Part shown: positions 1 to 64,000 of the stretch, one piece after another
Layout: each line of letters opens with the position of its first letter
Numbering within the stretch: position 1 is the first letter of the stretch
Assembly (NCBI GenBank): GCA_002050435.1
Contig: MWYV01000044.1
Location: 1-64,000 of the forward strand
Source: Chitinophagales bacterium 33-2
Lineage (GTDB): Bacteria; Bacteroidota; Bacteroidia; Chitinophagales; Chitinophagaceae
Direction: 5' to 3'
Length of the DNA: 64,000 nt
The notes under the pieces: generated by a model
The model's database searches: none
Told to the model about the DNA's origin: nothing
The model's input: the letters and a program-made list of their open reading frames with translations, nothing else
Made by a program: the position numbers and the translations under genes

Positions 1-122
1 ACATAATGATATCCAAATTCCGTTTTTACGAGTCCGGATGTGCCTCTTGGGTTGGTGAATATAAAATCATTAAAAGGCGGAACCATTCTTCCTGTTGTTA
101 CGCCCTCATAAACGCCACCTTT
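1..122. repeat. Left arm of terminal foldback inverted repeat
   Basis: Base-by-base comparison shows that positions 1-122 are the reverse complement of 866-987 with no gaps and one mismatch (position 32). The match stops abruptly at 123, inside an open reading frame. This arm lies at the very edge of the window and encodes only nonsense N-terminal residues for the isomerase that follows. It is most simply a chimeric join (amplification or assembly artefact at a contig end), less likely a true inverted duplication. Confidence 0.9.
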
Positions 123-1807
123 ACCTGGAAGCATTGGAAAAAGACAGGCTCCAGGAAAAATATGTTAGCCTGTTAATGAACACCATTCATTTTCCAAAAT
201 GGTTTCTTGAAAAAAGAAATATTGATAATAGCCTCATGGCCAGTGCAGCCTTTGTAAGTGTACCTTATGCTTCCATTGCTGACAGCACGATCAAAATCAG
301 CGATAAGGAAATAGAGGAGTACATCAATAACCACAAAAAGGATTTCGAGCAAAAAGATGAAACCCGCAACATTGAATTTGTTACGTTCAGCGCAGCGCCA
401 AGTGCGGCCGACTCCATGGCTACCAGGGAAATGCTTACTGGCCTGAAACCACAATTCGATACCATATCTGGAAATAACCTCGAAAACTTTTTAGCAAGGA
501 ACAGTACACTTCCTTTTTATAATGGTTATGTTAACCGTAATCAGATCCAGCAAGTTAATAAAGATTCTATTTTAAGTCAGCCCGTGGGCGTTATTTATGG
601 TCCTTACATGGACCCTGCACAACAGGGCCAGCAAGGTGCGTATGTAATGTCAAAGATCATCAGCGCAAGGCCAGTTCCGGATACAGTGAAAGTGCGCCAC
701 GTACTTGTTGCTACATTTCAGATGACCCAGACAGGCGAAAGAATGCCCGTGAGGTCTGAGCAGGATGCGTCTGCGCTAGCGGACAGCATCATGAGCGCGC
801 ATAAGGCCGGTGCCAGTTTTGATACATTGGTTGCCAGACATTCGGATGATCCGGGAAGTAAAGAGAAAGGTGGCGTTTATGAGGGCGTAACAACAGGAAG
901 AATGGTTCCGCCTTTTAATGATTTTATATTCACCAACCCAAGAGGCACATCCGGAATCGTAAAAACGGAATTTGGATATCATTATGTTGAGATCCTGGAA
1001 CAAAAAGGATCTTCACAGGGCTTTAAAGTTGCGTACCTGGCCAAACCAATACAGACGAGCCAGGAAACTGATAACATAGCACAAAATGCCGCTTCTGCCT
1101 TTGCTGGCGAAAGCAGGGATTATAAATCTTTCAATGATAATTTTGAAAAGAACCTGAAAACAAAAGGAATGAGTAAATTCCCTGCAACAGATATTAGGCC
1201 ACTTGATTTTTCAATTACTGGTCTTGAAGGCGCTTCCAGGAAACTGGTGAAAGATGTTTTTACAAGTGATAAAGGCGATGTGATCGGACCGGAAAGAGTG
1301 GGCGAGGTTTATGTTGTTGCTGTTGTTACAGAAGTGAACAAAGCCGGACTTGCCAGTGTTGCCCGTGTACGCCCGATGATCGAACCGATTCTAAGGAATA
1401 AGAAAAAGGCTGAGCAGATCATAAAACAACTTGGAAAGGTAAATTCTCTTGAAGAAGTAGCCTCTAAATTCAATGTGCAGGTACAGCCGATGGACAGCCT
1501 TCGGTTTACAGGTGGAAACAACATGCTTGCTTATGAGCCAAAAGTTATTGGTGCTGTTTTCAATCCTGAAAATAAGGGAAAAACTTCCCAGCCAATTGCC
1601 GGACAGGCAGGCGTTTATGTGGTGAGGGTAAATAACATTACCACCACACCGGTAGAAGCTGCAAGTATTGAAGAACAAAGGAATAACCTTGTTATGCAAA
1701 CACGCCAGGGTATTCAAAGCCAGATGCAATACGGTAGCGGGAATCCCTATATTGATGTATTAAAAAGGAGCGCAGACATCAGTGATAACAGACCGAACTT
1801 TTATTAA
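123..1807 (+). CDS. SurA/PpiD-type peptidylprolyl isomerase, 5'-truncated
   Basis: This is the C-terminal part of a periplasmic peptidylprolyl cis-trans isomerase that would help fold outer membrane proteins. A PpiC/parvulin rotamase domain lies at about 680-1005, with the hallmark HVLVA start, the HSDDPGSKEKGG stretch and the FGYHYV end. A second, more degenerate isomerase-like region follows towards the C terminus. An ATG at 95 opens the frame, but its first nine codons lie in the inverted foldback copy, so that start is artificial. Native sequence begins at about 123 and the signal peptide and N-terminal chaperone domain are missing. Related Bacteroidota proteins are about 700 residues long. 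The gene ends cleanly at TAA and is followed by a terminator. The family call is firm, the exact subfamily less so. Confidence 0.85.
866..987. repeat. Right (native) arm of the foldback inverted repeat
   Basis: This segment is the source copy of the inverted sequence at 1-122. It lies inside the rotamase domain and is in frame with its surroundings, so it is the native copy. The arms are separated by 743 bases. Confidence 0.9.
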
Positions 1808-1828
1808 TTGAAAATTTATCTGATATGG

Positions 1829-1854
1829 AAGGTCCCCATGCGGGACTTTTTTTT
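1829..1854 (+). terminator. Rho-independent terminator after the isomerase gene
   Basis: The stem GTCCC/GGGAC (extended by weaker A-T and G-T pairs) encloses a 5-base loop and is followed by a run of eight T. It lies 20 bases after the isomerase stop codon. Confidence 0.8.
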
Positions 1855-1882
1855 GTTTGCATATGTTTAAGAGCATTCAGTT

Positions 1883-1890
1883 TACATTTG
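1883..1890 (+). promoter_or_regulatory. Bacteroidota -7 element (TACATTTG) of the DUF2480 gene
   Basis: An exact match to TAnnTTTG ends four bases before the ATG. A TTTG at 1856-1859 is a weak -33 candidate with a longer than usual spacer of 23. Transcription would start at or next to the start codon. Confidence 0.5.
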
Positions 1891-1894
1891 CCCA

Positions 1895-2401
1895 ATGAGT
1901 GAAGCGATCATTAATAAAGTAGCCAACAGCGGTTTAATTACTATTGATCTGGAAAAATATGCTCCAAATAATGAGGTTGCCGTTTTTGATCTGAAGGATC
2001 ATTTATTCATGGGAATGATCCTAAAAGAAAAAGAGTACAGGGAAGGATTAAAAAATTTTGACTGGCAACCCTTTAAAGAAAAGAACGCTGCTATTATCTG
2101 CAGTGTTGATGCCATTATTCCTGTATGGGCTTATATGCTGGCCGCAAGTTATTTACAGGAAGTTGCCCATGAAGTGTATGTCGGCTCCGTGGAAGAAATG
2201 GGGAAGCACATTTTTTTAAAAAACCTTTCCGCGATAGACATCAATAATTACGCAGATCAAAGGATCGTGGTAAAGGGATGTGGGGACAGGCAGATTGAAA
2301 GTTTTGCTTATGCCGAAATTACGCGGCTGTTAAAACCTGTAGCCAAAAGCATCATGTATGGTGAACCCTGCAGCACGGTTCCTGTATATAAAAAGAAATA
2401 G
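1895..2401 (+). CDS. DUF2480 family protein
   Basis: This 168-residue soluble protein belongs to the Bacteroidota-specific DUF2480 family, whose function is unknown. It matches the family pattern at full length: N-terminal KVANSGLITIDLE, the DLKDHLFMGMILKEKEYR block, the SVDAIIPVWAYML segment and the C-terminal GCGD region. There is no signal peptide, so it should be cytoplasmic. The ATG at 1895 is set by the promoter-like element directly upstream. The gene lies downstream of a terminator, so it starts a new unit, and a lipoprotein gene follows after one base, suggesting co-transcription. Confidence 0.85.
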   Translation: MSEAIINKVANSGLITIDLEKYAPNNEVAVFDLKDHLFMGMILKEKEYREGLKNFDWQPFKEKNAAIICSVDAIIPVWAYMLAASYLQEVAHEVYVGSVEEMGKHIFLKNLSAIDINNYADQRIVVKGCGDRQIESFAYAEITRLLKPVAKSIMYGEPCSTVPVYKKK

Positions 2402-2402
2402 C

Positions 2403-3074
2403 ATGAAATTATTTTTCCTGGCAGCCTTTATTGTTTTTTTAAGCGCATGTAACCAGCAATCAAAGCCCGATTCGGAAAATGACAGCCTTGCCACCGAAAC
2501 GTTATATGAGGAACCCCTCGTGCCGGATTTTAATAATCACTTCCGCGAACTTGCTAAGTTTCTTGAACGCGAAGACAGCTCTTTCAGCATGGAAAAATTT
2601 CAGAGCGGGCAGGTGGTTTCAAAAGACACATCCGCAATGTTACCAATGGACAGAAATACACTGCTCCCCTTTGCGTCCTTTTTAAAATACAACACTGATA
2701 GTTCCATTGCGCTTGACCTGGTTTCCTACAACTTAATGGAGACAACAAAGAACGGCAGAAGACATTTTGATTTTGCAGGCCCTGATACTGAAATAGGATT
2801 GGTTGATATGAAAAGCATGAAAAGAAAAAGGATTCTTTTCCTGGGGTCGGCGGGCATCATTTTAGATGGTAAGTGGGAGAACGACCAAACCATTTTACTT
2901 GCAGGCGCAGAAGACGCAGGTAATGGTCAGATACGACCGATAATGTGGCGCTATCATCTTGATACCTATGAAGTGGAAGTGTTTTCTTATCCCCGAACCA
3001 TAAAAGCAAGAGCAGGCATGTTTTATGAAAACAAATACAATAAAGTTCCTGTTAAAACCAGCCCCGCCGTTTAA
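2403..3074 (+). CDS. Hypothetical lipoprotein
   Basis: I do not recognise the family. The start at ATG 2403 is chosen because it gives a classic lipoprotein signal, MKLFFLAAFIVFLSAC, with the lipobox Cys at residue 15; an upstream in-frame ATG at 2358 would bury this signal inside an overlap with the previous gene. The mature part of about 208 residues has an acidic linker and then a mixed alpha/beta body, with no motif I can tie to a function. It follows the DUF2480 gene by one base. Its 3' end overlaps the convergent corA gene by 23 bases. Confidence 0.75.
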   Translation: MKLFFLAAFIVFLSACNQQSKPDSENDSLATETLYEEPLVPDFNNHFRELAKFLEREDSSFSMEKFQSGQVVSKDTSAMLPMDRNTLLPFASFLKYNTDSSIALDLVSYNLMETTKNGRRHFDFAGPDTEIGLVDMKSMKRKRILFLGSAGIILDGKWENDQTILLAGAEDAGNGQIRPIMWRYHLDTYEVEVFSYPRTIKARAGMFYENKYNKVPVKTSPAV

Positions 3075-4152
3075 ATAAAAAAAGCATCAGTACCGGAATG
3101 AAGAGCATAAAGCCAACTGCAGTATAAAAGCCCCACTGATTATGTGCGGTAGGAATTACATCAAAATTCATCCCGAAGATGCCGCCGATTACGGTGGCTG
3201 GTGCCATTAAACAGGTTACGATCGCCATTACCTTCATTACCTCATTCATACGCAGGTTTACATTGCTGATATACAGGTCCTGCATACTGATCATCAGGTC
3301 ACGGTAGTTTTCACTCAGGTCATAAGCCTGCGTAATATGATCATGAACATCCTTGAAATATTTTGTCGTCCTGTCGTCCAGCAAATCGCTTTCGCTTCTT
3401 ATGATGCCGCCAATAAGATCTCTTACCGGTGCAATGTTTCTTTTAAGAACGATGAGCTCTTTTCTCAAGTGGTTGATGCGTGCCAGCGAACGTGTGTTTG
3501 ACCTCCTGATCACTTCTTCTTCAACCACCTCCAGGCAATCGCCCAGTTTTTCCATAACAAAGAAATAGTTATCAATAATAAGATCCAGCATTGCGTAGCA
3601 GAGATAATCGGCTTGTCGTTGCCGGAACTTGCTGTTATGCATTTGTAATTTATCTCTGATGGGATCAAACACATCGCGCTTGGGGTCTTCCTGGAAAGTG
3701 ATCACATAGTTTTTACCAAGTACAATACTCACTTGTTCCTGTTCCACCGATTGAGTGCGTTCATTAAAATACAGCATGTTGAGCAGGCAATAAAGAATGT
3801 CGTCCACTTCATCCATTTTAGGGCGCTGGCTGCAACTCAGAATATCTTCTGCGATTAGGGAGTGGATGCCAAAATGTTCGCACACATCATTCACATCTTT
3901 TTGACGCAGCCCGTCAATATTGATCCAGCTTACCTTGTTATTTTGGAGGTAGGGAAAGCTTTCCTGTATACGATGAAGTTTGTTTTCTTCCAGGGTTGTT
4001 TCATTGTAATCATAAACTGTGATTACAATTTCCTCTGCATCTTTTCTTTTAAGATTGGTAACAGGATTTACATTGAGGATCTCTTTGGTCCTGCCGGGAG
4101 CGAATAAAGTAAAGGGGTTGAGATACCTGAAATATTTTTCAGCCCTGTTCAT
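3052..4152 (-). CDS. corA: CorA-family magnesium/cobalt transporter
   Basis: This encodes an inner membrane divalent cation channel. The 366-residue protein has the long acidic cytoplasmic N-terminal domain, the helical stalk and two C-terminal membrane segments. The signature GMN selectivity motif is at residues 327-329 (GIFGMNFDVIP), and the positively charged tail KRRGWF is also typical. Length is normal for the family. The gene stands alone on the minus strand and overlaps the 3' end of the plus-strand lipoprotein gene by 23 bases. Mg2+ is the expected main substrate; the sequence cannot separate Mg2+ from Co2+ or Zn2+ transport. Confidence 0.93.
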   Translation of the reverse strand: MNRAEKYFRYLNPFTLFAPGRTKEILNVNPVTNLKRKDAEEIVITVYDYNETTLEENKLHRIQESFPYLQNNKVSWINIDGLRQKDVNDVCEHFGIHSLIAEDILSCSQRPKMDEVDDILYCLLNMLYFNERTQSVEQEQVSIVLGKNYVITFQEDPKRDVFDPIRDKLQMHNSKFRQRQADYLCYAMLDLIIDNYFFVMEKLGDCLEVVEEEVIRRSNTRSLARINHLRKELIVLKRNIAPVRDLIGGIIRSESDLLDDRTTKYFKDVHDHITQAYDLSENYRDLMISMQDLYISNVNLRMNEVMKVMAIVTCLMAPATVIGGIFGMNFDVIPTAHNQWGFYTAVGFMLFIPVLMLFLFKRRGWF

Positions 4153-4215
4153 GCTGTTTTTTTTGAAAGATAAGTCAGGCTGCAGGTATTTCGAAAACGA
4201 AAATTTGCAAAAGAT

Positions 4216-4914
4216 TTATTTAATCAGCCGGTTCATGTATTGTACCAGTGCAACCAGTTTCAATTCATGGCTTTGATGGGAAAGGGATTTCATAAATTCA
4301 GCAATAGCTGTTTTGTGGGCTGCAAAAGCCGGGATGGGGTCTGTTATTTTTTTTATTTCTGTAAAGGCTCCTTTAAAACCCACGTAAAACACTTCACGTG
4401 TTCGCATTCTTTGTTCTGTTGTTGCAGAACCATAGGGCTTGTCTTCAGAAATTTCTTTTTTATATTTTTTATAAAGGGTTACAGAATCTAGATGTAATAC
4501 ATGATACCACCCCCTTTCAAGTCCCTTTTGTACCTCTGTTTTGGCATACGCGAATTCAATTGTATCGCCCATAACATTTCTCATGCGTATGGTTCTAATG
4601 GGCATGGTGGCAATCATCTCCCTGTCCTTATCATCCTTATAATGAATATCATCGTCATACAAATTGATCTTGAGCGAAAGATTTTTAAATATTTGTCCGC
4701 TTTCAAGTTCAATTTCTCCTACAAGCCATTCGTTTTTATAAAACGGTGAGCCCTCAACCAGTTTTACAAACTTTGCCATTACAACAGGTTCGCCGGCCAC
4801 TGAATTAAAAAATTGCGCCGCACTTACATTTTCCTTATCTACATCTACCACTCTCTGTGCATTGGCCCGGGCCGTCAGCGATAATATTAGCAGGAAAGCA
4901 ACGAGGTTTTTCAT
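4216..4914 (-). CDS. Secreted hypothetical protein
   Basis: This 232-residue protein starts with a clear Sec signal peptide, MKNLVAFLLILSLTARANAQ, and should be periplasmic or outer-membrane associated. The mature part is charged and rich in short strands (for example GEIELESGQIFKNLSLKINL), which resembles small Bacteroidota secreted proteins of unknown function. No catalytic motif is visible. It begins nine bases after the kdnB-like gene on the same strand, so the two are probably one transcript. A role in the envelope is plausible from that context, but nothing more specific can be supported. Confidence 0.7.
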   Translation of the reverse strand: MKNLVAFLLILSLTARANAQRVVDVDKENVSAAQFFNSVAGEPVVMAKFVKLVEGSPFYKNEWLVGEIELESGQIFKNLSLKINLYDDDIHYKDDKDREMIATMPIRTIRMRNVMGDTIEFAYAKTEVQKGLERGWYHVLHLDSVTLYKKYKKEISEDKPYGSATTEQRMRTREVFYVGFKGAFTEIKKITDPIPAFAAHKTAIAEFMKSLSHQSHELKLVALVQYMNRLIK

Positions 4915-4923
4915 AAAAGGAAT

Positions 4924-6009
4924 TTATAACTTACCATACAATTTACGCAACTTATCCCTTGTCATGATGGATTCCCAGTTTTTTCCCAAAGCGTTTTCCC
5001 ATAAGGGTTTCATGCCCAGTGAAACATTGATCATGATATCAAACTCCTCTTCTGAAAGCGCTTTACAAATTCCTTCGGGAATGTGGATCTTGTTCTTTTC
5101 TACCATTTTTTTAAATTCTGCCACACCCTCGGGATAGTATTCTTCTATGTGATTCATGACGATACAGTTACCGATGCCATGCTTTGTTCCAAGTAGGTAA
5201 CTGAGGCCATAGCTTACTGCGTGCGCAACGCCTACCTGTGAATAGGCGATACTCATGCCTCCGGCAAATGAAGCCATCATCAGCTTATCATCACACACTT
5301 CGTCCCAGTTGTCTTTTTCCAGGAACACATACCTGCAAAGATCCAGTGCTTTTTCTCCATAGGATTTGCTGAATTCATTCAGGTAGGTGCCTGTTAAACT
5401 TTCAATACAATGAATATAGCAGTCCATTCCTGTATAAAAGCGCTGATTGGCAGGCGCATGCGCCACCAGTTCGGGGTCCAGTACGATCTGGTTAAAAGGT
5501 GTAAAATCAGAATTCATCCCAAGCTTGCGTGTTGGCCCGGTAAGCACTGTAGTTCTGCTCACTTCAGCACCCGTTCCGCTTAATGTTGGAATACCAACTT
5601 TGTAAACGCCCGGATGCTTTACCAGGTCCCAGCCCTGGTAATCCGCGGAGGAACCTGGATTGTTCATCATCAGACTTACGGCCTTTGCAAGATCAAGAGT
5701 TGAACCCCCGCCAATCCCCACAACGCCACTCACCATTCCAAATTCATCTTTCAATTGGTTTGAAAGCTGGTCCACATAGGTGGTCTTGGGTTCATGCGCC
5801 ACATCAACATAAATGATCTTATCGTTTTTATCTGCGGGGATGCGACGAACAGGATTATTTTCAAGATTAGAATTTTCGAAAAAGTGGTCTACCAGAAAGA
5901 TCATGGGGTAATCATCTTTTCTTTGTGGTGCAAGGATCTCCTCCAGCTGGTTATAACTCCCACGACCGAAGACGACATAATCCACCATTTTAAAATTTCT
6001 GAATTTCAT
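4924..6009 (-). CDS. kdnB: KdnB-like Fe-dependent alcohol dehydrogenase (Kdo 8-oxidase)
   Basis: This is an iron-containing alcohol dehydrogenase of 361 residues. The NAD-binding GIGGGSTLDLAKAVS segment, the GTGAE motif and the metal-binding region FYTGMDCYIHCIESL followed by HAVSYG and GTKHGIGNC are all present. From memory the whole protein closely resembles Shewanella KdnB, which oxidises the C8 hydroxyl of Kdo before amination by KdnA to give 8-amino-Kdo. Shared blocks include the YQGWDL, LGMNSD and NEFSKSYGEKALDLCR segments. The presence of kdsB 2 kb away supports an LPS role. No KdnA aminotransferase is in the window. An alternative reading is a generic alcohol dehydrogenase of unknown substrate. 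Confidence 0.8.
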   Translation of the reverse strand: MKFRNFKMVDYVVFGRGSYNQLEEILAPQRKDDYPMIFLVDHFFENSNLENNPVRRIPADKNDKIIYVDVAHEPKTTYVDQLSNQLKDEFGMVSGVVGIGGGSTLDLAKAVSLMMNNPGSSADYQGWDLVKHPGVYKVGIPTLSGTGAEVSRTTVLTGPTRKLGMNSDFTPFNQIVLDPELVAHAPANQRFYTGMDCYIHCIESLTGTYLNEFSKSYGEKALDLCRYVFLEKDNWDEVCDDKLMMASFAGGMSIAYSQVGVAHAVSYGLSYLLGTKHGIGNCIVMNHIEEYYPEGVAEFKKMVEKNKIHIPEGICKALSEEEFDIMINVSLGMKPLWENALGKNWESIMTRDKLRKLYGKL

Positions 6010-6087
6010 ATCAGCAAATGTCAGAAACTAATGTCACAGTTGTTTTGCGCACTATAAAAAAAAGCACATCTTACCACAAATTTTTAC

Positions 6088-7521
6088 ATGAGCCAGCACC
6101 AGGAAATAACTGCAATTGAAGGACTGAGCCAGGATGAAATGATCCTTATGAGCTATGTAAGCTTTAAAAATCTAGGCTGGGATCCCCGTTTTGCCGGCAC
6201 GGATCGTATTATTGGATATACAAAGGAAAAGACTAAGGGCGACGAAGTCGAGGTGGCAGTAGATGGGGCAACACTGTCGGTAAACAGTAAGAAGCAGTCA
6301 AAAAATTTTTGGAACAATAAAAGGAGCCAGAAAAAAAATGTTTCAGATTTTTTATCTGCTTTTGAGCAGGTAAGAAGTGTAGGTGCCAACCATTTGAGGA
6401 GCTGGGAGCATGAATTTGCCCAGGTGCAGCAAAATACCATGATCGCCGCAGAAGAGGAAAGAGCCCATTCGGAAGAACTTGAAGCGGTTATGAATATTTC
6501 TCAAGGTTCACGAATGATCACCTATGTGATCATCGGTGTGAATGTGCTGGTTTTTTTATTAATGGTTTTGAACGGAGTAAGTTTTTTACAACCAACTGTA
6601 AATGACCTGCAGCAATGGGGAGGCAATTACAAACCACTTACAACAGGTGGCGAATGGTGGCGTTTGATCACTTCAGTCTTTGTTCATGTAGGCGTTATAC
6701 ATCTTCTGTTCAATATGTATGCATTGTTCATGATCGGAAATTACCTGGAACCCATGCTCGGCAGGTTGCGGTTCCTGGCTGCTTATATTGCTGCAGGGAT
6801 CCTGGCCTCGGTGGTAAGTATCTGGTGGAATGAAAACAATATTATTAGCGCAGGTGCTTCGGGAGCCGTATTTGGAATGTACGGACTATTTCTTGCCTTG
6901 CTGGCCACCGCGCTCATACCAAAAAAAGCACGTATGCCTTTATTGCAAAGCATTGGTGTTTTTATTTTTTATAACCTGATCTACGGAGCCGGCGCGAAAG
7001 GAATTGATAATGCAGCTCATCTCGGCGGGCTGGCGAGTGGTTTCCTGATCGGGCTGGCCTATTACCCTGCTTTGAAAAACCGTGAAGCAAAAAGTCATGT
7101 TATAACGGCGCTGGCCGTACTTGTGGTTTCCATTGCTGCAGCAGGTTTTTATGTTGGTGGTGCAAAAAATGATACGCTGGCTTACGATAGAAAGATTGAC
7201 GCGATACTTGTACACCAGGACAGTGCATTGGCGCCATTGAAAATCACAGATGGCACAGAATTACTTAAACAAGTGTCAACCATTTCCCAACCACACTGGC
7301 AGGAAGCCAAAAAACTGATTGAAGCAACCGGCGCTTATGTATTGCCAAAAATATTGGAAGAACACAGGGCCTTAATGATGGAATACATTGATCTGAGATT
7401 GGAACATACGAACCTGATCATACTCGCACTCCAGGGAAGGGAGGATGTAAACGAAGAACTCGAAGCCGTTGTACAAAAGCTGAATACAATAGTTGCAAAA
7501 ATGAGTGCCCCAAAAAGTTAG
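6088..7521 (+). CDS. Rhomboid family intramembrane serine protease
   Basis: This 477-residue membrane protease has a soluble N-terminal region of about 145 residues, a six-to-seven-helix rhomboid core and a soluble C-terminal tail of about 120 residues. The catalytic Ser258 sits in GASGAVFG and the partner His311 in NAAHLGG, as expected for a Ser-His dyad. The NMYALFMIGNYLEP segment in the helix 2 region is also typical. It would cleave membrane proteins within the bilayer; the substrate is unknown. The N-terminal domain contains a beta-rich stretch and a charged linker, and I do not recognise it. The gene stands between two minus-strand genes and is probably monocistronic. Confidence 0.9.
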   Translation: MSQHQEITAIEGLSQDEMILMSYVSFKNLGWDPRFAGTDRIIGYTKEKTKGDEVEVAVDGATLSVNSKKQSKNFWNNKRSQKKNVSDFLSAFEQVRSVGANHLRSWEHEFAQVQQNTMIAAEEERAHSEELEAVMNISQGSRMITYVIIGVNVLVFLLMVLNGVSFLQPTVNDLQQWGGNYKPLTTGGEWWRLITSVFVHVGVIHLLFNMYALFMIGNYLEPMLGRLRFLAAYIAAGILASVVSIWWNENNIISAGASGAVFGMYGLFLALLATALIPKKARMPLLQSIGVFIFYNLIYGAGAKGIDNAAHLGGLASGFLIGLAYYPALKNREAKSHVITALAVLVVSIAAAGFYVGGAKNDTLAYDRKIDAILVHQDSALAPLKITDGTELLKQVSTISQPHWQEAKKLIEATGAYVLPKILEEHRALMMEYIDLRLEHTNLIILALQGREDVNEELEAVVQKLNTIVAKMSAPKS

Positions 7522-7532
7522 TGGATTAAGTG

Positions 7533-8015
7533 TTATTTGGCCGGCATACGGCTGGCCGTCCACGTTAGTTTGTAAGTATCACACGCGAGGGCGTTGATAT
7601 TCATTCTAAAAGTTCCGGATGCAGTTGCCCCATCAAAACTTGCTTCCAGTTCATATCGTATGGCTGTTGCACCGCCATCTTCGGGTTCGGAGAGATTTCC
7701 ATTTACTTTGTCTGCTGTAATAATGAAACTTTTCTCTGGTCCAAGGATGGTTTGTTCCAGCTTGCCATCGCAACGCCAGTAACCCTTGAAAGTCAGGTTT
7801 TTTAATTCATTGCCGGAAACATCAAAACTGATATAGGTCTCTTTCATTCCATTTGAAAAAGCACCTGTATAACGCCCGTCCCTTCCGTATGTCTTGTTTT
7901 CAGATACGGTTAACGGTTTTTCCGGATCAGGAAGTTGTTTCTGTTGCGTAGTGCCTGCATCAGAACAGGAAATTAACAACCAGGCAGAGGCAAAACAAAA
8001 GAACAAGGTTTTCAT
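7533..8015 (-). CDS. Hypothetical lipoprotein
   Basis: The start at 8015 gives a lipoprotein signal MKTLFFCFASAWLLISC, with the lipobox Cys at residue 17. Longer in-frame starts upstream would run into kdsB and hide the signal. The mature domain of about 143 residues resembles a compact beta-barrel fold with two conserved-looking glycine turns (GRYTGAFSNG and GTFRMN) and one further Cys near the end. I cannot assign a family. It lies 49 bases downstream of kdsB on the same strand and meets the rhomboid gene tail to tail with an 11-base gap. Confidence 0.7.
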   Translation of the reverse strand: MKTLFFCFASAWLLISCSDAGTTQQKQLPDPEKPLTVSENKTYGRDGRYTGAFSNGMKETYISFDVSGNELKNLTFKGYWRCDGKLEQTILGPEKSFIITADKVNGNLSEPEDGGATAIRYELEASFDGATASGTFRMNINALACDTYKLTWTASRMPAK

Positions 8016-8064
8016 AAAGCAGTTTTTAAAGTAAAATAAATATAAAAATAAAAAGCAGGGGCGA

Positions 8065-8781
8065 TCAAAGCAAGGCCTCCGCTCTTTCAAGATCTTCCGG
8101 CGTATCGATCTCCACACCCATGTACCCCGTTTCTACCATCCGGATGGGAATGCCATTTTCAAGGTAACGCAGGCATTCGATTTTTTCTGCATCTTCCAGG
8201 GGCGAAACAGGGAGAGCGGTAAAAGCCATAAGTGCTTCTTTTCGGAATGCATAAACACCAATGTGTTCATAATAAATGGTTCCTGCCTCCGTATTCCTGG
8301 GATAAGGGATCACACTGCGGCTGAAGAATAAAGCGTTCCTGTTTTTATCAATGCAAACCTTAACAAAATTGGGATCTTCAATCTGAGATTGATCCTGAAG
8401 CTGCTGCATAAGCGACCCAACTTTTACTTGTGGATCGCGGAATTGTTCCAGTAATTTTTGCAGCGGTTCTTTTTTTATAAATGGGGTATCACCCTGTACG
8501 TTCACAATAACATCGGCCTCAAGATTCATAGCCGCTTCGGCAATCCTATCGCTGCCACTTTCGTGTTGCTTTGTACTCATGATGGCTTTGCCGCCATGAT
8601 TTGCGATCTCTTTGTAAATGATCTGACTATCCGTAACCACATATACTTCATCAAACAAACCTGTGGCAACTGTACCGTCGTAAGTGTGGCGGATCACAGA
8701 TTTGCTTTTCAATGCTGCCATTAGCTTGCCACTGAACCGCGTGGCATCAAATCGTGCAGGGATCAATGCTATATGCTTCAT
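8065..8781 (-). CDS. kdsB: 3-deoxy-manno-octulosonate cytidylyltransferase (CMP-Kdo synthetase)
   Basis: KdsB activates Kdo, or 8-amino-Kdo, with CTP for transfer to lipid A. The 238-residue protein has the nucleotide-binding start IALIPARFDATRFSGK, the HESGSDRIAEA block, the VNVQGDTPFI metal-site motif, and the C-terminal GVEIDTPEDL segment. Length is normal. The usual PGKPL of the family is here SGKLMAA, a small departure in the nucleotide loop. The KdnB-like gene lies on the same strand 2 kb away. In Shewanella kdnA, kdnB and kdsB are linked, so this enzyme may act on the 8-amino sugar; the sequence alone does not decide. Confidence 0.92.
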   Translation of the reverse strand: MKHIALIPARFDATRFSGKLMAALKSKSVIRHTYDGTVATGLFDEVYVVTDSQIIYKEIANHGGKAIMSTKQHESGSDRIAEAAMNLEADVIVNVQGDTPFIKKEPLQKLLEQFRDPQVKVGSLMQQLQDQSQIEDPNFVKVCIDKNRNALFFSRSVIPYPRNTEAGTIYYEHIGVYAFRKEALMAFTALPVSPLEDAEKIECLRYLENGIPIRMVETGYMGVEIDTPEDLERAEALL

Positions 8782-8852
8782 GAGGTGAAGATAATTAAAG
8801 ACAATTCAGCGTGGGCCTGAAGGCTGTTTTTTCAAACTCGGATTTACTTAAA

Positions 8853-9680
8853 TTATTTTTCCATTTTACCAAATGGCTTGCGCATCAACAGTGAAAGGTT
8901 TTCGTCTTCTTCATTTGGATAATGGCGGTCGATACCGTACCGGATCATGGAAGCATCAAGCTGGCGGTAAGTTCCAAAAAGGCGGTCCCAAACAGAAAGC
9001 ACAGCACCATAATTACTGTCAGTATAAGGTTGTTGCCAGTGGTGATGCACCTTATGCATATTGGGTGAAACAATCAGATAGCTTAAAGGCTTCTCCACCC
9101 ACTGAGGCAAACGGATGTTGGCATGTGTAAACTGTGTGGACAGTACGAGCAGGGTCTGGAAGATCATCACAGCATATACCGGCGCACCCGCCACCGCAAC
9201 ACCCATTAAAAAGAAAATGCCACGCAATATACTTTCCATCGGATGGTGCCTGAGCCCTGTTGTTACATCCACGTTATTATCGGAATGATGAATTACATGA
9301 AAGCGCCAAAGCATAAAAGTTTTATGCTGCACATAATGCACCAGCCACCCACCAAAAAAATCAAGAATGAAAAATGAAATCACTATGGTCCATACAATGG
9401 AGAGGTCCAGCCATTGTGCAAGTCCGAAATTGTTTTGTTTTGAAAGATCAGACAGCAGGATGATGAAAAAAGCAAATCCCGTATGAATGAGCAGGTGAAT
9501 TATGGTGAAAGAAAAATTGACTGATGCATGCCGCCATTTGTTTTTCCTGTACCTCAAACCCAACAGCGGGATGGCGCCTTCGATCACCCACAACAATAAC
9601 ATGCCTGACAGGAGCAGAAGCATGCGCTCAGCCGGTCTTTGTTCAAGTGTTTGAAAATGATTGATCAGGTCCTGAAACAT
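8853..9680 (-). CDS. Sterol desaturase/fatty acid hydroxylase family protein
   Basis: This is an integral membrane di-iron hydroxylase of the sterol desaturase superfamily, about 275 residues. It has four to five membrane segments and the histidine clusters HYVQH, HVIHHSD, RHHPME and HKVHHH that bind the iron pair. The end, NYGAVLSVWDRLFGTYR, is a strong family signature. The start is placed at ATG 9680 (MFQDLINHF); an upstream in-frame ATG at 9749 would translate repeat sequence. In Bacteroidota such enzymes may hydroxylate carotenoids, fatty acids or ornithine lipids. The substrate cannot be read from the sequence. Confidence 0.88.
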   Translation of the reverse strand: MFQDLINHFQTLEQRPAERMLLLLSGMLLLWVIEGAIPLLGLRYRKNKWRHASVNFSFTIIHLLIHTGFAFFIILLSDLSKQNNFGLAQWLDLSIVWTIVISFFILDFFGGWLVHYVQHKTFMLWRFHVIHHSDNNVDVTTGLRHHPMESILRGIFFLMGVAVAGAPVYAVMIFQTLLVLSTQFTHANIRLPQWVEKPLSYLIVSPNMHKVHHHWQQPYTDSNYGAVLSVWDRLFGTYRQLDASMIRYGIDRHYPNEEDENLSLLMRKPFGKMEK

Positions 9681-9689
9681 ATGGGGAAA

Positions 9690-9734
9690 GCTTTTAGCTT
9701 TTAGCGGCAAGGTGCAAGGCGCAATCAGCAACTC
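9690..9734. repeat. Degenerate heptamer tandem repeats
   Basis: Two exact copies of GCTTTTA (9690-9703) are followed by four successive seven-base units, GCAAGGT, GCAAGGC, GCAATCA and GCAACTC (9707-9734). The period of seven is visible by eye. The run fills the gap between the DUF2007 gene and the hydroxylase gene. It resembles short tandem repeat families known in intergenic DNA of some bacteria. Confidence 0.6.
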
Positions 9735-9773
9735 ACCTCTTCCCTCCAAATCCTTTAACCCTAGCCCTCTCCC

Positions 9774-10175
9774 CTAAGGTAATTCCTTAAAATCATATCC
9801 GCACTGTCCGCACCTGTAAACTTTCCTTTTCTCCACCGACCTGCCGTTCAACACCATGCTGGCAAATGCTGCGAGTTTGCATTTATGTTTTTTGGTGATA
9901 CTTACAAGGCCTAACTGGTGCGATTTGCAAACAGGACAGGCAATCGTTTTAAGATATTGTGCTTCTGCTTTTTCCATCAGCTCCCATGCTCGCGCCACCT
10001 GGCTGTGATGGACCATCAGTTTCATTCCTCCTATGGCCGGACTTAAAAAAGGATCTATTGTAATAATGTTTTCATCTTTGAGATGGCATACAATGTCCCC
10101 GTGCTGAAGCATATTCAGCACTATGTTTGCTTCGATATAATTATCAAAGCTGCGGAGTTGCACAAATTCCATCAT
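9774..10175 (-). CDS. DUF2007 domain protein with C-terminal zinc ribbon
   Basis: This 133-residue protein has an N-terminal DUF2007 fold (residues 1-75, starting EFVQLRSFDNYIEANIVLNML), a domain described as a putative signal-transducing module related to PII-like folds. The C-terminal half carries two CxxC pairs, CPVC and CGQC, that make a zinc ribbon ending in GYDFKEL. There is no signal peptide, so it should be cytoplasmic. It lies downstream of dnaN on the same strand but beyond a likely terminator, and upstream of the hydroxylase gene. Its molecular role is unknown. Confidence 0.8.
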   Translation of the reverse strand: MMEFVQLRSFDNYIEANIVLNMLQHGDIVCHLKDENIITIDPFLSPAIGGMKLMVHHSQVARAWELMEKAEAQYLKTIACPVCKSHQLGLVSITKKHKCKLAAFASMVLNGRSVEKRKVYRCGQCGYDFKELP

Positions 10176-10206
10176 CAGCTCCTGTTTAGTTCTCTCTCAC
10201 ATACAA

Positions 10207-10234
10207 TGAAAAAGAGCGCACCAGTTGGGTGTGC
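10207..10234 (-). terminator. Terminator after dnaN
   Basis: On the minus strand a stem GCACACC/GGTGCGC (one G-T pair) with a 5-base loop is followed by TCTTTTTC. It lies 35 bases past the dnaN stop codon. Confidence 0.65.
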
Positions 10235-10268
10235 AATAAAAATGCCTATATGGAAATTGAGGTAAACT

Positions 10269-11384
10269 TTATTGATTCAGCATCAGCGGCATCACCAGCA
10301 TCAGCACATCTTCATGATCATCATGTTCAATCGGTTTGATGATACCGGCTTTTGTAGGTGTTGAAAGTTCCAGCCTGATTTCGTTGCTATCTGCCGCATT
10401 GAGCATTTCAATTAAAAAGCGCGCATTAAAAGCAATGGTGATGTCTTCGCCGTCGTACTGGCACTTCATTCTTTCATTACCTTCAAAAGAAAAATCAACA
10501 TCCTGCGCAGCAAGCTGCAGCTCACTTCCGCTGATATTCAGCGCCACCTGGTTGGTGCTTTTGTTACTGAAAACACTCACCCTTCTAAGCGCACTTTGAA
10601 AATCAGATTTGCCAATCACCATTTTGTAGGGATTGTCTGCCGGGATCACCACTTTGTAATCAGGGAACCTGGCATCGATCAGGCGGCAACTCATTTGTGT
10701 TGTACCGTGCTGAACAAAAAGATGATTGCTGTTATAGCTGATCGTTATTTCATCTTCATTATCCGGCAGTGCAGATTTTAATAGATTCAGGGGTTTTCTT
10801 GGGGCGATAAAAGAATCCGACTTCGGGCAGCTCACATCAGTACGCTTATACCTGACCAGCCTGTGTGCATCGGTAGCTACAAATTGTATATAATCATTGT
10901 TCAGTTCAAAAAACACTCCTGTCATGGCAGGGCGCAGGTCATCATTGCTTACAGCAAACAGGGTTTTATTAATAGCGGTGACCAGGGCGGATGAGGTCAT
11001 TGTAAAACTTGAAGTATCATCAGCTGCGGGCTCTTTAGGAAAATTATCAGGATTTTCACCCATTACTTTATACTTACCGTTGTCGCTTGTTAGCTCAACA
11101 CCAAAATTTTTATCAATGTTAAACGTGAGCGGCTGATCTGGCAGGTTCTTGAGGGAATCCATGAGGATCTTCGCGGGGATACAAACCTTTCCACTGTCCT
11201 TTGCCTCAATATCCAGTTGGACGCGCATTACGGTTTCAAGATCCGTAGCCACAACTGTCAGCTTATTCTTTTCCACTTCAAAAAGAAAATCTTCAAGAAT
11301 AGGCAGCACCGTATTGGCGTTGATGACGCCGTTAATCTGTTGAAGCTGCTTAAGCAATTGCGAAGAAGAGACAATAAACTTCAT
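10269..11384 (-). CDS. dnaN: DNA polymerase III sliding clamp subunit beta
   Basis: DnaN forms the dimeric ring that tethers the replicative polymerase to DNA. The 371-residue length and three-domain organisation are standard. Recognisable blocks are the N-terminal MKFIVSSSQLLKQLQQINGVI, the VVATDLETVMRV strand of domain I, FVATDAHRLVRY in domain II and the C-terminal IKPIEHDDHEDVLMLVMPLML. The gene is not beside dnaA or recF here, as is common in Bacteroidota. A 220-base gap separates it from the divergent operon at 11605. On its own strand that gap holds a -7-like TAGTTTCG rather than a perfect TAnnTTTG. Confidence 0.97.
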   Translation of the reverse strand: MKFIVSSSQLLKQLQQINGVINANTVLPILEDFLFEVEKNKLTVVATDLETVMRVQLDIEAKDSGKVCIPAKILMDSLKNLPDQPLTFNIDKNFGVELTSDNGKYKVMGENPDNFPKEPAADDTSSFTMTSSALVTAINKTLFAVSNDDLRPAMTGVFFELNNDYIQFVATDAHRLVRYKRTDVSCPKSDSFIAPRKPLNLLKSALPDNEDEITISYNSNHLFVQHGTTQMSCRLIDARFPDYKVVIPADNPYKMVIGKSDFQSALRRVSVFSNKSTNQVALNISGSELQLAAQDVDFSFEGNERMKCQYDGEDITIAFNARFLIEMLNAADSNEIRLELSTPTKAGIIKPIEHDDHEDVLMLVMPLMLNQ

Positions 11385-11604
11385 GAAATAAGATTTGAGG
11401 TATAGGTTGGGGCGAAACTAATGATTTTTAAGACATATCAGGGGAGTGTTTATCAACCAAAATTCCCCCCGCCAACCTTTAAAAATACCGAATCCGGTTT
11501 GCCCGGCCCGTATTTTGAAGGTTTAATAGCCCGGTAAGCTTTAGGTAAAAGTTGCTTTAAAAAAGAGAACTTTGCCACGGATTTGATAAATAACGAAATC
11601 AGGT

Positions 11605-12927
11605 ATGTTGGATAAGATTTTTAGCTGGTCAAAAAAGAAACCCGGAGAAGAAGTGGAGCCTGCGATCATATTTGGACGTTATTCCGACAATAATAAATCC
11701 ATTGCCAAAGTAGAAAAATGGAACGAGGCCGATAACCTGTTCAAGGAAAAAAAATATTTTGAGAGCATCAGGGCTTTTTTTGAGTACCTGTCCGACGATG
11801 AAACTGAAAATGTTTTTCATACGCGCGAGGGCGACAAAGGCAGCTTTTATTTTTTCCAGGGCTCAAAGATCATCCGGGGTCATTACAACAACTCTATTCT
11901 GGAAGCAGAAGCACTGCTGGCAATTATGCCCGCTCCCAACGTTCCGGTAATGCGCCGGCTCCTGGAGATGAATTTCACGCTTTACTACAGTCGCTATGCG
12001 CTTAGCGAAAACAAAGTCTGTATGCTTTTCGAAAGCGAGGTCATTACAGCCAATCCCAGCAAGCTGTATTATGGATTAAAGGAACTTGCTACAAAAACGG
12101 ATAAGCAGGACGACCTGCTGGTACAGGATTTCCATTCGCTTGAAGCCATTGATATTGAACACCTGGTGCCGATTCCTGATGAAGAAAAAGAAGTGAAATA
12201 CCGGTATTTCCGTAAATGGATCCAGGAAACCCTGGATCTGATCAACCGGATCGATGCGGATAAATATTCAGGAGGGATTGCTTATTTACTTTTAGCGCTG
12301 GCTTACCGGATCGATTACCTGATTGTGCCGGAAGGGAAGTTGTTACTTTCTCTTGAGAAGATCGTGGAAATCTATTTCAGAAAAGACGACCGCCAGGTAA
12401 ATGAAAAGAACCAGGAAATGATGGACTGTTTTCAGAAACTACTTGATAAGGAAAAATCTTCATTCTTTCCTTTCCTGTTCCGGTCAAAATTTACTTTCTC
12501 CATTGTAACACCTCAGAATTTTAAAACCATTGCAGACGCCATCTACAATGCCAACCAGAATATTAATTGGTATAAAGAAAACAAACTGCCCGAAGTGGCA
12601 GCACAGATCAGCGAATACGGGATTTCTTATTGCCAGTATTCTTATAGTCTGCCCAGGCCCGTTAGTGAGCTTTTCCAGTTGTATATGCGCGTGAATTACA
12701 GCGATTATTTTTCCGATCTCGGTTTTAAGGAAAACTATTTTAATAAATCTGCCAACACTTATAACAAAGAAGCCATCACCCTGAACATAGAAGAGATTCA
12801 GAGCAGGTGGAAAGGCAAATACCCTGAATTAAAATTTAAAACAGACAAGCTGAAATTTGATAATGAAGTGGCCTTTAACCAGAGCTTTACTTCAGAAGTA
12901 GAATCCCTAAACCTGGAAACAAGATAA
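11605..12927 (+). CDS. Unknown protein paired with a trypsin-like protease
   Basis: I do not recognise a named family for this 440-residue soluble protein; no signal peptide or membrane segment is visible. Residues 80-172 form an alternating strand/helix block (GSKIIRGHYNNSILEAEAL, then a helix, then NKVCMLFESEVITANPSKL and a final helix). By eye this parallels the C-terminal block of the next protein and the YbjN/type III chaperone-like fold. The rest is mainly helical, with many aromatic and charged residues. Its stop codon directly abuts the ATG of the protease gene, so the two are translated from one message and may act together. ATG 11605 is the first start after the divergent dnaN promoter region. 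Confidence 0.75.
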   Translation: MLDKIFSWSKKKPGEEVEPAIIFGRYSDNNKSIAKVEKWNEADNLFKEKKYFESIRAFFEYLSDDETENVFHTREGDKGSFYFFQGSKIIRGHYNNSILEAEALLAIMPAPNVPVMRRLLEMNFTLYYSRYALSENKVCMLFESEVITANPSKLYYGLKELATKTDKQDDLLVQDFHSLEAIDIEHLVPIPDEEKEVKYRYFRKWIQETLDLINRIDADKYSGGIAYLLLALAYRIDYLIVPEGKLLLSLEKIVEIYFRKDDRQVNEKNQEMMDCFQKLLDKEKSSFFPFLFRSKFTFSIVTPQNFKTIADAIYNANQNINWYKENKLPEVAAQISEYGISYCQYSYSLPRPVSELFQLYMRVNYSDYFSDLGFKENYFNKSANTYNKEAITLNIEEIQSRWKGKYPELKFKTDKLKFDNEVAFNQSFTSEVESLNLETR

Positions 12928-14028
12928 ATGAATACCCAGCAGATCATAGAATTGTACAGGCCTTCTATCATTCAGATCGCAACCCAAAGCAGCACGGGAA
13001 CTGGCTTCTATTTAAAAGAGTTTGACCTGATCATCACCAATGAACACGTAGTGGGAAAACAGGCGGAAGTGACCATTGCCGGACGGTTATTTGAAAAAAG
13101 ATTGGCGCTGGTGTGGTACACTGATAAAAAACACGACCTCGCTTTTTTACAACCCCCTGCTGATATTCAGATCCCGGAAATAAAACTGGGTAGTTATGAA
13201 ACCACTAAGGATGGTGATGTGGTGGTGGCGATCGGACATCCTTTCGGATTAAATTATACAGCAACGCAAGGTGTAATTTCCAAGGTGGACAGGATTCGCG
13301 AAGGTGTAAAATATATACAGATCGATGCTGCCATTAACCCCGGAAACAGTGGCGGTCCATTAGTGAATAAAGAAGGAAAAATCATTGGGATCAATTCCTT
13401 CATCATCCGCGGTGGCGACAATCTTGGATTTGCACTTCCTGTAAGTTATCTGCGTGAAGCGCTTGAATTGTATCAGCCGCACAAATCCTCGCTTTCCACG
13501 CGATGCCATAGTTGTAATAACCTTGTTTTTGCCGAAAATATTGAAGCCAATAAATATTGTCCTTATTGCGGGACAGAAGTAAAGCTTCCGCAACTTCCGG
13601 AGAAGGAGGCAAAGCCAGTAGGTATTGCCAAATCGGTTGAAGAAATTTTACGTGAACTGGGTAAAGATGTGAAACTGGCAAGAGATGGCAACAACAACTG
13701 GAGTGTTAAAGAAGGAAATGCCAAGATCAAGATCAGCTATAATCCGGATAATTATTTTGTGGCAGGCGATGCTTATCTCTGCCAGCTACCTTCCGACATT
13801 TCACAGATCAAACCCCTGTACCAGTTTTTGCTGGAAGAAAATTATAATATGGACAGCCTTGTACTGAGTTGTGTGAAGCAAAATATTGTGCTTTCCTGCA
13901 TCATGTATGATATGGACATGACCCGGGAAGCGGGAACTGAAATGTTCAGGCATCTTTTTTCAAAAGCAGATTTTTACGACCTGCTGCTTGAAAAAGATTT
14001 TGGTTGCCGCCGTTTGCTGGAAGAATAA
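12928..14028 (+). CDS. Trypsin-like serine protease with zinc ribbon and chaperone-like C-terminal domain
   Basis: Residues 10-180 are a DegP/HtrA-type trypsin domain. The triad reads His40 (NEHVVG), Asp70 (KKHDLAF) and Ser141 (NPGNSGGP), so it should be active. Residues 193-214 hold a zinc ribbon (Cys193, Cys196, Cys211, Cys214). Residues 235-360 are an alpha/beta domain resembling YbjN or type III secretion chaperones. There is no signal peptide or PDZ domain, which separates it from periplasmic HtrA and suggests a cytoplasmic protease. The ATG follows the upstream gene's TAA with no gap, and recX begins 10 bases after its stop. Substrate and partner are unknown; the upstream protein is the obvious candidate. 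Confidence 0.87.
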   Translation: MNTQQIIELYRPSIIQIATQSSTGTGFYLKEFDLIITNEHVVGKQAEVTIAGRLFEKRLALVWYTDKKHDLAFLQPPADIQIPEIKLGSYETTKDGDVVVAIGHPFGLNYTATQGVISKVDRIREGVKYIQIDAAINPGNSGGPLVNKEGKIIGINSFIIRGGDNLGFALPVSYLREALELYQPHKSSLSTRCHSCNNLVFAENIEANKYCPYCGTEVKLPQLPEKEAKPVGIAKSVEEILRELGKDVKLARDGNNNWSVKEGNAKIKISYNPDNYFVAGDAYLCQLPSDISQIKPLYQFLLEENYNMDSLVLSCVKQNIVLSCIMYDMDMTREAGTEMFRHLFSKADFYDLLLEKDFGCRRLLEE

Positions 14029-14037
14029 TTCATTTTC

Positions 14038-14511
14038 GTGCAGAAAAAATACCTTACAAAAGAACAGGCATTACAGAAGCTGCGCCAGTATTGCGCTTAC
14101 CAGGAACGGTCGCACTATGAAGCCGAACAAAAGCTGTGGGACCTTGGTATAAGTTCAGACCTGCACAGCGAAATGATCGCGCTCCTCATCGAAGAGGATT
14201 ATATAAATGAAGAAAGATTTGCCATTGCTTTTGCAGGTGGGAAATTCAGAATGAAACAATGGGGAAGAAAGAAAATCCTGTATGCGCTGAAGGAGAAACA
14301 GGTAAGCCCATATTGTATAAAAAAAGCAATGAAGCAGATCAGCCAGGACGACTATGAAGCGGTATTGAACCAGCTCGCGCGCAGAAAATATGCATTGTTG
14401 AAATCAGACCAATACCTGGTGCGGAAGAAAAAAACCATTGATTATCTTTTACAAAAAGGATTTGAATCCGAACTTGCAGTTAAAGCCGTCAACCAGCTTC
14501 AAAAAAAATAA
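14038..14511 (+). CDS. recX: RecX-family regulatory protein, GTG start
   Basis: RecX proteins bind the RecA filament and limit its extension. The 157-residue protein shows the family's three-helix repeats, with characteristic stretches LRQYCAYQERSHYEAEQKLWDLG, EEDYINEERFAIAFAGGKFR and the GRKKILYALKEKQV block. The start is a GTG at 14038, 10 bases after the protease stop; no upstream ATG fits. It is the third gene of the operon starting at 11605, and recA itself is 32 kb away. Family membership is clear; the regulatory effect on RecA is inferred from homologues. Confidence 0.88.
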   Translation: MQKKYLTKEQALQKLRQYCAYQERSHYEAEQKLWDLGISSDLHSEMIALLIEEDYINEERFAIAFAGGKFRMKQWGRKKILYALKEKQVSPYCIKKAMKQISQDDYEAVLNQLARRKYALLKSDQYLVRKKKTIDYLLQKGFESELAVKAVNQLQKK

Positions 14512-14515
14512 CGCT

Positions 14516-14722
14516 ATGAATGCAATCAATAAGCTATTTCTGATCTTTTCAATTTTTTGCGCAACAGTAGCTGTTGGACAGGACGCCACGGTGCCCATAG
14601 AATCAATGGAGTCAAGTTATGAAAATAAAGACCTGATCCTTCTTGCAATTGCCGGATTTGCTGTGCTTATGGCTGGTTATTTTCTTTTCAGGCGGTCTAA
14701 AAAAAGAAGAAGCGGTTACTGA
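14516..14722 (+). CDS. Small membrane protein with signal peptide
   Basis: ATG 14516 opens a 68-residue protein with a signal peptide (MNAINKLFLIFSIFCATVAVG), a short acidic segment and one C-terminal membrane helix (LILLAIAGFAVLMAGYFLF), ending in a basic tail RRSKKRRSGY. It follows recX by four bases, so it is likely the last gene of that operon. The tail overlaps the convergent permease gene by seven bases. No family is recognised. The layout resembles small anchored envelope peptides. Confidence 0.65.
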   Translation: MNAINKLFLIFSIFCATVAVGQDATVPIESMESSYENKDLILLAIAGFAVLMAGYFLFRRSKKRRSGY

Positions 14723-15753
14723 GGGTCTTCTTCATAGCTCAGCTTTTTAATGTAAAGCTCCTGCACCACAACAATAATGATCACCATCAATGGCGTTGCC
14801 AGCAACAACCCCCACCCACCTGTAAGCACACCCATAAACAACTGCGCAATGATGATCAGGGCCGGCGGCACTTTGATCATTTTTTTCTGAATCTGTGGCG
14901 TGATGAGACTACTCTCCAGCATCTGAACCAGGATATACAATCCAGCCACTATGAGTGCCGTTGCGGGACCCTGTAAAAAACCGATCATGACAGCCGGGAT
15001 CATGGCAATGAGCGGCCCCAGGTTCGGAATGAAATTTAAAAGCCCTGCGCTCAGGGCGAGTACCAGCCACATCGGCATTCCCATAATGATCAGCCCAATG
15101 GCCGTTAGAATAAAAACAACCAGCATTGCAAAGAGCTGTCCCTTGAGCCAACGCTTCATTGAGTAGCCTACTTTCTGTACCACTTCCCGGGCCTCTGGTT
15201 TTTTACGCGGAGGAAAAAGTTTCAGGAAACCCTGGGTATATTGTTTTGGTCCAACCGTAAAAAATATGGCAATAAATAAAACAATATATACATCACCAAG
15301 TATCCCAAAACTACTGCGGAAAAATGACTGCGCCACCGTCATCAGGCGTTTGCCATTATCCTCATCCTCAATTTTTTCAAGAATGCTTCTTCCAAACGAA
15401 GAATTATTGAGCGAAGCCTTTACTTTTTCAATTGCAGGAGGAATGGTTTCCCTTATCTGCGCCATTTGCTGCTGAATACTGTTGCCGGCAAGATAAAAAA
15501 AGCCAAAGAGCAATAAAAGCGAACCGATTACAGATATGGACAGTGCTGCCCCATTCGGCATTTTTGTATGTTTTTCAATAATGTTCCCCAGGCCGCGGAA
15601 ATACATAGCAACCAGGGTGCCTGCCAGCAGTAACAACAAAACACTGAAAACCTCCTTCAGTACCCATAATAACAGGATCACCAGGGCGGTAGTACGAATT
15701 ACGTACAGCACTTTTTTTCTGAACAACTTCATTTCATCTTCCGATTCAGGCAT
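14716..15753 (-). CDS. AI-2E family transporter (UPF0118/YhhT type)
   Basis: This 345-residue inner membrane protein has about seven to eight membrane segments arranged as in the AI-2E/TqsA family, with two N-terminal helices, a soluble region around residues 80-150 and the conserved LNFIPNLGPLIAMIPA segment. The C-terminal GGWGLLLATPLMV is also typical. Some family members export autoinducer-2 and others are Na+/H+ antiporters, so the substrate is open. It is transcribed away from the amidase gene at 15872. A later ATG (MKLFRKK) is an alternative start eight codons in. Confidence 0.85.
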   Translation of the reverse strand: MPESEDEMKLFRKKVLYVIRTTALVILLLWVLKEVFSVLLLLLAGTLVAMYFRGLGNIIEKHTKMPNGAALSISVIGSLLLLFGFFYLAGNSIQQQMAQIRETIPPAIEKVKASLNNSSFGRSILEKIEDEDNGKRLMTVAQSFFRSSFGILGDVYIVLFIAIFFTVGPKQYTQGFLKLFPPRKKPEAREVVQKVGYSMKRWLKGQLFAMLVVFILTAIGLIIMGMPMWLVLALSAGLLNFIPNLGPLIAMIPAVMIGFLQGPATALIVAGLYILVQMLESSLITPQIQKKMIKVPPALIIIAQLFMGVLTGGWGLLLATPLMVIIIVVVQELYIKKLSYEEDPQ

Positions 15754-15860
15754 AGTGTGTTGTTGAGTGGATTGATCTTTTGGTCTCCCGCCTGCACTAC
15801 ATTCAAATCTGTTGCCACGAAGCTTTTATAGAATTGAAAGTCTGCATGAATAGAACAGGG

Positions 15861-15868
15861 TATTTTTG
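15861..15868 (+). promoter_or_regulatory. -7 element (TATTTTTG) of the amidase gene
   Basis: An exact TAnnTTTG match ends three bases before the ATG at 15872, suggesting a transcript with essentially no leader. Confidence 0.5.
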
Positions 15869-15871
15869 CTT

Positions 15872-16687
15872 ATGTCAAAACTGCAATTCACCCTTTTACA
15901 AACCGCATTGTTTTGGGAAGACAAACAATCCAATCTACAAAGCATTGAAAGCAAGTTAAAAGCTTCAGCGGGTTCAGGACAGGTCATTGTGCTTCCGGAA
16001 ATGTTTACTACAGGATTCAGTATGTCGCCTTCAAAGCTTTCAGAGCCAATGGATGGCGCAACAATGCAGTGGATGAAACGGTTGGCCGGCGAACTGAAGT
16101 CTGTTATCACCGGAAGTTTTATTGCAGAAGAAAAAAGCAATTATTACAACCGTATGGTATGGATGTTACCAACAGGGGCCTTTGGATATTACGACAAAAA
16201 GCACCTTTTTGGTTTTGCGGGAGAGGATAAACATTATAGCAGCGGTTATAAAAGGCTGATCGCTTCCGTGAATGGATGGAGGATCAATCTGCTTGTTTGC
16301 TATGACCTGAGGTTCCCGGTATGGGCGAGGCAGCAATTTAATGACGCAAATGAATTTGAATATGATGTACTGGTTTATGTTGCGAACTGGCCTGAGAAAC
16401 GGAGCCTTGCATGGAAAATCCTGCTGCAGGCGAGGGCCATCGAAAATCAATGCTATGTTATCGGGGTGAATCGGGTAGGGCTTGATGGAAATGAAATAAA
16501 TTACAGCGGCAACAGTATGGTGATCGATCCTTTAGGGGAAGTTTTGTATCATAAGGAAGATGCCGAAGATCTTTTTACAATCACCCTCGACAAGCAACAT
16601 CTTGATGAGGCCAGGAGAAAATTTCCATTCTGGAAAGATGCGGACAGATTTGAATTGTTTTCAGACAATAACGCAGAAAGCGCTTAA
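15872..16687 (+). CDS. Nitrilase-superfamily omega-amidase (YafV-like)
   Basis: This 271-residue carbon-nitrogen hydrolase carries the Glu-Lys-Cys triad: Glu in VLPEMFTTGFSM, Lys in YDKKHLFGFAGE and Cys in LLVCYDLRFPVWAR. The last two motifs and the KHLFGFAGEDKHY stretch are typical of the YafV/Nit2 branch, which hydrolyses alpha-ketoglutaramate and similar products of glutamine transamination. It should be a soluble cytoplasmic enzyme. The ATG at 15872 is preferred over a TTG six bases upstream because the latter lies inside the promoter element. It stands alone between two minus-strand units. Confidence 0.88.
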   Translation: MSKLQFTLLQTALFWEDKQSNLQSIESKLKASAGSGQVIVLPEMFTTGFSMSPSKLSEPMDGATMQWMKRLAGELKSVITGSFIAEEKSNYYNRMVWMLPTGAFGYYDKKHLFGFAGEDKHYSSGYKRLIASVNGWRINLLVCYDLRFPVWARQQFNDANEFEYDVLVYVANWPEKRSLAWKILLQARAIENQCYVIGVNRVGLDGNEINYSGNSMVIDPLGEVLYHKEDAEDLFTITLDKQHLDEARRKFPFWKDADRFELFSDNNAESA

Positions 16688-16708
16688 TGCAATTTCATTT
16701 TAAACCAA

Positions 16709-18175
16709 TTATTGTTTTGCATCGATCAGCTCATACACTTTTTGCATTTTAAAATCTAAATTTCTGCGGATGGCCTCCACTGTTGGAAGCGAAAGAATAT
16801 CGGGGATAATGCCGGTGCCCTTTTTTTCATCTTTATCGATCACCAGGCGGAATAATGGGAGGCGAAATCTTACACGGCTGTTGGGAAGGGTTACATCAGG
16901 TATTAGCCATGCAGAATTCCCATACGCGCCACCACCGGTTTCTTCGCCAACCACTAAAACATTTTCCTGGTTCTTGAGTGTTTTCGTTACAAGAGTGGCC
17001 GCGGAAAAAGTATTTCCACCCGTTAGTATGAAAACCTGCCCGTCAAAATGATTCGTTTTTCTTGGCTTAAAATATTTGTTTTCATAATGACGGAAATGAT
17101 AGTTACCATTACCGGCTTTCCTTGTCATGAATAAATGAAACAACCGGCTTTGAAGATAATTTTCAATGTGCCGGGGGTAGCTGCTTTTATTTTTTATTGA
17201 ATAAATGCTATCCGCAATTTTAAATGGATGTTTGGCCACATAACGCGTGAGCAGGTTGGACAGCACTACATTTCCGCCGCCATTTCCACGGAGATCGATT
17301 ACGAGGTTTTGAATATTTTGTTTTTTTATTTCCTTAAAAGATTGTCGTAAGAATTTCCGGATCTTCATATTCCTGGTGAAGGAATTCACTTCAATTACAG
17401 CGAGGCTTCTTGCTGTATCCATCCTCATACTCCGTGTTGCATTCAATACCCTGCGCTTCCTTTCTTTTTTTGAGATCTTCGGTGCAGGAAGTCTTACGGC
17501 AGGCGTATCTGCCGAAGGGTTGTACACATCAATTATTGCAGATCGCTCGTTGCCTTCAATGTCAACAAAGCCAATCTTCATTTTGGATTTCAATCCATAG
17601 ATGTTTCCATAGAAATTGCGGAACGTGCCTCCATTGCTCAACACCTGGTATTTATGCGTGGTATTATATCCATCAGTTGAAAGATGACTGAAAAATGAAT
17701 CTACTATAGATTGAACGGGCCTGTTTTCTATACTTTTCAAAATAACCCCACGGGTTACCTGGCTGTCCTTCCGGTTCAGATTAAATGTTACCATTACCGT
17801 ATCAGGCCAGGCTTTCACACTTAGTGGAAGTGCAAAGGAGCGGGTGCGTTCTGCATAACTGCTGGCTTCTTTTGAAGGCCGCACACTGGTGTGTCCGCAA
17901 CGGATCTTCGAAACCACATAGCTCAATACATTTCTGAATTTATATTCCTGCATGGAGTCGCGGATCATGTTTTCGGCCTGCAGAAAATACAGGTCCATGC
18001 TATCTTTTGGGGTGTGCCAATACAAGCTGGGATGTGATTCTTCCAGGATGTTCCTGAACAAATGGAAATCTTCTTTGAGCTGTGTTTCGGAAAATTTATT
18101 TGCAGGATGATAGTTCCTGCTGGCAGTGCAGCCTGCAAGAATTGCAATGAATAAAATGAGAACAAGGTTTTTCAT
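16709..18175 (-). CDS. S41 family peptidase, lipoprotein
   Basis: This 488-residue C-terminal-processing-type serine protease has a lipoprotein signal (MKNLVLILFIAILAGC, Cys at residue 16), so it should be anchored in the envelope. The S41 core shows NLVIDLRGNGGGN, VFILTGGNTFSAATLV with the likely nucleophile Ser, GEETGGGAYGN and KGTGIIPDI. The N-terminal region is a helical S41 cap, and I see no clear PDZ domain. It follows thiL by nine bases and is probably the last gene of a suhB-thiL-S41 operon. The substrate is unknown. Confidence 0.87.
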   Translation of the reverse strand: MKNLVLILFIAILAGCTASRNYHPANKFSETQLKEDFHLFRNILEESHPSLYWHTPKDSMDLYFLQAENMIRDSMQEYKFRNVLSYVVSKIRCGHTSVRPSKEASSYAERTRSFALPLSVKAWPDTVMVTFNLNRKDSQVTRGVILKSIENRPVQSIVDSFFSHLSTDGYNTTHKYQVLSNGGTFRNFYGNIYGLKSKMKIGFVDIEGNERSAIIDVYNPSADTPAVRLPAPKISKKERKRRVLNATRSMRMDTARSLAVIEVNSFTRNMKIRKFLRQSFKEIKKQNIQNLVIDLRGNGGGNVVLSNLLTRYVAKHPFKIADSIYSIKNKSSYPRHIENYLQSRLFHLFMTRKAGNGNYHFRHYENKYFKPRKTNHFDGQVFILTGGNTFSAATLVTKTLKNQENVLVVGEETGGGAYGNSAWLIPDVTLPNSRVRFRLPLFRLVIDKDEKKGTGIIPDILSLPTVEAIRRNLDFKMQKVYELIDAKQ

Positions 18176-18184
18176 AGGTCACGG

Positions 18185-19210
18185 TCATTTGAATGCATTC
18201 CAGCCCTGGGCTGTTATGGGATGTTTATTGCCTCCCTTAGTATATATCTGCGATCCCGCTTCGTCATCGGTGATATAACCAATAACACTGATCATTTCTG
18301 TTGTTGTGATTTTTTCATAATCATCCTGCGCGATGGTGAACAATAATTCATAGTCTTCGCCACCGCTCAATGCACAAGCGGTTGGATCAAGATGAAATTT
18401 ATAAGCCGCTAGCCTGGAGGCTTCTGCTATCGGTATTTTTTCTTCATATAATACAGCACCGACCTTGCTTTGTTTGCACAGGTGCAGGATCTCGGAACTT
18501 AAACCATCACTTACATCAATCATAGAGGATGGAATGATCTCCTGTTGTGCCAGAAAATCAATAATGTCTTTTCTTGCTTCCGGTTTCAGAATTCTTCCGA
18601 CAACATATTTTTCTCCTTCAAGATCGGGCTGGATCTTTGGATTCTCCAGGAAGATCTGTTTTTCTCTTTCAAGTAAGGTCAGTCCGAGGTATGCGCCACC
18701 CAGGTCTCCGCTGACACAAAGAAGGTCGCCTTTTCTTGCACCATTTCTTTTTACATAGCGATCTGGTGTCACTTCACCTATGGCTGTACATGAAATAATA
18801 AATCCTTTTTGTGAGCTGGCTGTATCACCACCGATAAGATCAACTCCATATTTTTCACAGGCCGCATACACACCTTCGTAAAATTCATCAAGCGCTTCAA
18901 GACTGAAACGGTTGCTGAAAGCCAGTCCCAGCACCACTTGTGTGGGTGTGGCATTCATTGCATAAATATCACTGAGGTTTACCACGATGGATTTATATCC
19001 CAGGTGCCTGAGGGGAGTGTACATCAGGTCAAAATGCACACCTTCAATGAGCAGGTCATTTGTGATGACGGTTTGTTTTCCAAAATGGTCGATCACGGCT
19101 GCATCATCTCCCACACCAACAATAGTGCTGGCATTCTGGATCTCGATATTTTTTGTCAGGTGATCAATCAACCCGAACTCACCTAACGCTGCGATTTCTG
19201 TTCTTTCCAT
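18185..19210 (-). CDS. thiL: Thiamine-monophosphate kinase
   Basis: ThiL phosphorylates thiamine monophosphate to the active cofactor thiamine diphosphate. The 341-residue protein has the PurM-like fold markers: VGDDAAVI and TNDLLIEGVHFDL at the N terminus, VVNLSDIYAMNATP, the GGDTASS metal/ATP motif and MIDVSDGLSSE followed by ALSGGEDYELLF. Length is normal. It is sandwiched between the IMPase gene (11-base gap) and the S41 peptidase gene (nine-base gap), all on the minus strand. Confidence 0.95.
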   Translation of the reverse strand: MERTEIAALGEFGLIDHLTKNIEIQNASTIVGVGDDAAVIDHFGKQTVITNDLLIEGVHFDLMYTPLRHLGYKSIVVNLSDIYAMNATPTQVVLGLAFSNRFSLEALDEFYEGVYAACEKYGVDLIGGDTASSQKGFIISCTAIGEVTPDRYVKRNGARKGDLLCVSGDLGGAYLGLTLLEREKQIFLENPKIQPDLEGEKYVVGRILKPEARKDIIDFLAQQEIIPSSMIDVSDGLSSEILHLCKQSKVGAVLYEEKIPIAEASRLAAYKFHLDPTACALSGGEDYELLFTIAQDDYEKITTTEMISVIGYITDDEAGSQIYTKGGNKHPITAQGWNAFK

Positions 19211-19221
19211 TCACTTAATTA

Positions 19222-19995
19222 TTAAATTTCATTGCGCACCCACCTTCCCAGTTCATCATGTAAAACGCCATTGCTTGCAATAATGCCTGGCTGGTAAGGC
19301 GAATAGGGCTGTCCTTTCAAATCCGTTACCACCCCGCCTGCTTCTTCAACTAAAATAAAACCTGCGGCACTGTCCCATGCCTGCAGTTTGTGCTCAAAAA
19401 ACCCGTCAAACCTACCGCAGGCCACCCAGGCCAGGTCAATAGCTGCAGAACCAAGTCTTCTAACGGGAATGCCTTTCCTGATAAATCTTTCAAACACCTG
19501 CAAGGGCCCGTTGGGTTCATCAAGATAGGTATAAGGAAAACCCGTTACCAGGCAGGAGTTGATCACTTTTTCCTTTTTGCTTACCCTGATGGGTTTATCA
19601 TTCAGCGTGGCGCCCTTTCCCCTTTCAGCAATAAAAAATTCATTCATGAAAGGGTTATAAACGGCGCCCAGCACCATTTTGTTGTCATGTTCCACTGCAA
19701 TGGAAATGCAGCAAAGCGGGATGCCGTGGGCAAAGTTTACGGTGCCGTCAATTGGGTCGATGATCCATTTATAACGGGAGTCCTGGATCAGTTCACCACA
19801 CTCCTCACTTAATATCTGGTGTTCAGGAAAATTCTTTTGGATCACACTGATGATGGCAGCTTCTGAAGCATGGTCAGCCTCTGTTACCAGGTTATTGATG
19901 CCTTCTTTGTTGGAAACCTTGAAATCAAGGTCTTTGAACCGGAGCATTTCACTGGCTGCGGCATTGGCGGCTTCTATAAGGGTGCGTTTGAGCAT
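19222..19995 (-). CDS. Inositol monophosphatase family protein (SuhB-like)
   Basis: This 257-residue Mg2+-dependent phosphatase carries the two IMPase signatures: WIDPIDGTVNFAHG (metal site 1) and WDSAAGFILVEEAGG (metal site 2). The upstream EADHASE and LSEECGE segments supply further metal ligands. The start at ATG 19995 (MLKRTLIEAAN) is supported by an exact TATATTTG promoter element three bases upstream; a longer frame to 20034 would read through that element. It heads the operon with thiL and the S41 gene. Inositol-1-phosphate is the family substrate; related members act on other sugar phosphates or on 3'-phosphoadenosine compounds. Confidence 0.9.
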   Translation of the reverse strand: MLKRTLIEAANAAASEMLRFKDLDFKVSNKEGINNLVTEADHASEAAIISVIQKNFPEHQILSEECGELIQDSRYKWIIDPIDGTVNFAHGIPLCCISIAVEHDNKMVLGAVYNPFMNEFFIAERGKGATLNDKPIRVSKKEKVINSCLVTGFPYTYLDEPNGPLQVFERFIRKGIPVRRLGSAAIDLAWVACGRFDGFFEHKLQAWDSAAGFILVEEAGGVVTDLKGQPYSPYQPGIIASNGVLHDELGRWVRNEI

Positions 19996-19998
19996 GTG

Positions 19999-20006
19999 CA
20001 AATATA
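19999..20006 (-). promoter_or_regulatory. -7 element (TATATTTG) of the IMPase operon
   Basis: An exact TAnnTTTG match on the minus strand ends three bases before the ATG at 19995. A minus-strand TTTG at 20032-20035 is a possible -33 box, though the spacer of 25 is long. Confidence 0.5.
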
Positions 20007-20095
20007 AACTTCTCCCACCACGACATTGAAACAAAGGATCTTACTCGGTATTTGACGAGAACACCCGAAAAACGAGAAATTTAAATTCCATTCCT

Positions 20096-20103
20096 TAGGT
20101 TTG
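20096..20103 (+). promoter_or_regulatory. -7 element (TAGGTTTG) of the glycosyltransferase gene
   Basis: An exact TAnnTTTG match lies 19 bases before the TTG start at 20123 and points away from the IMPase promoter, so the 127-base gap is a divergent promoter region. Confidence 0.45.
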
Positions 20104-20122
20104 TCCAAAGACCAAATTTCCA

Positions 20123-22063
20123 TTGACAGTCTCCATTATTATAGTTAATTATAATGTGCGATATTTCCTTGAACAATGCCTTTATGCAATTAGACAGGCA
20201 GCAGGCGGAGTGAATGTGGAAACAATTGTAGTGGACAATCATTCCGCTGACGGCAGTATTGAATACCTGAAGCCGAAATTTCCCGAAGTAAATTTTATTT
20301 CAAATGATAGCAATACGGGCTTTGGAAGCGCCTGTAATAAGGGATTGGGTGTAGCAAATGGCGATTGCATTCTTTTCCTGAACCCCGACACCATTATAGC
20401 TGAAGATACGCTTGCCTCCTGCACCCGGTTTTTTCTGAAACACCCGGAATGTGGTGCGCTTGGTGTAAAGATGATCGATGGTTCGGGGAAGTTTTTAAGA
20501 GAATCAAAAAGATCTTTTCCTTCGCCTGCTACCTCACTTTATAAACTGTCTGGCCTCGCCAGGATCTTTCCCACCTCCAAAGTTTTTGGAAGATACCACC
20601 TGGGTCATCTGGATCCCAATGAAAATCACGAAGCCGATGTATTGGCCGGCGCCTTTATGATGATTCGAAAAGAGGTGCTGGAAAAGGTTGGTGGATTTGA
20701 CGAAACCTTTTTTATGTACGGCGAGGATGTGGATCTTAGTTACCGGATATTAAAAGCCGGGTATCAAAATTATTACCTCGCGGACACCACCATCATTCAT
20801 TTTAAAGGGGAGAGCACAAAAAGAGGCAGCCTGAATTATGTGCGGATGTTTTACCAGGCCATGAGCCTTTTTGTAAAAAAACATTATGGCGGAACGAAGG
20901 CCGGGATATTTACAGCATCCATTCAACTGGCGATCTGGATGCGCGCGAGCATAACCGCCCTTGGAAAATTTATCAGGTGGATCGGCCTTCCGGCGATCGA
21001 TGCCTTACTCATTCTTTTTTCATTCTGGATGATCAAAGAACTTTGGATGCATTATGTGCGTCCAGACAGAATACTTCCCGACAGGCTACTGAATATTTCT
21101 TTTCCTTCATTTACATTGATCTATTTAACCGTGGCCTATTATGCCGGCTTGTACGACAGGTATTATAAGATCAGTAATTTAATTCGCTCAACATTTATTG
21201 CTACGCTGGTATTGCTTGCTTTGTATGCATTGTTGCCCGAAACCTATCGTTTCTCACGAGGAATTGTTGTTTTTGGCGCGCTGGGTGCCTTTGTTTTCAT
21301 TGGAGTGTTCCGGTGGTTGCTGGTTAAAGCTTCCGTGTTAAAGGAACCTGCAGAAAAACACAGCCGGCCCTATATCCTGGTGGCCGCTTCTGAAGAAGAA
21401 TATCAAACTATTCTGCAATTTTTACAACAAAGGGGAGTTGCAAAAAAAATTATTGGCAGAGTAGCAAAGCACCAGGAGTCAGCACAACATATTATTGGTT
21501 TAAATGAACTTCAGCAATCAGCAAAGGCACTTGATGCAAAAGAGATCATTTTTTGTTCAGGGCAATTATCAAATAAAGAGATTATTGGGCAGGTAGCGTC
21601 TTTGAATGGCAAATTAAAATGTCGCTTTCATGCTGTGGGAAGTTCTGGAATTGTTGGAAGTGATGCAAGTACCTCAAGCGGTGAGATCCTGGCAGGTGAA
21701 AAATTTAACCTGGATCTTGCGTCAGGCAGGCGTTTGAAAAGACTTATAGATTTTTCTACTGCATTCTTTTTTCTTTTGACCTTTCCGGTACATTTTTTAG
21801 GAGTAAAAAAGCCATTACGCTTTTTTAAGAATTGCCTGGATATACTAAGAGGAAAAAAAACATGGGTGGGATATTTTGAATATAACAGGAGGCTTCCATT
21901 TATAAGACCAGGTGTAATTGGTGCAAATGGTTTGTTGTTGAACAGGGAACAGTTGGTACCGGTGGAGGGGTTAAAAATGATCGATCATTATTATGCGCTG
22001 AACTATGAAACATTGCAGGATGTCCGCATCATCTTTGACCGCTACAGATATCTGGGAAGTTAA
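20123..22063 (+). CDS. GT2 glycosyltransferase fused to a degenerate polyprenyl sugar-transferase-like module
   Basis: Residues 1-250 are a family 2 glycosyltransferase of the rhamnosyltransferase type ([26 protein letters not shown] and [13 protein letters not shown]). It is followed by four to five membrane helices and a Rossmann-like region ([17 protein letters not shown]). The end, [17 protein letters not shown] and then a hydrophobic hairpin, recalls polyprenyl-phosphate sugar-1-phosphate transferases. The usual catalytic KFRSM-type motif is absent, so this part is probably inactive or scaffolding. The start is a TTG at 20123; no ATG fits the strand [11 protein letters not shown]. It likely builds a surface polysaccharide at the inner membrane. 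The GH3 gene follows after 32 bases. Confidence 0.85.
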
Positions 22064-22095
22064 GATGCAGCGCACTAACTTTAAACAAAGAGAAC

Positions 22096-23625
22096 ATGGC
22101 AAGGATCATCGATATTAAAATACCAAAGGCGATCGCATCGGCACTTCGCCTGCCCGAGAATGATCCCAGGCGACAGCAGTTAAGGGTTTTGAAAAAACTG
22201 CTGAAGCGTGCCCGATTTACCGAGTTTGGGCAGCATTATGAATTTGACAAGGTGTTGTTGAACCCCGATATCCCTAAAACATTTCAACAAAAAGTACCTG
22301 TACACGACTATAATAAGATCTATGAAGAATGGTGGAAGAAAACACTGCAGGGCGTTTCCGACGTAGCCTGGCCTGGTAAAATCAAATACTATGCTTTAAG
22401 TTCCGGCACTTCAGAGTCGGCAAGTAAATACATTCCCGTAACGCGCGATATGCTCCGGAGTAATAAGATCAATTATCTCCGGCAACTGGTTTCTGTTTTT
22501 GGGTATGAACATCTTCCCAGGAATGCAATAACCAAAGGATTCCTGATGCTGGGTGGTGCCACTGATCTTCAGAAAGGAGAAGCCGGGTGGTTTGCGGGTG
22601 ACCTGAGCGGCATACTGGCAAAAAACCGCCCTTTCTGGTTCCAGACTTTTTACCAACCCGGTGGACGTATTGCAAGAATCAAAGACTGGAATGAAAAGCT
22701 GCACGAAATTGTTGAAAAAGCACCCGACTGGGATATCGGATATATTGTTGGCGTTCCTGCCTGGTGCCAGATGTGTATGGAAATGATCATTGAACATTAC
22801 AAAGTAAAAACCATCCACGACATCTGGCCAAACCTGGGATTTTTTGTTCATGGCGGTGTAGCATTTGAGCCGTATAAAAAAGGATTTGAAAAGCTGCTGG
22901 CCAAACCTATCGTATATATTGAAAATTATCTTTCAAGTGAAGGTTTCATCGGTTATAAGGATCGTGAAAATGCAAAAGGCATGCGCCTGATCCTGAACAA
23001 TAATATTTTCATGGAATTTGTGCCATTTGATGATAAGAATTTTGACAGTGAAGGCAAAATGATTGATCGTCCTGAAGCGTTCCTCATTGATGAAGTGGAA
23101 ACGGGTAAAGATTATGCCCTGCTCATGAGCACCAATGCAGGCGCCTGGCGTTACCTGATTGGAGATACCTTAAAATTTGTAGATCTTCAACGATCTGAAG
23201 TGGTGATCACCGGCAGAACAAAACATTTTATAAGCCTGGTAGGCGAGCACCTGAGCGTGGAAAACATGAACAGGGCGGTGCAGTTGGTTAGCGATGATCT
23301 GAATATTTCCATTCCGGAATTCACGGTGGTAGGCTTTCCTTATGAAAATCTTTTTGCGCATAAATGGTTTGTTGCCTGTAACGATGAAGTAGATCCCGAA
23401 TTGCTGATCAGTAAAATTGACCGGCATCTTTGCGAATTGAATGATGATTACGCAGTTGAAAGAGGCAGTGCTTTGAAAAAGATCCTGATTCAGAAATTAC
23501 CTGAACATGCATTTCTAAAATTTATGGAACAAAAAGGGAAACTGGGAAGCCAGCATAAATTTCCCAGGGTGTTAAAAGGAAAGATTCTTGAGGAATGGAA
23601 TGCTTTTCTGCTAACGCAAAACTAG
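22096..23625 (+). CDS. GH3 auxin-responsive promoter family protein (acyl-adenylating enzyme)
   Basis: This 509-residue protein belongs to the GH3 family of the ANL adenylating superfamily. Plant members join amino acids to jasmonate or auxin; bacterial members are of unknown substrate. The ATP-binding motif reads YALSSGTSESASKYIPVT, with the later YLSSEGFIG and GAWRYLIGDTLKF segments and the hinge-region VEITGRTKHF-like VVITGRTKHFISLVGEHLS. It is a soluble protein of normal length. It follows the glycosyltransferase by 32 bases and precedes the LysE exporter by 46, so all may share a transcript. A -7-like TAACTTTA lies in the short gap upstream. Confidence 0.9.
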   Translation: MARIIDIKIPKAIASALRLPENDPRRQQLRVLKKLLKRARFTEFGQHYEFDKVLLNPDIPKTFQQKVPVHDYNKIYEEWWKKTLQGVSDVAWPGKIKYYALSSGTSESASKYIPVTRDMLRSNKINYLRQLVSVFGYEHLPRNAITKGFLMLGGATDLQKGEAGWFAGDLSGILAKNRPFWFQTFYQPGGRIARIKDWNEKLHEIVEKAPDWDIGYIVGVPAWCQMCMEMIIEHYKVKTIHDIWPNLGFFVHGGVAFEPYKKGFEKLLAKPIVYIENYLSSEGFIGYKDRENAKGMRLILNNNIFMEFVPFDDKNFDSEGKMIDRPEAFLIDEVETGKDYALLMSTNAGAWRYLIGDTLKFVDLQRSEVVITGRTKHFISLVGEHLSVENMNRAVQLVSDDLNISIPEFTVVGFPYENLFAHKWFVACNDEVDPELLISKIDRHLCELNDDYAVERGSALKKILIQKLPEHAFLKFMEQKGKLGSQHKFPRVLKGKILEEWNAFLLTQN

Positions 23626-23671
23626 TATATTAATAATTTTTAAAACGAGGTGCTCTATTTTAATCCTCAGG

Positions 23672-24283
23672 ATGATCGACTCTATTTTAAAAGGAATCAC
23701 GTTAGGATTGTTGCTTGCTATTTCCGTAGGCCCTATCGTTTTTACTGTAATCAAGCAAAGCCTTAATAACGGAAGAGCTGGCGGCATGGCCTTTATTGCA
23801 GGCATTGCTTTCAGTGATGTATTGCTGGTGCTATTAAGCAATCTTTTTACAGGGTTGTTTGAAACTTTGAACACACATAAAAAAACCCTTGCCATTGTTG
23901 CCAGTATTTTTCTGATCCTTGTTGGCATCTATTACCTGTTCTTTAAAAAAGCCAAAGTAAATCTGGAAGGTGAAGCGGAATACGTATTCCGAACAAGAGA
24001 TTATGTCAAGATCTTTATCATGGGGTTCTTCATCAATCTTTTCAACCCGGGCATTATCATTTTCTGGATCACTACTGCCACTACCTTTATTGGCGAAAGC
24101 CTTCAGAACCGCGTGGTGATCTTTTCTCTGGCTTTATTCATTGCATTGGTAGCAGACATTGTTAAAGTGGTACTTGCAGATAAGATCCGTAAAAAACTTA
24201 CGTTGAAAAACATCCACCGGATCAACCGGATCAACGGAGGAATTTTAATTGGTTTTGGTATAGGCATTATCCTTCTTCAATGA
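23672..24283 (+). CDS. LysE family amino acid exporter
   Basis: This 203-residue inner membrane protein has six predicted helices and the LysE/RhtB signature near the N terminus (GLLLAISVGPIVFTVIKQSL, with the GP pair). A basic cytoplasmic loop separates helices 3 and 4, as usual. The family exports amino acids or related metabolites; the substrate is not readable. Its stop overlaps the next ATG in ATGA, so it is translationally coupled to mtgA. Neighbouring GH3 could in principle make an amino-acid conjugate for export, but that is speculation. Confidence 0.88.
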   Translation: MIDSILKGITLGLLLAISVGPIVFTVIKQSLNNGRAGGMAFIAGIAFSDVLLVLLSNLFTGLFETLNTHKKTLAIVASIFLILVGIYYLFFKKAKVNLEGEAEYVFRTRDYVKIFIMGFFINLFNPGIIIFWITTATTFIGESLQNRVVIFSLALFIALVADIVKVVLADKIRKKLTLKNIHRINRINGGILIGFGIGIILLQ

Positions 24284-25008
24284 ATAAAAAGCAAATAAGA
24301 AATAAGAGAACGGTGTGGGGATGGATCAAAAGGATCTTCCTCTTTTTATTCCTGTTGCAGCTGTTTTATCTCATCGCCCTCAAGTGGATCGATCCGCCCA
24401 TCACCCTCACACAACTCAGTAGCTGGATCAGTGGGGATGGTTTGAAAAGAGATTATGTTGATGATGATAAAATTTCCTATCACATGAAGCTGGCCGTTAT
24501 TGCTTCGGAAGACCAGATTTTTATTGATCATGGTGGTTTTGACTGGAAAAGCATTGAAAAGGCGATCAGGTATAATGAAAAAAAACCAGGTAGAATGCGC
24601 GGAGGAAGTACCATCAGCCAGCAGGTTGCAAAAAATGTTTTCCTATGGCAGGGCCGTGATTTTATCCGTAAAGGACTGGAAGTATATTTTACAAAAATGA
24701 TTGAATGGATCTGGGGTAAGAAAAGGATCCTGGAAGTGTACCTCAACGTTATTGAAATGGGAAGAGGGATCTATGGATCAGAAGCGGCCGCCCAGGCCTA
24801 TTTTAATAAGCCTGCCAAAAACCTTACAAGAAAAGAAGCCGCAATGGTTGCCGCCTGTTTGCCCAACCCCAAAAAATATACAGTAAAACCGCTGCATTCC
24901 TATATTAAAGTGCGCACACCCTGGATCATGCGGCAGATGGGTAATCTTGAAGGCGATAAAGATATTCTGGATGTGATTCGTCCCAAAATTCAGCCGGCTA
25001 AGAAATGA
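24280..25008 (+). CDS. mtgA: Monofunctional peptidoglycan transglycosylase
   Basis: MtgA polymerises lipid II into glycan strands at the outer face of the inner membrane. The 242-residue GT51 protein has one N-terminal membrane helix (after a basic start) and the family motifs EDQIFIDHGGFDW (catalytic Glu), RGGSTISQQVAKN, KRILEVYLNVIEMG and GIYGSEAAAQAYF. No transpeptidase domain follows, which fits MtgA rather than a class A penicillin-binding protein. It overlaps the LysE gene by four bases and meets the kinase gene tail to tail with a 19-base overlap. Confidence 0.95.
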   Translation: MNKKQIRNKRTVWGWIKRIFLFLFLLQLFYLIALKWIDPPITLTQLSSWISGDGLKRDYVDDDKISYHMKLAVIASEDQIFIDHGGFDWKSIEKAIRYNEKKPGRMRGGSTISQQVAKNVFLWQGRDFIRKGLEVYFTKMIEWIWGKKRILEVYLNVIEMGRGIYGSEAAAQAYFNKPAKNLTRKEAAMVAACLPNPKKYTVKPLHSYIKVRTPWIMRQMGNLEGDKDILDVIRPKIQPAKK

Positions 25009-25523
25009 TCAATGGCCCGAATGGCTGTCTGTAATCTTTCATTTTCTTTTCCTGAAATTTCTGCCCATTCTGTTCCGTCATTAATTAAAAGATCCCGGTA
25101 CATCTTGTATAGTTGCTCCCGGAAAACCGGGTCCGGATATTCGCGTAGTTCATCGGCTGTCCAGGGAAGATCGGTTTTGCACAGCAGGTAAAGATCATAA
25201 GGGCGCCTGGCAATTTCATCCAAAATCCATTTGTGGCACTGACCGAAAGCCACTTCGCACCAGACTTTCACCACATATAAATTGGTATCAATAATATAAA
25301 GACCATTTTTTGCTTTTGTTTGATAGTTCTCTTCAAGCTCCACCTGTCCTTTTGCGATGTGTAACAGGTCCTGGTAATCATAACTTTTACCATTCTTTAA
25401 TAAATATGCTCTTGCAAACTCCGGGCACCAGCACGTGGCATAGTGATCGGCCAGTTGCTGGCTGATCGTGCTTTTTCCAGTTGATTCCGGACCGATCACA
25501 ACAATTTTTTTAGGAGCTTCCAT
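24990..25523 (-). CDS. NadR-type nicotinamide riboside kinase / AAA ATPase
   Basis: This 177-residue protein matches the C-terminal kinase domain of NadR, which phosphorylates nicotinamide riboside to NMN. It has the Walker A loop GPESTGKST, the WCPEFARAYL segment and the DTNLYVVKVW region that are typical of this branch. No repressor or adenylyltransferase domain is present. The gene overlaps the 3' end of pnuC by 14 bases, so uptake and phosphorylation of nicotinamide riboside are encoded together. Its own 3' end overlaps mtgA by 19 bases on the other strand. Confidence 0.87.
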   Translation of the reverse strand: MEAPKKIVVIGPESTGKSTISQQLADHYATCWCPEFARAYLLKNGKSYDYQDLLHIAKGQVELEENYQTKAKNGLYIIDTNLYVVKVWCEVAFGQCHKWILDEIARRPYDLYLLCKTDLPWTADELREYPDPVFREQLYKMYRDLLINDGTEWAEISGKENERLQTAIRAIDHFLAG

Positions 25524-26136
25524 GCCGCTTTGCTTTTTGCTTCCATGCCATCAGTCCTGCTACAGCCAGGATAAGCAGGATAAAATAATAAACACTTGTA
25601 AGTACATAATCCTTTATAAAATATAGGGGAATAGCAGTAATGTTTGTGATGATCCACCAGTACCAGCTTTCTACTTTTTTCCTGGCCATGAGCCACATGC
25701 CTGTAAAGGCTGCAGCAGAGGCAAAGGCATCAAGACCAGGAATTGTATTGGCATAAAACACGGTTTTTAAATAAGTAAGCGCAAAATAAATGGAAATGTA
25801 AAAGAAAAGAAAGAAAAGGAGCTGGTGCACCCATTCTTTTCCGGTACTGAAGGTGATACGGAGCACCTTTTCATTTTTTACATTTCTGCGCGACCATAAT
25901 ATCCATCCGTAAATACTCATGATGGTATAGTAAAAATTGACACTTGCTTCACCAAACAATGCGCCATCTACGCTTATAAAAACGTAGGCAATAGTATTCA
26001 CCAGCCCTACCGGAAAGACCAGGATATTTTCTTTTTTTGAAAACCATACACTGATGATGCCTGCAACAACCGCAATATATTCAAGAGGTGAAGTGTTTTG
26101 TAAATTATCAATAAAGCGAAGAAGAACTTCCTGCAT
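25510..26136 (-). CDS. pnuC: Nicotinamide riboside transporter PnuC
   Basis: This 208-residue inner membrane protein has seven predicted helices and the PnuC signatures: WFSKKENILVFPVGLVNT near helix 2, the YGWILW segment and the C-terminal WYWWIITNITAIPLYFIKDY. It imports nicotinamide riboside by facilitated diffusion, trapped by the kinase encoded next to it. I take the ATG at 26136; a GTG two codons upstream is possible. An exact TAGGTTTG promoter element ends five bases upstream. Confidence 0.93.
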   Translation of the reverse strand: MQEVLLRFIDNLQNTSPLEYIAVVAGIISVWFSKKENILVFPVGLVNTIAYVFISVDGALFGEASVNFYYTIMSIYGWILWSRRNVKNEKVLRITFSTGKEWVHQLLFFLFFYISIYFALTYLKTVFYANTIPGLDAFASAAAFTGMWLMARKKVESWYWWIITNITAIPLYFIKDYVLTSVYYFILLILAVAGLMAWKQKAKRHGSS

Positions 26137-26141
26137 GTTCA

Positions 26142-26149
26142 CAAACCTA
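26142..26149 (-). promoter_or_regulatory. -7 element (TAGGTTTG) of the pnuC operon
   Basis: An exact TAnnTTTG match on the minus strand ends five bases before the ATG of pnuC. Confidence 0.45.
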
Positions 26150-26172
26150 AAATATTAAGCTTACTTGCGCAC

Positions 26173-26199
26173 AAAAAAAAGACACCATAAAGGCGCCTT
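26173..26199 (-). terminator. Terminator after the NfuA-like gene
   Basis: On the minus strand a stem GGCGCC/GGTGTC (two G-T pairs, extended by AA/TT) with a short loop is followed by eight T. It separates the NfuA-like gene from pnuC. Confidence 0.65.
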
Positions 26200-26223
26200 C
26201 TTTTCTATTCACCAAACTTATAA

Positions 26224-26820
26224 TTACTCTGCTTCTGCAACTACTTCTTTTACTTCGGGGATCATACGTTTCATCATGCCTTCAATTCCTGCCTTTAACG
26301 TGATCATGCTGGAAGGGCATCCGCTGCAGCTTCCCTGCAGCATCAGGTTTACAATCCCGTCATCATAACTTTTAAACTGTATGGCTCCGCCGTCCATTTC
26401 AACAGCGGGGCGAACATAATTATCCAGTAGTTCTTTAATTCTTTTTACAACATCGCTGTCATCAGCCAATACATCATTGGTGCTTTCCACTTTGCGTGTA
26501 GCCAGTTCCTCTTCATTCACAACAGGTTTACCTTCTTCCAGATATTCTTTGAGAAAATCCCTGATTGCGGGAATCACATCCTGCCAGTCTGTATCAGGTG
26601 TTTTTGTAAGGGTAACAAAATTGGATGCGATAAAAACCGATTTCAGGAACGGAAAACCAAAGAGTTCAGTGGCCAGAGGCGAAGGGCGGGCGCTTTCCAC
26701 ATCAGGAAAATCTGCACTTTTCCCCGGGAAAAGCAGCTTGTTGGCTACAAATTTCATGGTTTCCGGGTTGGGCGTCATTTCGGTATAGATACTGATAATT
26801 GGATTGCCTGTCTTGATCAT
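26224..26820 (-). CDS. NfuA-like Fe-S cluster carrier protein
   Basis: This 198-residue protein combines an Nfu N-terminal domain (MTPNPETMKFVANKLLFPGKS, residues 15-100) with a C-terminal NifU-type domain. The cluster-binding CxxC is in GSCSGCPSS, preceded by VRPAVEMDGGAI. It would hold a 4Fe-4S cluster between two subunits and deliver it to client enzymes. The start is placed at ATG 26820, which fits an upstream TAAATTTG promoter element; a longer frame to 26904 reads through that element. The length matches the bacterial/mitochondrial NFU1-type arrangement. Confidence 0.9.
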   Translation of the reverse strand: MIKTGNPIISIYTEMTPNPETMKFVANKLLFPGKSADFPDVESARPSPLATELFGFPFLKSVFIASNFVTLTKTPDTDWQDVIPAIRDFLKEYLEEGKPVVNEEELATRKVESTNDVLADDSDVVKRIKELLDNYVRPAVEMDGGAIQFKSYDDGIVNLMLQGSCSGCPSSMITLKAGIEGMMKRMIPEVKEVVAEAE

Positions 26821-26837
26821 AATGTGGAATTGAGGAA

Positions 26838-26845
26838 CAAATTTA
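26838..26845 (-). promoter_or_regulatory. -7 element (TAAATTTG) of the NfuA-like gene
   Basis: An exact TAnnTTTG match on the minus strand lies 17 bases before the ATG at 26820. Confidence 0.45.
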
Positions 26846-26945
26846 GTAAATCGGCGGGTGGAAAGTAGAAATAAAGGGTTAAAAGAAGGAATTAGCCGAA
26901 TCAAACATAAGAGAAGGCTTTGGCGGGGAGCAAAAAACGGAAATC

Positions 26946-29267
26946 CTACTGGTGGATCATTAGTTTTGCATAATTCAGCATGATCTTTTTTTCACCGTTT
27001 TGGTCAAATTTAATGGTGGCAACGGGATTATGGGCCGAACCTTCCATTTTTATAACCGCTCCAAATCCAAATTTCTGGTGCTCCACCCGCATGCCGGCTT
27101 CCAGTGCTTTTATATTACTGGGTGTAAAATTGGGTGAAGGCACATGGGCCACTTCTTTTTGTTTACCGTTTCCGCTGATGAGCGTTGAAACAAAACTTCT
27201 TTCCTGGGCAGGCTGTTGTGCATTGCCAAAACCTCTTTGCATTCTTTGAAATGCCGAACCAGGGTTGGATTGTGCAGATTGATTTTTTATGCCACCGCCC
27301 GCAAAACTTTTATCTACAAAATCCTGTGGTATTTCATCAATAAAACGGCTGGGATCATTTTGTTGAAGACTTCCAAATTTGTAGCGGGTATTGGCATAAG
27401 ATAAATACAGTCTTCCTTTTGCGCGCGTAATGGCCACGTAAAACAACCTTCGTTCTTCTTCCAGTTCTTCCCTGGTATTAATGCTCATTGCATTCGGAAA
27501 AAGACTTTCCTCAAGTCCGCCTACAAAAACCACCGGGAACTCAAGGCCTTTGGCAGCATGTATGGTCATGAGTTTCACCGTATCGGCATGCGGATCTTTT
27601 TGATCTGCATCGGTAAGAAGCGTGATCTGTTGCAGGTAAGTTGCAAGTCCTTTATCCCCCACTTCACCACTTTCCTCGCTCATTGGTGTTTCTGTAAATT
27701 CTTTGATGGAATTGAGTAACTCCTGCACGTTCTCGTAACGCTGAACACCTTCTGTGCTTTTATCGTTGAACAATTCTTTTACAAAACTGGTTTGCTTTCC
27801 TACATAGAAAGCAATATCGTAAGCATTCTTAGATTCAAGCATGCTGTGAAAACTCCGTATCATCAGCACAAATTCTTCTATGGCCTGTAAAGTGCCCGAC
27901 TTAAAGCCAAACATGGGCGCGTTTTCCAGTACCTGCCACATACTCATGTTGTGTTCATTGGCCGCAAGAATGGCGCGGTCAATAGAGGTCTTTCCAATTC
28001 CGCGCACAGGATAATTAATGATGCGCTTTAGGGCTTCTTCGTCGCGTGGGTTTACAATCATTCTTAAATAAGCTACATAATCTTTTACCTCTTTTCGCTG
28101 GTAAAAAGAAATGCCTCCATAAATGGTATAGGGAATAGAAGCCCTGCGAAGGCTTTCTTCAAATGAACGGCTTTGGGCATTGGTGCGGTAAAGAATAGCA
28201 AAATCTTTATTATGAAAATGATTGCGCAGTCTGAGTTCCTGGATGGCATCCGAAACGTAACGGCCTTCATCATTGTCTGTCATGCTGCGCACCAGTTTTA
28301 TTTTTTCTCCTGTGGCATTTTCCGTAAAAAGGGTTTTAGGAATTTGTCCCTTATTATTTTTGATCACTTCATTGGCAATGCTCAAAATATTTTGGGTGCT
28401 GCGGTAATTTTGTTCGAGCTTGATCACTTTAACTTCGTCGTAATCTTGCTGGAACTGTAAGATATTTTGAATGGTAGCCCCGCGGAATGAATAGATACTT
28501 TGGGCATCATCGCCCACAACGCAAACATTTTCATGAACGGCACCCAGTAGTTTTATGATCTCATACTGTGCAGGATTGGTATCCTGGTACTCGTCGATCA
28601 GGATGTATTTAAATTTATGCTGGTATTTGTGCAGTACTTCTGGAAAATGCTTCAGCAGCTCGTACATCTTAAATAAAAGATCATCAAAATCCATCGCGCC
28701 ATTCTTGAAGCAACGCTTTGAATAAGCATCGTAGATCTGCCCGATCATGGGGCGGTTGGAGCGCATATCCTCCTGCTGAATGTGGTAATCTGTAACATAT
28801 TCTTGCGGACCGACGAGTGAGTTTTTAGCGCTGGAGATCCTGTTGTACACCGTGCTGGGCTTATAATGCTGCACATCCAGGTTCAGTTCATTGGTTACCG
28901 CTTTAACTACGCTTTTGGCGTCATCCGTATCATAGATGGTAAATGCGTTCGGGAATCCGATGCGGTGGGCTTCGGCACGCATGATGCGCGCGAACACACT
29001 GTGAAAAGTACCAATATATAAATTTCTTGCCTCCCTGCTTCCGAGGATGTGGCCGATCCTTTCCTTCATTTCGGCAGCTGCCTTATTGGTGAATGTTAGG
29101 GCAAGTATATTGAATGCGTCCACACCATTGGCCATGAGGTGCGCGATCCTTGTTGTAAGCACTTTTGTTTTTCCGCTACCGGCACCTGCAACAATCATCA
29201 GTGGCCCTTCAGTTGTGAGAACAGCATCCTGCTGCCGGTCGTTCAATCCCTTCAGATATTCCTGCAT
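26946..29267 (-). CDS. UvrD/PcrA-type 3'-5' DNA helicase
   Basis: This 773-residue superfamily 1A helicase unwinds DNA in repair and at stalled forks. The motifs are in order: GAGSGKTKVLTTR (Walker A), LALTFTNKAAAEM, FHSVFARIMR, LIDEYQDTN (Walker B), VVGDDAQSIYSFRGA, LEQNYRS, VKLMTIHAAKGLEFPVVFVGG and EERRLFYVAITRAK. The C-terminal 110 residues are a Gln/Ser-rich linker followed by the PcrA-type tail (GMRVEHQKFGFGAVIKMEG), a Tudor-like RNA polymerase interaction module. A TACCTTTG element lies upstream. The choice between the names pcrA and uvrD is conventional. Confidence 0.94.
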   Translation of the reverse strand: MQEYLKGLNDRQQDAVLTTEGPLMIVAGAGSGKTKVLTTRIAHLMANGVDAFNILALTFTNKAAAEMKERIGHILGSREARNLYIGTFHSVFARIMRAEAHRIGFPNAFTIYDTDDAKSVVKAVTNELNLDVQHYKPSTVYNRISSAKNSLVGPQEYVTDYHIQQEDMRSNRPMIGQIYDAYSKRCFKNGAMDFDDLLFKMYELLKHFPEVLHKYQHKFKYILIDEYQDTNPAQYEIIKLLGAVHENVCVVGDDAQSIYSFRGATIQNILQFQQDYDEVKVIKLEQNYRSTQNILSIANEVIKNNKGQIPKTLFTENATGEKIKLVRSMTDNDEGRYVSDAIQELRLRNHFHNKDFAILYRTNAQSRSFEESLRRASIPYTIYGGISFYQRKEVKDYVAYLRMIVNPRDEEALKRIINYPVRGIGKTSIDRAILAANEHNMSMWQVLENAPMFGFKSGTLQAIEEFVLMIRSFHSMLESKNAYDIAFYVGKQTSFVKELFNDKSTEGVQRYENVQELLNSIKEFTETPMSEESGEVGDKGLATYLQQITLLTDADQKDPHADTVKLMTIHAAKGLEFPVVFVGGLEESLFPNAMSINTREELEEERRLFYVAITRAKGRLYLSYANTRYKFGSLQQNDPSRFIDEIPQDFVDKSFAGGGIKNQSAQSNPGSAFQRMQRGFGNAQQPAQERSFVSTLISGNGKQKEVAHVPSPNFTPSNIKALEAGMRVEHQKFGFGAVIKMEGSAHNPVATIKFDQNGEKKIMLNYAKLMIHQ

Positions 29268-29299
29268 ATATAAAGATGAAAAATGAAAATTAGTATAAG

Positions 29300-29307
29300 C
29301 AAAGGTA
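29300..29307 (-). promoter_or_regulatory. -7 element (TACCTTTG) of the helicase gene
   Basis: An exact TAnnTTTG match on the minus strand lies 32 bases before the helicase ATG. Confidence 0.45.
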
Positions 29308-29657
29308 CATTTTTAGAGCGATGCGTTCTGAGCAAGGCCGCCTGAATTGCCAGTTCTGGATAAATAAATTTGAATTATTTCCTGGGCATTAGGGGAAGTT
29401 CTCTGTAATGCTTTAAACGTTTATTATATGGGCATTTGCCCCATTAATTACCTTGATACTTAAAAGCCTTAGGAGCTATTTAAAATTGTATATACCCCCG
29501 ACGGAGCTTTAGTGGGGACCGTAGTTCCCTCTGAAGAAATGCGGGTTTCATTTCAGAAAGCCATTTCATAATCAAAACTAACCGGGTCAGCAATTCCATT
29601 ACTTTCCAGCTTTTCTCGTTTATACTCTATCGGCACGTAGTTTGTAAAACCCATGGT
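29308..29657. other. Intergenic region between helicase and L,D-transpeptidase genes
   Basis: About 350 bases hold no convincing gene. A small hairpin with arms GGGCA/TGCCC lies at 29430-29441 without a T run. A second weak stem, GGGGAC/GTTCCC, is at about 29513-29528. A promoter-like TAGTTTG, one base short of the consensus, ends about 14 bases before the transpeptidase ATG. Nothing else stands out. Confidence 0.5.
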
Positions 29658-31277
29658 ATGAAAAATTTATTAATAGCAGCAACGGTGTGTTTGTGTTTCA
29701 CAACCTCCTGCAACCAGGTAGCCGGCTGGTTAGGAAATGAATCAGACAGTACAGCAACTGTGGAGAACAATGCCATAGTTTGGGAACGTGATGAAAGCAT
29801 CAATGAATCCAATGCCTATTCTGACTTGTTTCTGGACAGCGCAGCTATAGAAAACTATATCAGCAAAGAAAATGTCTCGGATTCCTCAGCACAAAAGATC
29901 CGTAATTTTTATAAGGTTAGAAATTACCAGTATGCCTGGTTCACCACTCAGGGCTTAACCGAACAGGGCAGGGGCATTTGGAGTCTTCAATCAGCCGAAT
30001 CAGTTAAAACAGAGGCAGCGTTAAAGCAAAGAATGGATTCGCTCATGATGAATGATTCCATTTTCGTTCAGGCAGGCGATTCTTCTTATGCGCAAACCGA
30101 GCTTGGACTTACCGAAGAATTTATAGCTTATGCAGGCATGCATAAAGGGATTATTAATGAATCCAATCTGTACTACCTGGTACCTGCAAAACGCCAGGAT
30201 GCCATGCAGCTGGCAGATTCTATACTGAACAAAAACAAAGACTCCGCTTTGTATGCTGGTAATGCTGTATACACCGGTTTAAAAAATCATTTAACCCATT
30301 ATTACAATGCAGCCAAAAATGGCGGCTGGCAACCACTTCCTGCACAGGGAAAAAATTTAAAAAAAGGTAGCAGCGGTCAGGAAGTTTCAGCCATTAAGAA
30401 ACGGCTTGCTGCCACCAATGATTATACAAATGCAGATACTACTTCGGTATTCTCTGATTCTCTAGCAATGGCCGTTCAGCAATATCAAAAGCGAAATGGT
30501 TTGGCGCCAACAGGAATGATCAATGATTCGCTGATCAATATTTTGAATGTTCCTGCACAGGAAAGACTGGAGCAGATCCTTGTAAATATGAACCGCGCTA
30601 TGTGGATGCAACCGGCTGATGACAGTAACAGGATCGTAGTGAATATTCCTTCTTTTATGTTGTATGCTTATGAAGGAAGCAGCAAAGTACTGGAGATGCC
30701 AGTAATTGTTGGCAAGGAAGGTTCGGGCACCGTAATGTTCAACGGCGAAATTAACGAGGTGGTTTTTAACCCCACATGGAACATTCCTCAAAGTATAGTG
30801 GAGAAAGAAATAATGCCGGCAATGAAGAAAGATAAAAATTACCTGAAGAGCAGGAATATGGAAATTGTCAGCCAGAATGATAGCATCCCCACTATCAGGC
30901 AAATGCCTGGCAGGGATAACGCAATGGGACAGGTGAAATTTTTATTTCCTAACAGCTATGATATATACCTTCATGACACACCAGATAAATCACTTTTCAG
31001 CCAACAGGAAAGAGCACTGAGTCATGGTTGTATCAGGGTTCAGGATCCACTGGCGCTGGCACAGTTTGTATTAAAGAATCAACAGGAATGGACGCCGGAA
31101 AAGATCAGTTCTTCAATGAATGGATCTCAGGAACAAACCGTAAAAGTGAACCAGCAAAAACCTGTATATATCACTTATTACACAGCCTGGGTGGATGAAA
31201 ACGGGCACATGAATTTCCGTAATGATGTTTATGGACATGATAACGGCACCAGGTCAAGAATGTTTGTAAGAAGTTAG
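29658..31277 (+). CDS. L,D-transpeptidase (YcbB/LdtD-like), lipoprotein
   Basis: This 539-residue enzyme crosslinks peptidoglycan or attaches proteins to it through 3-3 type bonds. It has a lipoprotein signal (CLCFTTSC), an N-terminal scaffold, a peptidoglycan-binding-1 domain (GSSGQEVSAIKKRL ... YQKRNGLAPTGMIND) and a C-terminal YkuD domain. The catalytic motif is SHGCIRV with Cys458, and the partner His is in IYLHDTP. Insertion of the scaffold and the overall order follow YcbB. A terminator follows. The acidic linker after the lipid anchor is unusually rich in Ser, Asp and Asn but not diagnostic. Confidence 0.92.
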   Translation: MKNLLIAATVCLCFTTSCNQVAGWLGNESDSTATVENNAIVWERDESINESNAYSDLFLDSAAIENYISKENVSDSSAQKIRNFYKVRNYQYAWFTTQGLTEQGRGIWSLQSAESVKTEAALKQRMDSLMMNDSIFVQAGDSSYAQTELGLTEEFIAYAGMHKGIINESNLYYLVPAKRQDAMQLADSILNKNKDSALYAGNAVYTGLKNHLTHYYNAAKNGGWQPLPAQGKNLKKGSSGQEVSAIKKRLAATNDYTNADTTSVFSDSLAMAVQQYQKRNGLAPTGMINDSLINILNVPAQERLEQILVNMNRAMWMQPADDSNRIVVNIPSFMLYAYEGSSKVLEMPVIVGKEGSGTVMFNGEINEVVFNPTWNIPQSIVEKEIMPAMKKDKNYLKSRNMEIVSQNDSIPTIRQMPGRDNAMGQVKFLFPNSYDIYLHDTPDKSLFSQQERALSHGCIRVQDPLALAQFVLKNQQEWTPEKISSSMNGSQEQTVKVNQQKPVYITYYTAWVDENGHMNFRNDVYGHDNGTRSRMFVRS

Positions 31278-31300
31278 TTAAACGAAAAACCTTTATATAA

Positions 31301-31330
31301 AAGCATCTGCCGCCAGGTAGATGCTTTTTT
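31301..31330 (+). terminator. Terminator after the L,D-transpeptidase gene
   Basis: An AGCATCT/AGATGCT stem with a loop of about ten bases is followed by six T, 24 bases past the stop codon. Confidence 0.85.
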
Positions 31331-31358
31331 GTTTCTTGCACCTGAATGGTTTGAAATG

Positions 31359-31366
31359 TATTTTTG
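31359..31366 (+). promoter_or_regulatory. -7 element (TATTTTTG) of the DUF5723 gene
   Basis: An exact TAnnTTTG match lies 16 bases before the ATG at 31383. Confidence 0.4.
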
Positions 31367-31382
31367 AAAAAATTTCAATTTC

Positions 31383-32741
31383 ATGAAAAAGATCATGCTG
31401 TTCATTTTCCTTTCCAGCTACCTGATTGCTCAATCACAGGAATTCCCGGGTTACCGGTCTTTTACCAACAACGGCGTTAACGGGGTGTTTTTTAATCCAG
31501 CCAGCATTGCCGGCAATGCATACAAATTTGATATCAATCTGTTTTCCATCAATACAATAGTGGGGAATAACAAAGCAGATTTCAACCTGCGTTCTATCGG
31601 GCGCTCACTGAATTTTGATTCTTTAAAAAAGCAAATGTTTTCGGCGATGGGCGGACCCGCAACGGGTTACGTAAACGTAACGATCAACGGGCCTTCATTG
31701 ATGTTAAGATTAAATAACCGAACAGCAGTGGCACTAACTACCCGTGCACGTTCCATTGCCAATATCATTGACCTGGATGGCAAGCTTGCAGAGCAGGTAG
31801 TTGATGATCTTGAAAGCAATGTACAACTGCCCTACGGCATTTCTTCCAACACGGATATGCGTGTTGCAGCCAATGCATGGACGGAAATTGGTATTAGCAT
31901 TGGAAGAACGCTTTTTGAAAAAAATCAGCATGTGCTGAAAGGCGGACTTACGCTCAAATACCTGGGAGGTGTAGGTAATGGATATTTTAATGTAGAAAAT
32001 CTTAATGCAAGGATCGATGATGATCTTTTGGGAAATGTGTATATGGATAACGCCAGCGGTACGATCAGCATGGGCTTTGGAGGTATTAATATCAGCAATG
32101 TGGAAGCTGGTGATTTTTTTAATTTCAAGAACTCCGGGTTTGGTGCCGACCTTGGGTTTATATATGAATACAGGCCTGCCTCAAGTGGTTCATATAAATA
32201 TAAAGCCGGCATCTCCCTTACAGATCTTGGAAGCATTCGATACAATAGAGATATGCAGCGCAGCGGAAGCTATCGCCTGGATATTACGGGGAGCGAAAAA
32301 TTTTATTTTGATGAATTATCAGGAAAGGATTTTGAAGAATACAATGCGGTGTTTCAATCCAGGCCCCAATTTTTTACACCACTTGGAAGCCAGGAAGCTA
32401 CGTACAAGGTAGCCCTTCCCGCAACCGTTCATGTGGATCTTGATTATTTAATAAAAAAAGGATTTTACACATCGCTTCATGCGCAACTACCTTTAAACAG
32501 CGATGCCTATTATAACCCACGCAACTATTCAGCTTTTACGCTCACGCCTCGGTTTGAAACAAAGTTTTTTGCATTTGCTCTTCCTGTGAATTATAATGCG
32601 CTCACCAATTTCAACATGGGACTCGCATTGCGCGCAGGACCCTTGTTTTTTGGTTCCGGAAGTGTATTATCTGCTTTGTTTGGTTCTTCTAAACAGGCCG
32701 ATGCACACTTTGGGTTGAGGTTTGGAGGGTTGAAGAAATGA
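31383..32741 (+). CDS. DUF5723 family outer membrane protein
   Basis: This 452-residue protein has a signal peptide (MKKIMLFIFLSSYLIAQSQ) and the Bacteroidota DUF5723 pattern: NNGVNGVFFNPASIAGNAYKFDINLF at the start, then alternating amphipathic strands, SGSYKYKAGISLTDLGSIRY in the middle and a C-terminal ...LRFGGLKK. The fold is probably a transmembrane beta-barrel related to PorP/SprF or FadL-like proteins. No OmpA domain follows. Function is unknown. It lies alone between a terminator and the PAP2 gene. Confidence 0.8.
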   Translation: MKKIMLFIFLSSYLIAQSQEFPGYRSFTNNGVNGVFFNPASIAGNAYKFDINLFSINTIVGNNKADFNLRSIGRSLNFDSLKKQMFSAMGGPATGYVNVTINGPSLMLRLNNRTAVALTTRARSIANIIDLDGKLAEQVVDDLESNVQLPYGISSNTDMRVAANAWTEIGISIGRTLFEKNQHVLKGGLTLKYLGGVGNGYFNVENLNARIDDDLLGNVYMDNASGTISMGFGGINISNVEAGDFFNFKNSGFGADLGFIYEYRPASSGSYKYKAGISLTDLGSIRYNRDMQRSGSYRLDITGSEKFYFDELSGKDFEEYNAVFQSRPQFFTPLGSQEATYKVALPATVHVDLDYLIKKGFYTSLHAQLPLNSDAYYNPRNYSAFTLTPRFETKFFAFALPVNYNALTNFNMGLALRAGPLFFGSGSVLSALFGSSKQADAHFGLRFGGLKK

Positions 32742-32858
32742 GCATCCACTATTGCCTAGCACAACAATTGCTACGATAAGAAGATCATGAACAAAGGGTA
32801 AGGTCTGTAGCAACTGGAAAGTTGCCTGCTTTTTGATCAGGCAGGATTAAAGGAAATT

Positions 32859-33584
32859 ATGTTTTCAAGATTATCTTCAAGAGTAAAAAAAACCCTGGCC
32901 GCAATGGCCCTTCTCTCCCTGGAGATGGTCATTGTCATTGTAATTTTTGCTATTGCCCTTCTGGTTTTTGTTTTTGTGGCAAGAAAGGTTTTCCTTTTAG
33001 GTAGAACGGATTTTGATTTTCGCGTGTTTACATTCCTGGAGAGTTTTGTTTCAGACAGGAATAATAAAGTCATGAATTTCTTCACTTTTCTCGGTAAGCA
33101 CGATTTCCTGATTCCTGCAAACCTCATCCTGATCGCCTATTTTCTTTTAAGAAAAAGAAAATGGTATAGTATAAAAATTCCTGCTATTGCATTGAGCAGC
33201 CTGGGACTGATGTTTGTGCTGAAAAATCTGTTCAACAGGCCAAGGCCTGATATTCCGTTGCTTTATGAAGCTTCGGGATTAAGTTTTCCAAGTGGACACG
33301 CGCTCATGAGTGTAACTTTTTACGGACTGATGATCTACATCATTCACCAGATGGTTAAGCATACCGCCATTAAATGGGCGGCCATCACCTTCCTGATCCT
33401 GCTGATCATCATCATTGGCTTTTCCCGGATCTACCTGAGAGTGCATTATACCACAGATGTTATAGCAGGATTCTGCGTAGGATTTCTATGGCTGGTATTT
33501 GCCATCCACACTTTGAACAAAATGGAAAAATTCTCCCGCAAAAAGCTGGATACCGTGGTTTCTGAGGAACCTGTTCCTCAGTGA
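32859..33584 (+). CDS. PAP2 family phosphatase
   Basis: This 241-residue membrane phosphatase has six predicted helices and the three PAP2 motifs: KNLFNRPRP (motif 1), PSGHA (motif 2) and SRIYLRVHYTTDV (motif 3 with the catalytic His). Bacterial members recycle undecaprenyl diphosphate or dephosphorylate lipid phosphates. The N-terminal region starts with a basic stretch and an extra helix. Its 3' end overlaps a possible small minus-strand gene by seven bases. A short inverted repeat (TGCCTG/CAGGCA) lies just before the gene and is of no clear use. Confidence 0.9.
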   Translation: MFSRLSSRVKKTLAAMALLSLEMVIVIVIFAIALLVFVFVARKVFLLGRTDFDFRVFTFLESFVSDRNNKVMNFFTFLGKHDFLIPANLILIAYFLLRKRKWYSIKIPAIALSSLGLMFVLKNLFNRPRPDIPLLYEASGLSFPSGHALMSVTFYGLMIYIIHQMVKHTAIKWAAITFLILLIIIIGFSRIYLRVHYTTDVIAGFCVGFLWLVFAIHTLNKMEKFSRKKLDTVVSEEPVPQ

Positions 33585-33789
33585 TCAGCGTATAGTGTCT
33601 CTTTGATCAGATCCACACGGTTACGCATAGTCGAGGTATCAATAAGGTGAGGATTGCCATAATGCGTGACATCCGCTACTGCTCCTTCCGGTCCTGTTTT
33701 GCGGGTCCAGTCATCCACCATTCTGCCCTGGTCTGATACATTAGGGCGCCAAGCACCAGCATGATGACAAGTCCAATGATCTTTTTCAA
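33578..33789 (-). pseudogene. Possible frameshifted small membrane-anchored protein
   Basis: Two minus-strand frames look protein-like and would join by a frameshift. The first (33789 to 33676, TTG start) begins KKIIGLVIMLVLGALMYQ, a typical one-helix anchor, but then becomes unlikely and stops. The second, in another frame (ATG at 33721, stop at 33578), reads MVDDWTRKTGPEG and ends with TMRNRVDLIKETLYAD, which looks like a real soluble tail. A frame change near 33725-33745 would make one protein of about 70 residues. It could be a broken gene, a sequencing error or two chance ORFs. No homologue is recognised. Confidence 0.3.
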
Positions 33790-33854
33790 ACTAAGAATTT
33801 ATATAGTTTTCCTGATACGATCCATTCCCCGGTATAAATTTGGAAATCTGCATA

Positions 33855-33965
33855 ATGTTTTCGTCTTTTTTACTTGTTTTTTCACTGTGCTTCCTCGCAT
33901 CGGGGATCCTTTATGGGCAGCAGAATAAAAAATCAGCCGGAATAGATCGTTTCCTCATTATTTAA
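33855..33965 (+). CDS. Possible 36-residue hydrophobic peptide
   Basis: ATG 33855 opens a 36-codon frame that begins MFSSFLLVFSLCFLASGIL, a plausible signal or membrane segment, and ends in a short polar tail. An exact TAAATTTG promoter element lies at 33835-33842, 12 bases upstream. Very short frames like this arise by chance, and only the hydrophobic start and the promoter support it. Confidence 0.25.
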   Translation: MFSSFLLVFSLCFLASGILYGQQNKKSAGIDRFLII

Positions 33966-34056
33966 TTGAATGAAAGATGCAAGATTCCGGCCAGCCGGAA
34001 TTGAGTTTTAAGTTCAATCTTAACGAATAAGACTTTTCAGCGCGGGGCGAAAATCT
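33966..34056. other. Short intergenic stretch with a perfect inverted repeat
   Basis: ATTCCGGC at 33984-33991 and GCCGGAAT at 33994-34001 form an exact 8-base inverted repeat with a 2-base centre. No T run follows directly, so it may be an operator-like palindrome rather than a terminator. Confidence 0.4.
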
Positions 34057-34064
34057 TACCTTTG
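34057..34064 (+). promoter_or_regulatory. -7 element (TACCTTTG) of the ABC-F gene
   Basis: An exact TAnnTTTG match lies 66 bases before the ABC-F ATG. A TTTT at 34034-34037 stands 19 bases upstream as a weak -33 box. The resulting leader holds a hairpin (ACCCTG/CAGGGT, 34083-34097) and a ten-codon ORF. Confidence 0.5.
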
Positions 34065-34101
34065 CGGGCTCGTTCAAGCAAACCCTGTTTCAGGGTCATT
34101 G

Positions 34102-34134
34102 ATGAACGAAGAAGAAAATTTTTTCAGACTATGA
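34102..34134 (+). CDS. Possible leader peptide of the ABC-F gene
   Basis: The frame MNEEENFFRL (ten codons) starts at ATG 34102 and stops at TGA 34132-34134. The stop overlaps the ABC-F start codon in ATGA, the arrangement typical of translational coupling. A hairpin at 34083-34097 precedes it. ABC-F genes are sometimes controlled through ribosome stalling on leader peptides. Nothing in the sequence proves translation. Confidence 0.35.
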   Translation: MNEEENFFRL

Positions 34135-35771
34135 TTTCAGCTAATAATATTTCACTCTCCTTTGGCAAAAGAGTTTTATTTGATGAGGTAAACATCAGTT
34201 TTACCAAAGGCAATTGTTATGGAGTAATCGGCGCAAACGGTGCCGGAAAATCTACATTTTTAAAAATCCTTTCAGGGGAAATCGAGCCCAATAAAGGAAA
34301 CATTTTTATTAGTCCGGGCGAAAGACTGGCTGTATTGAAGCAAAACCAGTTTGAGTTTGATGAGCAGACGGTATTGAACACTGTGCTCATGGGACATAAA
34401 AAAATGTGGGATGTCATGCATAAGAAAGACGCGATTTATACTGATCCCGAAGCTACAGAAGCAGATTATATGAGGGCCGGAGACCTGGAAGCTGAATTTG
34501 GTGAAATGGGCGGCTACACTGCCGAAAGCGATGCGGCCACTTTTTTGAATGAGCTGGGAGTAAAAGAAGAATATCAGCAATCCCTGATGAAGGACATTCC
34601 TTCCAACCTGAAACTGAGGGTTTTGCTGGCCCAGGCCCTTTTTGGAAATCCCGATATTCTGTTGCTGGATGAGCCTACCAACGGACTTGATATAGAAACC
34701 ATCAGCTGGCTGGAAAACTTCCTGGCTGATTATGAAAATATTGTTCTTGTAGTATCGCATGATCGTCACTTTCTGGATGCTGTTTGTACCCACGTAGCGG
34801 ATGTGGACCGCGGAAAGATCAAGACCTTCAGTGGGAACTACACTTTTTGGTATGAATCATCTCAATTAATGGCGCGACAGGTAACAGATAAGAATAAAAA
34901 GACTGAAGAAAAACGCCAGGCCCTGATTGACTTTATCGCACGATTTTCTGCAAATGCTTCAAAATCAAGACAGGCAACTTCACGTAAAAAAGCACTCGAA
35001 AAACTTACGATTGAAGATATTGAGCCCTCCAACAGGCGCTATCCCGGAATTATCTTCCAGCCATTGCGTGACGTGGGCAATCAAATATTGAATGTTGAAA
35101 ATTTAAGTGCCAGTGTAGAAGGTCGTAAGCTTTTTGAGAAAGTGAACTTCAGCATCAATAAAAATGATAAAATAGCCATTCTCAGTAAGGATCCGCTTGC
35201 AGTTACGCATTTCTTTGAGATCATCAATGGAAATAGTAAAGCGAACGGTGGAAAATTTGAATGGGGAACTACCATTACAAAGGCATACCTGCCGGTAGAA
35301 AACAATGAATTTTTTGAAGATGGAATGACTTTGCTTGAATGGTTGCGTCAATATGTTCCGCCGAATGTAACAGATGCCGATGAACCATTTCTGAGAGGGT
35401 TCCTGGGCAAAATGCTTTTCAGTGGCGATGATATCATGAAGAAGACCAATGTGCTGAGCGGAGGTGAAAAAGTGCGGTGTATGATCAGCAGGATGATGTT
35501 GCAAAATCCGAATCTCGTTGTTCTTGACCAGCCTACCAACCACCTTGATCTTGAAAGTATTCAAAGCTTCAATGAAGGCTGCCAGAACTTCCCCGGCATT
35601 GTAATGCTCACTTCACATGACCATACCTTCCTTCAAACTGTTGCCAACAGGATCATCGAATTAACACCTAAGGGCATCATCGACAGGCTCATGACCTTTG
35701 ATGAATACCTTGAAGATAAAAGAGTAAAAGAATTAAGGGCCGAAATGTACGGCCAGGCAGTAATGGCATAA
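34131..35771 (+). CDS. ABC-F family ATPase (YkpA/YbiT-like)
   Basis: This 546-residue soluble protein has two ABC ATPase domains joined by a charged linker (about residues 245-300) and no membrane part, the hallmark of ABC-F translation factors. The first site is intact: Walker A GANGAGKST (34-42) and Walker B LLLDEPTNGLD with Glu181. The blocks SPGERLAVLKQNQFEFDE and MGHKKMWDV fit the YkpA/YbiT branch. The second site is unusual: its Walker A region reads LSKDPLAVTHFFE without the GxxGxGK core, and its Walker B is VVLDQPTNHLD, with Gln467 in place of the catalytic Glu. The start at ATG 34131 is preferred over a TTG at 34062 that lies in the promoter. A terminator follows. Confidence 0.92.
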   Translation: MISANNISLSFGKRVLFDEVNISFTKGNCYGVIGANGAGKSTFLKILSGEIEPNKGNIFISPGERLAVLKQNQFEFDEQTVLNTVLMGHKKMWDVMHKKDAIYTDPEATEADYMRAGDLEAEFGEMGGYTAESDAATFLNELGVKEEYQQSLMKDIPSNLKLRVLLAQALFGNPDILLLDEPTNGLDIETISWLENFLADYENIVLVVSHDRHFLDAVCTHVADVDRGKIKTFSGNYTFWYESSQLMARQVTDKNKKTEEKRQALIDFIARFSANASKSRQATSRKKALEKLTIEDIEPSNRRYPGIIFQPLRDVGNQILNVENLSASVEGRKLFEKVNFSINKNDKIAILSKDPLAVTHFFEIINGNSKANGGKFEWGTTITKAYLPVENNEFFEDGMTLLEWLRQYVPPNVTDADEPFLRGFLGKMLFSGDDIMKKTNVLSGGEKVRCMISRMMLQNPNLVVLDQPTNHLDLESIQSFNEGCQNFPGIVMLTSHDHTFLQTVANRIIELTPKGIIDRLMTFDEYLEDKRVKELRAEMYGQAVMA

Positions 35772-35776
35772 ATAAG

Positions 35777-35801
35777 ATCCTCCAGGCGGAGGATTTTTTT
35801 T
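35777..35801 (+). terminator. Terminator after the ABC-F gene
   Basis: A perfect seven-base stem ATCCTCC/GGAGGAT with a four-base loop is followed by a run of at least seven T. Confidence 0.9.
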
Positions 35802-35850
35802 GAATAAGATTTGAAGTCATTCGCTAAATGAATAATTGGTATTTTCAGTT

Positions 35851-36555
35851 ATGCCTCCTTCCTTTAGTATTTTTCCTCTTGGCGACCAGGCGCTGGTCGT
35901 TGACTTCGGAAATCAAATGAACAATGACCTCAACCGGCAGGTACACCAACTGTACCAAAAATTAAAATCCAAAGAAGCCTCCTTTATTAAAGATCTTGTT
36001 CCTTCATTCAGCGCCCTTGGCATTTATTATGATCCCGAAATCATCCTAAATGAAACAGGAGCAAATGAAACCTGTTTTGACCTCGTGGCTTCATGGGTGG
36101 AAGCCGTAGTTGAGGAAGAAAAATTTACGGATACCTTTCATGCACGCGAAGTATCCCTGCCTGTTTGTTATGATTTTTCCACTGCACCGGATCTTGACCA
36201 GATCCTTAAATTGAAGGACCTTTCACACGAAGAATTTATACAGCTGCATACGGAAGTAATATATGATGTGTATATGCTTGGCTTTCTTCCGGGCTTTCCC
36301 TACATGGGTAAAGTAGATCAAAAAATAAGTCTTCCGAGAAGAACTGTTCCCCGGAAAGAAGTTCCTGCAGGATCAGTAGGTATTGCGGGCAGGCAAACAG
36401 GCATTTATCCGATGGCCTCTCCCGGTGGATGGCAACTCATTGGCCGTACCCCGGTAAAAATTTTTGATGCAGCGAATGCAGATCCGGCTTTTTTTCAACC
36501 CGGCGACCGGGTCAGGTTCATTTCAATTTCACTGAATGAGTTTAAAAATTATTAA
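35851..36555 (+). CDS. pxpB: 5-oxoprolinase subunit PxpB
   Basis: PxpB (formerly KipI) is one of three subunits of the ATP-dependent bacterial 5-oxoprolinase, which opens the ring of 5-oxoproline to give glutamate. The 234-residue protein has the family core: FPLGDQALVVDFG at the start, LGFLPGFPYMGKVD, RRTVPRKEVPAGSVGIAGRQTGIYP and SPGGWQLIGRTP. ATG 35851 is chosen over a TTG five codons upstream. It overlaps pxpC by 20 bases, so the two are coupled. Confidence 0.93.
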   Translation: MPPSFSIFPLGDQALVVDFGNQMNNDLNRQVHQLYQKLKSKEASFIKDLVPSFSALGIYYDPEIILNETGANETCFDLVASWVEAVVEEEKFTDTFHAREVSLPVCYDFSTAPDLDQILKLKDLSHEEFIQLHTEVIYDVYMLGFLPGFPYMGKVDQKISLPRRTVPRKEVPAGSVGIAGRQTGIYPMASPGGWQLIGRTPVKIFDAANADPAFFQPGDRVRFISISLNEFKNY

Positions 36556-37492
36556 ACCCGGTCTTTTTGATTCCATACAGGACGCCGGTCGATTTGGCTG
36601 GCAGCACCTGGGCATTAATCCAACAGGTGCCATGGACCGATTTGCAGCATCTCTGGCCAATGCATTACTGGGAAAAGATCTACACGCGCCGGTGCTGGAA
36701 ATACATTTTCCTGCTGCTCAATTGCTGTTTACAAAACCCGCCATCATATCGATAACAGGTGCGCATTTTACACCTGAGCTGAATGATGTGACAATTCCAA
36801 TGAACCATCCCGTAAAAGTTCATGCGAACAGCACCCTGAAATTTACCAGGCAAGCAACAGGCATGCGCTCTTATATAGGATTTCTTCCAGGACTTCAACT
36901 AAAAACATGGCTGCACAGTTTCAGCACCAATACAAAAGCAGGAGCCGGCGGATATAATGGACGCACACTGGATGCCGGCGACACGATAGCGTTTTTAAAT
37001 GAAGAGGAGGCGTCAAACTTTCCTTCAAACAGCGGACAATTATTCAGTGCGAAGGGTTATGATTACGATCTGCGCTCCCTTCGTTGTATTATGGGAAGTG
37101 AGTGGAATTATTTATTGGCATCATCGGGTAATGGGTTTCTAAACAACAGTTTCGAGATCACCATTGAATCAGACAGGATGGGATACCGACTTGCTGGAGC
37201 AAAACTCGAAATTGAAAATTCAGAAACGCTTTTGTCGTCACCCGTAGCTTTTGGAACCATCCAGCTTTTACCAGGCGGACAAATGATCATATTGATGGCG
37301 GATCACCAGACCACGGGCGGTTATGCAAAAATTGCACATGTGATTTCAGCAGATCTTCCCTTACTTGCACAGAAACAACCGGGCAGCATGATCCGTTTTG
37401 TATTAACGGATCTTGCAGATGCGGAAAAAGCTTTCCTGGAACAACAACAATACCTCAGGCAAGTGAGGGCTGCGGTTTTATTAAGATCATAA
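36536..37492 (+). CDS. pxpC: 5-oxoprolinase subunit PxpC
   Basis: PxpC (formerly KipA, a member of the allophanate hydrolase subunit 2/biotin-dependent carboxyltransferase family) completes the PxpB-PxpC subcomplex. The 318-residue protein shows IIKPGLFDSIQDAGRFGWQHLGINPTGAMD, the GGYNGRTLDAGD segment, SDRMGYRLAG and QLLPGGQMIILMADHQTTGGY. Length is normal. It begins inside the end of pxpB and is followed by pxpA after four bases. Confidence 0.93.
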   Translation: MSLKIIKPGLFDSIQDAGRFGWQHLGINPTGAMDRFAASLANALLGKDLHAPVLEIHFPAAQLLFTKPAIISITGAHFTPELNDVTIPMNHPVKVHANSTLKFTRQATGMRSYIGFLPGLQLKTWLHSFSTNTKAGAGGYNGRTLDAGDTIAFLNEEEASNFPSNSGQLFSAKGYDYDLRSLRCIMGSEWNYLLASSGNGFLNNSFEITIESDRMGYRLAGAKLEIENSETLLSSPVAFGTIQLLPGGQMIILMADHQTTGGYAKIAHVISADLPLLAQKQPGSMIRFVLTDLADAEKAFLEQQQYLRQVRAAVLLRS

Positions 37493-37496
37493 AAGC

Positions 37497-38249
37497 ATGA
37501 AGCAAGTGGAACAAAAAATATTTCCATTAATCAATTGCGACATGGGCGAAGGCATGCCGCATGATGCACAACTCATGAAGCTGATCGACCTTGCGAATAT
37601 TTCCTGCGGATATCATGCAGGTGATAAGGAAACCATCCGGCAAACCATTGAACGGGCATTGAAGTATAATGTAAAAATTGGTGCACATCCTTCCTATCCC
37701 GACAGGAAAAATTTTGGGAGAAGGGAAATGGATCTATCCACAGTTCAGGTGCACGAGCTTGTAATGGAGCAACTGGAAATTATAAAACAACTGACAGAAG
37801 ATCAGGGTGCAACAATATACCATGTAAAACCACACGGCGCGCTGTATAATGCATCTGCAAAAAACGCTGCCATTGCCGCTGCCATTTCAAAAGCCGTTTT
37901 TCAATTTGATCCCGCTCTCATCCTGGTTGGATTAAGTGCTAGCCATTCGATCGGGCAGGCAAAACAAACCGGTTTGCCCTTTATGAACGAAGTATTTGCC
38001 GACAGGCGTTATCATGCAAATGGAAGCCTGGTTTCACGAACAGTTGCGGGTGCAACAATTGAGAATGAAGAGGAATGCCTGCAGCAGGTAAGCCAAATCC
38101 AGGCAGGACAAAAAATTATTTCAATAGAAGGCTTCCATGTTCCCGTTGTGGCTGAAACCATTTGTATTCATGGCGATTCACCAAATGCTTTAGTGTTTGC
38201 GCAGGCGATCCATTCATTTAAAAAACGTTTTTATAATGTTACCAAATGA
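37497..38249 (+). CDS. pxpA: 5-oxoprolinase subunit PxpA (LamB/YcsF family)
   Basis: PxpA is the third 5-oxoprolinase subunit. The 250-residue protein has the LamB/YcsF signatures INCDMGEG, ANISCGYHAGDKETI, KIGAHPSYPDRKNFGRREM, VKPHGALYN and EVFADRRYHANGSLVSR, and ends with the CIHGDSPNA segment. It is a soluble TIM-barrel-like enzyme. The next gene starts 14 bases before its stop, so all four genes form one operon. Confidence 0.95.
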   Translation: MKQVEQKIFPLINCDMGEGMPHDAQLMKLIDLANISCGYHAGDKETIRQTIERALKYNVKIGAHPSYPDRKNFGRREMDLSTVQVHELVMEQLEIIKQLTEDQGATIYHVKPHGALYNASAKNAAIAAAISKAVFQFDPALILVGLSASHSIGQAKQTGLPFMNEVFADRRYHANGSLVSRTVAGATIENEEECLQQVSQIQAGQKIISIEGFHVPVVAETICIHGDSPNALVFAQAIHSFKKRFYNVTK

Positions 38250-39453
38250 GGAGAAGTCAGTGAAAAAACGGTCCCTCATGCGTTTATCCGCAGTGACCGG
38301 CGCCGCATTTTTAATGGCAACATCTGCAATCGGTCCGGGTTTTCTTACGCAAACTTCAAGATTTACGGAAGAATTGCTTACCAGTTTTGGGTTTGTGATC
38401 CTTATTTCTTTACTGCTTGATATTGGCGCCCAACTCAATATCTGGAGGGTCATCAGCATCACCAATAAAAGAGCACAGGATCTTGCAAATGGGCTGCTTC
38501 CTGGTCTGGGTGTTTTTCTTGCCCTGCTGATAGCACTCGGTGGGTTTGTATTCAACATCGGCAATATTGGTGGCACCGGACTTGGCCTCAACGCACTAAC
38601 GGGAATGGATATCTATTTATCTGCCTGTATCAGTACTTTTTTTGCGTTGGGTATTTTTTGGGTTAAAAATACAGGGAAACTGATGGATCACCTGGTAAGG
38701 ATACTGGGCATTTTGATGATCCTGTTTACACTTTACATTGCTTTTAGTTCAGCACCACCACTGGCAAATGCTTTGCTGCATACATTCTGGCCCGAGAAAA
38801 CCGACAGTTTGAAGATCGTAACCCTTGTTGGAGGAACAGTAGGCGGTTATATTTCATTTGCAGGTGCACACCGGCTGATTGATGCAGGTATAACAGGTAA
38901 AGAAAACATCCGGGCAGTGACCAGGAGCGCCGTCAGCGGGATCCTGATCACCTCTTTCATGCGTTACATTTTATTCCTGGCTGTTCTAGGTGTAGTAATG
39001 AAAGGGCTGGCGCTGGATGCATCAAATCCTGCCGCATCAGTTTTCAGACATGCAGCAGGGGAACCTGGATACAGGTTTTTTGGATTTGTGATGTGGAGTG
39101 CTGCTATTACTTCAGTCGTTGGTGCTTCTTTTACAACAATTTCATTTTTTCGCACCCTTCATCCTTTGCTTGAAAAGCACTATAAAATTTTAATTACTCT
39201 ATTTATCCTTTGCTCCCTGGGTGTGTTTTTATTGAAGGGAAACCCGGTGGCGCTATTGATCTTTGCAGGTGCTGTCAACGGGTTGATTCTTCCTGTTGCA
39301 CTGGCTGTGATACTGATAGCTTCAAGAACAAAAAAGATCAGGAATTTATATAAAACACCTCTATGGTTGGAAGTAGCCGGCTGGCTGGTTGTTTTTACCA
39401 TGTCCTGGCTTGGGGCCTTAAGCATTAAAAATAACTTAGCTCAACTCTTTTAA
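38236..39453 (+). CDS. Nramp-family transporter (YcsG-like)
   Basis: This 405-residue inner membrane protein has about eleven helices and belongs to the Nramp superfamily. The N-terminal ATSAIGPGFLTQTSRF segment corresponds to the Nramp DPGN helix but lacks the Asp-Pro-Gly-Asn metal site, as in the YcsG branch found with 5-oxoprolinase genes. B. subtilis ycsG sits beside ycsF, kipI and kipA in the same way. The most likely role is uptake of 5-oxoproline or a related compound rather than metal ions, an inference from context. ATG 38236 overlaps pxpA by 14 bases; a TTG at 38197 is less likely. Confidence 0.85.
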   Translation: MLPNEEKSVKKRSLMRLSAVTGAAFLMATSAIGPGFLTQTSRFTEELLTSFGFVILISLLLDIGAQLNIWRVISITNKRAQDLANGLLPGLGVFLALLIALGGFVFNIGNIGGTGLGLNALTGMDIYLSACISTFFALGIFWVKNTGKLMDHLVRILGILMILFTLYIAFSSAPPLANALLHTFWPEKTDSLKIVTLVGGTVGGYISFAGAHRLIDAGITGKENIRAVTRSAVSGILITSFMRYILFLAVLGVVMKGLALDASNPAASVFRHAAGEPGYRFFGFVMWSAAITSVVGASFTTISFFRTLHPLLEKHYKILITLFILCSLGVFLLKGNPVALLIFAGAVNGLILPVALAVILIASRTKKIRNLYKTPLWLEVAGWLVVFTMSWLGALSIKNNLAQLF

Positions 39454-39550
39454 GCCTCTAGCAATGAATTAAATTGCACTTTGCCTAAAATTTTTACCCG
39501 AATAGCAGGCAAGCGCATCCGCAAATAGATGAAATCCTTAACTTCATTAC

Positions 39551-39943
39551 ATGTCTCCTATTTCTTACCTGTTACTGGTTGATGACGACCAGGATGACCA
39601 ACAAATTTTTGCAGAAGCCCTGGAAAACGTTGCACCTGAAATACAGATCATCACTGCTTCAAATGGATTGGAGGCTATGCATAAATTAAATACCCCTAAG
39701 GCAAAACAGCCGGATATCATTTTCCTGGATCTGAATATGCCCATGATGAATGGAAAGGAGTTTCTCGAAGAATTGAAAAAAACAAAGTCATTCAGTCATA
39801 TTCCCGTAGTGATTTATACTACATCATCAAGACGGGAAGATGAGGAAGATACACTGGCATTGGGTGCAGCGCACTTTCTCGTAAAACCGCATGATTATAG
39901 TGAATTATGCCGGCAAATCAAGCAGGTACTTGAAAGACCCTGA
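39551..39943 (+). CDS. Single-domain response regulator
   Basis: This 130-residue protein is a stand-alone CheY-like receiver. The acidic pocket DDD (11-13), the phosphoacceptor Asp60 in IIFLDLNMP, the Thr/Ser after VVIYT and Lys112 in FLVKPHD are all in place. There is no output domain, so it would act by protein contact, for example in a phosphorelay; the partner kinase is not nearby. It resembles the Rcp1-like receivers common in Bacteroidota. It meets the DUF1206 gene tail to tail with no gap. Confidence 0.9.
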   Translation: MSPISYLLLVDDDQDDQQIFAEALENVAPEIQIITASNGLEAMHKLNTPKAKQPDIIFLDLNMPMMNGKEFLEELKKTKSFSHIPVVIYTTSSRREDEEDTLALGAAHFLVKPHDYSELCRQIKQVLERP

Positions 39944-40735
39944 TCAGAAATCTTCGTAGGCTGCTCTCAGAAAATTAAAGATTCCAAAGGCTACAAGCCC
40001 CAATCCAAGTGCACCCAGCAAATACGATCCGTAGGATGAAGATTCAATAAAGCTGAAAGCTTTGGCAGTGTCACCGGCTTCCGAAGCACGTGCTTCCCAA
40101 ACAGCTTTAAGCAACATATAAGAAATGATCAGCCAAACCACTCCCCTCGAAGCATAGCCGATTTTTCCTGATCGTAACAATACGGAAGCCCTGGAACGGC
40201 GAAGTGCCCCACCTGCGAAACGCTTTTTATATTTTTCAGAGAATCCATACCATATCTGGTAAACTCCAATGCCCGCCATAACAAGCGCCACTCCTCCTAA
40301 AATAATTTTTCCAAGGTCTTTATTCATGAATTGTGCAGACCAGTGTCCATCACTTCCACCGTCAGATTGATACATCATGATCTGCCATGCAGCAAAGGCA
40401 ACAGACAGGTATGTAAGCGCGCTTAAAAAATACCTTATTCTTTTTTTGAGTTTCCTTTTCAGGTCTTTTTCCATTCCAAAAGCCTCTACCATCCGCCAGG
40501 CACTGTAGCAAACGAGTCCGAAGATCAGCAGGGCGAGCAATATGTTTCCGCCCGGAAAATCCCTCAGCGTCTTCATTACACCATTCCTGTCCGCATCATC
40601 ATTTGATTGTCCGGCAATTTCAAATGCAGCCATAAAAGCAAGAATGCCTATCAGTGTATAAACAAATCCTTTAGCACCCAGGCCAACACGCGCCAGCCTT
40701 TCCATCCAGATATTATTTCCTGCCTTCAAATCCAT
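39944..40735 (-). CDS. DUF1206 domain membrane protein
   Basis: This 263-residue inner membrane protein has six predicted helices arranged in three two-helix repeats, the DUF1206 layout. Two repeat starts are easy to see: ARVGLGAKGFVYTLIGIL near the N terminus and SGKIGYASRGVVWLIISYML in the third unit. The family has no known function. It is convergent with the response regulator and divergent from the BrkB-like gene. Confidence 0.85.
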   Translation of the reverse strand: MDLKAGNNIWMERLARVGLGAKGFVYTLIGILAFMAAFEIAGQSNDDADRNGVMKTLRDFPGGNILLALLIFGLVCYSAWRMVEAFGMEKDLKRKLKKRIRYFLSALTYLSVAFAAWQIMMYQSDGGSDGHWSAQFMNKDLGKIILGGVALVMAGIGVYQIWYGFSEKYKKRFAGGALRRSRASVLLRSGKIGYASRGVVWLIISYMLLKAVWEARASEAGDTAKAFSFIESSSYGSYLLGALGLGLVAFGIFNFLRAAYEDF

Positions 40736-40851
40736 ATCTTGTAATTGTAGGTCTATTATGGCAAAAACCTTACCTCCACCACCTCAACAAGTGGCAATAG
40801 TTTTGTAGGCTATGAAGCCTTTAATATTGGGACGAAGTAATATTTCAAGTG

Positions 40852-41763
40852 ATGAACAGGATCATAAAAAACTTTCCTGAATACCTCAGGTTACTGGGAA
40901 GGTCTTTAAACAGGCTGACTAAGAACGACCCTTTACGAATGGCCGGTGCCACTGCTTTCTTTACAACTTTTGCCCTTCCTCCAATTTTAGTGATCTTGAT
41001 TCAGTTGCTCAGACTTTTCATCGACCCCAACATCATCAGGAGCCAGCTTTTTGCCAGTTTAACAAAAACCCTTGGCCCCGAGGCAGTAGAGCAGGTTGTG
41101 GGCGTGTTGAGTGGTTTAAGAAACCTGGCCAGCAACTGGTACATTACTTTGGGGGGGTTTATTTTTTTACTATTTGTTTCCACCACACTTTTTAAAGTGA
41201 TCAAAGATTCTCTGAATCAGCTTTGGAAGGTGAAGACGAACAATAAAAAAAGATTTTCAAAGAAGCTAAGAACAAGGGTGCAGGCCATACTGGTGATTTT
41301 TTTTGCAGGAATATTATTTGCTATGGGCATTTTTGCAGAAGCACTCCAGGTATTTATTGGGGAATATATTTCGGGCATTTCGCCCATTCTCAGTGTGTAT
41401 TTTAACCAGATCGTCAATTTTGCACTATCGCTTTTAGTGGTGACTTTATGGTTCGCTATGGTTTTCCGCTATCTTCCAGATGCACGCCCAGACTGGCCGG
41501 TAGCATTAACGGGTGGTTTTGTAACCGCACTTCTTTTTAGTTTAGGGAAGTTTATCCTGAGAAGAATGCTGAACTTAAGTAATATAGATTCCCTTTATGG
41601 AACCTCTGCATCCATTGTGTTGCTGTTGCTGTTTGTATTTTACTCCTCATTGATCCTTTATTTTGGCGCTTCCTTTACAAAGGAATTCGGGTTATTCATC
41701 GATAAACCCATTCATCCATTGCCCCACGCCAAAAGTTACAAACTGGTAGAAGAGGAAGAATGA
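40852..41763 (+). CDS. YihY/BrkB family membrane protein
   Basis: This 303-residue inner membrane protein has six predicted helices and the YihY/BrkB family pattern: LRMAGATAFFTTFALPPILVILIQL, the WKVKTNNKKR loop, FRYLPDARPDWPVALTGGFVTALLF and a C-terminal YGTSASIVLLLLFVFYSSLILYFGASF. It was once called ribonuclease BN in error. The function is unsettled. ATG 40852 is preferred over a GTG one codon upstream. A TAGTTTTG element at 40798-40805 may be its promoter. Confidence 0.88.
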   Translation: MNRIIKNFPEYLRLLGRSLNRLTKNDPLRMAGATAFFTTFALPPILVILIQLLRLFIDPNIIRSQLFASLTKTLGPEAVEQVVGVLSGLRNLASNWYITLGGFIFLLFVSTTLFKVIKDSLNQLWKVKTNNKKRFSKKLRTRVQAILVIFFAGILFAMGIFAEALQVFIGEYISGISPILSVYFNQIVNFALSLLVVTLWFAMVFRYLPDARPDWPVALTGGFVTALLFSLGKFILRRMLNLSNIDSLYGTSASIVLLLLFVFYSSLILYFGASFTKEFGLFIDKPIHPLPHAKSYKLVEEEE

Positions 41764-41855
41764 TCATTCAGTTTTGTATTGTTAAAAAAAACAAAAGAAC
41801 CTGTTAATGCATGTGCAAATAATCCAGACCAGCGTCAGGGAAGAAATCAATCAAC

Positions 41856-43061
41856 ATGCAAACAACTACAAAATGGGCCATCGCCCTGGGGATCCTATCT
41901 ACTTCATTTATTTTTTACTTACAACAGCAACATCAGTCCACGCTTGAATCACCACAAAATTTTGCCCAGGAAGACAAAAAGCACGCAGCAAGTTTTGCGT
42001 CCTTAAACACCACTTCCCGGCAAAAGATCCAGGTGGCCATATTGCTGGATGTGAGTAACAGTATGGATGGATTGATCGACCAGGCAAAAGCGCAATTATG
42101 GAACATGGTAAGTGTTTTGGGAAAAACAGAATGCAGTTCAGGAACACCTGACATTGAAATTGCGCTGTATGAATATGGGCGCAGTTCCAACGACGAACAA
42201 AAGGGATATGTGAAACAGGTCAACCCATTTACAATAGATCTGGATGAAGTTTCAAAAAACCTTTTTGGGTTGCATACAAATGGCGGTGATGAATACTGCG
42301 GGGAGGTGATCTACACCAGCATCAACGATTTAAAATGGGATACTGCATCAACCAATTATAAAGTGATCTTTATTGCCGGCAACGAGGATTTTCTACAGGG
42401 CCAGTTGCATTTCAGAAAAGCCTGTGCAGCCGCCGCCACGAAAGGCGTGATCGTTAATACCATTTATTGCGGTTCACGCACAGATGCAATAAGAGAGCAC
42501 TGGGATCTGGGTGCCGAATGCGGACAGGGAAGTTTTACCGTTATTAACCAGGACGCAAGAGAAGAAGAGATCCCTACACCCTACGACCAGGAATTACTTA
42601 CTTTAAATACAAGTCTGAATGGAACCTACCTGGGTTATGGCGCTACAGGAAATGCACGGAAAGCAAAACTTGAGGAAGTAGATCAAATGAATGCAGAAAG
42701 AAATTCCATGGCAATGAAAAGGGTGAAGGTCAAAGGCGATCAAAAAGTGTATAAAAATGCCGAATGGGACCTGGTAGATGCCTTTGTGGCTGATGCGACC
42801 ATTATACAAAACGTGGAAACCAAAACACTGCCTGATTCTTTACAATCAAAAACCAAAACAGAACTTACAAACATCGTAAAGGCGAAAGCTGTTGAAAGGA
42901 ACCATATTCAGAAAAGGATCGCTGAGCTGTCGGTCAAGCGGGATGCTTATTTGGTTCAGGCAAGATCAAAAAACCAGGCATCAACATCAAACACACTCGA
43001 GTCGGAAATTGAAAAGATCCTGAAACTGCAGGTTCAACGTTTCCAGATGCAAATTCCCTGA
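41856..43061 (+). CDS. von Willebrand factor type A domain protein
   Basis: This 401-residue protein has an N-terminal membrane or signal segment (WAIALGILSTSFIFYL) and a vWA domain at residues 57-250. The metal-dependent adhesion site DVSNS (Asp65, Ser67, Ser69) is intact. The C-terminal 150 residues are charged, mainly helical and probably coiled-coil. It is likely periplasmic and anchored to the inner membrane. The NGGDEYCGEVIYTS motif between strands is typical of a Bacteroidota/planctomycete vWA group. No AAA or MoxR partner is nearby, so the process is unknown. A terminator follows. Confidence 0.85.
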   Translation: MQTTTKWAIALGILSTSFIFYLQQQHQSTLESPQNFAQEDKKHAASFASLNTTSRQKIQVAILLDVSNSMDGLIDQAKAQLWNMVSVLGKTECSSGTPDIEIALYEYGRSSNDEQKGYVKQVNPFTIDLDEVSKNLFGLHTNGGDEYCGEVIYTSINDLKWDTASTNYKVIFIAGNEDFLQGQLHFRKACAAAATKGVIVNTIYCGSRTDAIREHWDLGAECGQGSFTVINQDAREEEIPTPYDQELLTLNTSLNGTYLGYGATGNARKAKLEEVDQMNAERNSMAMKRVKVKGDQKVYKNAEWDLVDAFVADATIIQNVETKTLPDSLQSKTKTELTNIVKAKAVERNHIQKRIAELSVKRDAYLVQARSKNQASTSNTLESEIEKILKLQVQRFQMQIP

Positions 43062-43121
43062 ACACTTCATTCTCATGATCATTGGTTTCAGTAACTAAAA
43101 ATAGCAGTTAGTTTGAATTCG

Positions 43122-43149
43122 GCGGTAATTTCTATTACCGCTTTTTTTT
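43122..43149 (+). terminator. Terminator after the vWA gene
   Basis: A perfect eight-base stem GCGGTAAT/ATTACCGC with a four-base loop is followed by eight T. Confidence 0.9.
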
Positions 43150-43201
43150 GCGACAAACTTCACAACCCATGCAGCAATTACCGCAGTTCACAACTTTCGC
43201 A

Positions 43202-43231
43202 TTTGGTCACACGAATCACAGTTTATGTTTG
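43202..43231 (+). promoter_or_regulatory. Complete Bacteroidota promoter (TTTG-N18-TATGTTTG)
   Basis: TTTG at 43202-43205 and TATGTTTG at 43224-43231 are separated by 18 bases, close to the Bacteroidota -33/-7 consensus. It lies just past a terminator and 52 bases before the small repeat-bearing ORF. Confidence 0.55.
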
Positions 43232-43283
43232 CATTTCAATACTGAATAAAGAGCAACACAAAAACTACTGGGTTACTGAACAT

Positions 43284-43430
43284 ATGGAGTTTTCCAATAG
43301 TAATGAAACGGCATATTATGTTACCATAGAAAATACGGCATATTATGTTACCATAGAAAATGCGGATACCAGGATCGTTTTAAAATCAAGTTATAATTCA
43401 TGGATCGTGTTTAATAAAACGATAAAGTAG
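43284..43430 (+). CDS. Small ORF with internal 27-base duplication
   Basis: ATG 43284 opens a 48-residue frame, MEFSNSNETAYYVTIEN with the nine-residue unit TAYYVTIEN repeated, then a polar tail. It has a good promoter upstream. A longer frame from 43113 crosses a terminator and is rejected. No signal peptide or family is visible. It could be a small real protein, a regulatory peptide or the remnant of a larger gene. Confidence 0.4.
   Translation: MEFSNSNETAYYVTIENTAYYVTIENADTRIVLKSSYNSWIVFNKTIK
43308..43361. repeat. Exact 27-base tandem duplication
   Basis: Bases 43308-43334 are repeated without change at 43335-43361. The length is a multiple of three, so the frame of the small ORF is kept. 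Confidence 0.95.
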
Positions 43431-43519
43431 GTCAACGTTTACGGGCAAGAAGGCAGTACTGCAGGATGCTGCCTTTTCCATGGCTTGAAGTTTGTTTGAC
43501 AAAAGGCAAATCCGATTTT

Positions 43520-44008
43520 ATGAAAAAGTTCTTATCGCTCCTGGTGCTCCTTGCTACCCTCCAGGCGCAGGCACAATTAAAAGGGTTTAGTGTTGGACCG
43601 TATGCAGAACGTGCATGGACAACTGGTGATCTTCAATCAAAATACGAAAACGGGTTTGGTGCGGGTATCGGGGCAGATATAAAATTGCCCGGCAAACTCG
43701 GACTCACCGGCTCCATGGGTATTTTAAGATTTGGTGGTAAAAACATCGAACACCAGGGTGTAAATGAAAAAGTAAAAGCACTGATGGCCACTCCATTGCG
43801 CGTAGGAATAAAATACCGGCTGCCAATTGTTTACCTGAAACTGGAATCAGGAACTGTAAAACTGAATGATGGAAATGGCAGCGCGCTGATACTTTCACCC
43901 GGCGCCGGAATTAGAATTTTCGGATTGGATGTTCAAGCCAAATATGAAACATGGATCAGGAGCAACCCATACAGTTTTTATGGGATCAGGGCCGCTTACA
44001 ATTTCTGA
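43520..44008 (+). CDS. Outer membrane beta-barrel protein
   Basis: This 162-residue protein has a signal peptide (MKKFLSLLVLLATLQAQA) and a mature part of alternating amphipathic strands ending in YSFYGIRAAYNF, with the aromatic C-terminal residue typical of outer membrane barrels. It probably forms an eight-stranded barrel of the OmpX/OmpA-N type. ATG 43520 is chosen for the signal peptide. The stop is directly followed by the stop of the convergent gene. Specific function unknown. Confidence 0.8.
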   Translation: MKKFLSLLVLLATLQAQAQLKGFSVGPYAERAWTTGDLQSKYENGFGAGIGADIKLPGKLGLTGSMGILRFGGKNIEHQGVNEKVKALMATPLRVGIKYRLPIVYLKLESGTVKLNDGNGSALILSPGAGIRIFGLDVQAKYETWIRSNPYSFYGIRAAYNF

Positions 44009-45208
44009 TCATTGACCCACGCCCGTTGCAGCAACGAGCTTCACATCTACATGGTCTGCAAGTTTATGATCAGGGATTGAAATGGTTTTCGTTTTACCGG
44101 AAGCAAGATCAGAAACTTCTATTTTTCTTTTTTCAATCAAAGCTTTTTGTTCAGAGTAATAAAATAACTCTACCAGTGCGGAATGTAAATTTGCATCACT
44201 CCTGTTGGCCAGGTTGATCTTTTGGCCCCTGATTCCCATCATCCATTCATCCTGGTCTATTATGAGCCGCACGTTTACCTGGTCGCTGATGTCTACAAAA
44301 TAACTTTCCTTCTTTTCCTTTTGCGCAACATCCTTATTTCCGCCTGGTTCTTCTTTTAACCAGTCGCCGATCTTTTTAAAAAGATTGTTCTTTTTCTTTT
44401 CTGTTGTATTTATTTCCGCATGCGCCGCTGCATTATTTTCCGGAGAAACGTTTTCATTTTCCGGAGCGGGTGCAGGAATTAAAGTTTCCGGTTCAGGCCT
44501 AATGCGGTTTTCAGAAACCTTAGAAAATTCTAATGATGTTTTGGTTGGTGAGGAGGAAATATTTTGTGGTAATGTTTTTCCGGCAATGAAACTTTCTTCT
44601 GGTTCCTCAACTTTAAATTCGGGTTGGATATCCAGTTCGGCTGATTGAGTGATTTGCCTTACCGCATACACAGGTTTGGATTCATTAAATATTTGTTTGG
44701 CAAGCATCCATCCCGAAACGGAACCGATGATTAAAATGGAAGCAATCATCAGGTGTTTTGCCTTCAGTATTTTTTTCTTTTTCCTGTTTTGGAAGGCCCA
44801 TTTTGTATAATTGGTTTCTACTTCTTCTAATGTTTTGGAATACTTGATTTCAACAGCTTTTGTGCCGGAGGCCTGCGATTGAAGCGCGCGCGTTCTAATT
44901 GCTGCGGCCTTATCTTCTAAGTTTGTAGTCGCTGCTGCCTGTGTTCCATCGTTTTTTGGACAACTTACAAAAACATGTTGGCGAACTTCAGCTGTTTTTG
45001 ATTGAAGCGGTTCAGGTAGAGATGTTTGTTTCAGTTGCTTTGGAAGAAAAGGAATTAATGAAGGGATTTCAGCAGGATAAGCCCAACCCGCACTTCTTCC
45101 TTCCACCCAGATGAGGTCTTTTGGCTGGAGTTCCAGGTTGATAAGATCCTCAAGTGTGTGCGGACCGGATTGTTCGTTGTTTCTTAAAAGTAAATAGATC
45201 TTTTGCAT
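44009..45208 (-). CDS. GYF/DUF4339-like domain membrane protein
   Basis: This 399-residue protein begins with a GYF_2/DUF4339-type domain (residues 1-50: YLLLRNNEQSGPHTLEDLINL and LIWVEGRSAGWAYPAEI), a protein-contact module. A basic, coiled stretch and one membrane helix (about residues 150-170) follow. Then come a Pro/Glu-rich disordered region and a C-terminal beta-rich domain (about 300-399). The soluble N terminus would be cytoplasmic and the C-terminal domain periplasmic. ATG 45208 is preferred because upstream residues in the frame look random. Function is unknown; it could link a cytoplasmic partner to the envelope. Confidence 0.75.
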   Translation of the reverse strand: MQKIYLLLRNNEQSGPHTLEDLINLELQPKDLIWVEGRSAGWAYPAEIPSLIPFLPKQLKQTSLPEPLQSKTAEVRQHVFVSCPKNDGTQAAATTNLEDKAAAIRTRALQSQASGTKAVEIKYSKTLEEVETNYTKWAFQNRKKKKILKAKHLMIASILIIGSVSGWMLAKQIFNESKPVYAVRQITQSAELDIQPEFKVEEPEESFIAGKTLPQNISSSPTKTSLEFSKVSENRIRPEPETLIPAPAPENENVSPENNAAAHAEINTTEKKKNNLFKKIGDWLKEEPGGNKDVAQKEKKESYFVDISDQVNVRLIIDQDEWMMGIRGQKINLANRSDANLHSALVELFYYSEQKALIEKRKIEVSDLASGKTKTISIPDHKLADHVDVKLVAATGVGQ

Positions 45209-45301
45209 GGCCAAGGTATTAGGCTCACAAGCAGTTGCTTTGAAGGTAACGCAAAGGTTCAGGATCCTATTGCCTTGCAATAAAAGAGAATGCTAAAATT
45301 G

Positions 45302-46093
45302 TTAACGATAGATCACCCCACAACCCATATAAGTTTGCTGGTTGTACACTACCTGAAACATTTTTGGGTATATAAAATCACTCATGCCGTCGCTGCAAAA
45401 ACGCGGAAGGATCGTCAGTGTTATAGAAGAAGAATCATTAAGTGCTTCATAAATGCGGGATCCATTTGCATTGGATGACCGGAGCATTGCAAAACTTCGT
45501 GAAGTTTCCCATTCGGCCAGCCGGAATACCAGCTGGCTGTCGCGGGTACCTTCAATACTCCAGAAGGGTTCATTGCCCACACCAAAAAACACAAAGCCTT
45601 TTTTTGCTCTTTCCTGCCAGGTTGTATTTTCCATGATCCATGGAAGTTGCTGAAGGCTGTAGGCCTTGTTTTTTGACGGACTAAAGTATTGCAGCGTATC
45701 GCCTTTCCATTTATACCTGCCTCTCGCCACCTGTTGCCTGTACAACCAGATATCACCATCCGATGGCGACCAATTTCCTTCAGTTGTGACCACCTTGTTA
45801 CCCGGATGAAAAGTTTCCTGTAACCGGTAAGTATTGTTAGGAGAAAACTGTATGATGTGTTCGATCTGAAAAGAATCTTCAGGCATGCTGAATCTGTAAA
45901 CCCCATTCGGTTTTTTGGATGGTGCAGGGTTTGAAATTTCAACAACAGAATCTATAGGTTCGATTTGAAAGCTGGTGTCTGCCGGGGTTACCGCCACTAC
46001 TGGATCTGGTGATGCCATAATGGAAGGCTTTCTTCTTACCTCCTTACAGGATTGAAGCGAAAAAAACAATAAGAGGAAAAGCAGTAAGCGCAT
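45302..46093 (-). CDS. Lipoprotein with NlpE-like and COG3650-like domains
   Basis: This 263-residue lipoprotein (MRLLLFLLLFFSLQSC, Cys at residue 16) has two parts. The middle (about residues 60-165) resembles the NlpE N-terminal fold, GVYRFSMPEDSFQIEHIIQF and KVVTTEGNWSPSDG. The C-terminal part (about 170-263) matches the COG3650 group, GVGNEPFWSIEG and CSDGMSDFIYP followed by MGCGVIY, whose two Cys may form a disulfide. Related proteins sense envelope stress or bind small ligands, but this one has no known role. ATG 46093 gives the clean lipoprotein signal. Confidence 0.75.
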   Translation of the reverse strand: MRLLLFLLLFFSLQSCKEVRRKPSIMASPDPVVAVTPADTSFQIEPIDSVVEISNPAPSKKPNGVYRFSMPEDSFQIEHIIQFSPNNTYRLQETFHPGNKVVTTEGNWSPSDGDIWLYRQQVARGRYKWKGDTLQYFSPSKNKAYSLQQLPWIMENTTWQERAKKGFVFFGVGNEPFWSIEGTRDSQLVFRLAEWETSRSFAMLRSSNANGSRIYEALNDSSSITLTILPRFCSDGMSDFIYPKMFQVVYNQQTYMGCGVIYR

Positions 46094-46104
46094 ACGTCGT
46101 TTTC

Positions 46105-46134
46105 TAAAAAAAAATCCCGCTGGAAGCGGGATTT
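46105..46134 (-). terminator. Terminator after the DUF4920 gene
   Basis: On the minus strand a perfect eight-base stem AATCCCGC/GCGGGATT with a five-base loop is followed by seven more T. It lies between the DUF4920 gene and the lipoprotein gene. Confidence 0.9.
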
Positions 46135-46138
46135 TCAA

Positions 46139-46609
46139 TTAATTTAAAACTTTGACCCCGGTAGCGGAGAATTGCACATCTTTCAGTGCCCCTTTTATTT
46201 TGGCGATTTCTTCTTTTGATTTTCCTGCATCTTCTGCATAATGCTTGCGCATTTCTTCAGTTTCAGTTTTAACGACTGCATTACCTTCTATCAATACGTT
46301 TTTCCCCACAATGTTTTCTGGCATCAGGAATGCATGATTTTTAACGCGCACCATCATGTTGGTGCCATCTGCTCTTTCAAGCCTGATCCAGCAACCTTCC
46401 GCCTTACACACTTCAACCACTTTTCCTTTCACCTGCCCCTGAAATTTATCATCTACCAGTTTAGCTTTCAGATCATCAGTTGTTACTGGATTTGTTTCAT
46501 CATTAACAACACCATAAACAACACCTTTGGCGGCCTGAGTTTTTTCTTTATCCTGGGCCTGGGCACCCAATGCGATCATAAAAAGGGCGGCAAAAAGAAT
46601 TCTTTTCAT
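46139..46609 (-). CDS. DUF4920 domain periplasmic protein
   Basis: This 156-residue protein has a signal peptide (MKRILFAALFMIALGAQA) and a DUF4920 OB-fold-like domain. Recognisable parts are VYGVVNDETNPV, the central GKVVEVCKAEGCWIRLE with its paired Cys, NMMVRVKNHAFLMPENIVGK and the C-terminal helix followed by VQFSATGVKVL. The Cys pair and Met/His residues suggest binding of a metal or heme-like ligand, but that is inference. ATG 46609 is chosen for the signal. A terminator follows four bases after the stop. Confidence 0.85.
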   Translation of the reverse strand: MKRILFAALFMIALGAQAQDKEKTQAAKGVVYGVVNDETNPVTTDDLKAKLVDDKFQGQVKGKVVEVCKAEGCWIRLERADGTNMMVRVKNHAFLMPENIVGKNVLIEGNAVVKTETEEMRKHYAEDAGKSKEEIAKIKGALKDVQFSATGVKVLN

Positions 46610-46913
46610 TTGAACGTTTTTAATTGACAACAAATATAAAGGCTGCAGGCCAGTTTAAAAATGACATAATAGGTTAATTTGTTAATTCAGGATTTTTATT
46701 TAGCGGGTGGTATTGACCTTTATACCAGGTTTACGCACAACCAAGTTGGTTTCATCAGGAACAGAATGGAATAAACTTTATTATTTAGGCTATTTTTCTT
46801 CTGGTTCTATCGATATTATTCAATTAATTTTGCTAAAATCATTAGCTTTGCTGATATTTAAATATTCGTTTAAAAGTCCTCACTTCTATCTATAATCAAT
46901 TCAAACAAACACA
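46610..46913. other. Intergenic region upstream of recA
   Basis: About 300 AT-rich bases separate recA from the divergent DUF4920 gene. Two TAnnTTTG matches point to recA: TAATTTTG at 46825-46832 and TAGCTTTG at 46843-46850. A palindrome AACCAAGTTGGTT lies at 46739-46751 and could be an operator. No gene is credible here. Confidence 0.5.
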
Positions 46914-47915
46914 ATGTCAAACGCAGAAAAACTAAAGGCACTAAAGCTTACCATGGATAAGATCGATAAGGATTTTGGTAAGGGAAGTGTAATGATGATG
47001 AATGAAAAGGGTGAATACCAGATGGAGGTAATTTCCACTGGATCTATTGGTCTGGATGCCGCGCTTGGCGTTGGTGGTTTGCCAAAAGGAAGGGTTATTG
47101 AAATTTACGGACCGGAAAGTTCCGGTAAAACCACGATTGCGACGCACCTGATCGCAGAAGCACAGAAAAAAGGTGGTATGTGCGCCATCATTGATGCTGA
47201 ACATGCCTTTGATTCTGCCTATGCCCAGAAGCTGGGTGTTGACATAGATAATTTGTTGATCTCGCAGCCGGATTATGGCGAACAGGCCCTTGAAATAGCC
47301 GACCGCCTCATCCTTTCGGGTGCTTTGGATGTAGTGGTGATCGACTCAGTTGCCGCCCTTGTTCCCAAAAGTGAACTCGAAGGTGAAATGGGAGATTCCA
47401 AAATGGGATTGCATGCCCGACTGATGTCGCAGGCCTTGCGTAAACTTACTGCCACGATTTCAAAAACAAATACCATCTGCATTTTCATCAACCAGTTGCG
47501 TGAAAAGATCGGGGTAATGTTTGGTAACCCGGAAACGACTACCGGTGGTAATGCTTTAAAATTCTATGCTTCCGTAAGGTTGGATATTCGCAGGATGAGC
47601 CAGATTAAAGATGGTGAAGATGCTGTAGGTAACCGCGTAAAAGTGAAAGTGGTAAAGAACAAAGTGGCGCCTCCATTCAGGACCGCTGAATTTGATATCA
47701 TCTTTGGCTCCGGTATATCCAAAGTAGGGGAAATCCTGGACATGGGTGTTGAGATGGGTATTGTGCAAAAAAGTGGGAGCTGGTTCAGTTATAACACAGA
47801 TAAACTCGGACAGGGAAGAGAAGCAGTAAAAGGATTATTGCAGGACAATCCACAACTGGCGGATGAAATTGAAGCCAAGATCCGGGAGAAAATTAAAGAA
47901 CTTCAGGACGCATAA
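46914..47915 (+). CDS. recA: Recombinase RecA
   Basis: RecA drives homologous recombination and the SOS response. The 333-residue protein has the Walker A loop GPESSGKTT, the [21 protein letters not shown] block, loop L1/L2 regions [14 protein letters not shown] and [24 protein letters not shown], and the short acidic C terminus. It is transcribed alone and ends at a terminator. recX is 32 kb away in another operon. Confidence 0.98.
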
Positions 47916-47929
47916 ACGTACATAAAAAA

Positions 47930-47958
47930 ACCCGCTGACAGTTGTCAACGGATTTTTT
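47930..47958 (+). terminator. Terminator after recA
   Basis: A stem of CCG and TGACA pairing with TGTCA and CGG, with single-base bulges and a two-base centre, is followed by six T. Confidence 0.75.
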
Positions 47959-48202
47959 CTTTGGTCTTAACATCGGTCGATATTAAATCCGGTGTTTTCT
48001 ATAGGCAATATCTTTTGGTTTTTTTATTTATTGGATTTACACGAGGCTAGTGGCTGTAAATTTTTTCAAGGTTATTGTATACTTGTTCTTTCAAATTATC
48101 TGCCATATATGTTATAAATTGATTTTCAGTAAGTTATTTTCAAGAAAATTCATATTTTAAGAATAATTGCCGATTAAAATTCAGTGAATCTCCAGTAGAT
48201 TT

Positions 48203-48210
48203 TATTTTTG
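48203..48210 (+). promoter_or_regulatory. -7 element (TATTTTTG) of uvrB
   Basis: An exact TAnnTTTG match ends three bases before ATG 48214, the same spacing as in the amidase and IMPase genes. The 245 bases between the recA terminator and this element hold no gene. Confidence 0.5.
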
Positions 48211-48213
48211 CCT

Positions 48214-50250
<2,037 letters not shown>

Positions 50251-50409
50251 GTCAAATAAGGGTTTATAATGACGTTAACCTATAGGTTTTTAGTAGAATT
50301 ACGAGCAACGTAAAAGTACTAACACCCTATTTTCTAAAAATCCGCCCTTCCTTTTTGCAAAGTGGTGGCTAATCATATAATTTGCTCCCTGTAACCAAAT
50401 CCAACTCTT

Positions 50410-50643
50410 ATGAAGAAGCGTCTTTTCAGGATACTTAACTTCTTTGCACTGAATGTCCTGTTTTTTGCACTTTACCTGAATTTTATTCATAAAGACAATA
50501 ACACAATTACTCCCGTAAAAGGAGCCAGAACAACTCAATTACAACAGGGTGCAACCTTAGTTTCCAATCCTGAACAGTATTTAGAAAAAGGTCCTTTGAA
50601 CACGAACCCGTTCGGTAGTTTAAGAGTACCATCGGCCAAATAA
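50410..50643 (+). CDS. Small membrane-anchored protein
   Basis: This 77-residue protein begins with a basic stretch and one membrane helix (LNFFALNVLFFALYLNFI) followed by a polar tail of 50 residues rich in Asn, Gln and Thr. The frame begins with ATG and ends just before a strong terminator, which supports a real transcribed gene. No family is recognised. Confidence 0.6.
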   Translation: MKKRLFRILNFFALNVLFFALYLNFIHKDNNTITPVKGARTTQLQQGATLVSNPEQYLEKGPLNTNPFGSLRVPSAK

Positions 50644-50668
50644 TTCTGATCCATTAATTCTGCAGAAC

Positions 50669-50692
50669 AACCCCGTGATCACGGGGTTTTTT
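50669..50692 (+). terminator. Terminator after the small membrane protein gene
   Basis: A perfect palindrome of 20 bases (arms AACCCCGT/ACGGGGTT around GATC) runs into six T. Confidence 0.9.
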
Positions 50693-50733
50693 GCTTACCG
50701 CTTAATGCGAATTCAAATTGTAACTTCGCCGGC

Positions 50734-53526
50734 ATGGAGAAAAAGCTGTTCCTGCTGGATGCAATGGCCCTGATATTCCGCGCCTATTATGCACTCATCC
50801 GAAACCCCCGGATCACTTCGAAAGGAAAAAATACCAATGCACAATTTGGTTTCACGAATACCATCATTGAACTGATCAACAACCAGAAGCCTTCCCACAT
50901 GGCGGTGTGTTTTGATACAGATGCTCCAACAGAAAGACATACGGATTTCGCTGAATACAAAGCCAACAGGCAGGATGCTCCTGAAGACCTTATCGCTGCG
51001 ATTCCCGATATAAAAAGAATTATCAGGGCACTGAATATTCCAACCATTGAAAGCGATGGTTACGAAGCGGATGATGTGATTGGTACCCTTAGCCAACAGG
51101 CTGCTGCAAAAGGATATGATGTGTATATGGTCACACCTGATAAAGATTATGGCCAGCTGGTGAGTGACCGCATTAAGATTTACAAACCAGGTTACCAGGG
51201 CGGCGACGTAGAGATCATGGGCCCCAAAGAAGTTTGTGATAAATGGTGTATCGAATCGGTTGACCAGGTAATCGATATTTTAGGATTGATGGGTGATGCA
51301 GTGGATAATATTCCTGGCATTTCCGGTGTGGGCCAGAAAACAGCATGCAAACTGTTAACCGAATACAAGACACTTGAAAATGTACTTGCAAATGCAGACA
51401 GCATTAAAGGTGCTTTGGGTGAAAAGATCAGGGCAGGTAAAGAAGATGCGATCATGTCGAAAAAGCTCGCCACCATTATAACCAGCGTACCTGTAGATTT
51501 TCATGAAGGTGATTTTTTATTAAGGGAATGGAACAAAGAAGCGTTGAAAGAAATTCTGAATGAACTTGAATTTAAAACAGTGATCAAACGATTGCTGGGT
51601 GATGATGAAACTGCAGGAAACAAATCTTCTTCAGGTGTGCAGCAAGACCTTTTCAGTTCAGCCCAAAACAACTCCCCGGAAGTAATTTCTATTGTTCAGC
51701 CCACGAACAATATCACCAACACAGAGCATGAATACGAGCTGGTGGAAAGTGATAAGGAATTTGAATTGCTCCTGCAGGCACTTGATCAGCATGAAGAGAT
51801 CTCTTTTGATACAGAAACCACTTCAATTGATGCAAATGAAGCAGATCTTGTAGGTATCAGCTTTTCCGTTCGTCCGCACCAGGCATGGTATGTTCCGGTT
51901 CCATGCGATGATAAGGAAGCAACAAAAAGAATCCTGTCACGGTTTGCCAGCCTGTTTGAAGATGAAAATAAAACCTGGATCGGGCATAACATCAAGTACG
52001 ACCTGCTGATGTTTAAATGGTATGGAATTGAAATCATGGGGAAAATGTTCGATACCATGCTGGCGCATTATCTGATAGAACCGGATGGTAAAAGCAATAT
52101 GGACTGGCTGAGCGCGCGCTACCTGAATTACGAACCGATCCATATTGAAGAACTGCTTGGAAAAAAAGGCAAGAGCCAGCTTTGCATGAAGGATATTGAT
52201 ATTGAAAAAGTAAAAGAGTATGCAGCGGAAGATGCGGATGTAACCTACCAGTTCAAAAACATTTTTGTTCCGAAGATGAAAGAACTGGAAGTTGAAAATG
52301 TTTTTTCTGAAATAGAAAATCCCTTAGTGCCCGTACTTACAGCAATGGAGTTCGAGGGCATTAGGATCGATGTAGATTTTTTAAATGAATATTCCAGGGT
52401 ACTTGAAATTGAATCCCGTGTGCATGAAGAGCAGGTATATGAAACCGCTGGTTTTCGCTTCAACCTTGGATCGCCGAAACAACTGGGAGAAGTTTTATTT
52501 GAAAGACTGAAGTTGGATACCAAAGCAAAAAAAACAAAAACAGGGCAATACGCTACAGGTGAAGATGTATTAAGAAAATTGGCGGTGGAACACCCCGTAG
52601 CAGATCATGTGCTCGCCTTTAGAGAGTACACAAAATTAAAATCCACTTATGTGGACGCACTTCCATTGCTAATCAATAAAAAAACCGGAAGGGTGCATAC
52701 AACTTACGGTCAATCGGTTGCAGTAACTGGCAGACTTGCAAGTAACAATCCCAACCTGCAGAACATTCCTATCAGAACAGACAGGGGAAGAGAGATCAGA
52801 AAGGCTTTTATTCCAAGAGACGAAGGACATGTACTGGTAAGCGCTGACTATTCGCAGATCGAACTGAGGATCGTTGCCGCATTGAGTGGAGACCCTGTAA
52901 TGTGCGATGCTTTTCGTCAGCACAAAGATGTGCACACGGCAACTGCAGCAAAGGTATATGGCGTGGATGAAGAAGCGGTAACAAAAGACATGAGGAGGAA
53001 GGCAAAGAGTGTGAACTTTGGAATTATTTACGGACAAGGAGCATTTGGTTTATCTGAAAACCTGGGGATCAGCAGAACGGAAGCGAAAACCATTATTGAT
53101 AATTATAAAAATGAATTTGCTGGTATCACAAGGTATATGGATGATATGATCAATTACTGCAGGGAGCATGGTTTTGTAAAAACCATAATGGGAAGAAAAA
53201 GGTGGCTGCGTGATATCAACTCTTCCAATTTTACTGTGCGGGGTTATGCAGAAAGAAACGCCATCAACTCCCCTATCCAGGGAACGGCTGCTGATATGAT
53301 CAAGCTGGCCATGGTGAAAGTTCATAAAACATTTATTGAAAGGAATTTTAAATCAAAAATGATCCTGCAGGTGCATGATGAACTGGTGTTTGATGCCACG
53401 CGCGATGAAGTGGAACTGATCAAACCTGTGATCCTGGAATGCATGCAATCCGCAATGAGTTTGCCAAATGGTGTACCGGTTATCGCGGAAGTGGGACAGG
53501 GCGACAACTGGCTGGAAGCGCATTAG
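50734..53526 (+). CDS. polA: DNA polymerase I
   Basis: This 930-residue enzyme fills gaps and removes RNA primers. The 5'-3' exonuclease domain is at residues 1-300 (LLDAMALIFRAYYALIR, YEADDVIGTL, VDNIPGISGVGQKTA). The 3'-5' exonuclease is intact, with Asp359 and Glu361 in FDTETTS, IGHNIKYD and AAEDADVTYQ, so proofreading is likely. The polymerase domain has SADYSQIELRI, RRKAKSVNFGIIYGQGAFGLS and LQVHDELVFD. A -7-like TAACTTCG lies five bases before the ATG. The DsbA-like gene follows after 63 bases. Confidence 0.98.
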   Translation: MEKKLFLLDAMALIFRAYYALIRNPRITSKGKNTNAQFGFTNTIIELINNQKPSHMAVCFDTDAPTERHTDFAEYKANRQDAPEDLIAAIPDIKRIIRALNIPTIESDGYEADDVIGTLSQQAAAKGYDVYMVTPDKDYGQLVSDRIKIYKPGYQGGDVEIMGPKEVCDKWCIESVDQVIDILGLMGDAVDNIPGISGVGQKTACKLLTEYKTLENVLANADSIKGALGEKIRAGKEDAIMSKKLATIITSVPVDFHEGDFLLREWNKEALKEILNELEFKTVIKRLLGDDETAGNKSSSGVQQDLFSSAQNNSPEVISIVQPTNNITNTEHEYELVESDKEFELLLQALDQHEEISFDTETTSIDANEADLVGISFSVRPHQAWYVPVPCDDKEATKRILSRFASLFEDENKTWIGHNIKYDLLMFKWYGIEIMGKMFDTMLAHYLIEPDGKSNMDWLSARYLNYEPIHIEELLGKKGKSQLCMKDIDIEKVKEYAAEDADVTYQFKNIFVPKMKELEVENVFSEIENPLVPVLTAMEFEGIRIDVDFLNEYSRVLEIESRVHEEQVYETAGFRFNLGSPKQLGEVLFERLKLDTKAKKTKTGQYATGEDVLRKLAVEHPVADHVLAFREYTKLKSTYVDALPLLINKKTGRVHTTYGQSVAVTGRLASNNPNLQNIPIRTDRGREIRKAFIPRDEGHVLVSADYSQIELRIVAALSGDPVMCDAFRQHKDVHTATAAKVYGVDEEAVTKDMRRKAKSVNFGIIYGQGAFGLSENLGISRTEAKTIIDNYKNEFAGITRYMDDMINYCREHGFVKTIMGRKRWLRDINSSNFTVRGYAERNAINSPIQGTAADMIKLAMVKVHKTFIERNFKSKMILQVHDELVFDATRDEVELIKPVILECMQSAMSLPNGVPVIAEVGQGDNWLEAH

Positions 53527-53589
53527 GTGTTGGGTGTTTAGTTGTTTAGGCGTTGAGAAATTCACCATTCACTCTCAAAAACTTCTACC

Positions 53590-54243
53590 ATGTTATTGAT
53601 CTATTGTTATGATGCATATTGCGGCTGGTGTTATGGATTCAGTAGTGTGATGAATAAAATTGCGGAAGCATATAAAACACAACTGGAGATAGAAGTGCTT
53701 TCCGGAAATATGATTCCTGAAGAAGAAGCAAAGCCCATTGCTGTAATGGCGCCTTATATTCAGAAAGCTTATAAACATGTTGAAGAACGATCAGGAATTC
53801 AATTTGGAGAAGATTTTCTCTGGCATATTTTCAATCCTGAGAAAAGCGACTGGATTCCCTCTTCGCTTTTACCTGCCATTGCACTTTCTGTTTTCAAATC
53901 CTATTATCCGGATCAGGCAGTCAGCATTGCTTCGGATATTCAATATGCTTTGAATTTTGAAGGCCGCGACCTTACCGATAAAGAAGCTTACCGGCACCTG
54001 CTTGAAAAATACCTGATCCCTGCAGAAACATTTTATGAGCAGCTGGCTGGCGAAGCGCACAAAGAAAATGCCTTGTATGAATTTGCGCTTGTAAAGCAAT
54101 TGCGTGTCACCGGCTTTCCCACTGTGCTGTTGCAGGCATCTGATTCAAAATTTTATTTGCTGGCACAGGGGTATACGGATTATGAAACCCTAAAAGAAAG
54201 AATTGAAAAAGTTTTTGCTGAATTAAAAACGCAGGAAAAATAA
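53590..54243 (+). CDS. DsbA family protein (FrnE-like)
   Basis: This 217-residue thioredoxin-fold protein has the active-site pair Cys11-Gly-Trp-Cys14 right after the first strand (MLLIYCYDAYCGWCYGF), a helical insertion and the cis-Pro region VTGFPTVLL. There is no signal peptide, so it is cytoplasmic, as in the FrnE/2-hydroxychromene isomerase-like branch. It may act as a thiol oxidoreductase under oxidative stress. It lies 63 bases after polA; the gap is repeat-like and does not show a clear promoter. Confidence 0.88.
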   Translation: MLLIYCYDAYCGWCYGFSSVMNKIAEAYKTQLEIEVLSGNMIPEEEAKPIAVMAPYIQKAYKHVEERSGIQFGEDFLWHIFNPEKSDWIPSSLLPAIALSVFKSYYPDQAVSIASDIQYALNFEGRDLTDKEAYRHLLEKYLIPAETFYEQLAGEAHKENALYEFALVKQLRVTGFPTVLLQASDSKFYLLAQGYTDYETLKERIEKVFAELKTQEK

Positions 54244-54249
54244 TGACTT

Positions 54250-54280
54250 GGCAATGGTCAATGGTCAATGGTCAATGGGG
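54250..54280. repeat. TGGTCAA heptamer tandem repeat
   Basis: The seven-base unit TGGTCAA is repeated about three times in exact register after a GGCAA start. Similar units occur at 60256-60346 and, inverted, at 54885-54894. Confidence 0.85.
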
Positions 54281-54546
54281 AAAGTTTTATGGTCAAATCA
54301 GTCGCTGAAATCAGTGTGGGCTTGAAGGATGTTGTGTTTTTAAAAACTTGAAGCCCCCTTATTTGGTTTGGAGGGTGATTCAATCACTATAGCTCAATTG
54401 AATTCTTCTGATTTTTAAGAATGCTCAGAGATTTTCTCTTACAACATTTGGGTGGCTGCCGCGCCTCATTGCTCCTGTTTCTAACTTGAAGAATCATCAT
54501 ACCTAAGATGGAGCAATTCAGCGCATTCCAGACTTTTAAATAACCA

Positions 54547-54745
54547 GAGCGCAGGGTGTTGCACCTGTTTTATCATACGGTGCGCTCCCTTGCGCAATCA
54601 TCCGAAGGAAACTTGTCATACATACTGCTTCGCATTGATTGCGCTTGAATTTTTGCCTGCCCACCGAAGCGAAGCGCAGGAGGGGCCACCTTTTTTTTCA
54701 AGAAAAAAGGTGGAAGAGGCATTTATCATAGCGCTGCCCTCCTGC
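54547..54745. repeat. Cluster of nested inverted repeats
   Basis: Four inverted pairs lie in order: GAGCGCA (54547) with TGCGCTC (54581), enclosing a small GGTG/CACC hairpin; GCGCAATCA (54592) with TGATTGCGC (54636); GCAGGAGGG (54676) with CCCTCCTGC (54737); and, inside the last, an 11-base stem CCACCTTTTTT/AAAAAAGGTGG (54686-54713). All arms listed match exactly. Together they suggest a folded RNA or DNA element. Confidence 0.7.
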
Positions 54746-54899
54746 AATGAAACTCCTTTAGGTTATTGCAACTGCAAAATCTAAGGCTCGGTTTAAGTAA
54801 TCATCAACAACGCCAGAACCATTTCGCGTTTCATCGAAATCAAATAAATTTCCCCGGACAACAGTGATTGACTATTCACTGCCGACCATTGACCTAACA

Positions 54900-57767
54900 T
54901 TACCTGTTCCTCTCTGCCCGGTTGGCTGCTCTTGCAGCAGCCGTTCCAAAGTTCCGGAGATTATAAGTGAACGTCAGGATAAAATATTGCTGCAATACCT
55001 GGTACTGAACATCTTCAATATAATTTTCAGTAACGTTCCTTGTGATCGCCTGGTTTTGTTTCAGCAGGTCAAATACGTTTAACCTGAGTTCACCTTTTTT
55101 ATCTTTCAAAAATTTCTTTCCTACGCCCATATTCCACAGCATGTAATTCTGATTAAAGCCCTGGGCCAGCCCGGAAAAATATTGGTTATTCAGCTCATTC
55201 TGGAAGAACCATCCATTTTTTGAAAGCAGGTTGAGCTGAAGGCTTGCCACGTGCTGAAAATATTTATCATTCCGCGCAGGCACGATTGCATTGGTTACAT
55301 TATTCAGATTAGCCGAATAGGAAACAGTGAAATCAACAAACTCACTGATGTTGCTTGCAATTACGGACCCGAGTGAAATAGTGGTGTTCTTTGTTTCATT
55401 AGCCTGGTAATTAATGAAGCCCGGAAGTTTCTGTAAGGTCAGGCCACCATTGATATTGATGTTTGATTTAATAAACTTCAGTGGAATGGCAAATGTGAGA
55501 AAGGATCTGAGACTTGAATAGCCGTCAAGATTCACAGGTTTATTCAATTGGTCTCCTCTTCTTAAAACAATACCATTGCTGATCAAAGAATCACTCCCCG
55601 GGGTAAAGGTGGCATTGGAAATATAGTTGTTTGCCATTTGCCAGAAAATATTACCCACGATCAGTAAACCTTTTGTTGGATTGGTAAAGGTGTATCTCGA
55701 ACTCAGTGTGTGCGTGAACTGTTGGTTCAGGTCAGGATTGCCTGATGTATAAATGGGTGCATTCACGGGATCCACCACATTCTGCAACTGGGTTACGGAA
55801 GGCTGGTTTACATTGGTCCTGTAAACAAACCTGATGTTGCTTCTGGGTGAAAAGGTGTAACGTGCAAAAGCATTTGGCAGAATATTGGAAAAGTTTTTAT
55901 CAGCCGTTAGCGTGGCGGGAAATGTCTGGCTTCCGTTTAAGTTGGTGTGCTGGTAACTGGCGCCTATGGAAAATTGTTTTTCTCGGTCACCAATCCGTAA
56001 AGACATGCCCGCATTATGAGCTGTATTCCTGTTCTCGAATTTGTTTGAAAAAGATTGAAGGAATTCTGAATACTTTCCATCAGATTCATTGTATGCATAG
56101 GTCTGCTGATCGGAATTGCTTTTGGAAATGGTAGGATTGTAATTGATCTGCAGCTGCGTTTTTTCTCCCAGCGGTTCGGTATACACCAGGTTTGTTGAAA
56201 CCTGCAAACTATTACTTACCTGGTCGGTTACCCTTCTTGATGTTGTGTCTTCGGCGTTGCCGTTAAATTCCGACCGCTGAAATGTAGTGACAAAAGTTTC
56301 ACCCGACCTCTTGTTGTAAGATGTATTCAGGTTAACAGAAATGGTTCTGCCTTTTTTTGCAAGGGCATGTCGGTACAGGATGGTATTGTTTAAATTATTT
56401 CCATTCCGGTCGCTGTTGGTGATGTTCTGGTTCAACGTTCTTGTGAGTGGGCTGCTTTCAATAAAATTGTACAACCTGCTCAGGTTTCTTTGAGATTCAT
56501 TTCCCTGCCAGCTCAGGTTGGGTGTAATGATCAGTTGCCTGTTTGAATCGATCCTGTATTCCATCCGCATGGTCACCCTGTGATTCAGGTTACTGCTGTT
56601 GGCTTCTGTGGTGTCGAAACTGTTTAGAAAATTGGAAGCAAAATATTGGGTGTTGGCCAGCTCAAAACTATTGTTGTTGGTATTATTAAAAAAATAACTT
56701 CCGGAAACAGTCATTTTGGTTCCCCAGATATCAGAAAAATTTATACCCGCTGCATTGGTTCGGTTGATCCCATTCTGTTGTCCTACAAGAAAATTCCCTA
56801 CGCCCTGGTTCCCGCCGGCGCCTGCAGGACCGCGGTTGCCGCTACCACCTCTGGGGCCACCGCCGCCACCTCTTGGTCCTCCACCACCGCCACGTTGTAC
56901 ATTGCTGGTGGCACCCAAAAGATCCTGTTGTGAAAAATTCTGCTGGTTGATATTATTGAAATTTCCAACAAAGGAAATCCGCCTGTTGTTTTTCAGCAAA
57001 GTCGCATTTCCTCCTGCATGATAACGCTGGTCGGTGCCGTAACCTGCAAAGACGCGCCCGAACTGGCCGTCCCGCATATTGGCCTTGGTAATGATATTAA
57101 TGGATTTTGTGGCACTGCCATCATCAAAACCTGTGAACTGGGCCTGGTCGCTCAGGCGGTCAAAGATCTGAATCTTGTCTATGATCTCTGCCGGAAGATT
57201 TCTAAGTGCTGCAGTGGCATCATCTCCAAACAATTCCCTTCCGTCAATGGTAACTTTTTGAACATTTTCACCCTGCGCCTTCACCTGCCCGTTTTCAATT
57301 GTTATTCCGGGCACCTTTCTCATGAGATCTTCCGCACTGGCATCCGGATTTACTTTAAACTGGTTGGCGCTGATCTGTAACGTATCGCCTCTTTGTGTTA
57401 CAGGTGTAGCCGATGAAGTGATCACCACAGTAGCCAGCTCATTTGAACTGGAAGGCACCATCATGATATTAATCTGAATATCACTGGTATCCATGGCCAC
57501 GAGGCGGTAAACCTCATTAAAGCCAACATAAGATGCCATGAGGCGAAAGCTGTCTCTTTCAACAGCGGAAAATGAAAAATTCCCTGCAGTATCAGTTCGT
57601 ACTGTGCGCACCTGAGCACTATCTGAAAGTTTTTGGAGTTGAACGGTAGCCCCGGATAAACGGTTGGCATTTTGATCAGTAATTCTTCCGGTGATTCCCG
57701 GAAACTGGGCGAGGGATATTTGGGCAATTAACAATACCAGTCCAGACAATAACAATTTTTTGAGCAT
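54900..57767 (-). CDS. Outer membrane beta-barrel receptor with carboxypeptidase-like N-terminal domain
   Basis: This 955-residue protein has a signal peptide (MLKKLLLSGLVLLIAQISLA), a carboxypeptidase-regulatory-like domain (about 25-105: ITGRITDQNANRLSGATVQL), a TonB-type plug (about 125-240: LMRKVPGITIENGQVKAQGE, DGRELFGDD) and a long barrel ending in FILTFTYNLRNF and a basic tail. It resembles the CarboxypepD_reg/OMP_b-brl family rather than classic SusC. A Gly/Arg/Pro-rich insert lies at about residues 290-322. No SusD partner is next to it, so a glycan role is not implied. ATG 57767 is chosen for the signal peptide. Confidence 0.88.
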   Translation of the reverse strand: MLKKLLLSGLVLLIAQISLAQFPGITGRITDQNANRLSGATVQLQKLSDSAQVRTVRTDTAGNFSFSAVERDSFRLMASYVGFNEVYRLVAMDTSDIQINIMMVPSSSNELATVVITSSATPVTQRGDTLQISANQFKVNPDASAEDLMRKVPGITIENGQVKAQGENVQKVTIDGRELFGDDATAALRNLPAEIIDKIQIFDRLSDQAQFTGFDDGSATKSINIITKANMRDGQFGRVFAGYGTDQRYHAGGNATLLKNNRRISFVGNFNNINQQNFSQQDLLGATSNVQRGGGGGPRGGGGGPRGGSGNRGPAGAGGNQGVGNFLVGQQNGINRTNAAGINFSDIWGTKMTVSGSYFFNNTNNNSFELANTQYFASNFLNSFDTTEANSSNLNHRVTMRMEYRIDSNRQLIITPNLSWQGNESQRNLSRLYNFIESSPLTRTLNQNITNSDRNGNNLNNTILYRHALAKKGRTISVNLNTSYNKRSGETFVTTFQRSEFNGNAEDTTSRRVTDQVSNSLQVSTNLVYTEPLGEKTQLQINYNPTISKSNSDQQTYAYNESDGKYSEFLQSFSNKFENRNTAHNAGMSLRIGDREKQFSIGASYQHTNLNGSQTFPATLTADKNFSNILPNAFARYTFSPRSNIRFVYRTNVNQPSVTQLQNVVDPVNAPIYTSGNPDLNQQFTHTLSSRYTFTNPTKGLLIVGNIFWQMANNYISNATFTPGSDSLISNGIVLRRGDQLNKPVNLDGYSSLRSFLTFAIPLKFIKSNININGGLTLQKLPGFINYQANETKNTTISLGSVIASNISEFVDFTVSYSANLNNVTNAIVPARNDKYFQHVASLQLNLLSKNGWFFQNELNNQYFSGLAQGFNQNYMLWNMGVGKKFLKDKKGELRLNVFDLLKQNQAITRNVTENYIEDVQYQVLQQYFILTFTYNLRNFGTAAARAANRAERNR

Positions 57768-57880
57768 AGTGCAAATTGACCACTTTGACCAAAGGTCATA
57801 AAAACTATGCCCCGGGTAATCCAACTCAGGTTAATTAATGCTAATAAATCGGATTATATTGCAGCCCCAAAATCGTTGAT

Positions 57881-58471
57881 ATGGAGTATAACAGAATTGT
57901 AGCCGTTACCGGGATGCCGGGATTATTTGAAGTGGTAAGTAGTAAAACTGACGGAGCTCTTGTTCGTTCGTTAGAAGATCAAACCACAAAGTTTGTTTCT
58001 TCCCGTGTGCACAACATGTCGCACCTGGAAAGTATTGAAGTATATACTGTGAAGGATAACGTGCAGTTGTCGGAAGTGCTTTCCTCAATGAAAAGCAATG
58101 GTGCTGCCTTGCCTGATCTGAAAGACAACAAAGCAGTAAAAACCTATTTTGAAACTGTTTTTCCGGACATTGATTTTGAACGTGTGTATGCCAGTGACAT
58201 GAAGAAGATGATCAGGTGGTACAGCATTCTGGATGCCCAGGGAATTGATTTTACCGTGCAGTCTGAGGAGGAATCGAATGAGGCATCGGGTGAAGACGCA
58301 GCGGAAGTTGCAGAAACCAGTACTGAAGAGAAAGCACCTGCAGCAAAGGCTAAAAAGCCAAAAGTAGCCACTAAGGGAGCTGCAGAGAAAAAAGCAGAGA
58401 AAGCAGCCGCTCCGGATAGTGAAACAGAAGAGAAGCCTAAAAAAACCCGGAAGAAAAAGGGCGAAGCTTAA
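57881..58471 (+). CDS. DUF5606 family protein with Lys/Ala-rich tail
   Basis: The first 130 residues match the Bacteroidota DUF5606 family (YNRIVAVTGMPGLFEVVSSK, LEDQTTKFVSSRVHNMSHLESIEVYT and a metal-free helical end). The last 65 residues are an extended Lys/Ala/Glu-rich tail (repeated KKA, EKK and TEE units) reminiscent of histone-like or nucleic-acid-binding tails. It is cytoplasmic. The function is unknown; binding to nucleic acid or ribosomes is only a guess from the tail. The M3 peptidase gene follows after 32 bases. Confidence 0.87.
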   Translation: MEYNRIVAVTGMPGLFEVVSSKTDGALVRSLEDQTTKFVSSRVHNMSHLESIEVYTVKDNVQLSEVLSSMKSNGAALPDLKDNKAVKTYFETVFPDIDFERVYASDMKKMIRWYSILDAQGIDFTVQSEEESNEASGEDAAEVAETSTEEKAPAAKAKKPKVATKGAAEKKAEKAAAPDSETEEKPKKTRKKKGEA

Positions 58472-58503
58472 CATCCATTTTTTCACCTGAAAACCTTTGC
58501 GCA

Positions 58504-60234
58504 ATGGAATATAGTGCCCGCATAACCAGCGTACCAAGAAAATATCTCCCTGCTGATTTTCGTCTTACCGACTGGGAATCACTTGAACCTTATCTTAAAG
58601 AACTTCTTGAAAGACCCATCATTTCAAAAGAAATACTGGAGCAATGGCTGAAAGACTTAAGTGAACTTGAAGCTGTTATTGGTGAAGATGCAGCCTGGCG
58701 GCAAATCAGGATGACTTGCGATACAGAAAACAAAGCGCTTGAAGATGCTTTTACCTTTTTTGTAATGGAGATCCAGCCAAAGGTGCAGCCCTATGCCGAT
58801 AAACTGAACAGAAAACTGGTTGATAATCCATTCACCCGGGAACTGGATCAGCAGGATTACAAGGTTTACCTGCGGAACGTACGCAAAAGCATTGAACTCT
58901 TTCGCGAAGAAAACATCCAGTTGCAGGCAGAGATCTCGGTACTTGCGCAACAGTACGGAGTGATCTCAGGCAAAATGAGCATTGAAATTGAAGGAAGGGA
59001 ATATACATTGCAACAGGCGGCCAAATTTTTAGAAAATCCTGACCGTAACCTGAGAGAACAGGTGTACAGGAAAATTCAGGAACGCAGAATGGCTGATAAA
59101 GATGCGTTGAATGAAATGTTTTCATCACTCATTGAAAAGCGCAACCAGGTTGCCCTCAATGCAGGATATGAAAATTACCGTGATTATAAATTTGCTGACC
59201 TCGGACGGTTCGATTATAAAAAAGAAGACTGTTTTCAGTTTCACTATGCGGTAAAAACACAAGTGCTTCCTCTCGTAAATTTTATTTACGACAGAAAAAG
59301 GCAAAAGCTCGGTCTGCCATCACTGCGTCCATGGGATACAGAGGCATCACCTGAAGGGGTAAAGCCTTTAACGCCATTTTCCACAGGAGAAGAACTAGTC
59401 AACAAAACCATTGAATGTTTTAACCAGATGAACCCATTCTTTGGAGACTGTCTTGTAAAAATGAAAGAAATGGGCAGGCTGGACCTGGACAGCCGCAAGG
59501 GAAAAGCACCTGGTGGTTATAATTGCCCACTTCCAGAAACAGGCGCTCCTTTTATTTTTATGAATGCAGCTGGACAAATGAGTGATGTAACCACCATGGT
59601 TCATGAAGGTGGACATGCCATACATTCTTTTCTTGCACACGACCTTCCTTTGACTGCATTCAAAGAATACCCGATGGAGATCGCGGAAGTGGCCAGCATG
59701 GCCATGGAATTGTTTTCAATGGATCACTGGGAAGTTTTTTTTGATGATGCCGATGACCTGAAAAGAGCAAAGCAGCATCAGCTGGAAAGAGTGCTCACCA
59801 TTTTTCCGTGGATCGCCACCATAGATAAATTTCAGCACTGGGTGTATGAAAATCCAAACCATACACTGGAAGAGAGAGCCGAGAACTGGAGAACCATTAT
59901 CAATGAATTTACTTCTGTAGCCATCGACGTTACCGGGCTAGAAATGTACAGGCAATATAGCTGGCAAAGACAACTGCATCTTTACGAAGTGCCGTTTTAT
60001 TATATTGAATATGGTATTGCACAACTGGGTGCTATCGGCCTTTGGAAACAGTACAAGGAAGACAAAGACAAAGCGATCGGCAATTACATCAGGGCGCTTC
60101 AGATGGGAGGTACAAAAACACTTCCTGAATTATATGAAGCTGCTGGTTTGAAATTTAGTTTTTCTCAGGACTACATCAGTGAGTTGATGTTATTTGTTCA
60201 GCAGGAGATAGAAAAAATAACCAGTGCTGGTTAA
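58504..60234 (+). CDS. M3 family oligoendopeptidase
   Basis: This 576-residue zinc peptidase is of the PepF/thimet type. The zinc motif HEGGH is at residues 367-371 (Glu368 catalytic), with the third ligand Glu in EIAEVASMAMELF downstream. The GGYNCPLPETGAPFIFMN segment before the zinc site and the YSWQRQLHLYEVPFYYIEYGIAQLGA block near the C terminus are characteristic. It should degrade short peptides in the cytoplasm. A promoter-like AACCTTTG ends four bases before the ATG. A repeat-rich hairpin region follows the gene. Confidence 0.94.
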   Translation: MEYSARITSVPRKYLPADFRLTDWESLEPYLKELLERPIISKEILEQWLKDLSELEAVIGEDAAWRQIRMTCDTENKALEDAFTFFVMEIQPKVQPYADKLNRKLVDNPFTRELDQQDYKVYLRNVRKSIELFREENIQLQAEISVLAQQYGVISGKMSIEIEGREYTLQQAAKFLENPDRNLREQVYRKIQERRMADKDALNEMFSSLIEKRNQVALNAGYENYRDYKFADLGRFDYKKEDCFQFHYAVKTQVLPLVNFIYDRKRQKLGLPSLRPWDTEASPEGVKPLTPFSTGEELVNKTIECFNQMNPFFGDCLVKMKEMGRLDLDSRKGKAPGGYNCPLPETGAPFIFMNAAGQMSDVTTMVHEGGHAIHSFLAHDLPLTAFKEYPMEIAEVASMAMELFSMDHWEVFFDDADDLKRAKQHQLERVLTIFPWIATIDKFQHWVYENPNHTLEERAENWRTIINEFTSVAIDVTGLEMYRQYSWQRQLHLYEVPFYYIEYGIAQLGAIGLWKQYKEDKDKAIGNYIRALQMGGTKTLPELYEAAGLKFSFSQDYISELMLFVQQEIEKITSAG

Positions 60235-60255
60235 GAATGAAATGACGGATCGATT

Positions 60256-60346
60256 GGCAATGGTGAATGGTCGGCAGTCAATGGTCAATGGTCAATGGTG
60301 AATCACTGTACTTGCCTGATTGACCATTGACCGATTAACCATTGCC
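60256..60346. repeat. TGGTCAA-type repeats forming an imperfect long hairpin
   Basis: Tandem TCAATGG units on the left (to about 60300) face inverted TTGACCA and CCATTGCC units on the right. The outermost arms, GGCAATGGT (60256-60264) and ACCATTGCC (60338-60346), match exactly. It lies between two convergent genes and may serve as a bidirectional terminator or be a dispersed repeat. Confidence 0.7.
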
Positions 60347-60371
60347 ACATAACTTAACACCAGGTAATCGT

Positions 60372-60812
60372 TCACGATACAAGGCAGTCGCTGCAGGTGC
60401 CATTGATCACTACCTGTACATTGGAAGCATGATAACCTTTTGGCAGGTCTATCTTGGGTGATACGATATCATCAAGACAAATCGTTTTGGCGCAATTACC
60501 ACAAACAAAATGCACATGATCATCGTGGTGGTGTCCTTCGGTGCAATCGCGGCAGAGTGCATAACGAACGGAATTGTCTGAAGTGGGAATGGCATGTATG
60601 ATGCCTTTTTCAACAAAGGTTTGAAGCGTCCTGTATACCGTTACACGGTCAAATTTTTCACCTGCTTTTTTTTCAATGTTTCCATGTGCAAGCGCATCTT
60701 TTGATTCCAGGAAAAGTGTTAGGATCTTCCTTCTGCTGTCTGTAACACTCAGGTTTTTCCTGCGGAGGATTTCACTTAAGCGTAAGGTAGTGTTCCCGGA
60801 ATCCGTCATCAT
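60372..60812 (-). CDS. Fur family transcriptional regulator
   Basis: This 146-residue protein has the Fur winged-helix domain (SVTDSRRKILTLFL, FDRVTVYRTLQTFVEKGIIH) and a metal-binding dimerisation domain with HHHDDHVHFVCGNC and the C-terminal CSDC. Two CxxC pairs form a structural zinc site. The metal sensed (iron, zinc, manganese or peroxide) cannot be told from these motifs. Its ATG overlaps the SCO gene's stop in ATGA, so the two are translationally coupled and the regulator probably governs, or responds to, the copper/haem context of SCO. Confidence 0.92.
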   Translation of the reverse strand: MMTDSGNTTLRLSEILRRKNLSVTDSRRKILTLFLESKDALAHGNIEKKAGEKFDRVTVYRTLQTFVEKGIIHAIPTSDNSVRYALCRDCTEGHHHDDHVHFVCGNCAKTICLDDIVSPKIDLPKGYHASNVQVVINGTCSDCLVS

Positions 60813-61417
60813 TGTTTTAATAATTTTTCTATATCAGCTTCCATCTCTTTCATTTCAGAAGGTTTGATGCCATCAAAGATCTTAACAACATCGCCTTTTT
60901 TATTTACTAGGGCAACAAATTGTGTGTGCAGGAAATCATCTTCAATTTTCTGAACAAAATTAGCGGGGTCGTCGAGTTGATAACTATGTCGCGCAGCTAC
61001 ATACAAACTATCTTTTCTTCCTGTAAGAAAAACCCATTTTTTTGTATCAACATTCAGTGAGTCTGCATAGTTTTTTAATACAGGAGCTGAATCGGTTTGT
61101 GGATCACAGGTATGAGAAATGAGCAGGAAATCTGTTTCACTTTTAAAGCGGTCGTAAACAGGTTTCAGGTTATTGCTCATTTTAGGACAAATGCCCTTGC
61201 AGGTGGTAAAGAAAAAATTCACAGCGGTAACTTTTCCCTCCATATCTTTTTCGGTAAAAAGATCACCATCCTGCGTGGTAAACGCAAATGGCTTTACCTG
61301 GCCTATAGGAGCTATTTTAGGTTTTCCGAATTCAGGAATGAGAAAAGTGATGGCAATAAAAAATCCCACGACCAGAACAGAAAAGAAAACGATGAAAAAT
61401 ACCTGCTTTTTAGACAT
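60809..61417 (-). CDS. SCO family copper chaperone/thiol protein
   Basis: SCO proteins help insert copper into cytochrome c oxidase or act as thioredoxin-like redox partners. The 202-residue protein has an N-terminal membrane helix, then a thioredoxin fold with the copper ligands Cys73 and Cys77 (TTCKGICPKM) and His164 (FLHTQ). No cytochrome oxidase gene is adjacent. The start at ATG 61417 is chosen because a TACCTTTG promoter element lies 17 bases upstream; a longer frame to 61495 would read through it. Confidence 0.93.
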   Translation of the reverse strand: MSKKQVFFIVFFSVLVVGFFIAITFLIPEFGKPKIAPIGQVKPFAFTTQDGDLFTEKDMEGKVTAVNFFFTTCKGICPKMSNNLKPVYDRFKSETDFLLISHTCDPQTDSAPVLKNYADSLNVDTKKWVFLTGRKDSLYVAARHSYQLDDPANFVQKIEDDFLHTQFVALVNKKGDVVKIFDGIKPSEMKEMEADIEKLLKQ

Positions 61418-61434
61418 GTGGCGAATTTTGGTTG

Positions 61435-61442
61435 CAAAGGTA
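61435..61442 (-). promoter_or_regulatory. -7 element (TACCTTTG) of the SCO-Fur operon
   Basis: An exact TAnnTTTG match on the minus strand lies 17 bases before the SCO ATG. Just upstream, an exact seven-base inverted repeat (GCCGCTC at 61444-61450, GAGCGGC at 61459-61465) could be an operator. Confidence 0.5.
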
Positions 61443-61572
61443 GGCCGCTCTGCACTTGGAGCGGCATTATTAACAGGGTTTTGAATATGCATCAATTTTG
61501 AAAACTGCTTCGACAGGGGATTGTTTAAGAATTTTATTACATTCAGCTTCTTTTCATCTTCATATTATCGAT

Positions 61573-61992
61573 ATGAGAAACATTGTTTTATTATTCCTAC
61601 TAATTGGTACAGGCTGTTCCGGCAAGGAATCTGATGAAAAACGGATCAGGGAAATGCTGGAAGTTCAGACCACCGCCTGGAATCGAGGTGATCTGGAGGG
61701 CTTTATGCAAACTTATTGGAACAACGACTCCCTAATGTTTATCGGGAAGAACGGGATCAAGTGGGGCTGGCAGAATACGCTGGAGAATTATAAAAAAGGT
61801 TACCCTGATACCACTGCCATGGGAAAGCTTTCCTATGACCTCATCCAGGTAAAGCAATTGTCGCCTGAGTATTTCTTTGTTGTCGGAAAATGGATGTTGA
61901 AACGAAGCATTGGAGATCTGAGCGGTCATTACAACCTTGTTTTAAGAAAGATAAAAGGCAAATGGTATATTGTTGCTGATCACAGCTCTTAG
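61573..61992 (+). CDS. Lipoprotein with SnoaL/DUF4440-like domain
   Basis: This 139-residue lipoprotein (MRNIVLLFLLIGTGC, Cys at residue 15) carries one NTF2-like/DUF4440 domain: a helical start EKRIREMLEVQTTAWNRGDLEGFMQTYWNND followed by strands ending in GKWYIVADHSS. Proteins of this fold include ketosteroid isomerases and many small enzymes of unknown substrate. ATG 61573 is chosen for the lipoprotein signal; a frame from 61498 overlaps upstream control sequence. Confidence 0.83.
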   Translation: MRNIVLLFLLIGTGCSGKESDEKRIREMLEVQTTAWNRGDLEGFMQTYWNNDSLMFIGKNGIKWGWQNTLENYKKGYPDTTAMGKLSYDLIQVKQLSPEYFFVVGKWMLKRSIGDLSGHYNLVLRKIKGKWYIVADHSS

Positions 61993-62035
61993 CAACAAGC
62001 AAGCAGCTTTTATTGCCGATGTGATCATAAAAAAT

Positions 62036-62278
62036 TCAAACTTTCTTTTCGCTCCAGGTTTTATAAAAATAAAAGATCAGCAGCAGGAAGCTGATGAGGG
62101 CTACCGCGAAGTAAATGATATTGTACCAGTGAATGCCGTTCTTTATTCCTGCCAGGTCAAAGAACAAGCCGGCAGCTACAATGGTCATTAACCAAAGCAC
62201 ACCATAGGAGATTGTGTTAATGATTTTCCTAAAATACCTTCTTACTTCAGGCTCCATTCCGGAATTGAATTCTTCCAT
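62036..62278 (-). CDS. Small two-helix membrane protein
   Basis: This 80-residue protein has an acidic N terminus (MEEFNSGMEPEV) and two membrane helices with a short loop, ending in KKV. It follows the GH25 gene by four bases on the same strand, so they probably share a transcript. The family is not recognised. Confidence 0.65.
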   Translation of the reverse strand: MEEFNSGMEPEVRRYFRKIINTISYGVLWLMTIVAAGLFFDLAGIKNGIHWYNIIYFAVALISFLLLIFYFYKTWSEKKV

Positions 62279-62282
62279 AAGA

Positions 62283-63059
62283 TCAAGGTACTAATAATGA
62301 TCTGAAAGCGGCTGAATCGCCATTGAAAACATTGAAATCCACTTTGGACTGAATACCATTCACTCTGCCTGATTCACTGTGCTGCCAGAAACTCCAGCTC
62401 CTGCTGATGCGTGGCCGGTGCGGCTGCAGGTAGTGCGCTACCCAGAGCGGGTATTCATCAAAATAACCGGCAAGATGTTGTTTGTAAAAATCAGCACCGG
62501 TATAAATAATGGGCTTTACGCCATAGTATAATTCTACCGCATCAAGCCAGGCTTTTACTTCCTTTCTTAACTTTTCAGAAGTTACACGACCCGCCTGTTC
62601 AACATCCAGTACGGGAGGCAGATCACCTGATTCGAGTTTTACCTTGCTGATAAAATGTTTTGCCTGGGCCTTGCCGTCTTTTGAGGCAATAAAAAAATGG
62701 TAGGCACCTCTTGTAATCCCTGTTTTTTTGGCTCTGGACCAGTTGCGTTTAAAATAAGCATCAGAAAGATTTAGACCCTCTGTTGCTTTCATGAATGCAA
62801 AACCAAGGCGTATATTTTTGACCTGCATGTCGCGCACGGATTCCCACCCGATCTGTTGCTGGTATTTTGATACATCAATGCCATGTATCTGGTATGGTGA
62901 AGGAATTGGAATACCAAATTCTGGATAGCGGATAAATTCAGGCTCCCTGCTTTCTCTCCACAACAGGAATAAAAGTCCGAGAAATATGGCTGCACCCAAT
63001 ACACTGATCAGGACAAAGATCTTTAGCAGGCTTTTCTTCTTTTTTGCAGGCACATGCAA
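62283..63059 (-). CDS. GH25 family lysozyme, membrane-anchored
   Basis: This 258-residue protein has a basic N-terminal tail and one membrane anchor, then a GH25 (Chalaropsis-type) muramidase domain from about residue 58. The family markers are IHGIDVSKYQ, FAFMKATEGLN, GAYHFF and VLDVEQ with the catalytic Asp/Glu pair, and the WQHSESGRVNGIQSKVDFN end. It would cleave peptidoglycan on the outer side of the inner membrane. The anchor suggests cell wall remodelling rather than a secreted toxin. Confidence 0.9.
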   Translation of the reverse strand: MHVPAKKKKSLLKIFVLISVLGAAIFLGLLFLLWRESREPEFIRYPEFGIPIPSPYQIHGIDVSKYQQQIGWESVRDMQVKNIRLGFAFMKATEGLNLSDAYFKRNWSRAKKTGITRGAYHFFIASKDGKAQAKHFISKVKLESGDLPPVLDVEQAGRVTSEKLRKEVKAWLDAVELYYGVKPIIYTGADFYKQHLAGYFDEYPLWVAHYLQPHRPRISRSWSFWQHSESGRVNGIQSKVDFNVFNGDSAAFRSLLVP

Positions 63060-63166
63060 TGATAATCAGTTTCATTCAAGGATATTCCCAAGCTTTTTTT
63101 AAACTGTATGATAGGCGGGAAATAAAATTGGGTCAGCATCTTCCGGCCGGCAGCTTATCTTGCACC

Positions 63167-64000
63167 ATGCCTCAGCTCAACCTGAATGACACTACCAATT
63201 TTATCCGCAAAATGACCCTGCGCAGGGCATGGAATGGGCTAAAGGTTTTTGGCAGTTACCAGGTAAGTAAATGGACGGGCAGATCAATTCAGTGGGGATA
63301 TCCAATTTCTATTTCGTTTGAGCCTACCACTTCCTGTAACCTGCGATGCCCGGAATGCCCAAGTGGATTAAGGGCATTCACCAGGCCAACCGGCATGCTG
63401 AAAAAGGATTTTTTCCACGAAACCATCGACCAGCTGCATAAAGAACTGACCTACCTTGTTTTTTACTTTCAGGGGGAACCTTACCTCAATCCAAACTTTT
63501 TGGAGATGGTGCAATATGCGGCTTCAAAAAAAATTTACACGGCAACATCTACCAATGCGCATTATCTGAACGAAGCAAACGCAAGAAAAACGGTGGAAAG
63601 CGGGTTGGACAGGCTGATCATCAGCATCGATGGCACCACGCAGGAAACCTATCAGCAGTACCGGGTTGGAGGAAAGCTGGAAAAAGTGCTGCAGGGAGCT
63701 GCCAATATCGTTAAATGGAAAAAGGAATTGAAAAGCAAAACCCCTTTTATCATTTTCCAGTTCCTGGTGGTGCGCCACAACGAACACCAAATAGAAGCCG
63801 TGCAGCAGCTGGCAAAAGAAATAGGTGTGGACCAGGTGCGTTTAAAAACCGCGCAGGTTTACGATTATGAAAATGATCCCAACCAGCTGATCCCACTGAA
63901 CCAGAAGTACAGCCGTTATAAAAAAACCAGTTCAGGGAAAATGGAATTCAGGGGCAACAATGCCAATCACTGCTGGCGTTTGTGGCACGATCCCGTTATT
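63167..64000 (+). CDS. Radical SAM/SPASM-type protein, 3'-truncated by window edge
   Basis: ATG 63167 opens a frame with no stop to the end of the window (278 codons visible). Cys57, Cys61 and Cys64 in TSCNLRCPEC form the CxxxCxxC site for the 4Fe-4S cluster and S-adenosylmethionine, preceded by SISFEPT and followed by GEPYLNPNF. A first SPASM-like Cys appears in NHCWRLWHD at the edge. The SPASM branch includes enzymes that modify peptides or build cofactors. The substrate cannot be judged without the missing 3' part and the neighbours. It is divergent from the GH25 gene. Confidence 0.88.
   Translation, partial: MPQLNLNDTTNFIRKMTLRRAWNGLKVFGSYQVSKWTGRSIQWGYPISISFEPTTSCNLRCPECPSGLRAFTRPTGMLKKDFFHETIDQLHKELTYLVFYFQGEPYLNPNFLEMVQYAASKKIYTATSTNAHYLNEANARKTVESGLDRLIISIDGTTQETYQQYRVGGKLEKVLQGAANIVKWKKELKSKTPFIIFQFLVVRHNEHQIEAVQQLAKEIGVDQVRLKTAQVYDYENDPNQLIPLNQKYSRYKKTSSGKMEFRGNNANHCWRLWHDPVI

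Follow-up and report, generated by a model that had tools for sequence, protein, structure and literature searches.

A terminal foldback gives a split peptidyl-prolyl isomerase gene a false N terminus in a draft Chitinophagales genome

At the left end of the window, the whole 64,000-nt stretch of Chitinophagales bacterium 33-2 DNA analysed here, lies an open reading frame (95-1807) encoding a peptidyl-prolyl isomerase with rotamase domains recognizable by Pfam, followed by a DUF2480 gene (Table 1). The window is G000:C71:1-64000, and its first base is also the first base of contig C71 (92,393 bases), one of 76 contigs in a draft (G000) of 3,013,322 bases that is 90.18% complete. The isomerase frame runs out of one arm of an inverted repeat: bases 1-122 are the reverse complement of bases 866-987 over 122 nt, 99% complementary with one mismatch and no gaps, and the two arms enclose a loop of 743 nt. 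The sole mismatch pairs window position 32 (G) with the complement of 956, and the pairing ends sharply at 122/866, where base 123 is A and the complement of base 865 is C. With E = 1.9e-58 (blastn, set of 152 contig ends), the match is far above chance, and neither arm matched anything but the other when the whole draft was searched. The sequence-only reading had described just this foldback, placed its left arm at the window edge and noted that the match stops abruptly inside a gene. All of this was confirmed, down to the single mismatch and the gapless alignment; window and contig share this edge, and the abrupt stop at 122/866 falls within the isomerase gene. An inverted, near-identical copy beginning at a contig's first base is what a technical foldback chimera should leave.

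Table 1. Features at the isomerase locus (window coordinates unless a contig is given) and terminal foldbacks in the draft
Feature	Position	Strand	Arm (nt)	Loop (nt)	Basis or remark
False left arm, inverted copy of 866-987	1..122	-			Repeat search; contig starts at 1; gene homology from codon 122-124
Spurious in-frame N terminus (TTG start) of mechanical ORF 95-1807	95..121	+			ORF listing; homology absent before codon 122
Probable chimeric junction	122..123	.			Arm match stops and protein homology begins here
SurA/PpiD-like peptidyl-prolyl isomerase, genuine 3' part, 561 codons plus stop	122..1807	+			Pfam Rotamase
Source of the copy, genuine coding sequence in the isomerase gene, rotamase domain	866..987	+			In frame with full-length relatives
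DUF2480 gene, usually found next downstream of the isomerase gene	1895..2401	+			Pfam PF10652; used for synteny test
Isomerase N-terminal piece, first 148 codons	G000:C65:8296-8739				SurA_N_2 match; runs to the contig's last base
Foldback	C14 left		97	1154
Foldback	C21 left		43/44	171
Foldback	C42 left		119/121	456
Foldback	C71 left		122	743
Foldback	C74 left, 1-68 / 1966-2033		68	1897	Whole-contig view; 35-nt match within 2 kb
Foldback	C36 right		129	459
Foldback	C41 right		65	579
Foldback	C68 right		208	405

We compared the isomerase with its counterparts in 11 loci fetched from the same genus. Homology to these relatives begins at window codon 122-124 and none was found before codon 122, while the same-genus proteins are ~165 residues longer at the N terminus than the piece on C71. 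Together, these two observations indicate that the arm occupies the place of the 5' part of the isomerase gene. The annotated N terminus should be discarded: bases 1-121 are false and the gene fragment starts at 122. More generally, the stretch 1-122 belongs neither to the isomerase gene nor to the true locus. When 17 same-genus genomes were searched (own genome excluded), 14 gave a match over essentially the whole isomerase query, one (G004) gave a match in two pieces, and two (G003 and G011) gave weak rotamase-domain matches only. The isomerase of G004 is also split, between C13:157899-158774 (query residues 1-297) and C21:4-792 (residues 300-561) of that genome, and the second piece starts at base 4 of its contig.

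The missing 5' part is present elsewhere in the draft. Using the N-terminal portion of a relative's protein as query, we obtained matches in the same genome at C65:8296-8736 (C65 is 8739 bases long) and at C71:119-238. The C65 piece comprises 148 residues and matches SurA_N_2 over profile positions 1-144 of 145. Measured from the last residue encoded by C65 to the first residue encoded from C71:122, the gap between the two pieces is 17-19 residues, or ~51-57 bases, in 11/11 same-genus loci (individually 17, 17, 18, 18, 18, 19, 18, 18, 19, 19 and 19). The last 301 bases of C65 have no other match in the genome, and the end of this contig therefore looks genuine. Judged by the same-genus relatives, ~17-19 isomerase codons would thus lie unassembled between C65 and C71, which are probably neighbours. 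The junction on C71, in other words, cuts a gene whose true continuation lies on another contig, again as expected of a technical foldback chimera. The sequence-only reading had suspected a false N terminus and had suggested a related genome as a guide to the true 5' end of the gene; the comparison bears out the suspicion and places the 5' part on C65, ending where that contig ends.

Two observations temper this assignment. First, 21 of 23 named, mostly more distant loci match both pieces, with a gap that by extrapolation ranges from 13 to 32 residues (18 in eight loci, 23 in L195 and 27-32 in six), and the remaining two, L206 and L207, match no C65 piece; the variable gap slightly lowers our confidence in the chimera reading. 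Second, one congener (G007) has two full-length copies of the isomerase, such that the C65 piece could in principle derive from a paralogue. A second C-terminal part was not found in the genome, which argues against a paralogue without proving the point in a draft of this completeness. The only other matches of the 561-residue query in its own genome were the false arm and two weak rotamase-domain matches, on C33 and C27.

Gene order was examined as well. A Peptidase S46 gene precedes the isomerase on C65, and DUF2480 follows it on C71. The synteny set consisted of 34 loci, namely the 11 from the genus search and the 23 named ones, with at least one genome counted twice (L012 and L191, whose contigs are equally long). 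The C71 part of the isomerase was matched in all 34, the C65 part in 32, DUF2480 in 24 and the S46 peptidase in a single locus. That locus, L195 from the MAG Chitinophagaceae bacterium ES-bin-252, has all three genes on a single contig, first S46 peptidase, then isomerase, then DUF2480, and thereby bridges C65 and C71. The S46 gene was not found upstream of the isomerase in the other 33 loci, where the DNA compared covered ~1 kb for the 11 same-genus loci and ~2.4-2.5 kb for most of the 23 named ones, and the synteny on the C65 side hence rests on one relative. The isomerase gene regions of L195, L194 and L010 contain no inverted repeat of ≥20 nt. Similarly, none of the 11 same-genus loci has a self-inverted match (E ≤ 1) inside the isomerase gene; short ones exist outside it.

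If the tail on C71 were technical in origin, similar tails might be expected at other contig ends. We compared all 152 contig ends of the draft (2 kb each) with themselves, counting separate arms of ≥40 nt and ≥95% identity that start at the contig's first bases. At least 8 of the 152 ends carry such a terminal foldback, with arms of 43-208 nt and loops of 171-1897 (Table 1); the count is a lower bound, C74 alone having been examined beyond 2 kb from its end. The left end of C18 was left out of the count, being an imperfect palindrome (88.6%) with overlapping arms, as were direct repeats at several contig ends. By comparison, 462 kb of interior sequence (window positions 2001-64000, L004 and nineteen 20-kb stretches) contained no inverted repeat of ≥40 nt and ≥95% identity with separate arms and a loop of <3 kb. 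The nearest interior repeat was 45 nt long at 88.9%. Within the 2-kb end stretches themselves, no separate-arm repeat of the same size and identity was found away from the end. Thus, foldbacks recur at contig ends and were not found in the 462 kb of interior, which is the distribution a technical chimera would produce. The first bases of C14, C21, C42 and C74 on the left, and of C36, C41 and C68 on the right, are not to be trusted.

Several of these ends also split genes. An illustrative example is lpxC, which is cut at the left end of C14 (profile positions 1-99) and continues at C47:107 (positions 123-267). Another is treZ: the part cut at the right end of C68 covers positions 397-541, while C54 carries positions 3-349 up to base 15342 of its 15,346. 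In the TreZ search, nine weaker matches were taken as other amylase-family genes; the TreZ match itself extends ~20 bases into the false arm of C68, with one stop. With the isomerase included, the remaining part of the gene sits at or near another contig's end in all three foldback ends traced by gene (C71, C14 and C68). The broken frame on C42 belongs to the corrinoid protein family. In addition, C47:1-115 matches C14:1734-1848 at 98%, and the order of lpxC across C14 and C47 suggests that C47:1-115 is an inverted copy of sequence lying across that break. The same match geometry links C31 left to C34 right and C61 left to C76 left; there, the likeness is one of geometry only.

We consider it highly probable, at roughly 95%, that the foldback on C71 arose as a technical inverted chimera and was retained where a short-read contig ends. 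The sequence-only reading had offered an inverted chimera or a misassembled contig end as the explanation, and the 5' part on C65, the bridge of 17-19 residues seen in 11 loci and the seven further foldback ends lend it support. As for how such a tail might arise, amplification or library preparation would have allowed a free 3' end near position ~123 to re-anneal within the locus, to single-stranded DNA close by, and extension along 866-987 would then join ~123 to an inverted copy. The direction of the strand switch is uninformative here, since a single event in double-stranded DNA yields both orders. Genuine coverage presumably fails in the short stretch between C65 and C71 (~51-57 bases by the same-genus relatives), which would leave the assembler with the chimeric tail as its final extension of the contig. 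Exact 127-base matches, found between the ends of C2 and C26 and of C5 and C51 and as direct repeats within the ends of C18, C52 and C63, bear on the type of data. A de Bruijn assembler with a word length of 127 leaves exact 127-base matches at contig ends, and these matches therefore probably indicate short-read data.

One might instead blame the assembler alone: with no chimeric read involved, its graph walk would have reversed onto the opposite strand. The finding of foldbacks at contig ends only would suit such an error. A turn of this kind in a de Bruijn graph requires that a word be shared where the walk reverses. The arm, however, has no match at the end of C65, and the residues encoded by the arm before codon 122 (in a frame open from base 74) are unlike the 17-19 residues of the relatives. 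A long shared word is thus unlikely; a short one is possible, given that the gap is unassembled. A further point against such an error is the mismatch private to the arm (32/956). We therefore regard a pure assembler error as improbable and chimeric reads as the likely makers of the tail.

Still less probable is that the chromosome of some or all cells carries a genuine inverted duplication, or a template-switch mutation, by which the isomerase gene is broken. In favour of such an event are the near identity of the arms and the internal consistency of the sequence. Yet the arm reaches exactly as far as the contig end, and a real duplication should leave no separate true 5' part in the same genome, whereas the N-terminal piece sits at the end of C65, a short gap away by the relatives. 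Foldbacks at seven other contig ends, with none in 462 kb of interior, speak against it too. We give equally little credence to the variant in which a subpopulation really carries the isomerase-breaking inverted duplication and the other contig breaks mark the same real foldback rearrangement. The location of the repeat at a contig end might also suggest a linear replicon or mobile element with a functional terminal hairpin or inverted terminal repeat. That reading has a negligible chance of being correct, as the arms lie within a peptidyl-prolyl isomerase gene that has ordinary neighbours and continues on C65, and the arm is found nowhere else in the draft. We take the foldback at 1-122 to be a sequencing artefact and not a real feature of the genome.

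The technical inverted chimera belongs to a known class of short-range inverted chimeras. Judged by extracts of the papers concerned, the closest precedent is the multiple displacement amplification (MDA) of a single E. coli cell, in which >85% of chimeras were inverted joins with an intervening deletion, the joined segments tended to be <10 kb apart and >70% of the junctions carried 2-21 complementary bases (Lasken & Stockwell 2007, PMC1855051). Distance fits that account, the loops at our eight ends spanning 171-1897; in contrast, only one or two shared junction bases can be deduced here, and the chimera survives as a contig end rather than only in a read. Base 122 (T) is compatible with the arm and also with TAC, the first homologous codon, which implies one, perhaps two, shared bases, a figure read from codons with the true sequence left of 122 unassembled. 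So small an overlap would be at the low end for MDA chimeras and counts against our preferred explanation.

Two further artefacts are comparable in part, again going by extracts. Inverted fragment ends have been described in Illumina libraries from amplified DNA (PMC4060946), where the ends of short-read fragments are likewise inverted copies of each other; that work concerns C. elegans at the level of reads, whereas ours are terminal foldbacks of bacterial contigs. In the long-read foldback artefacts of PMC12870357, reads fold onto their own inverted copy, also for a technical cause; those come from long-read platforms, while our draft, with its 127-base overlaps at contig ends, looks like a short-read de Bruijn assembly. 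Among the matches listed, the titles and opening abstract lines revealed no report dealing with foldbacks at the ends of bacterial contigs built from short reads; palindromic MDA reads in a tardigrade mitogenome assembly (PMC13265396) came closest.

The significance of these findings is one of data hygiene, not biology. Inverted tails of this type, present at ≥8/152 contig ends of this draft, lead to genes with false termini and can be mistaken for gene inversions or inverted terminal repeats. They would be detected by a simple contig-end test for terminal foldbacks.

Repeats of other kinds were also seen at contig ends. The left end of C10 (1-1960) is filled by diverged direct repeats, in a long array whose period looks like ~65 bases. 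Related repeats are common to the ends of C6, C7, C18, C27, C39, C40, C51, C54, C56, C62 and others, where they are ≥95% identical over 40-365 bases, and may have broken the assembly there.
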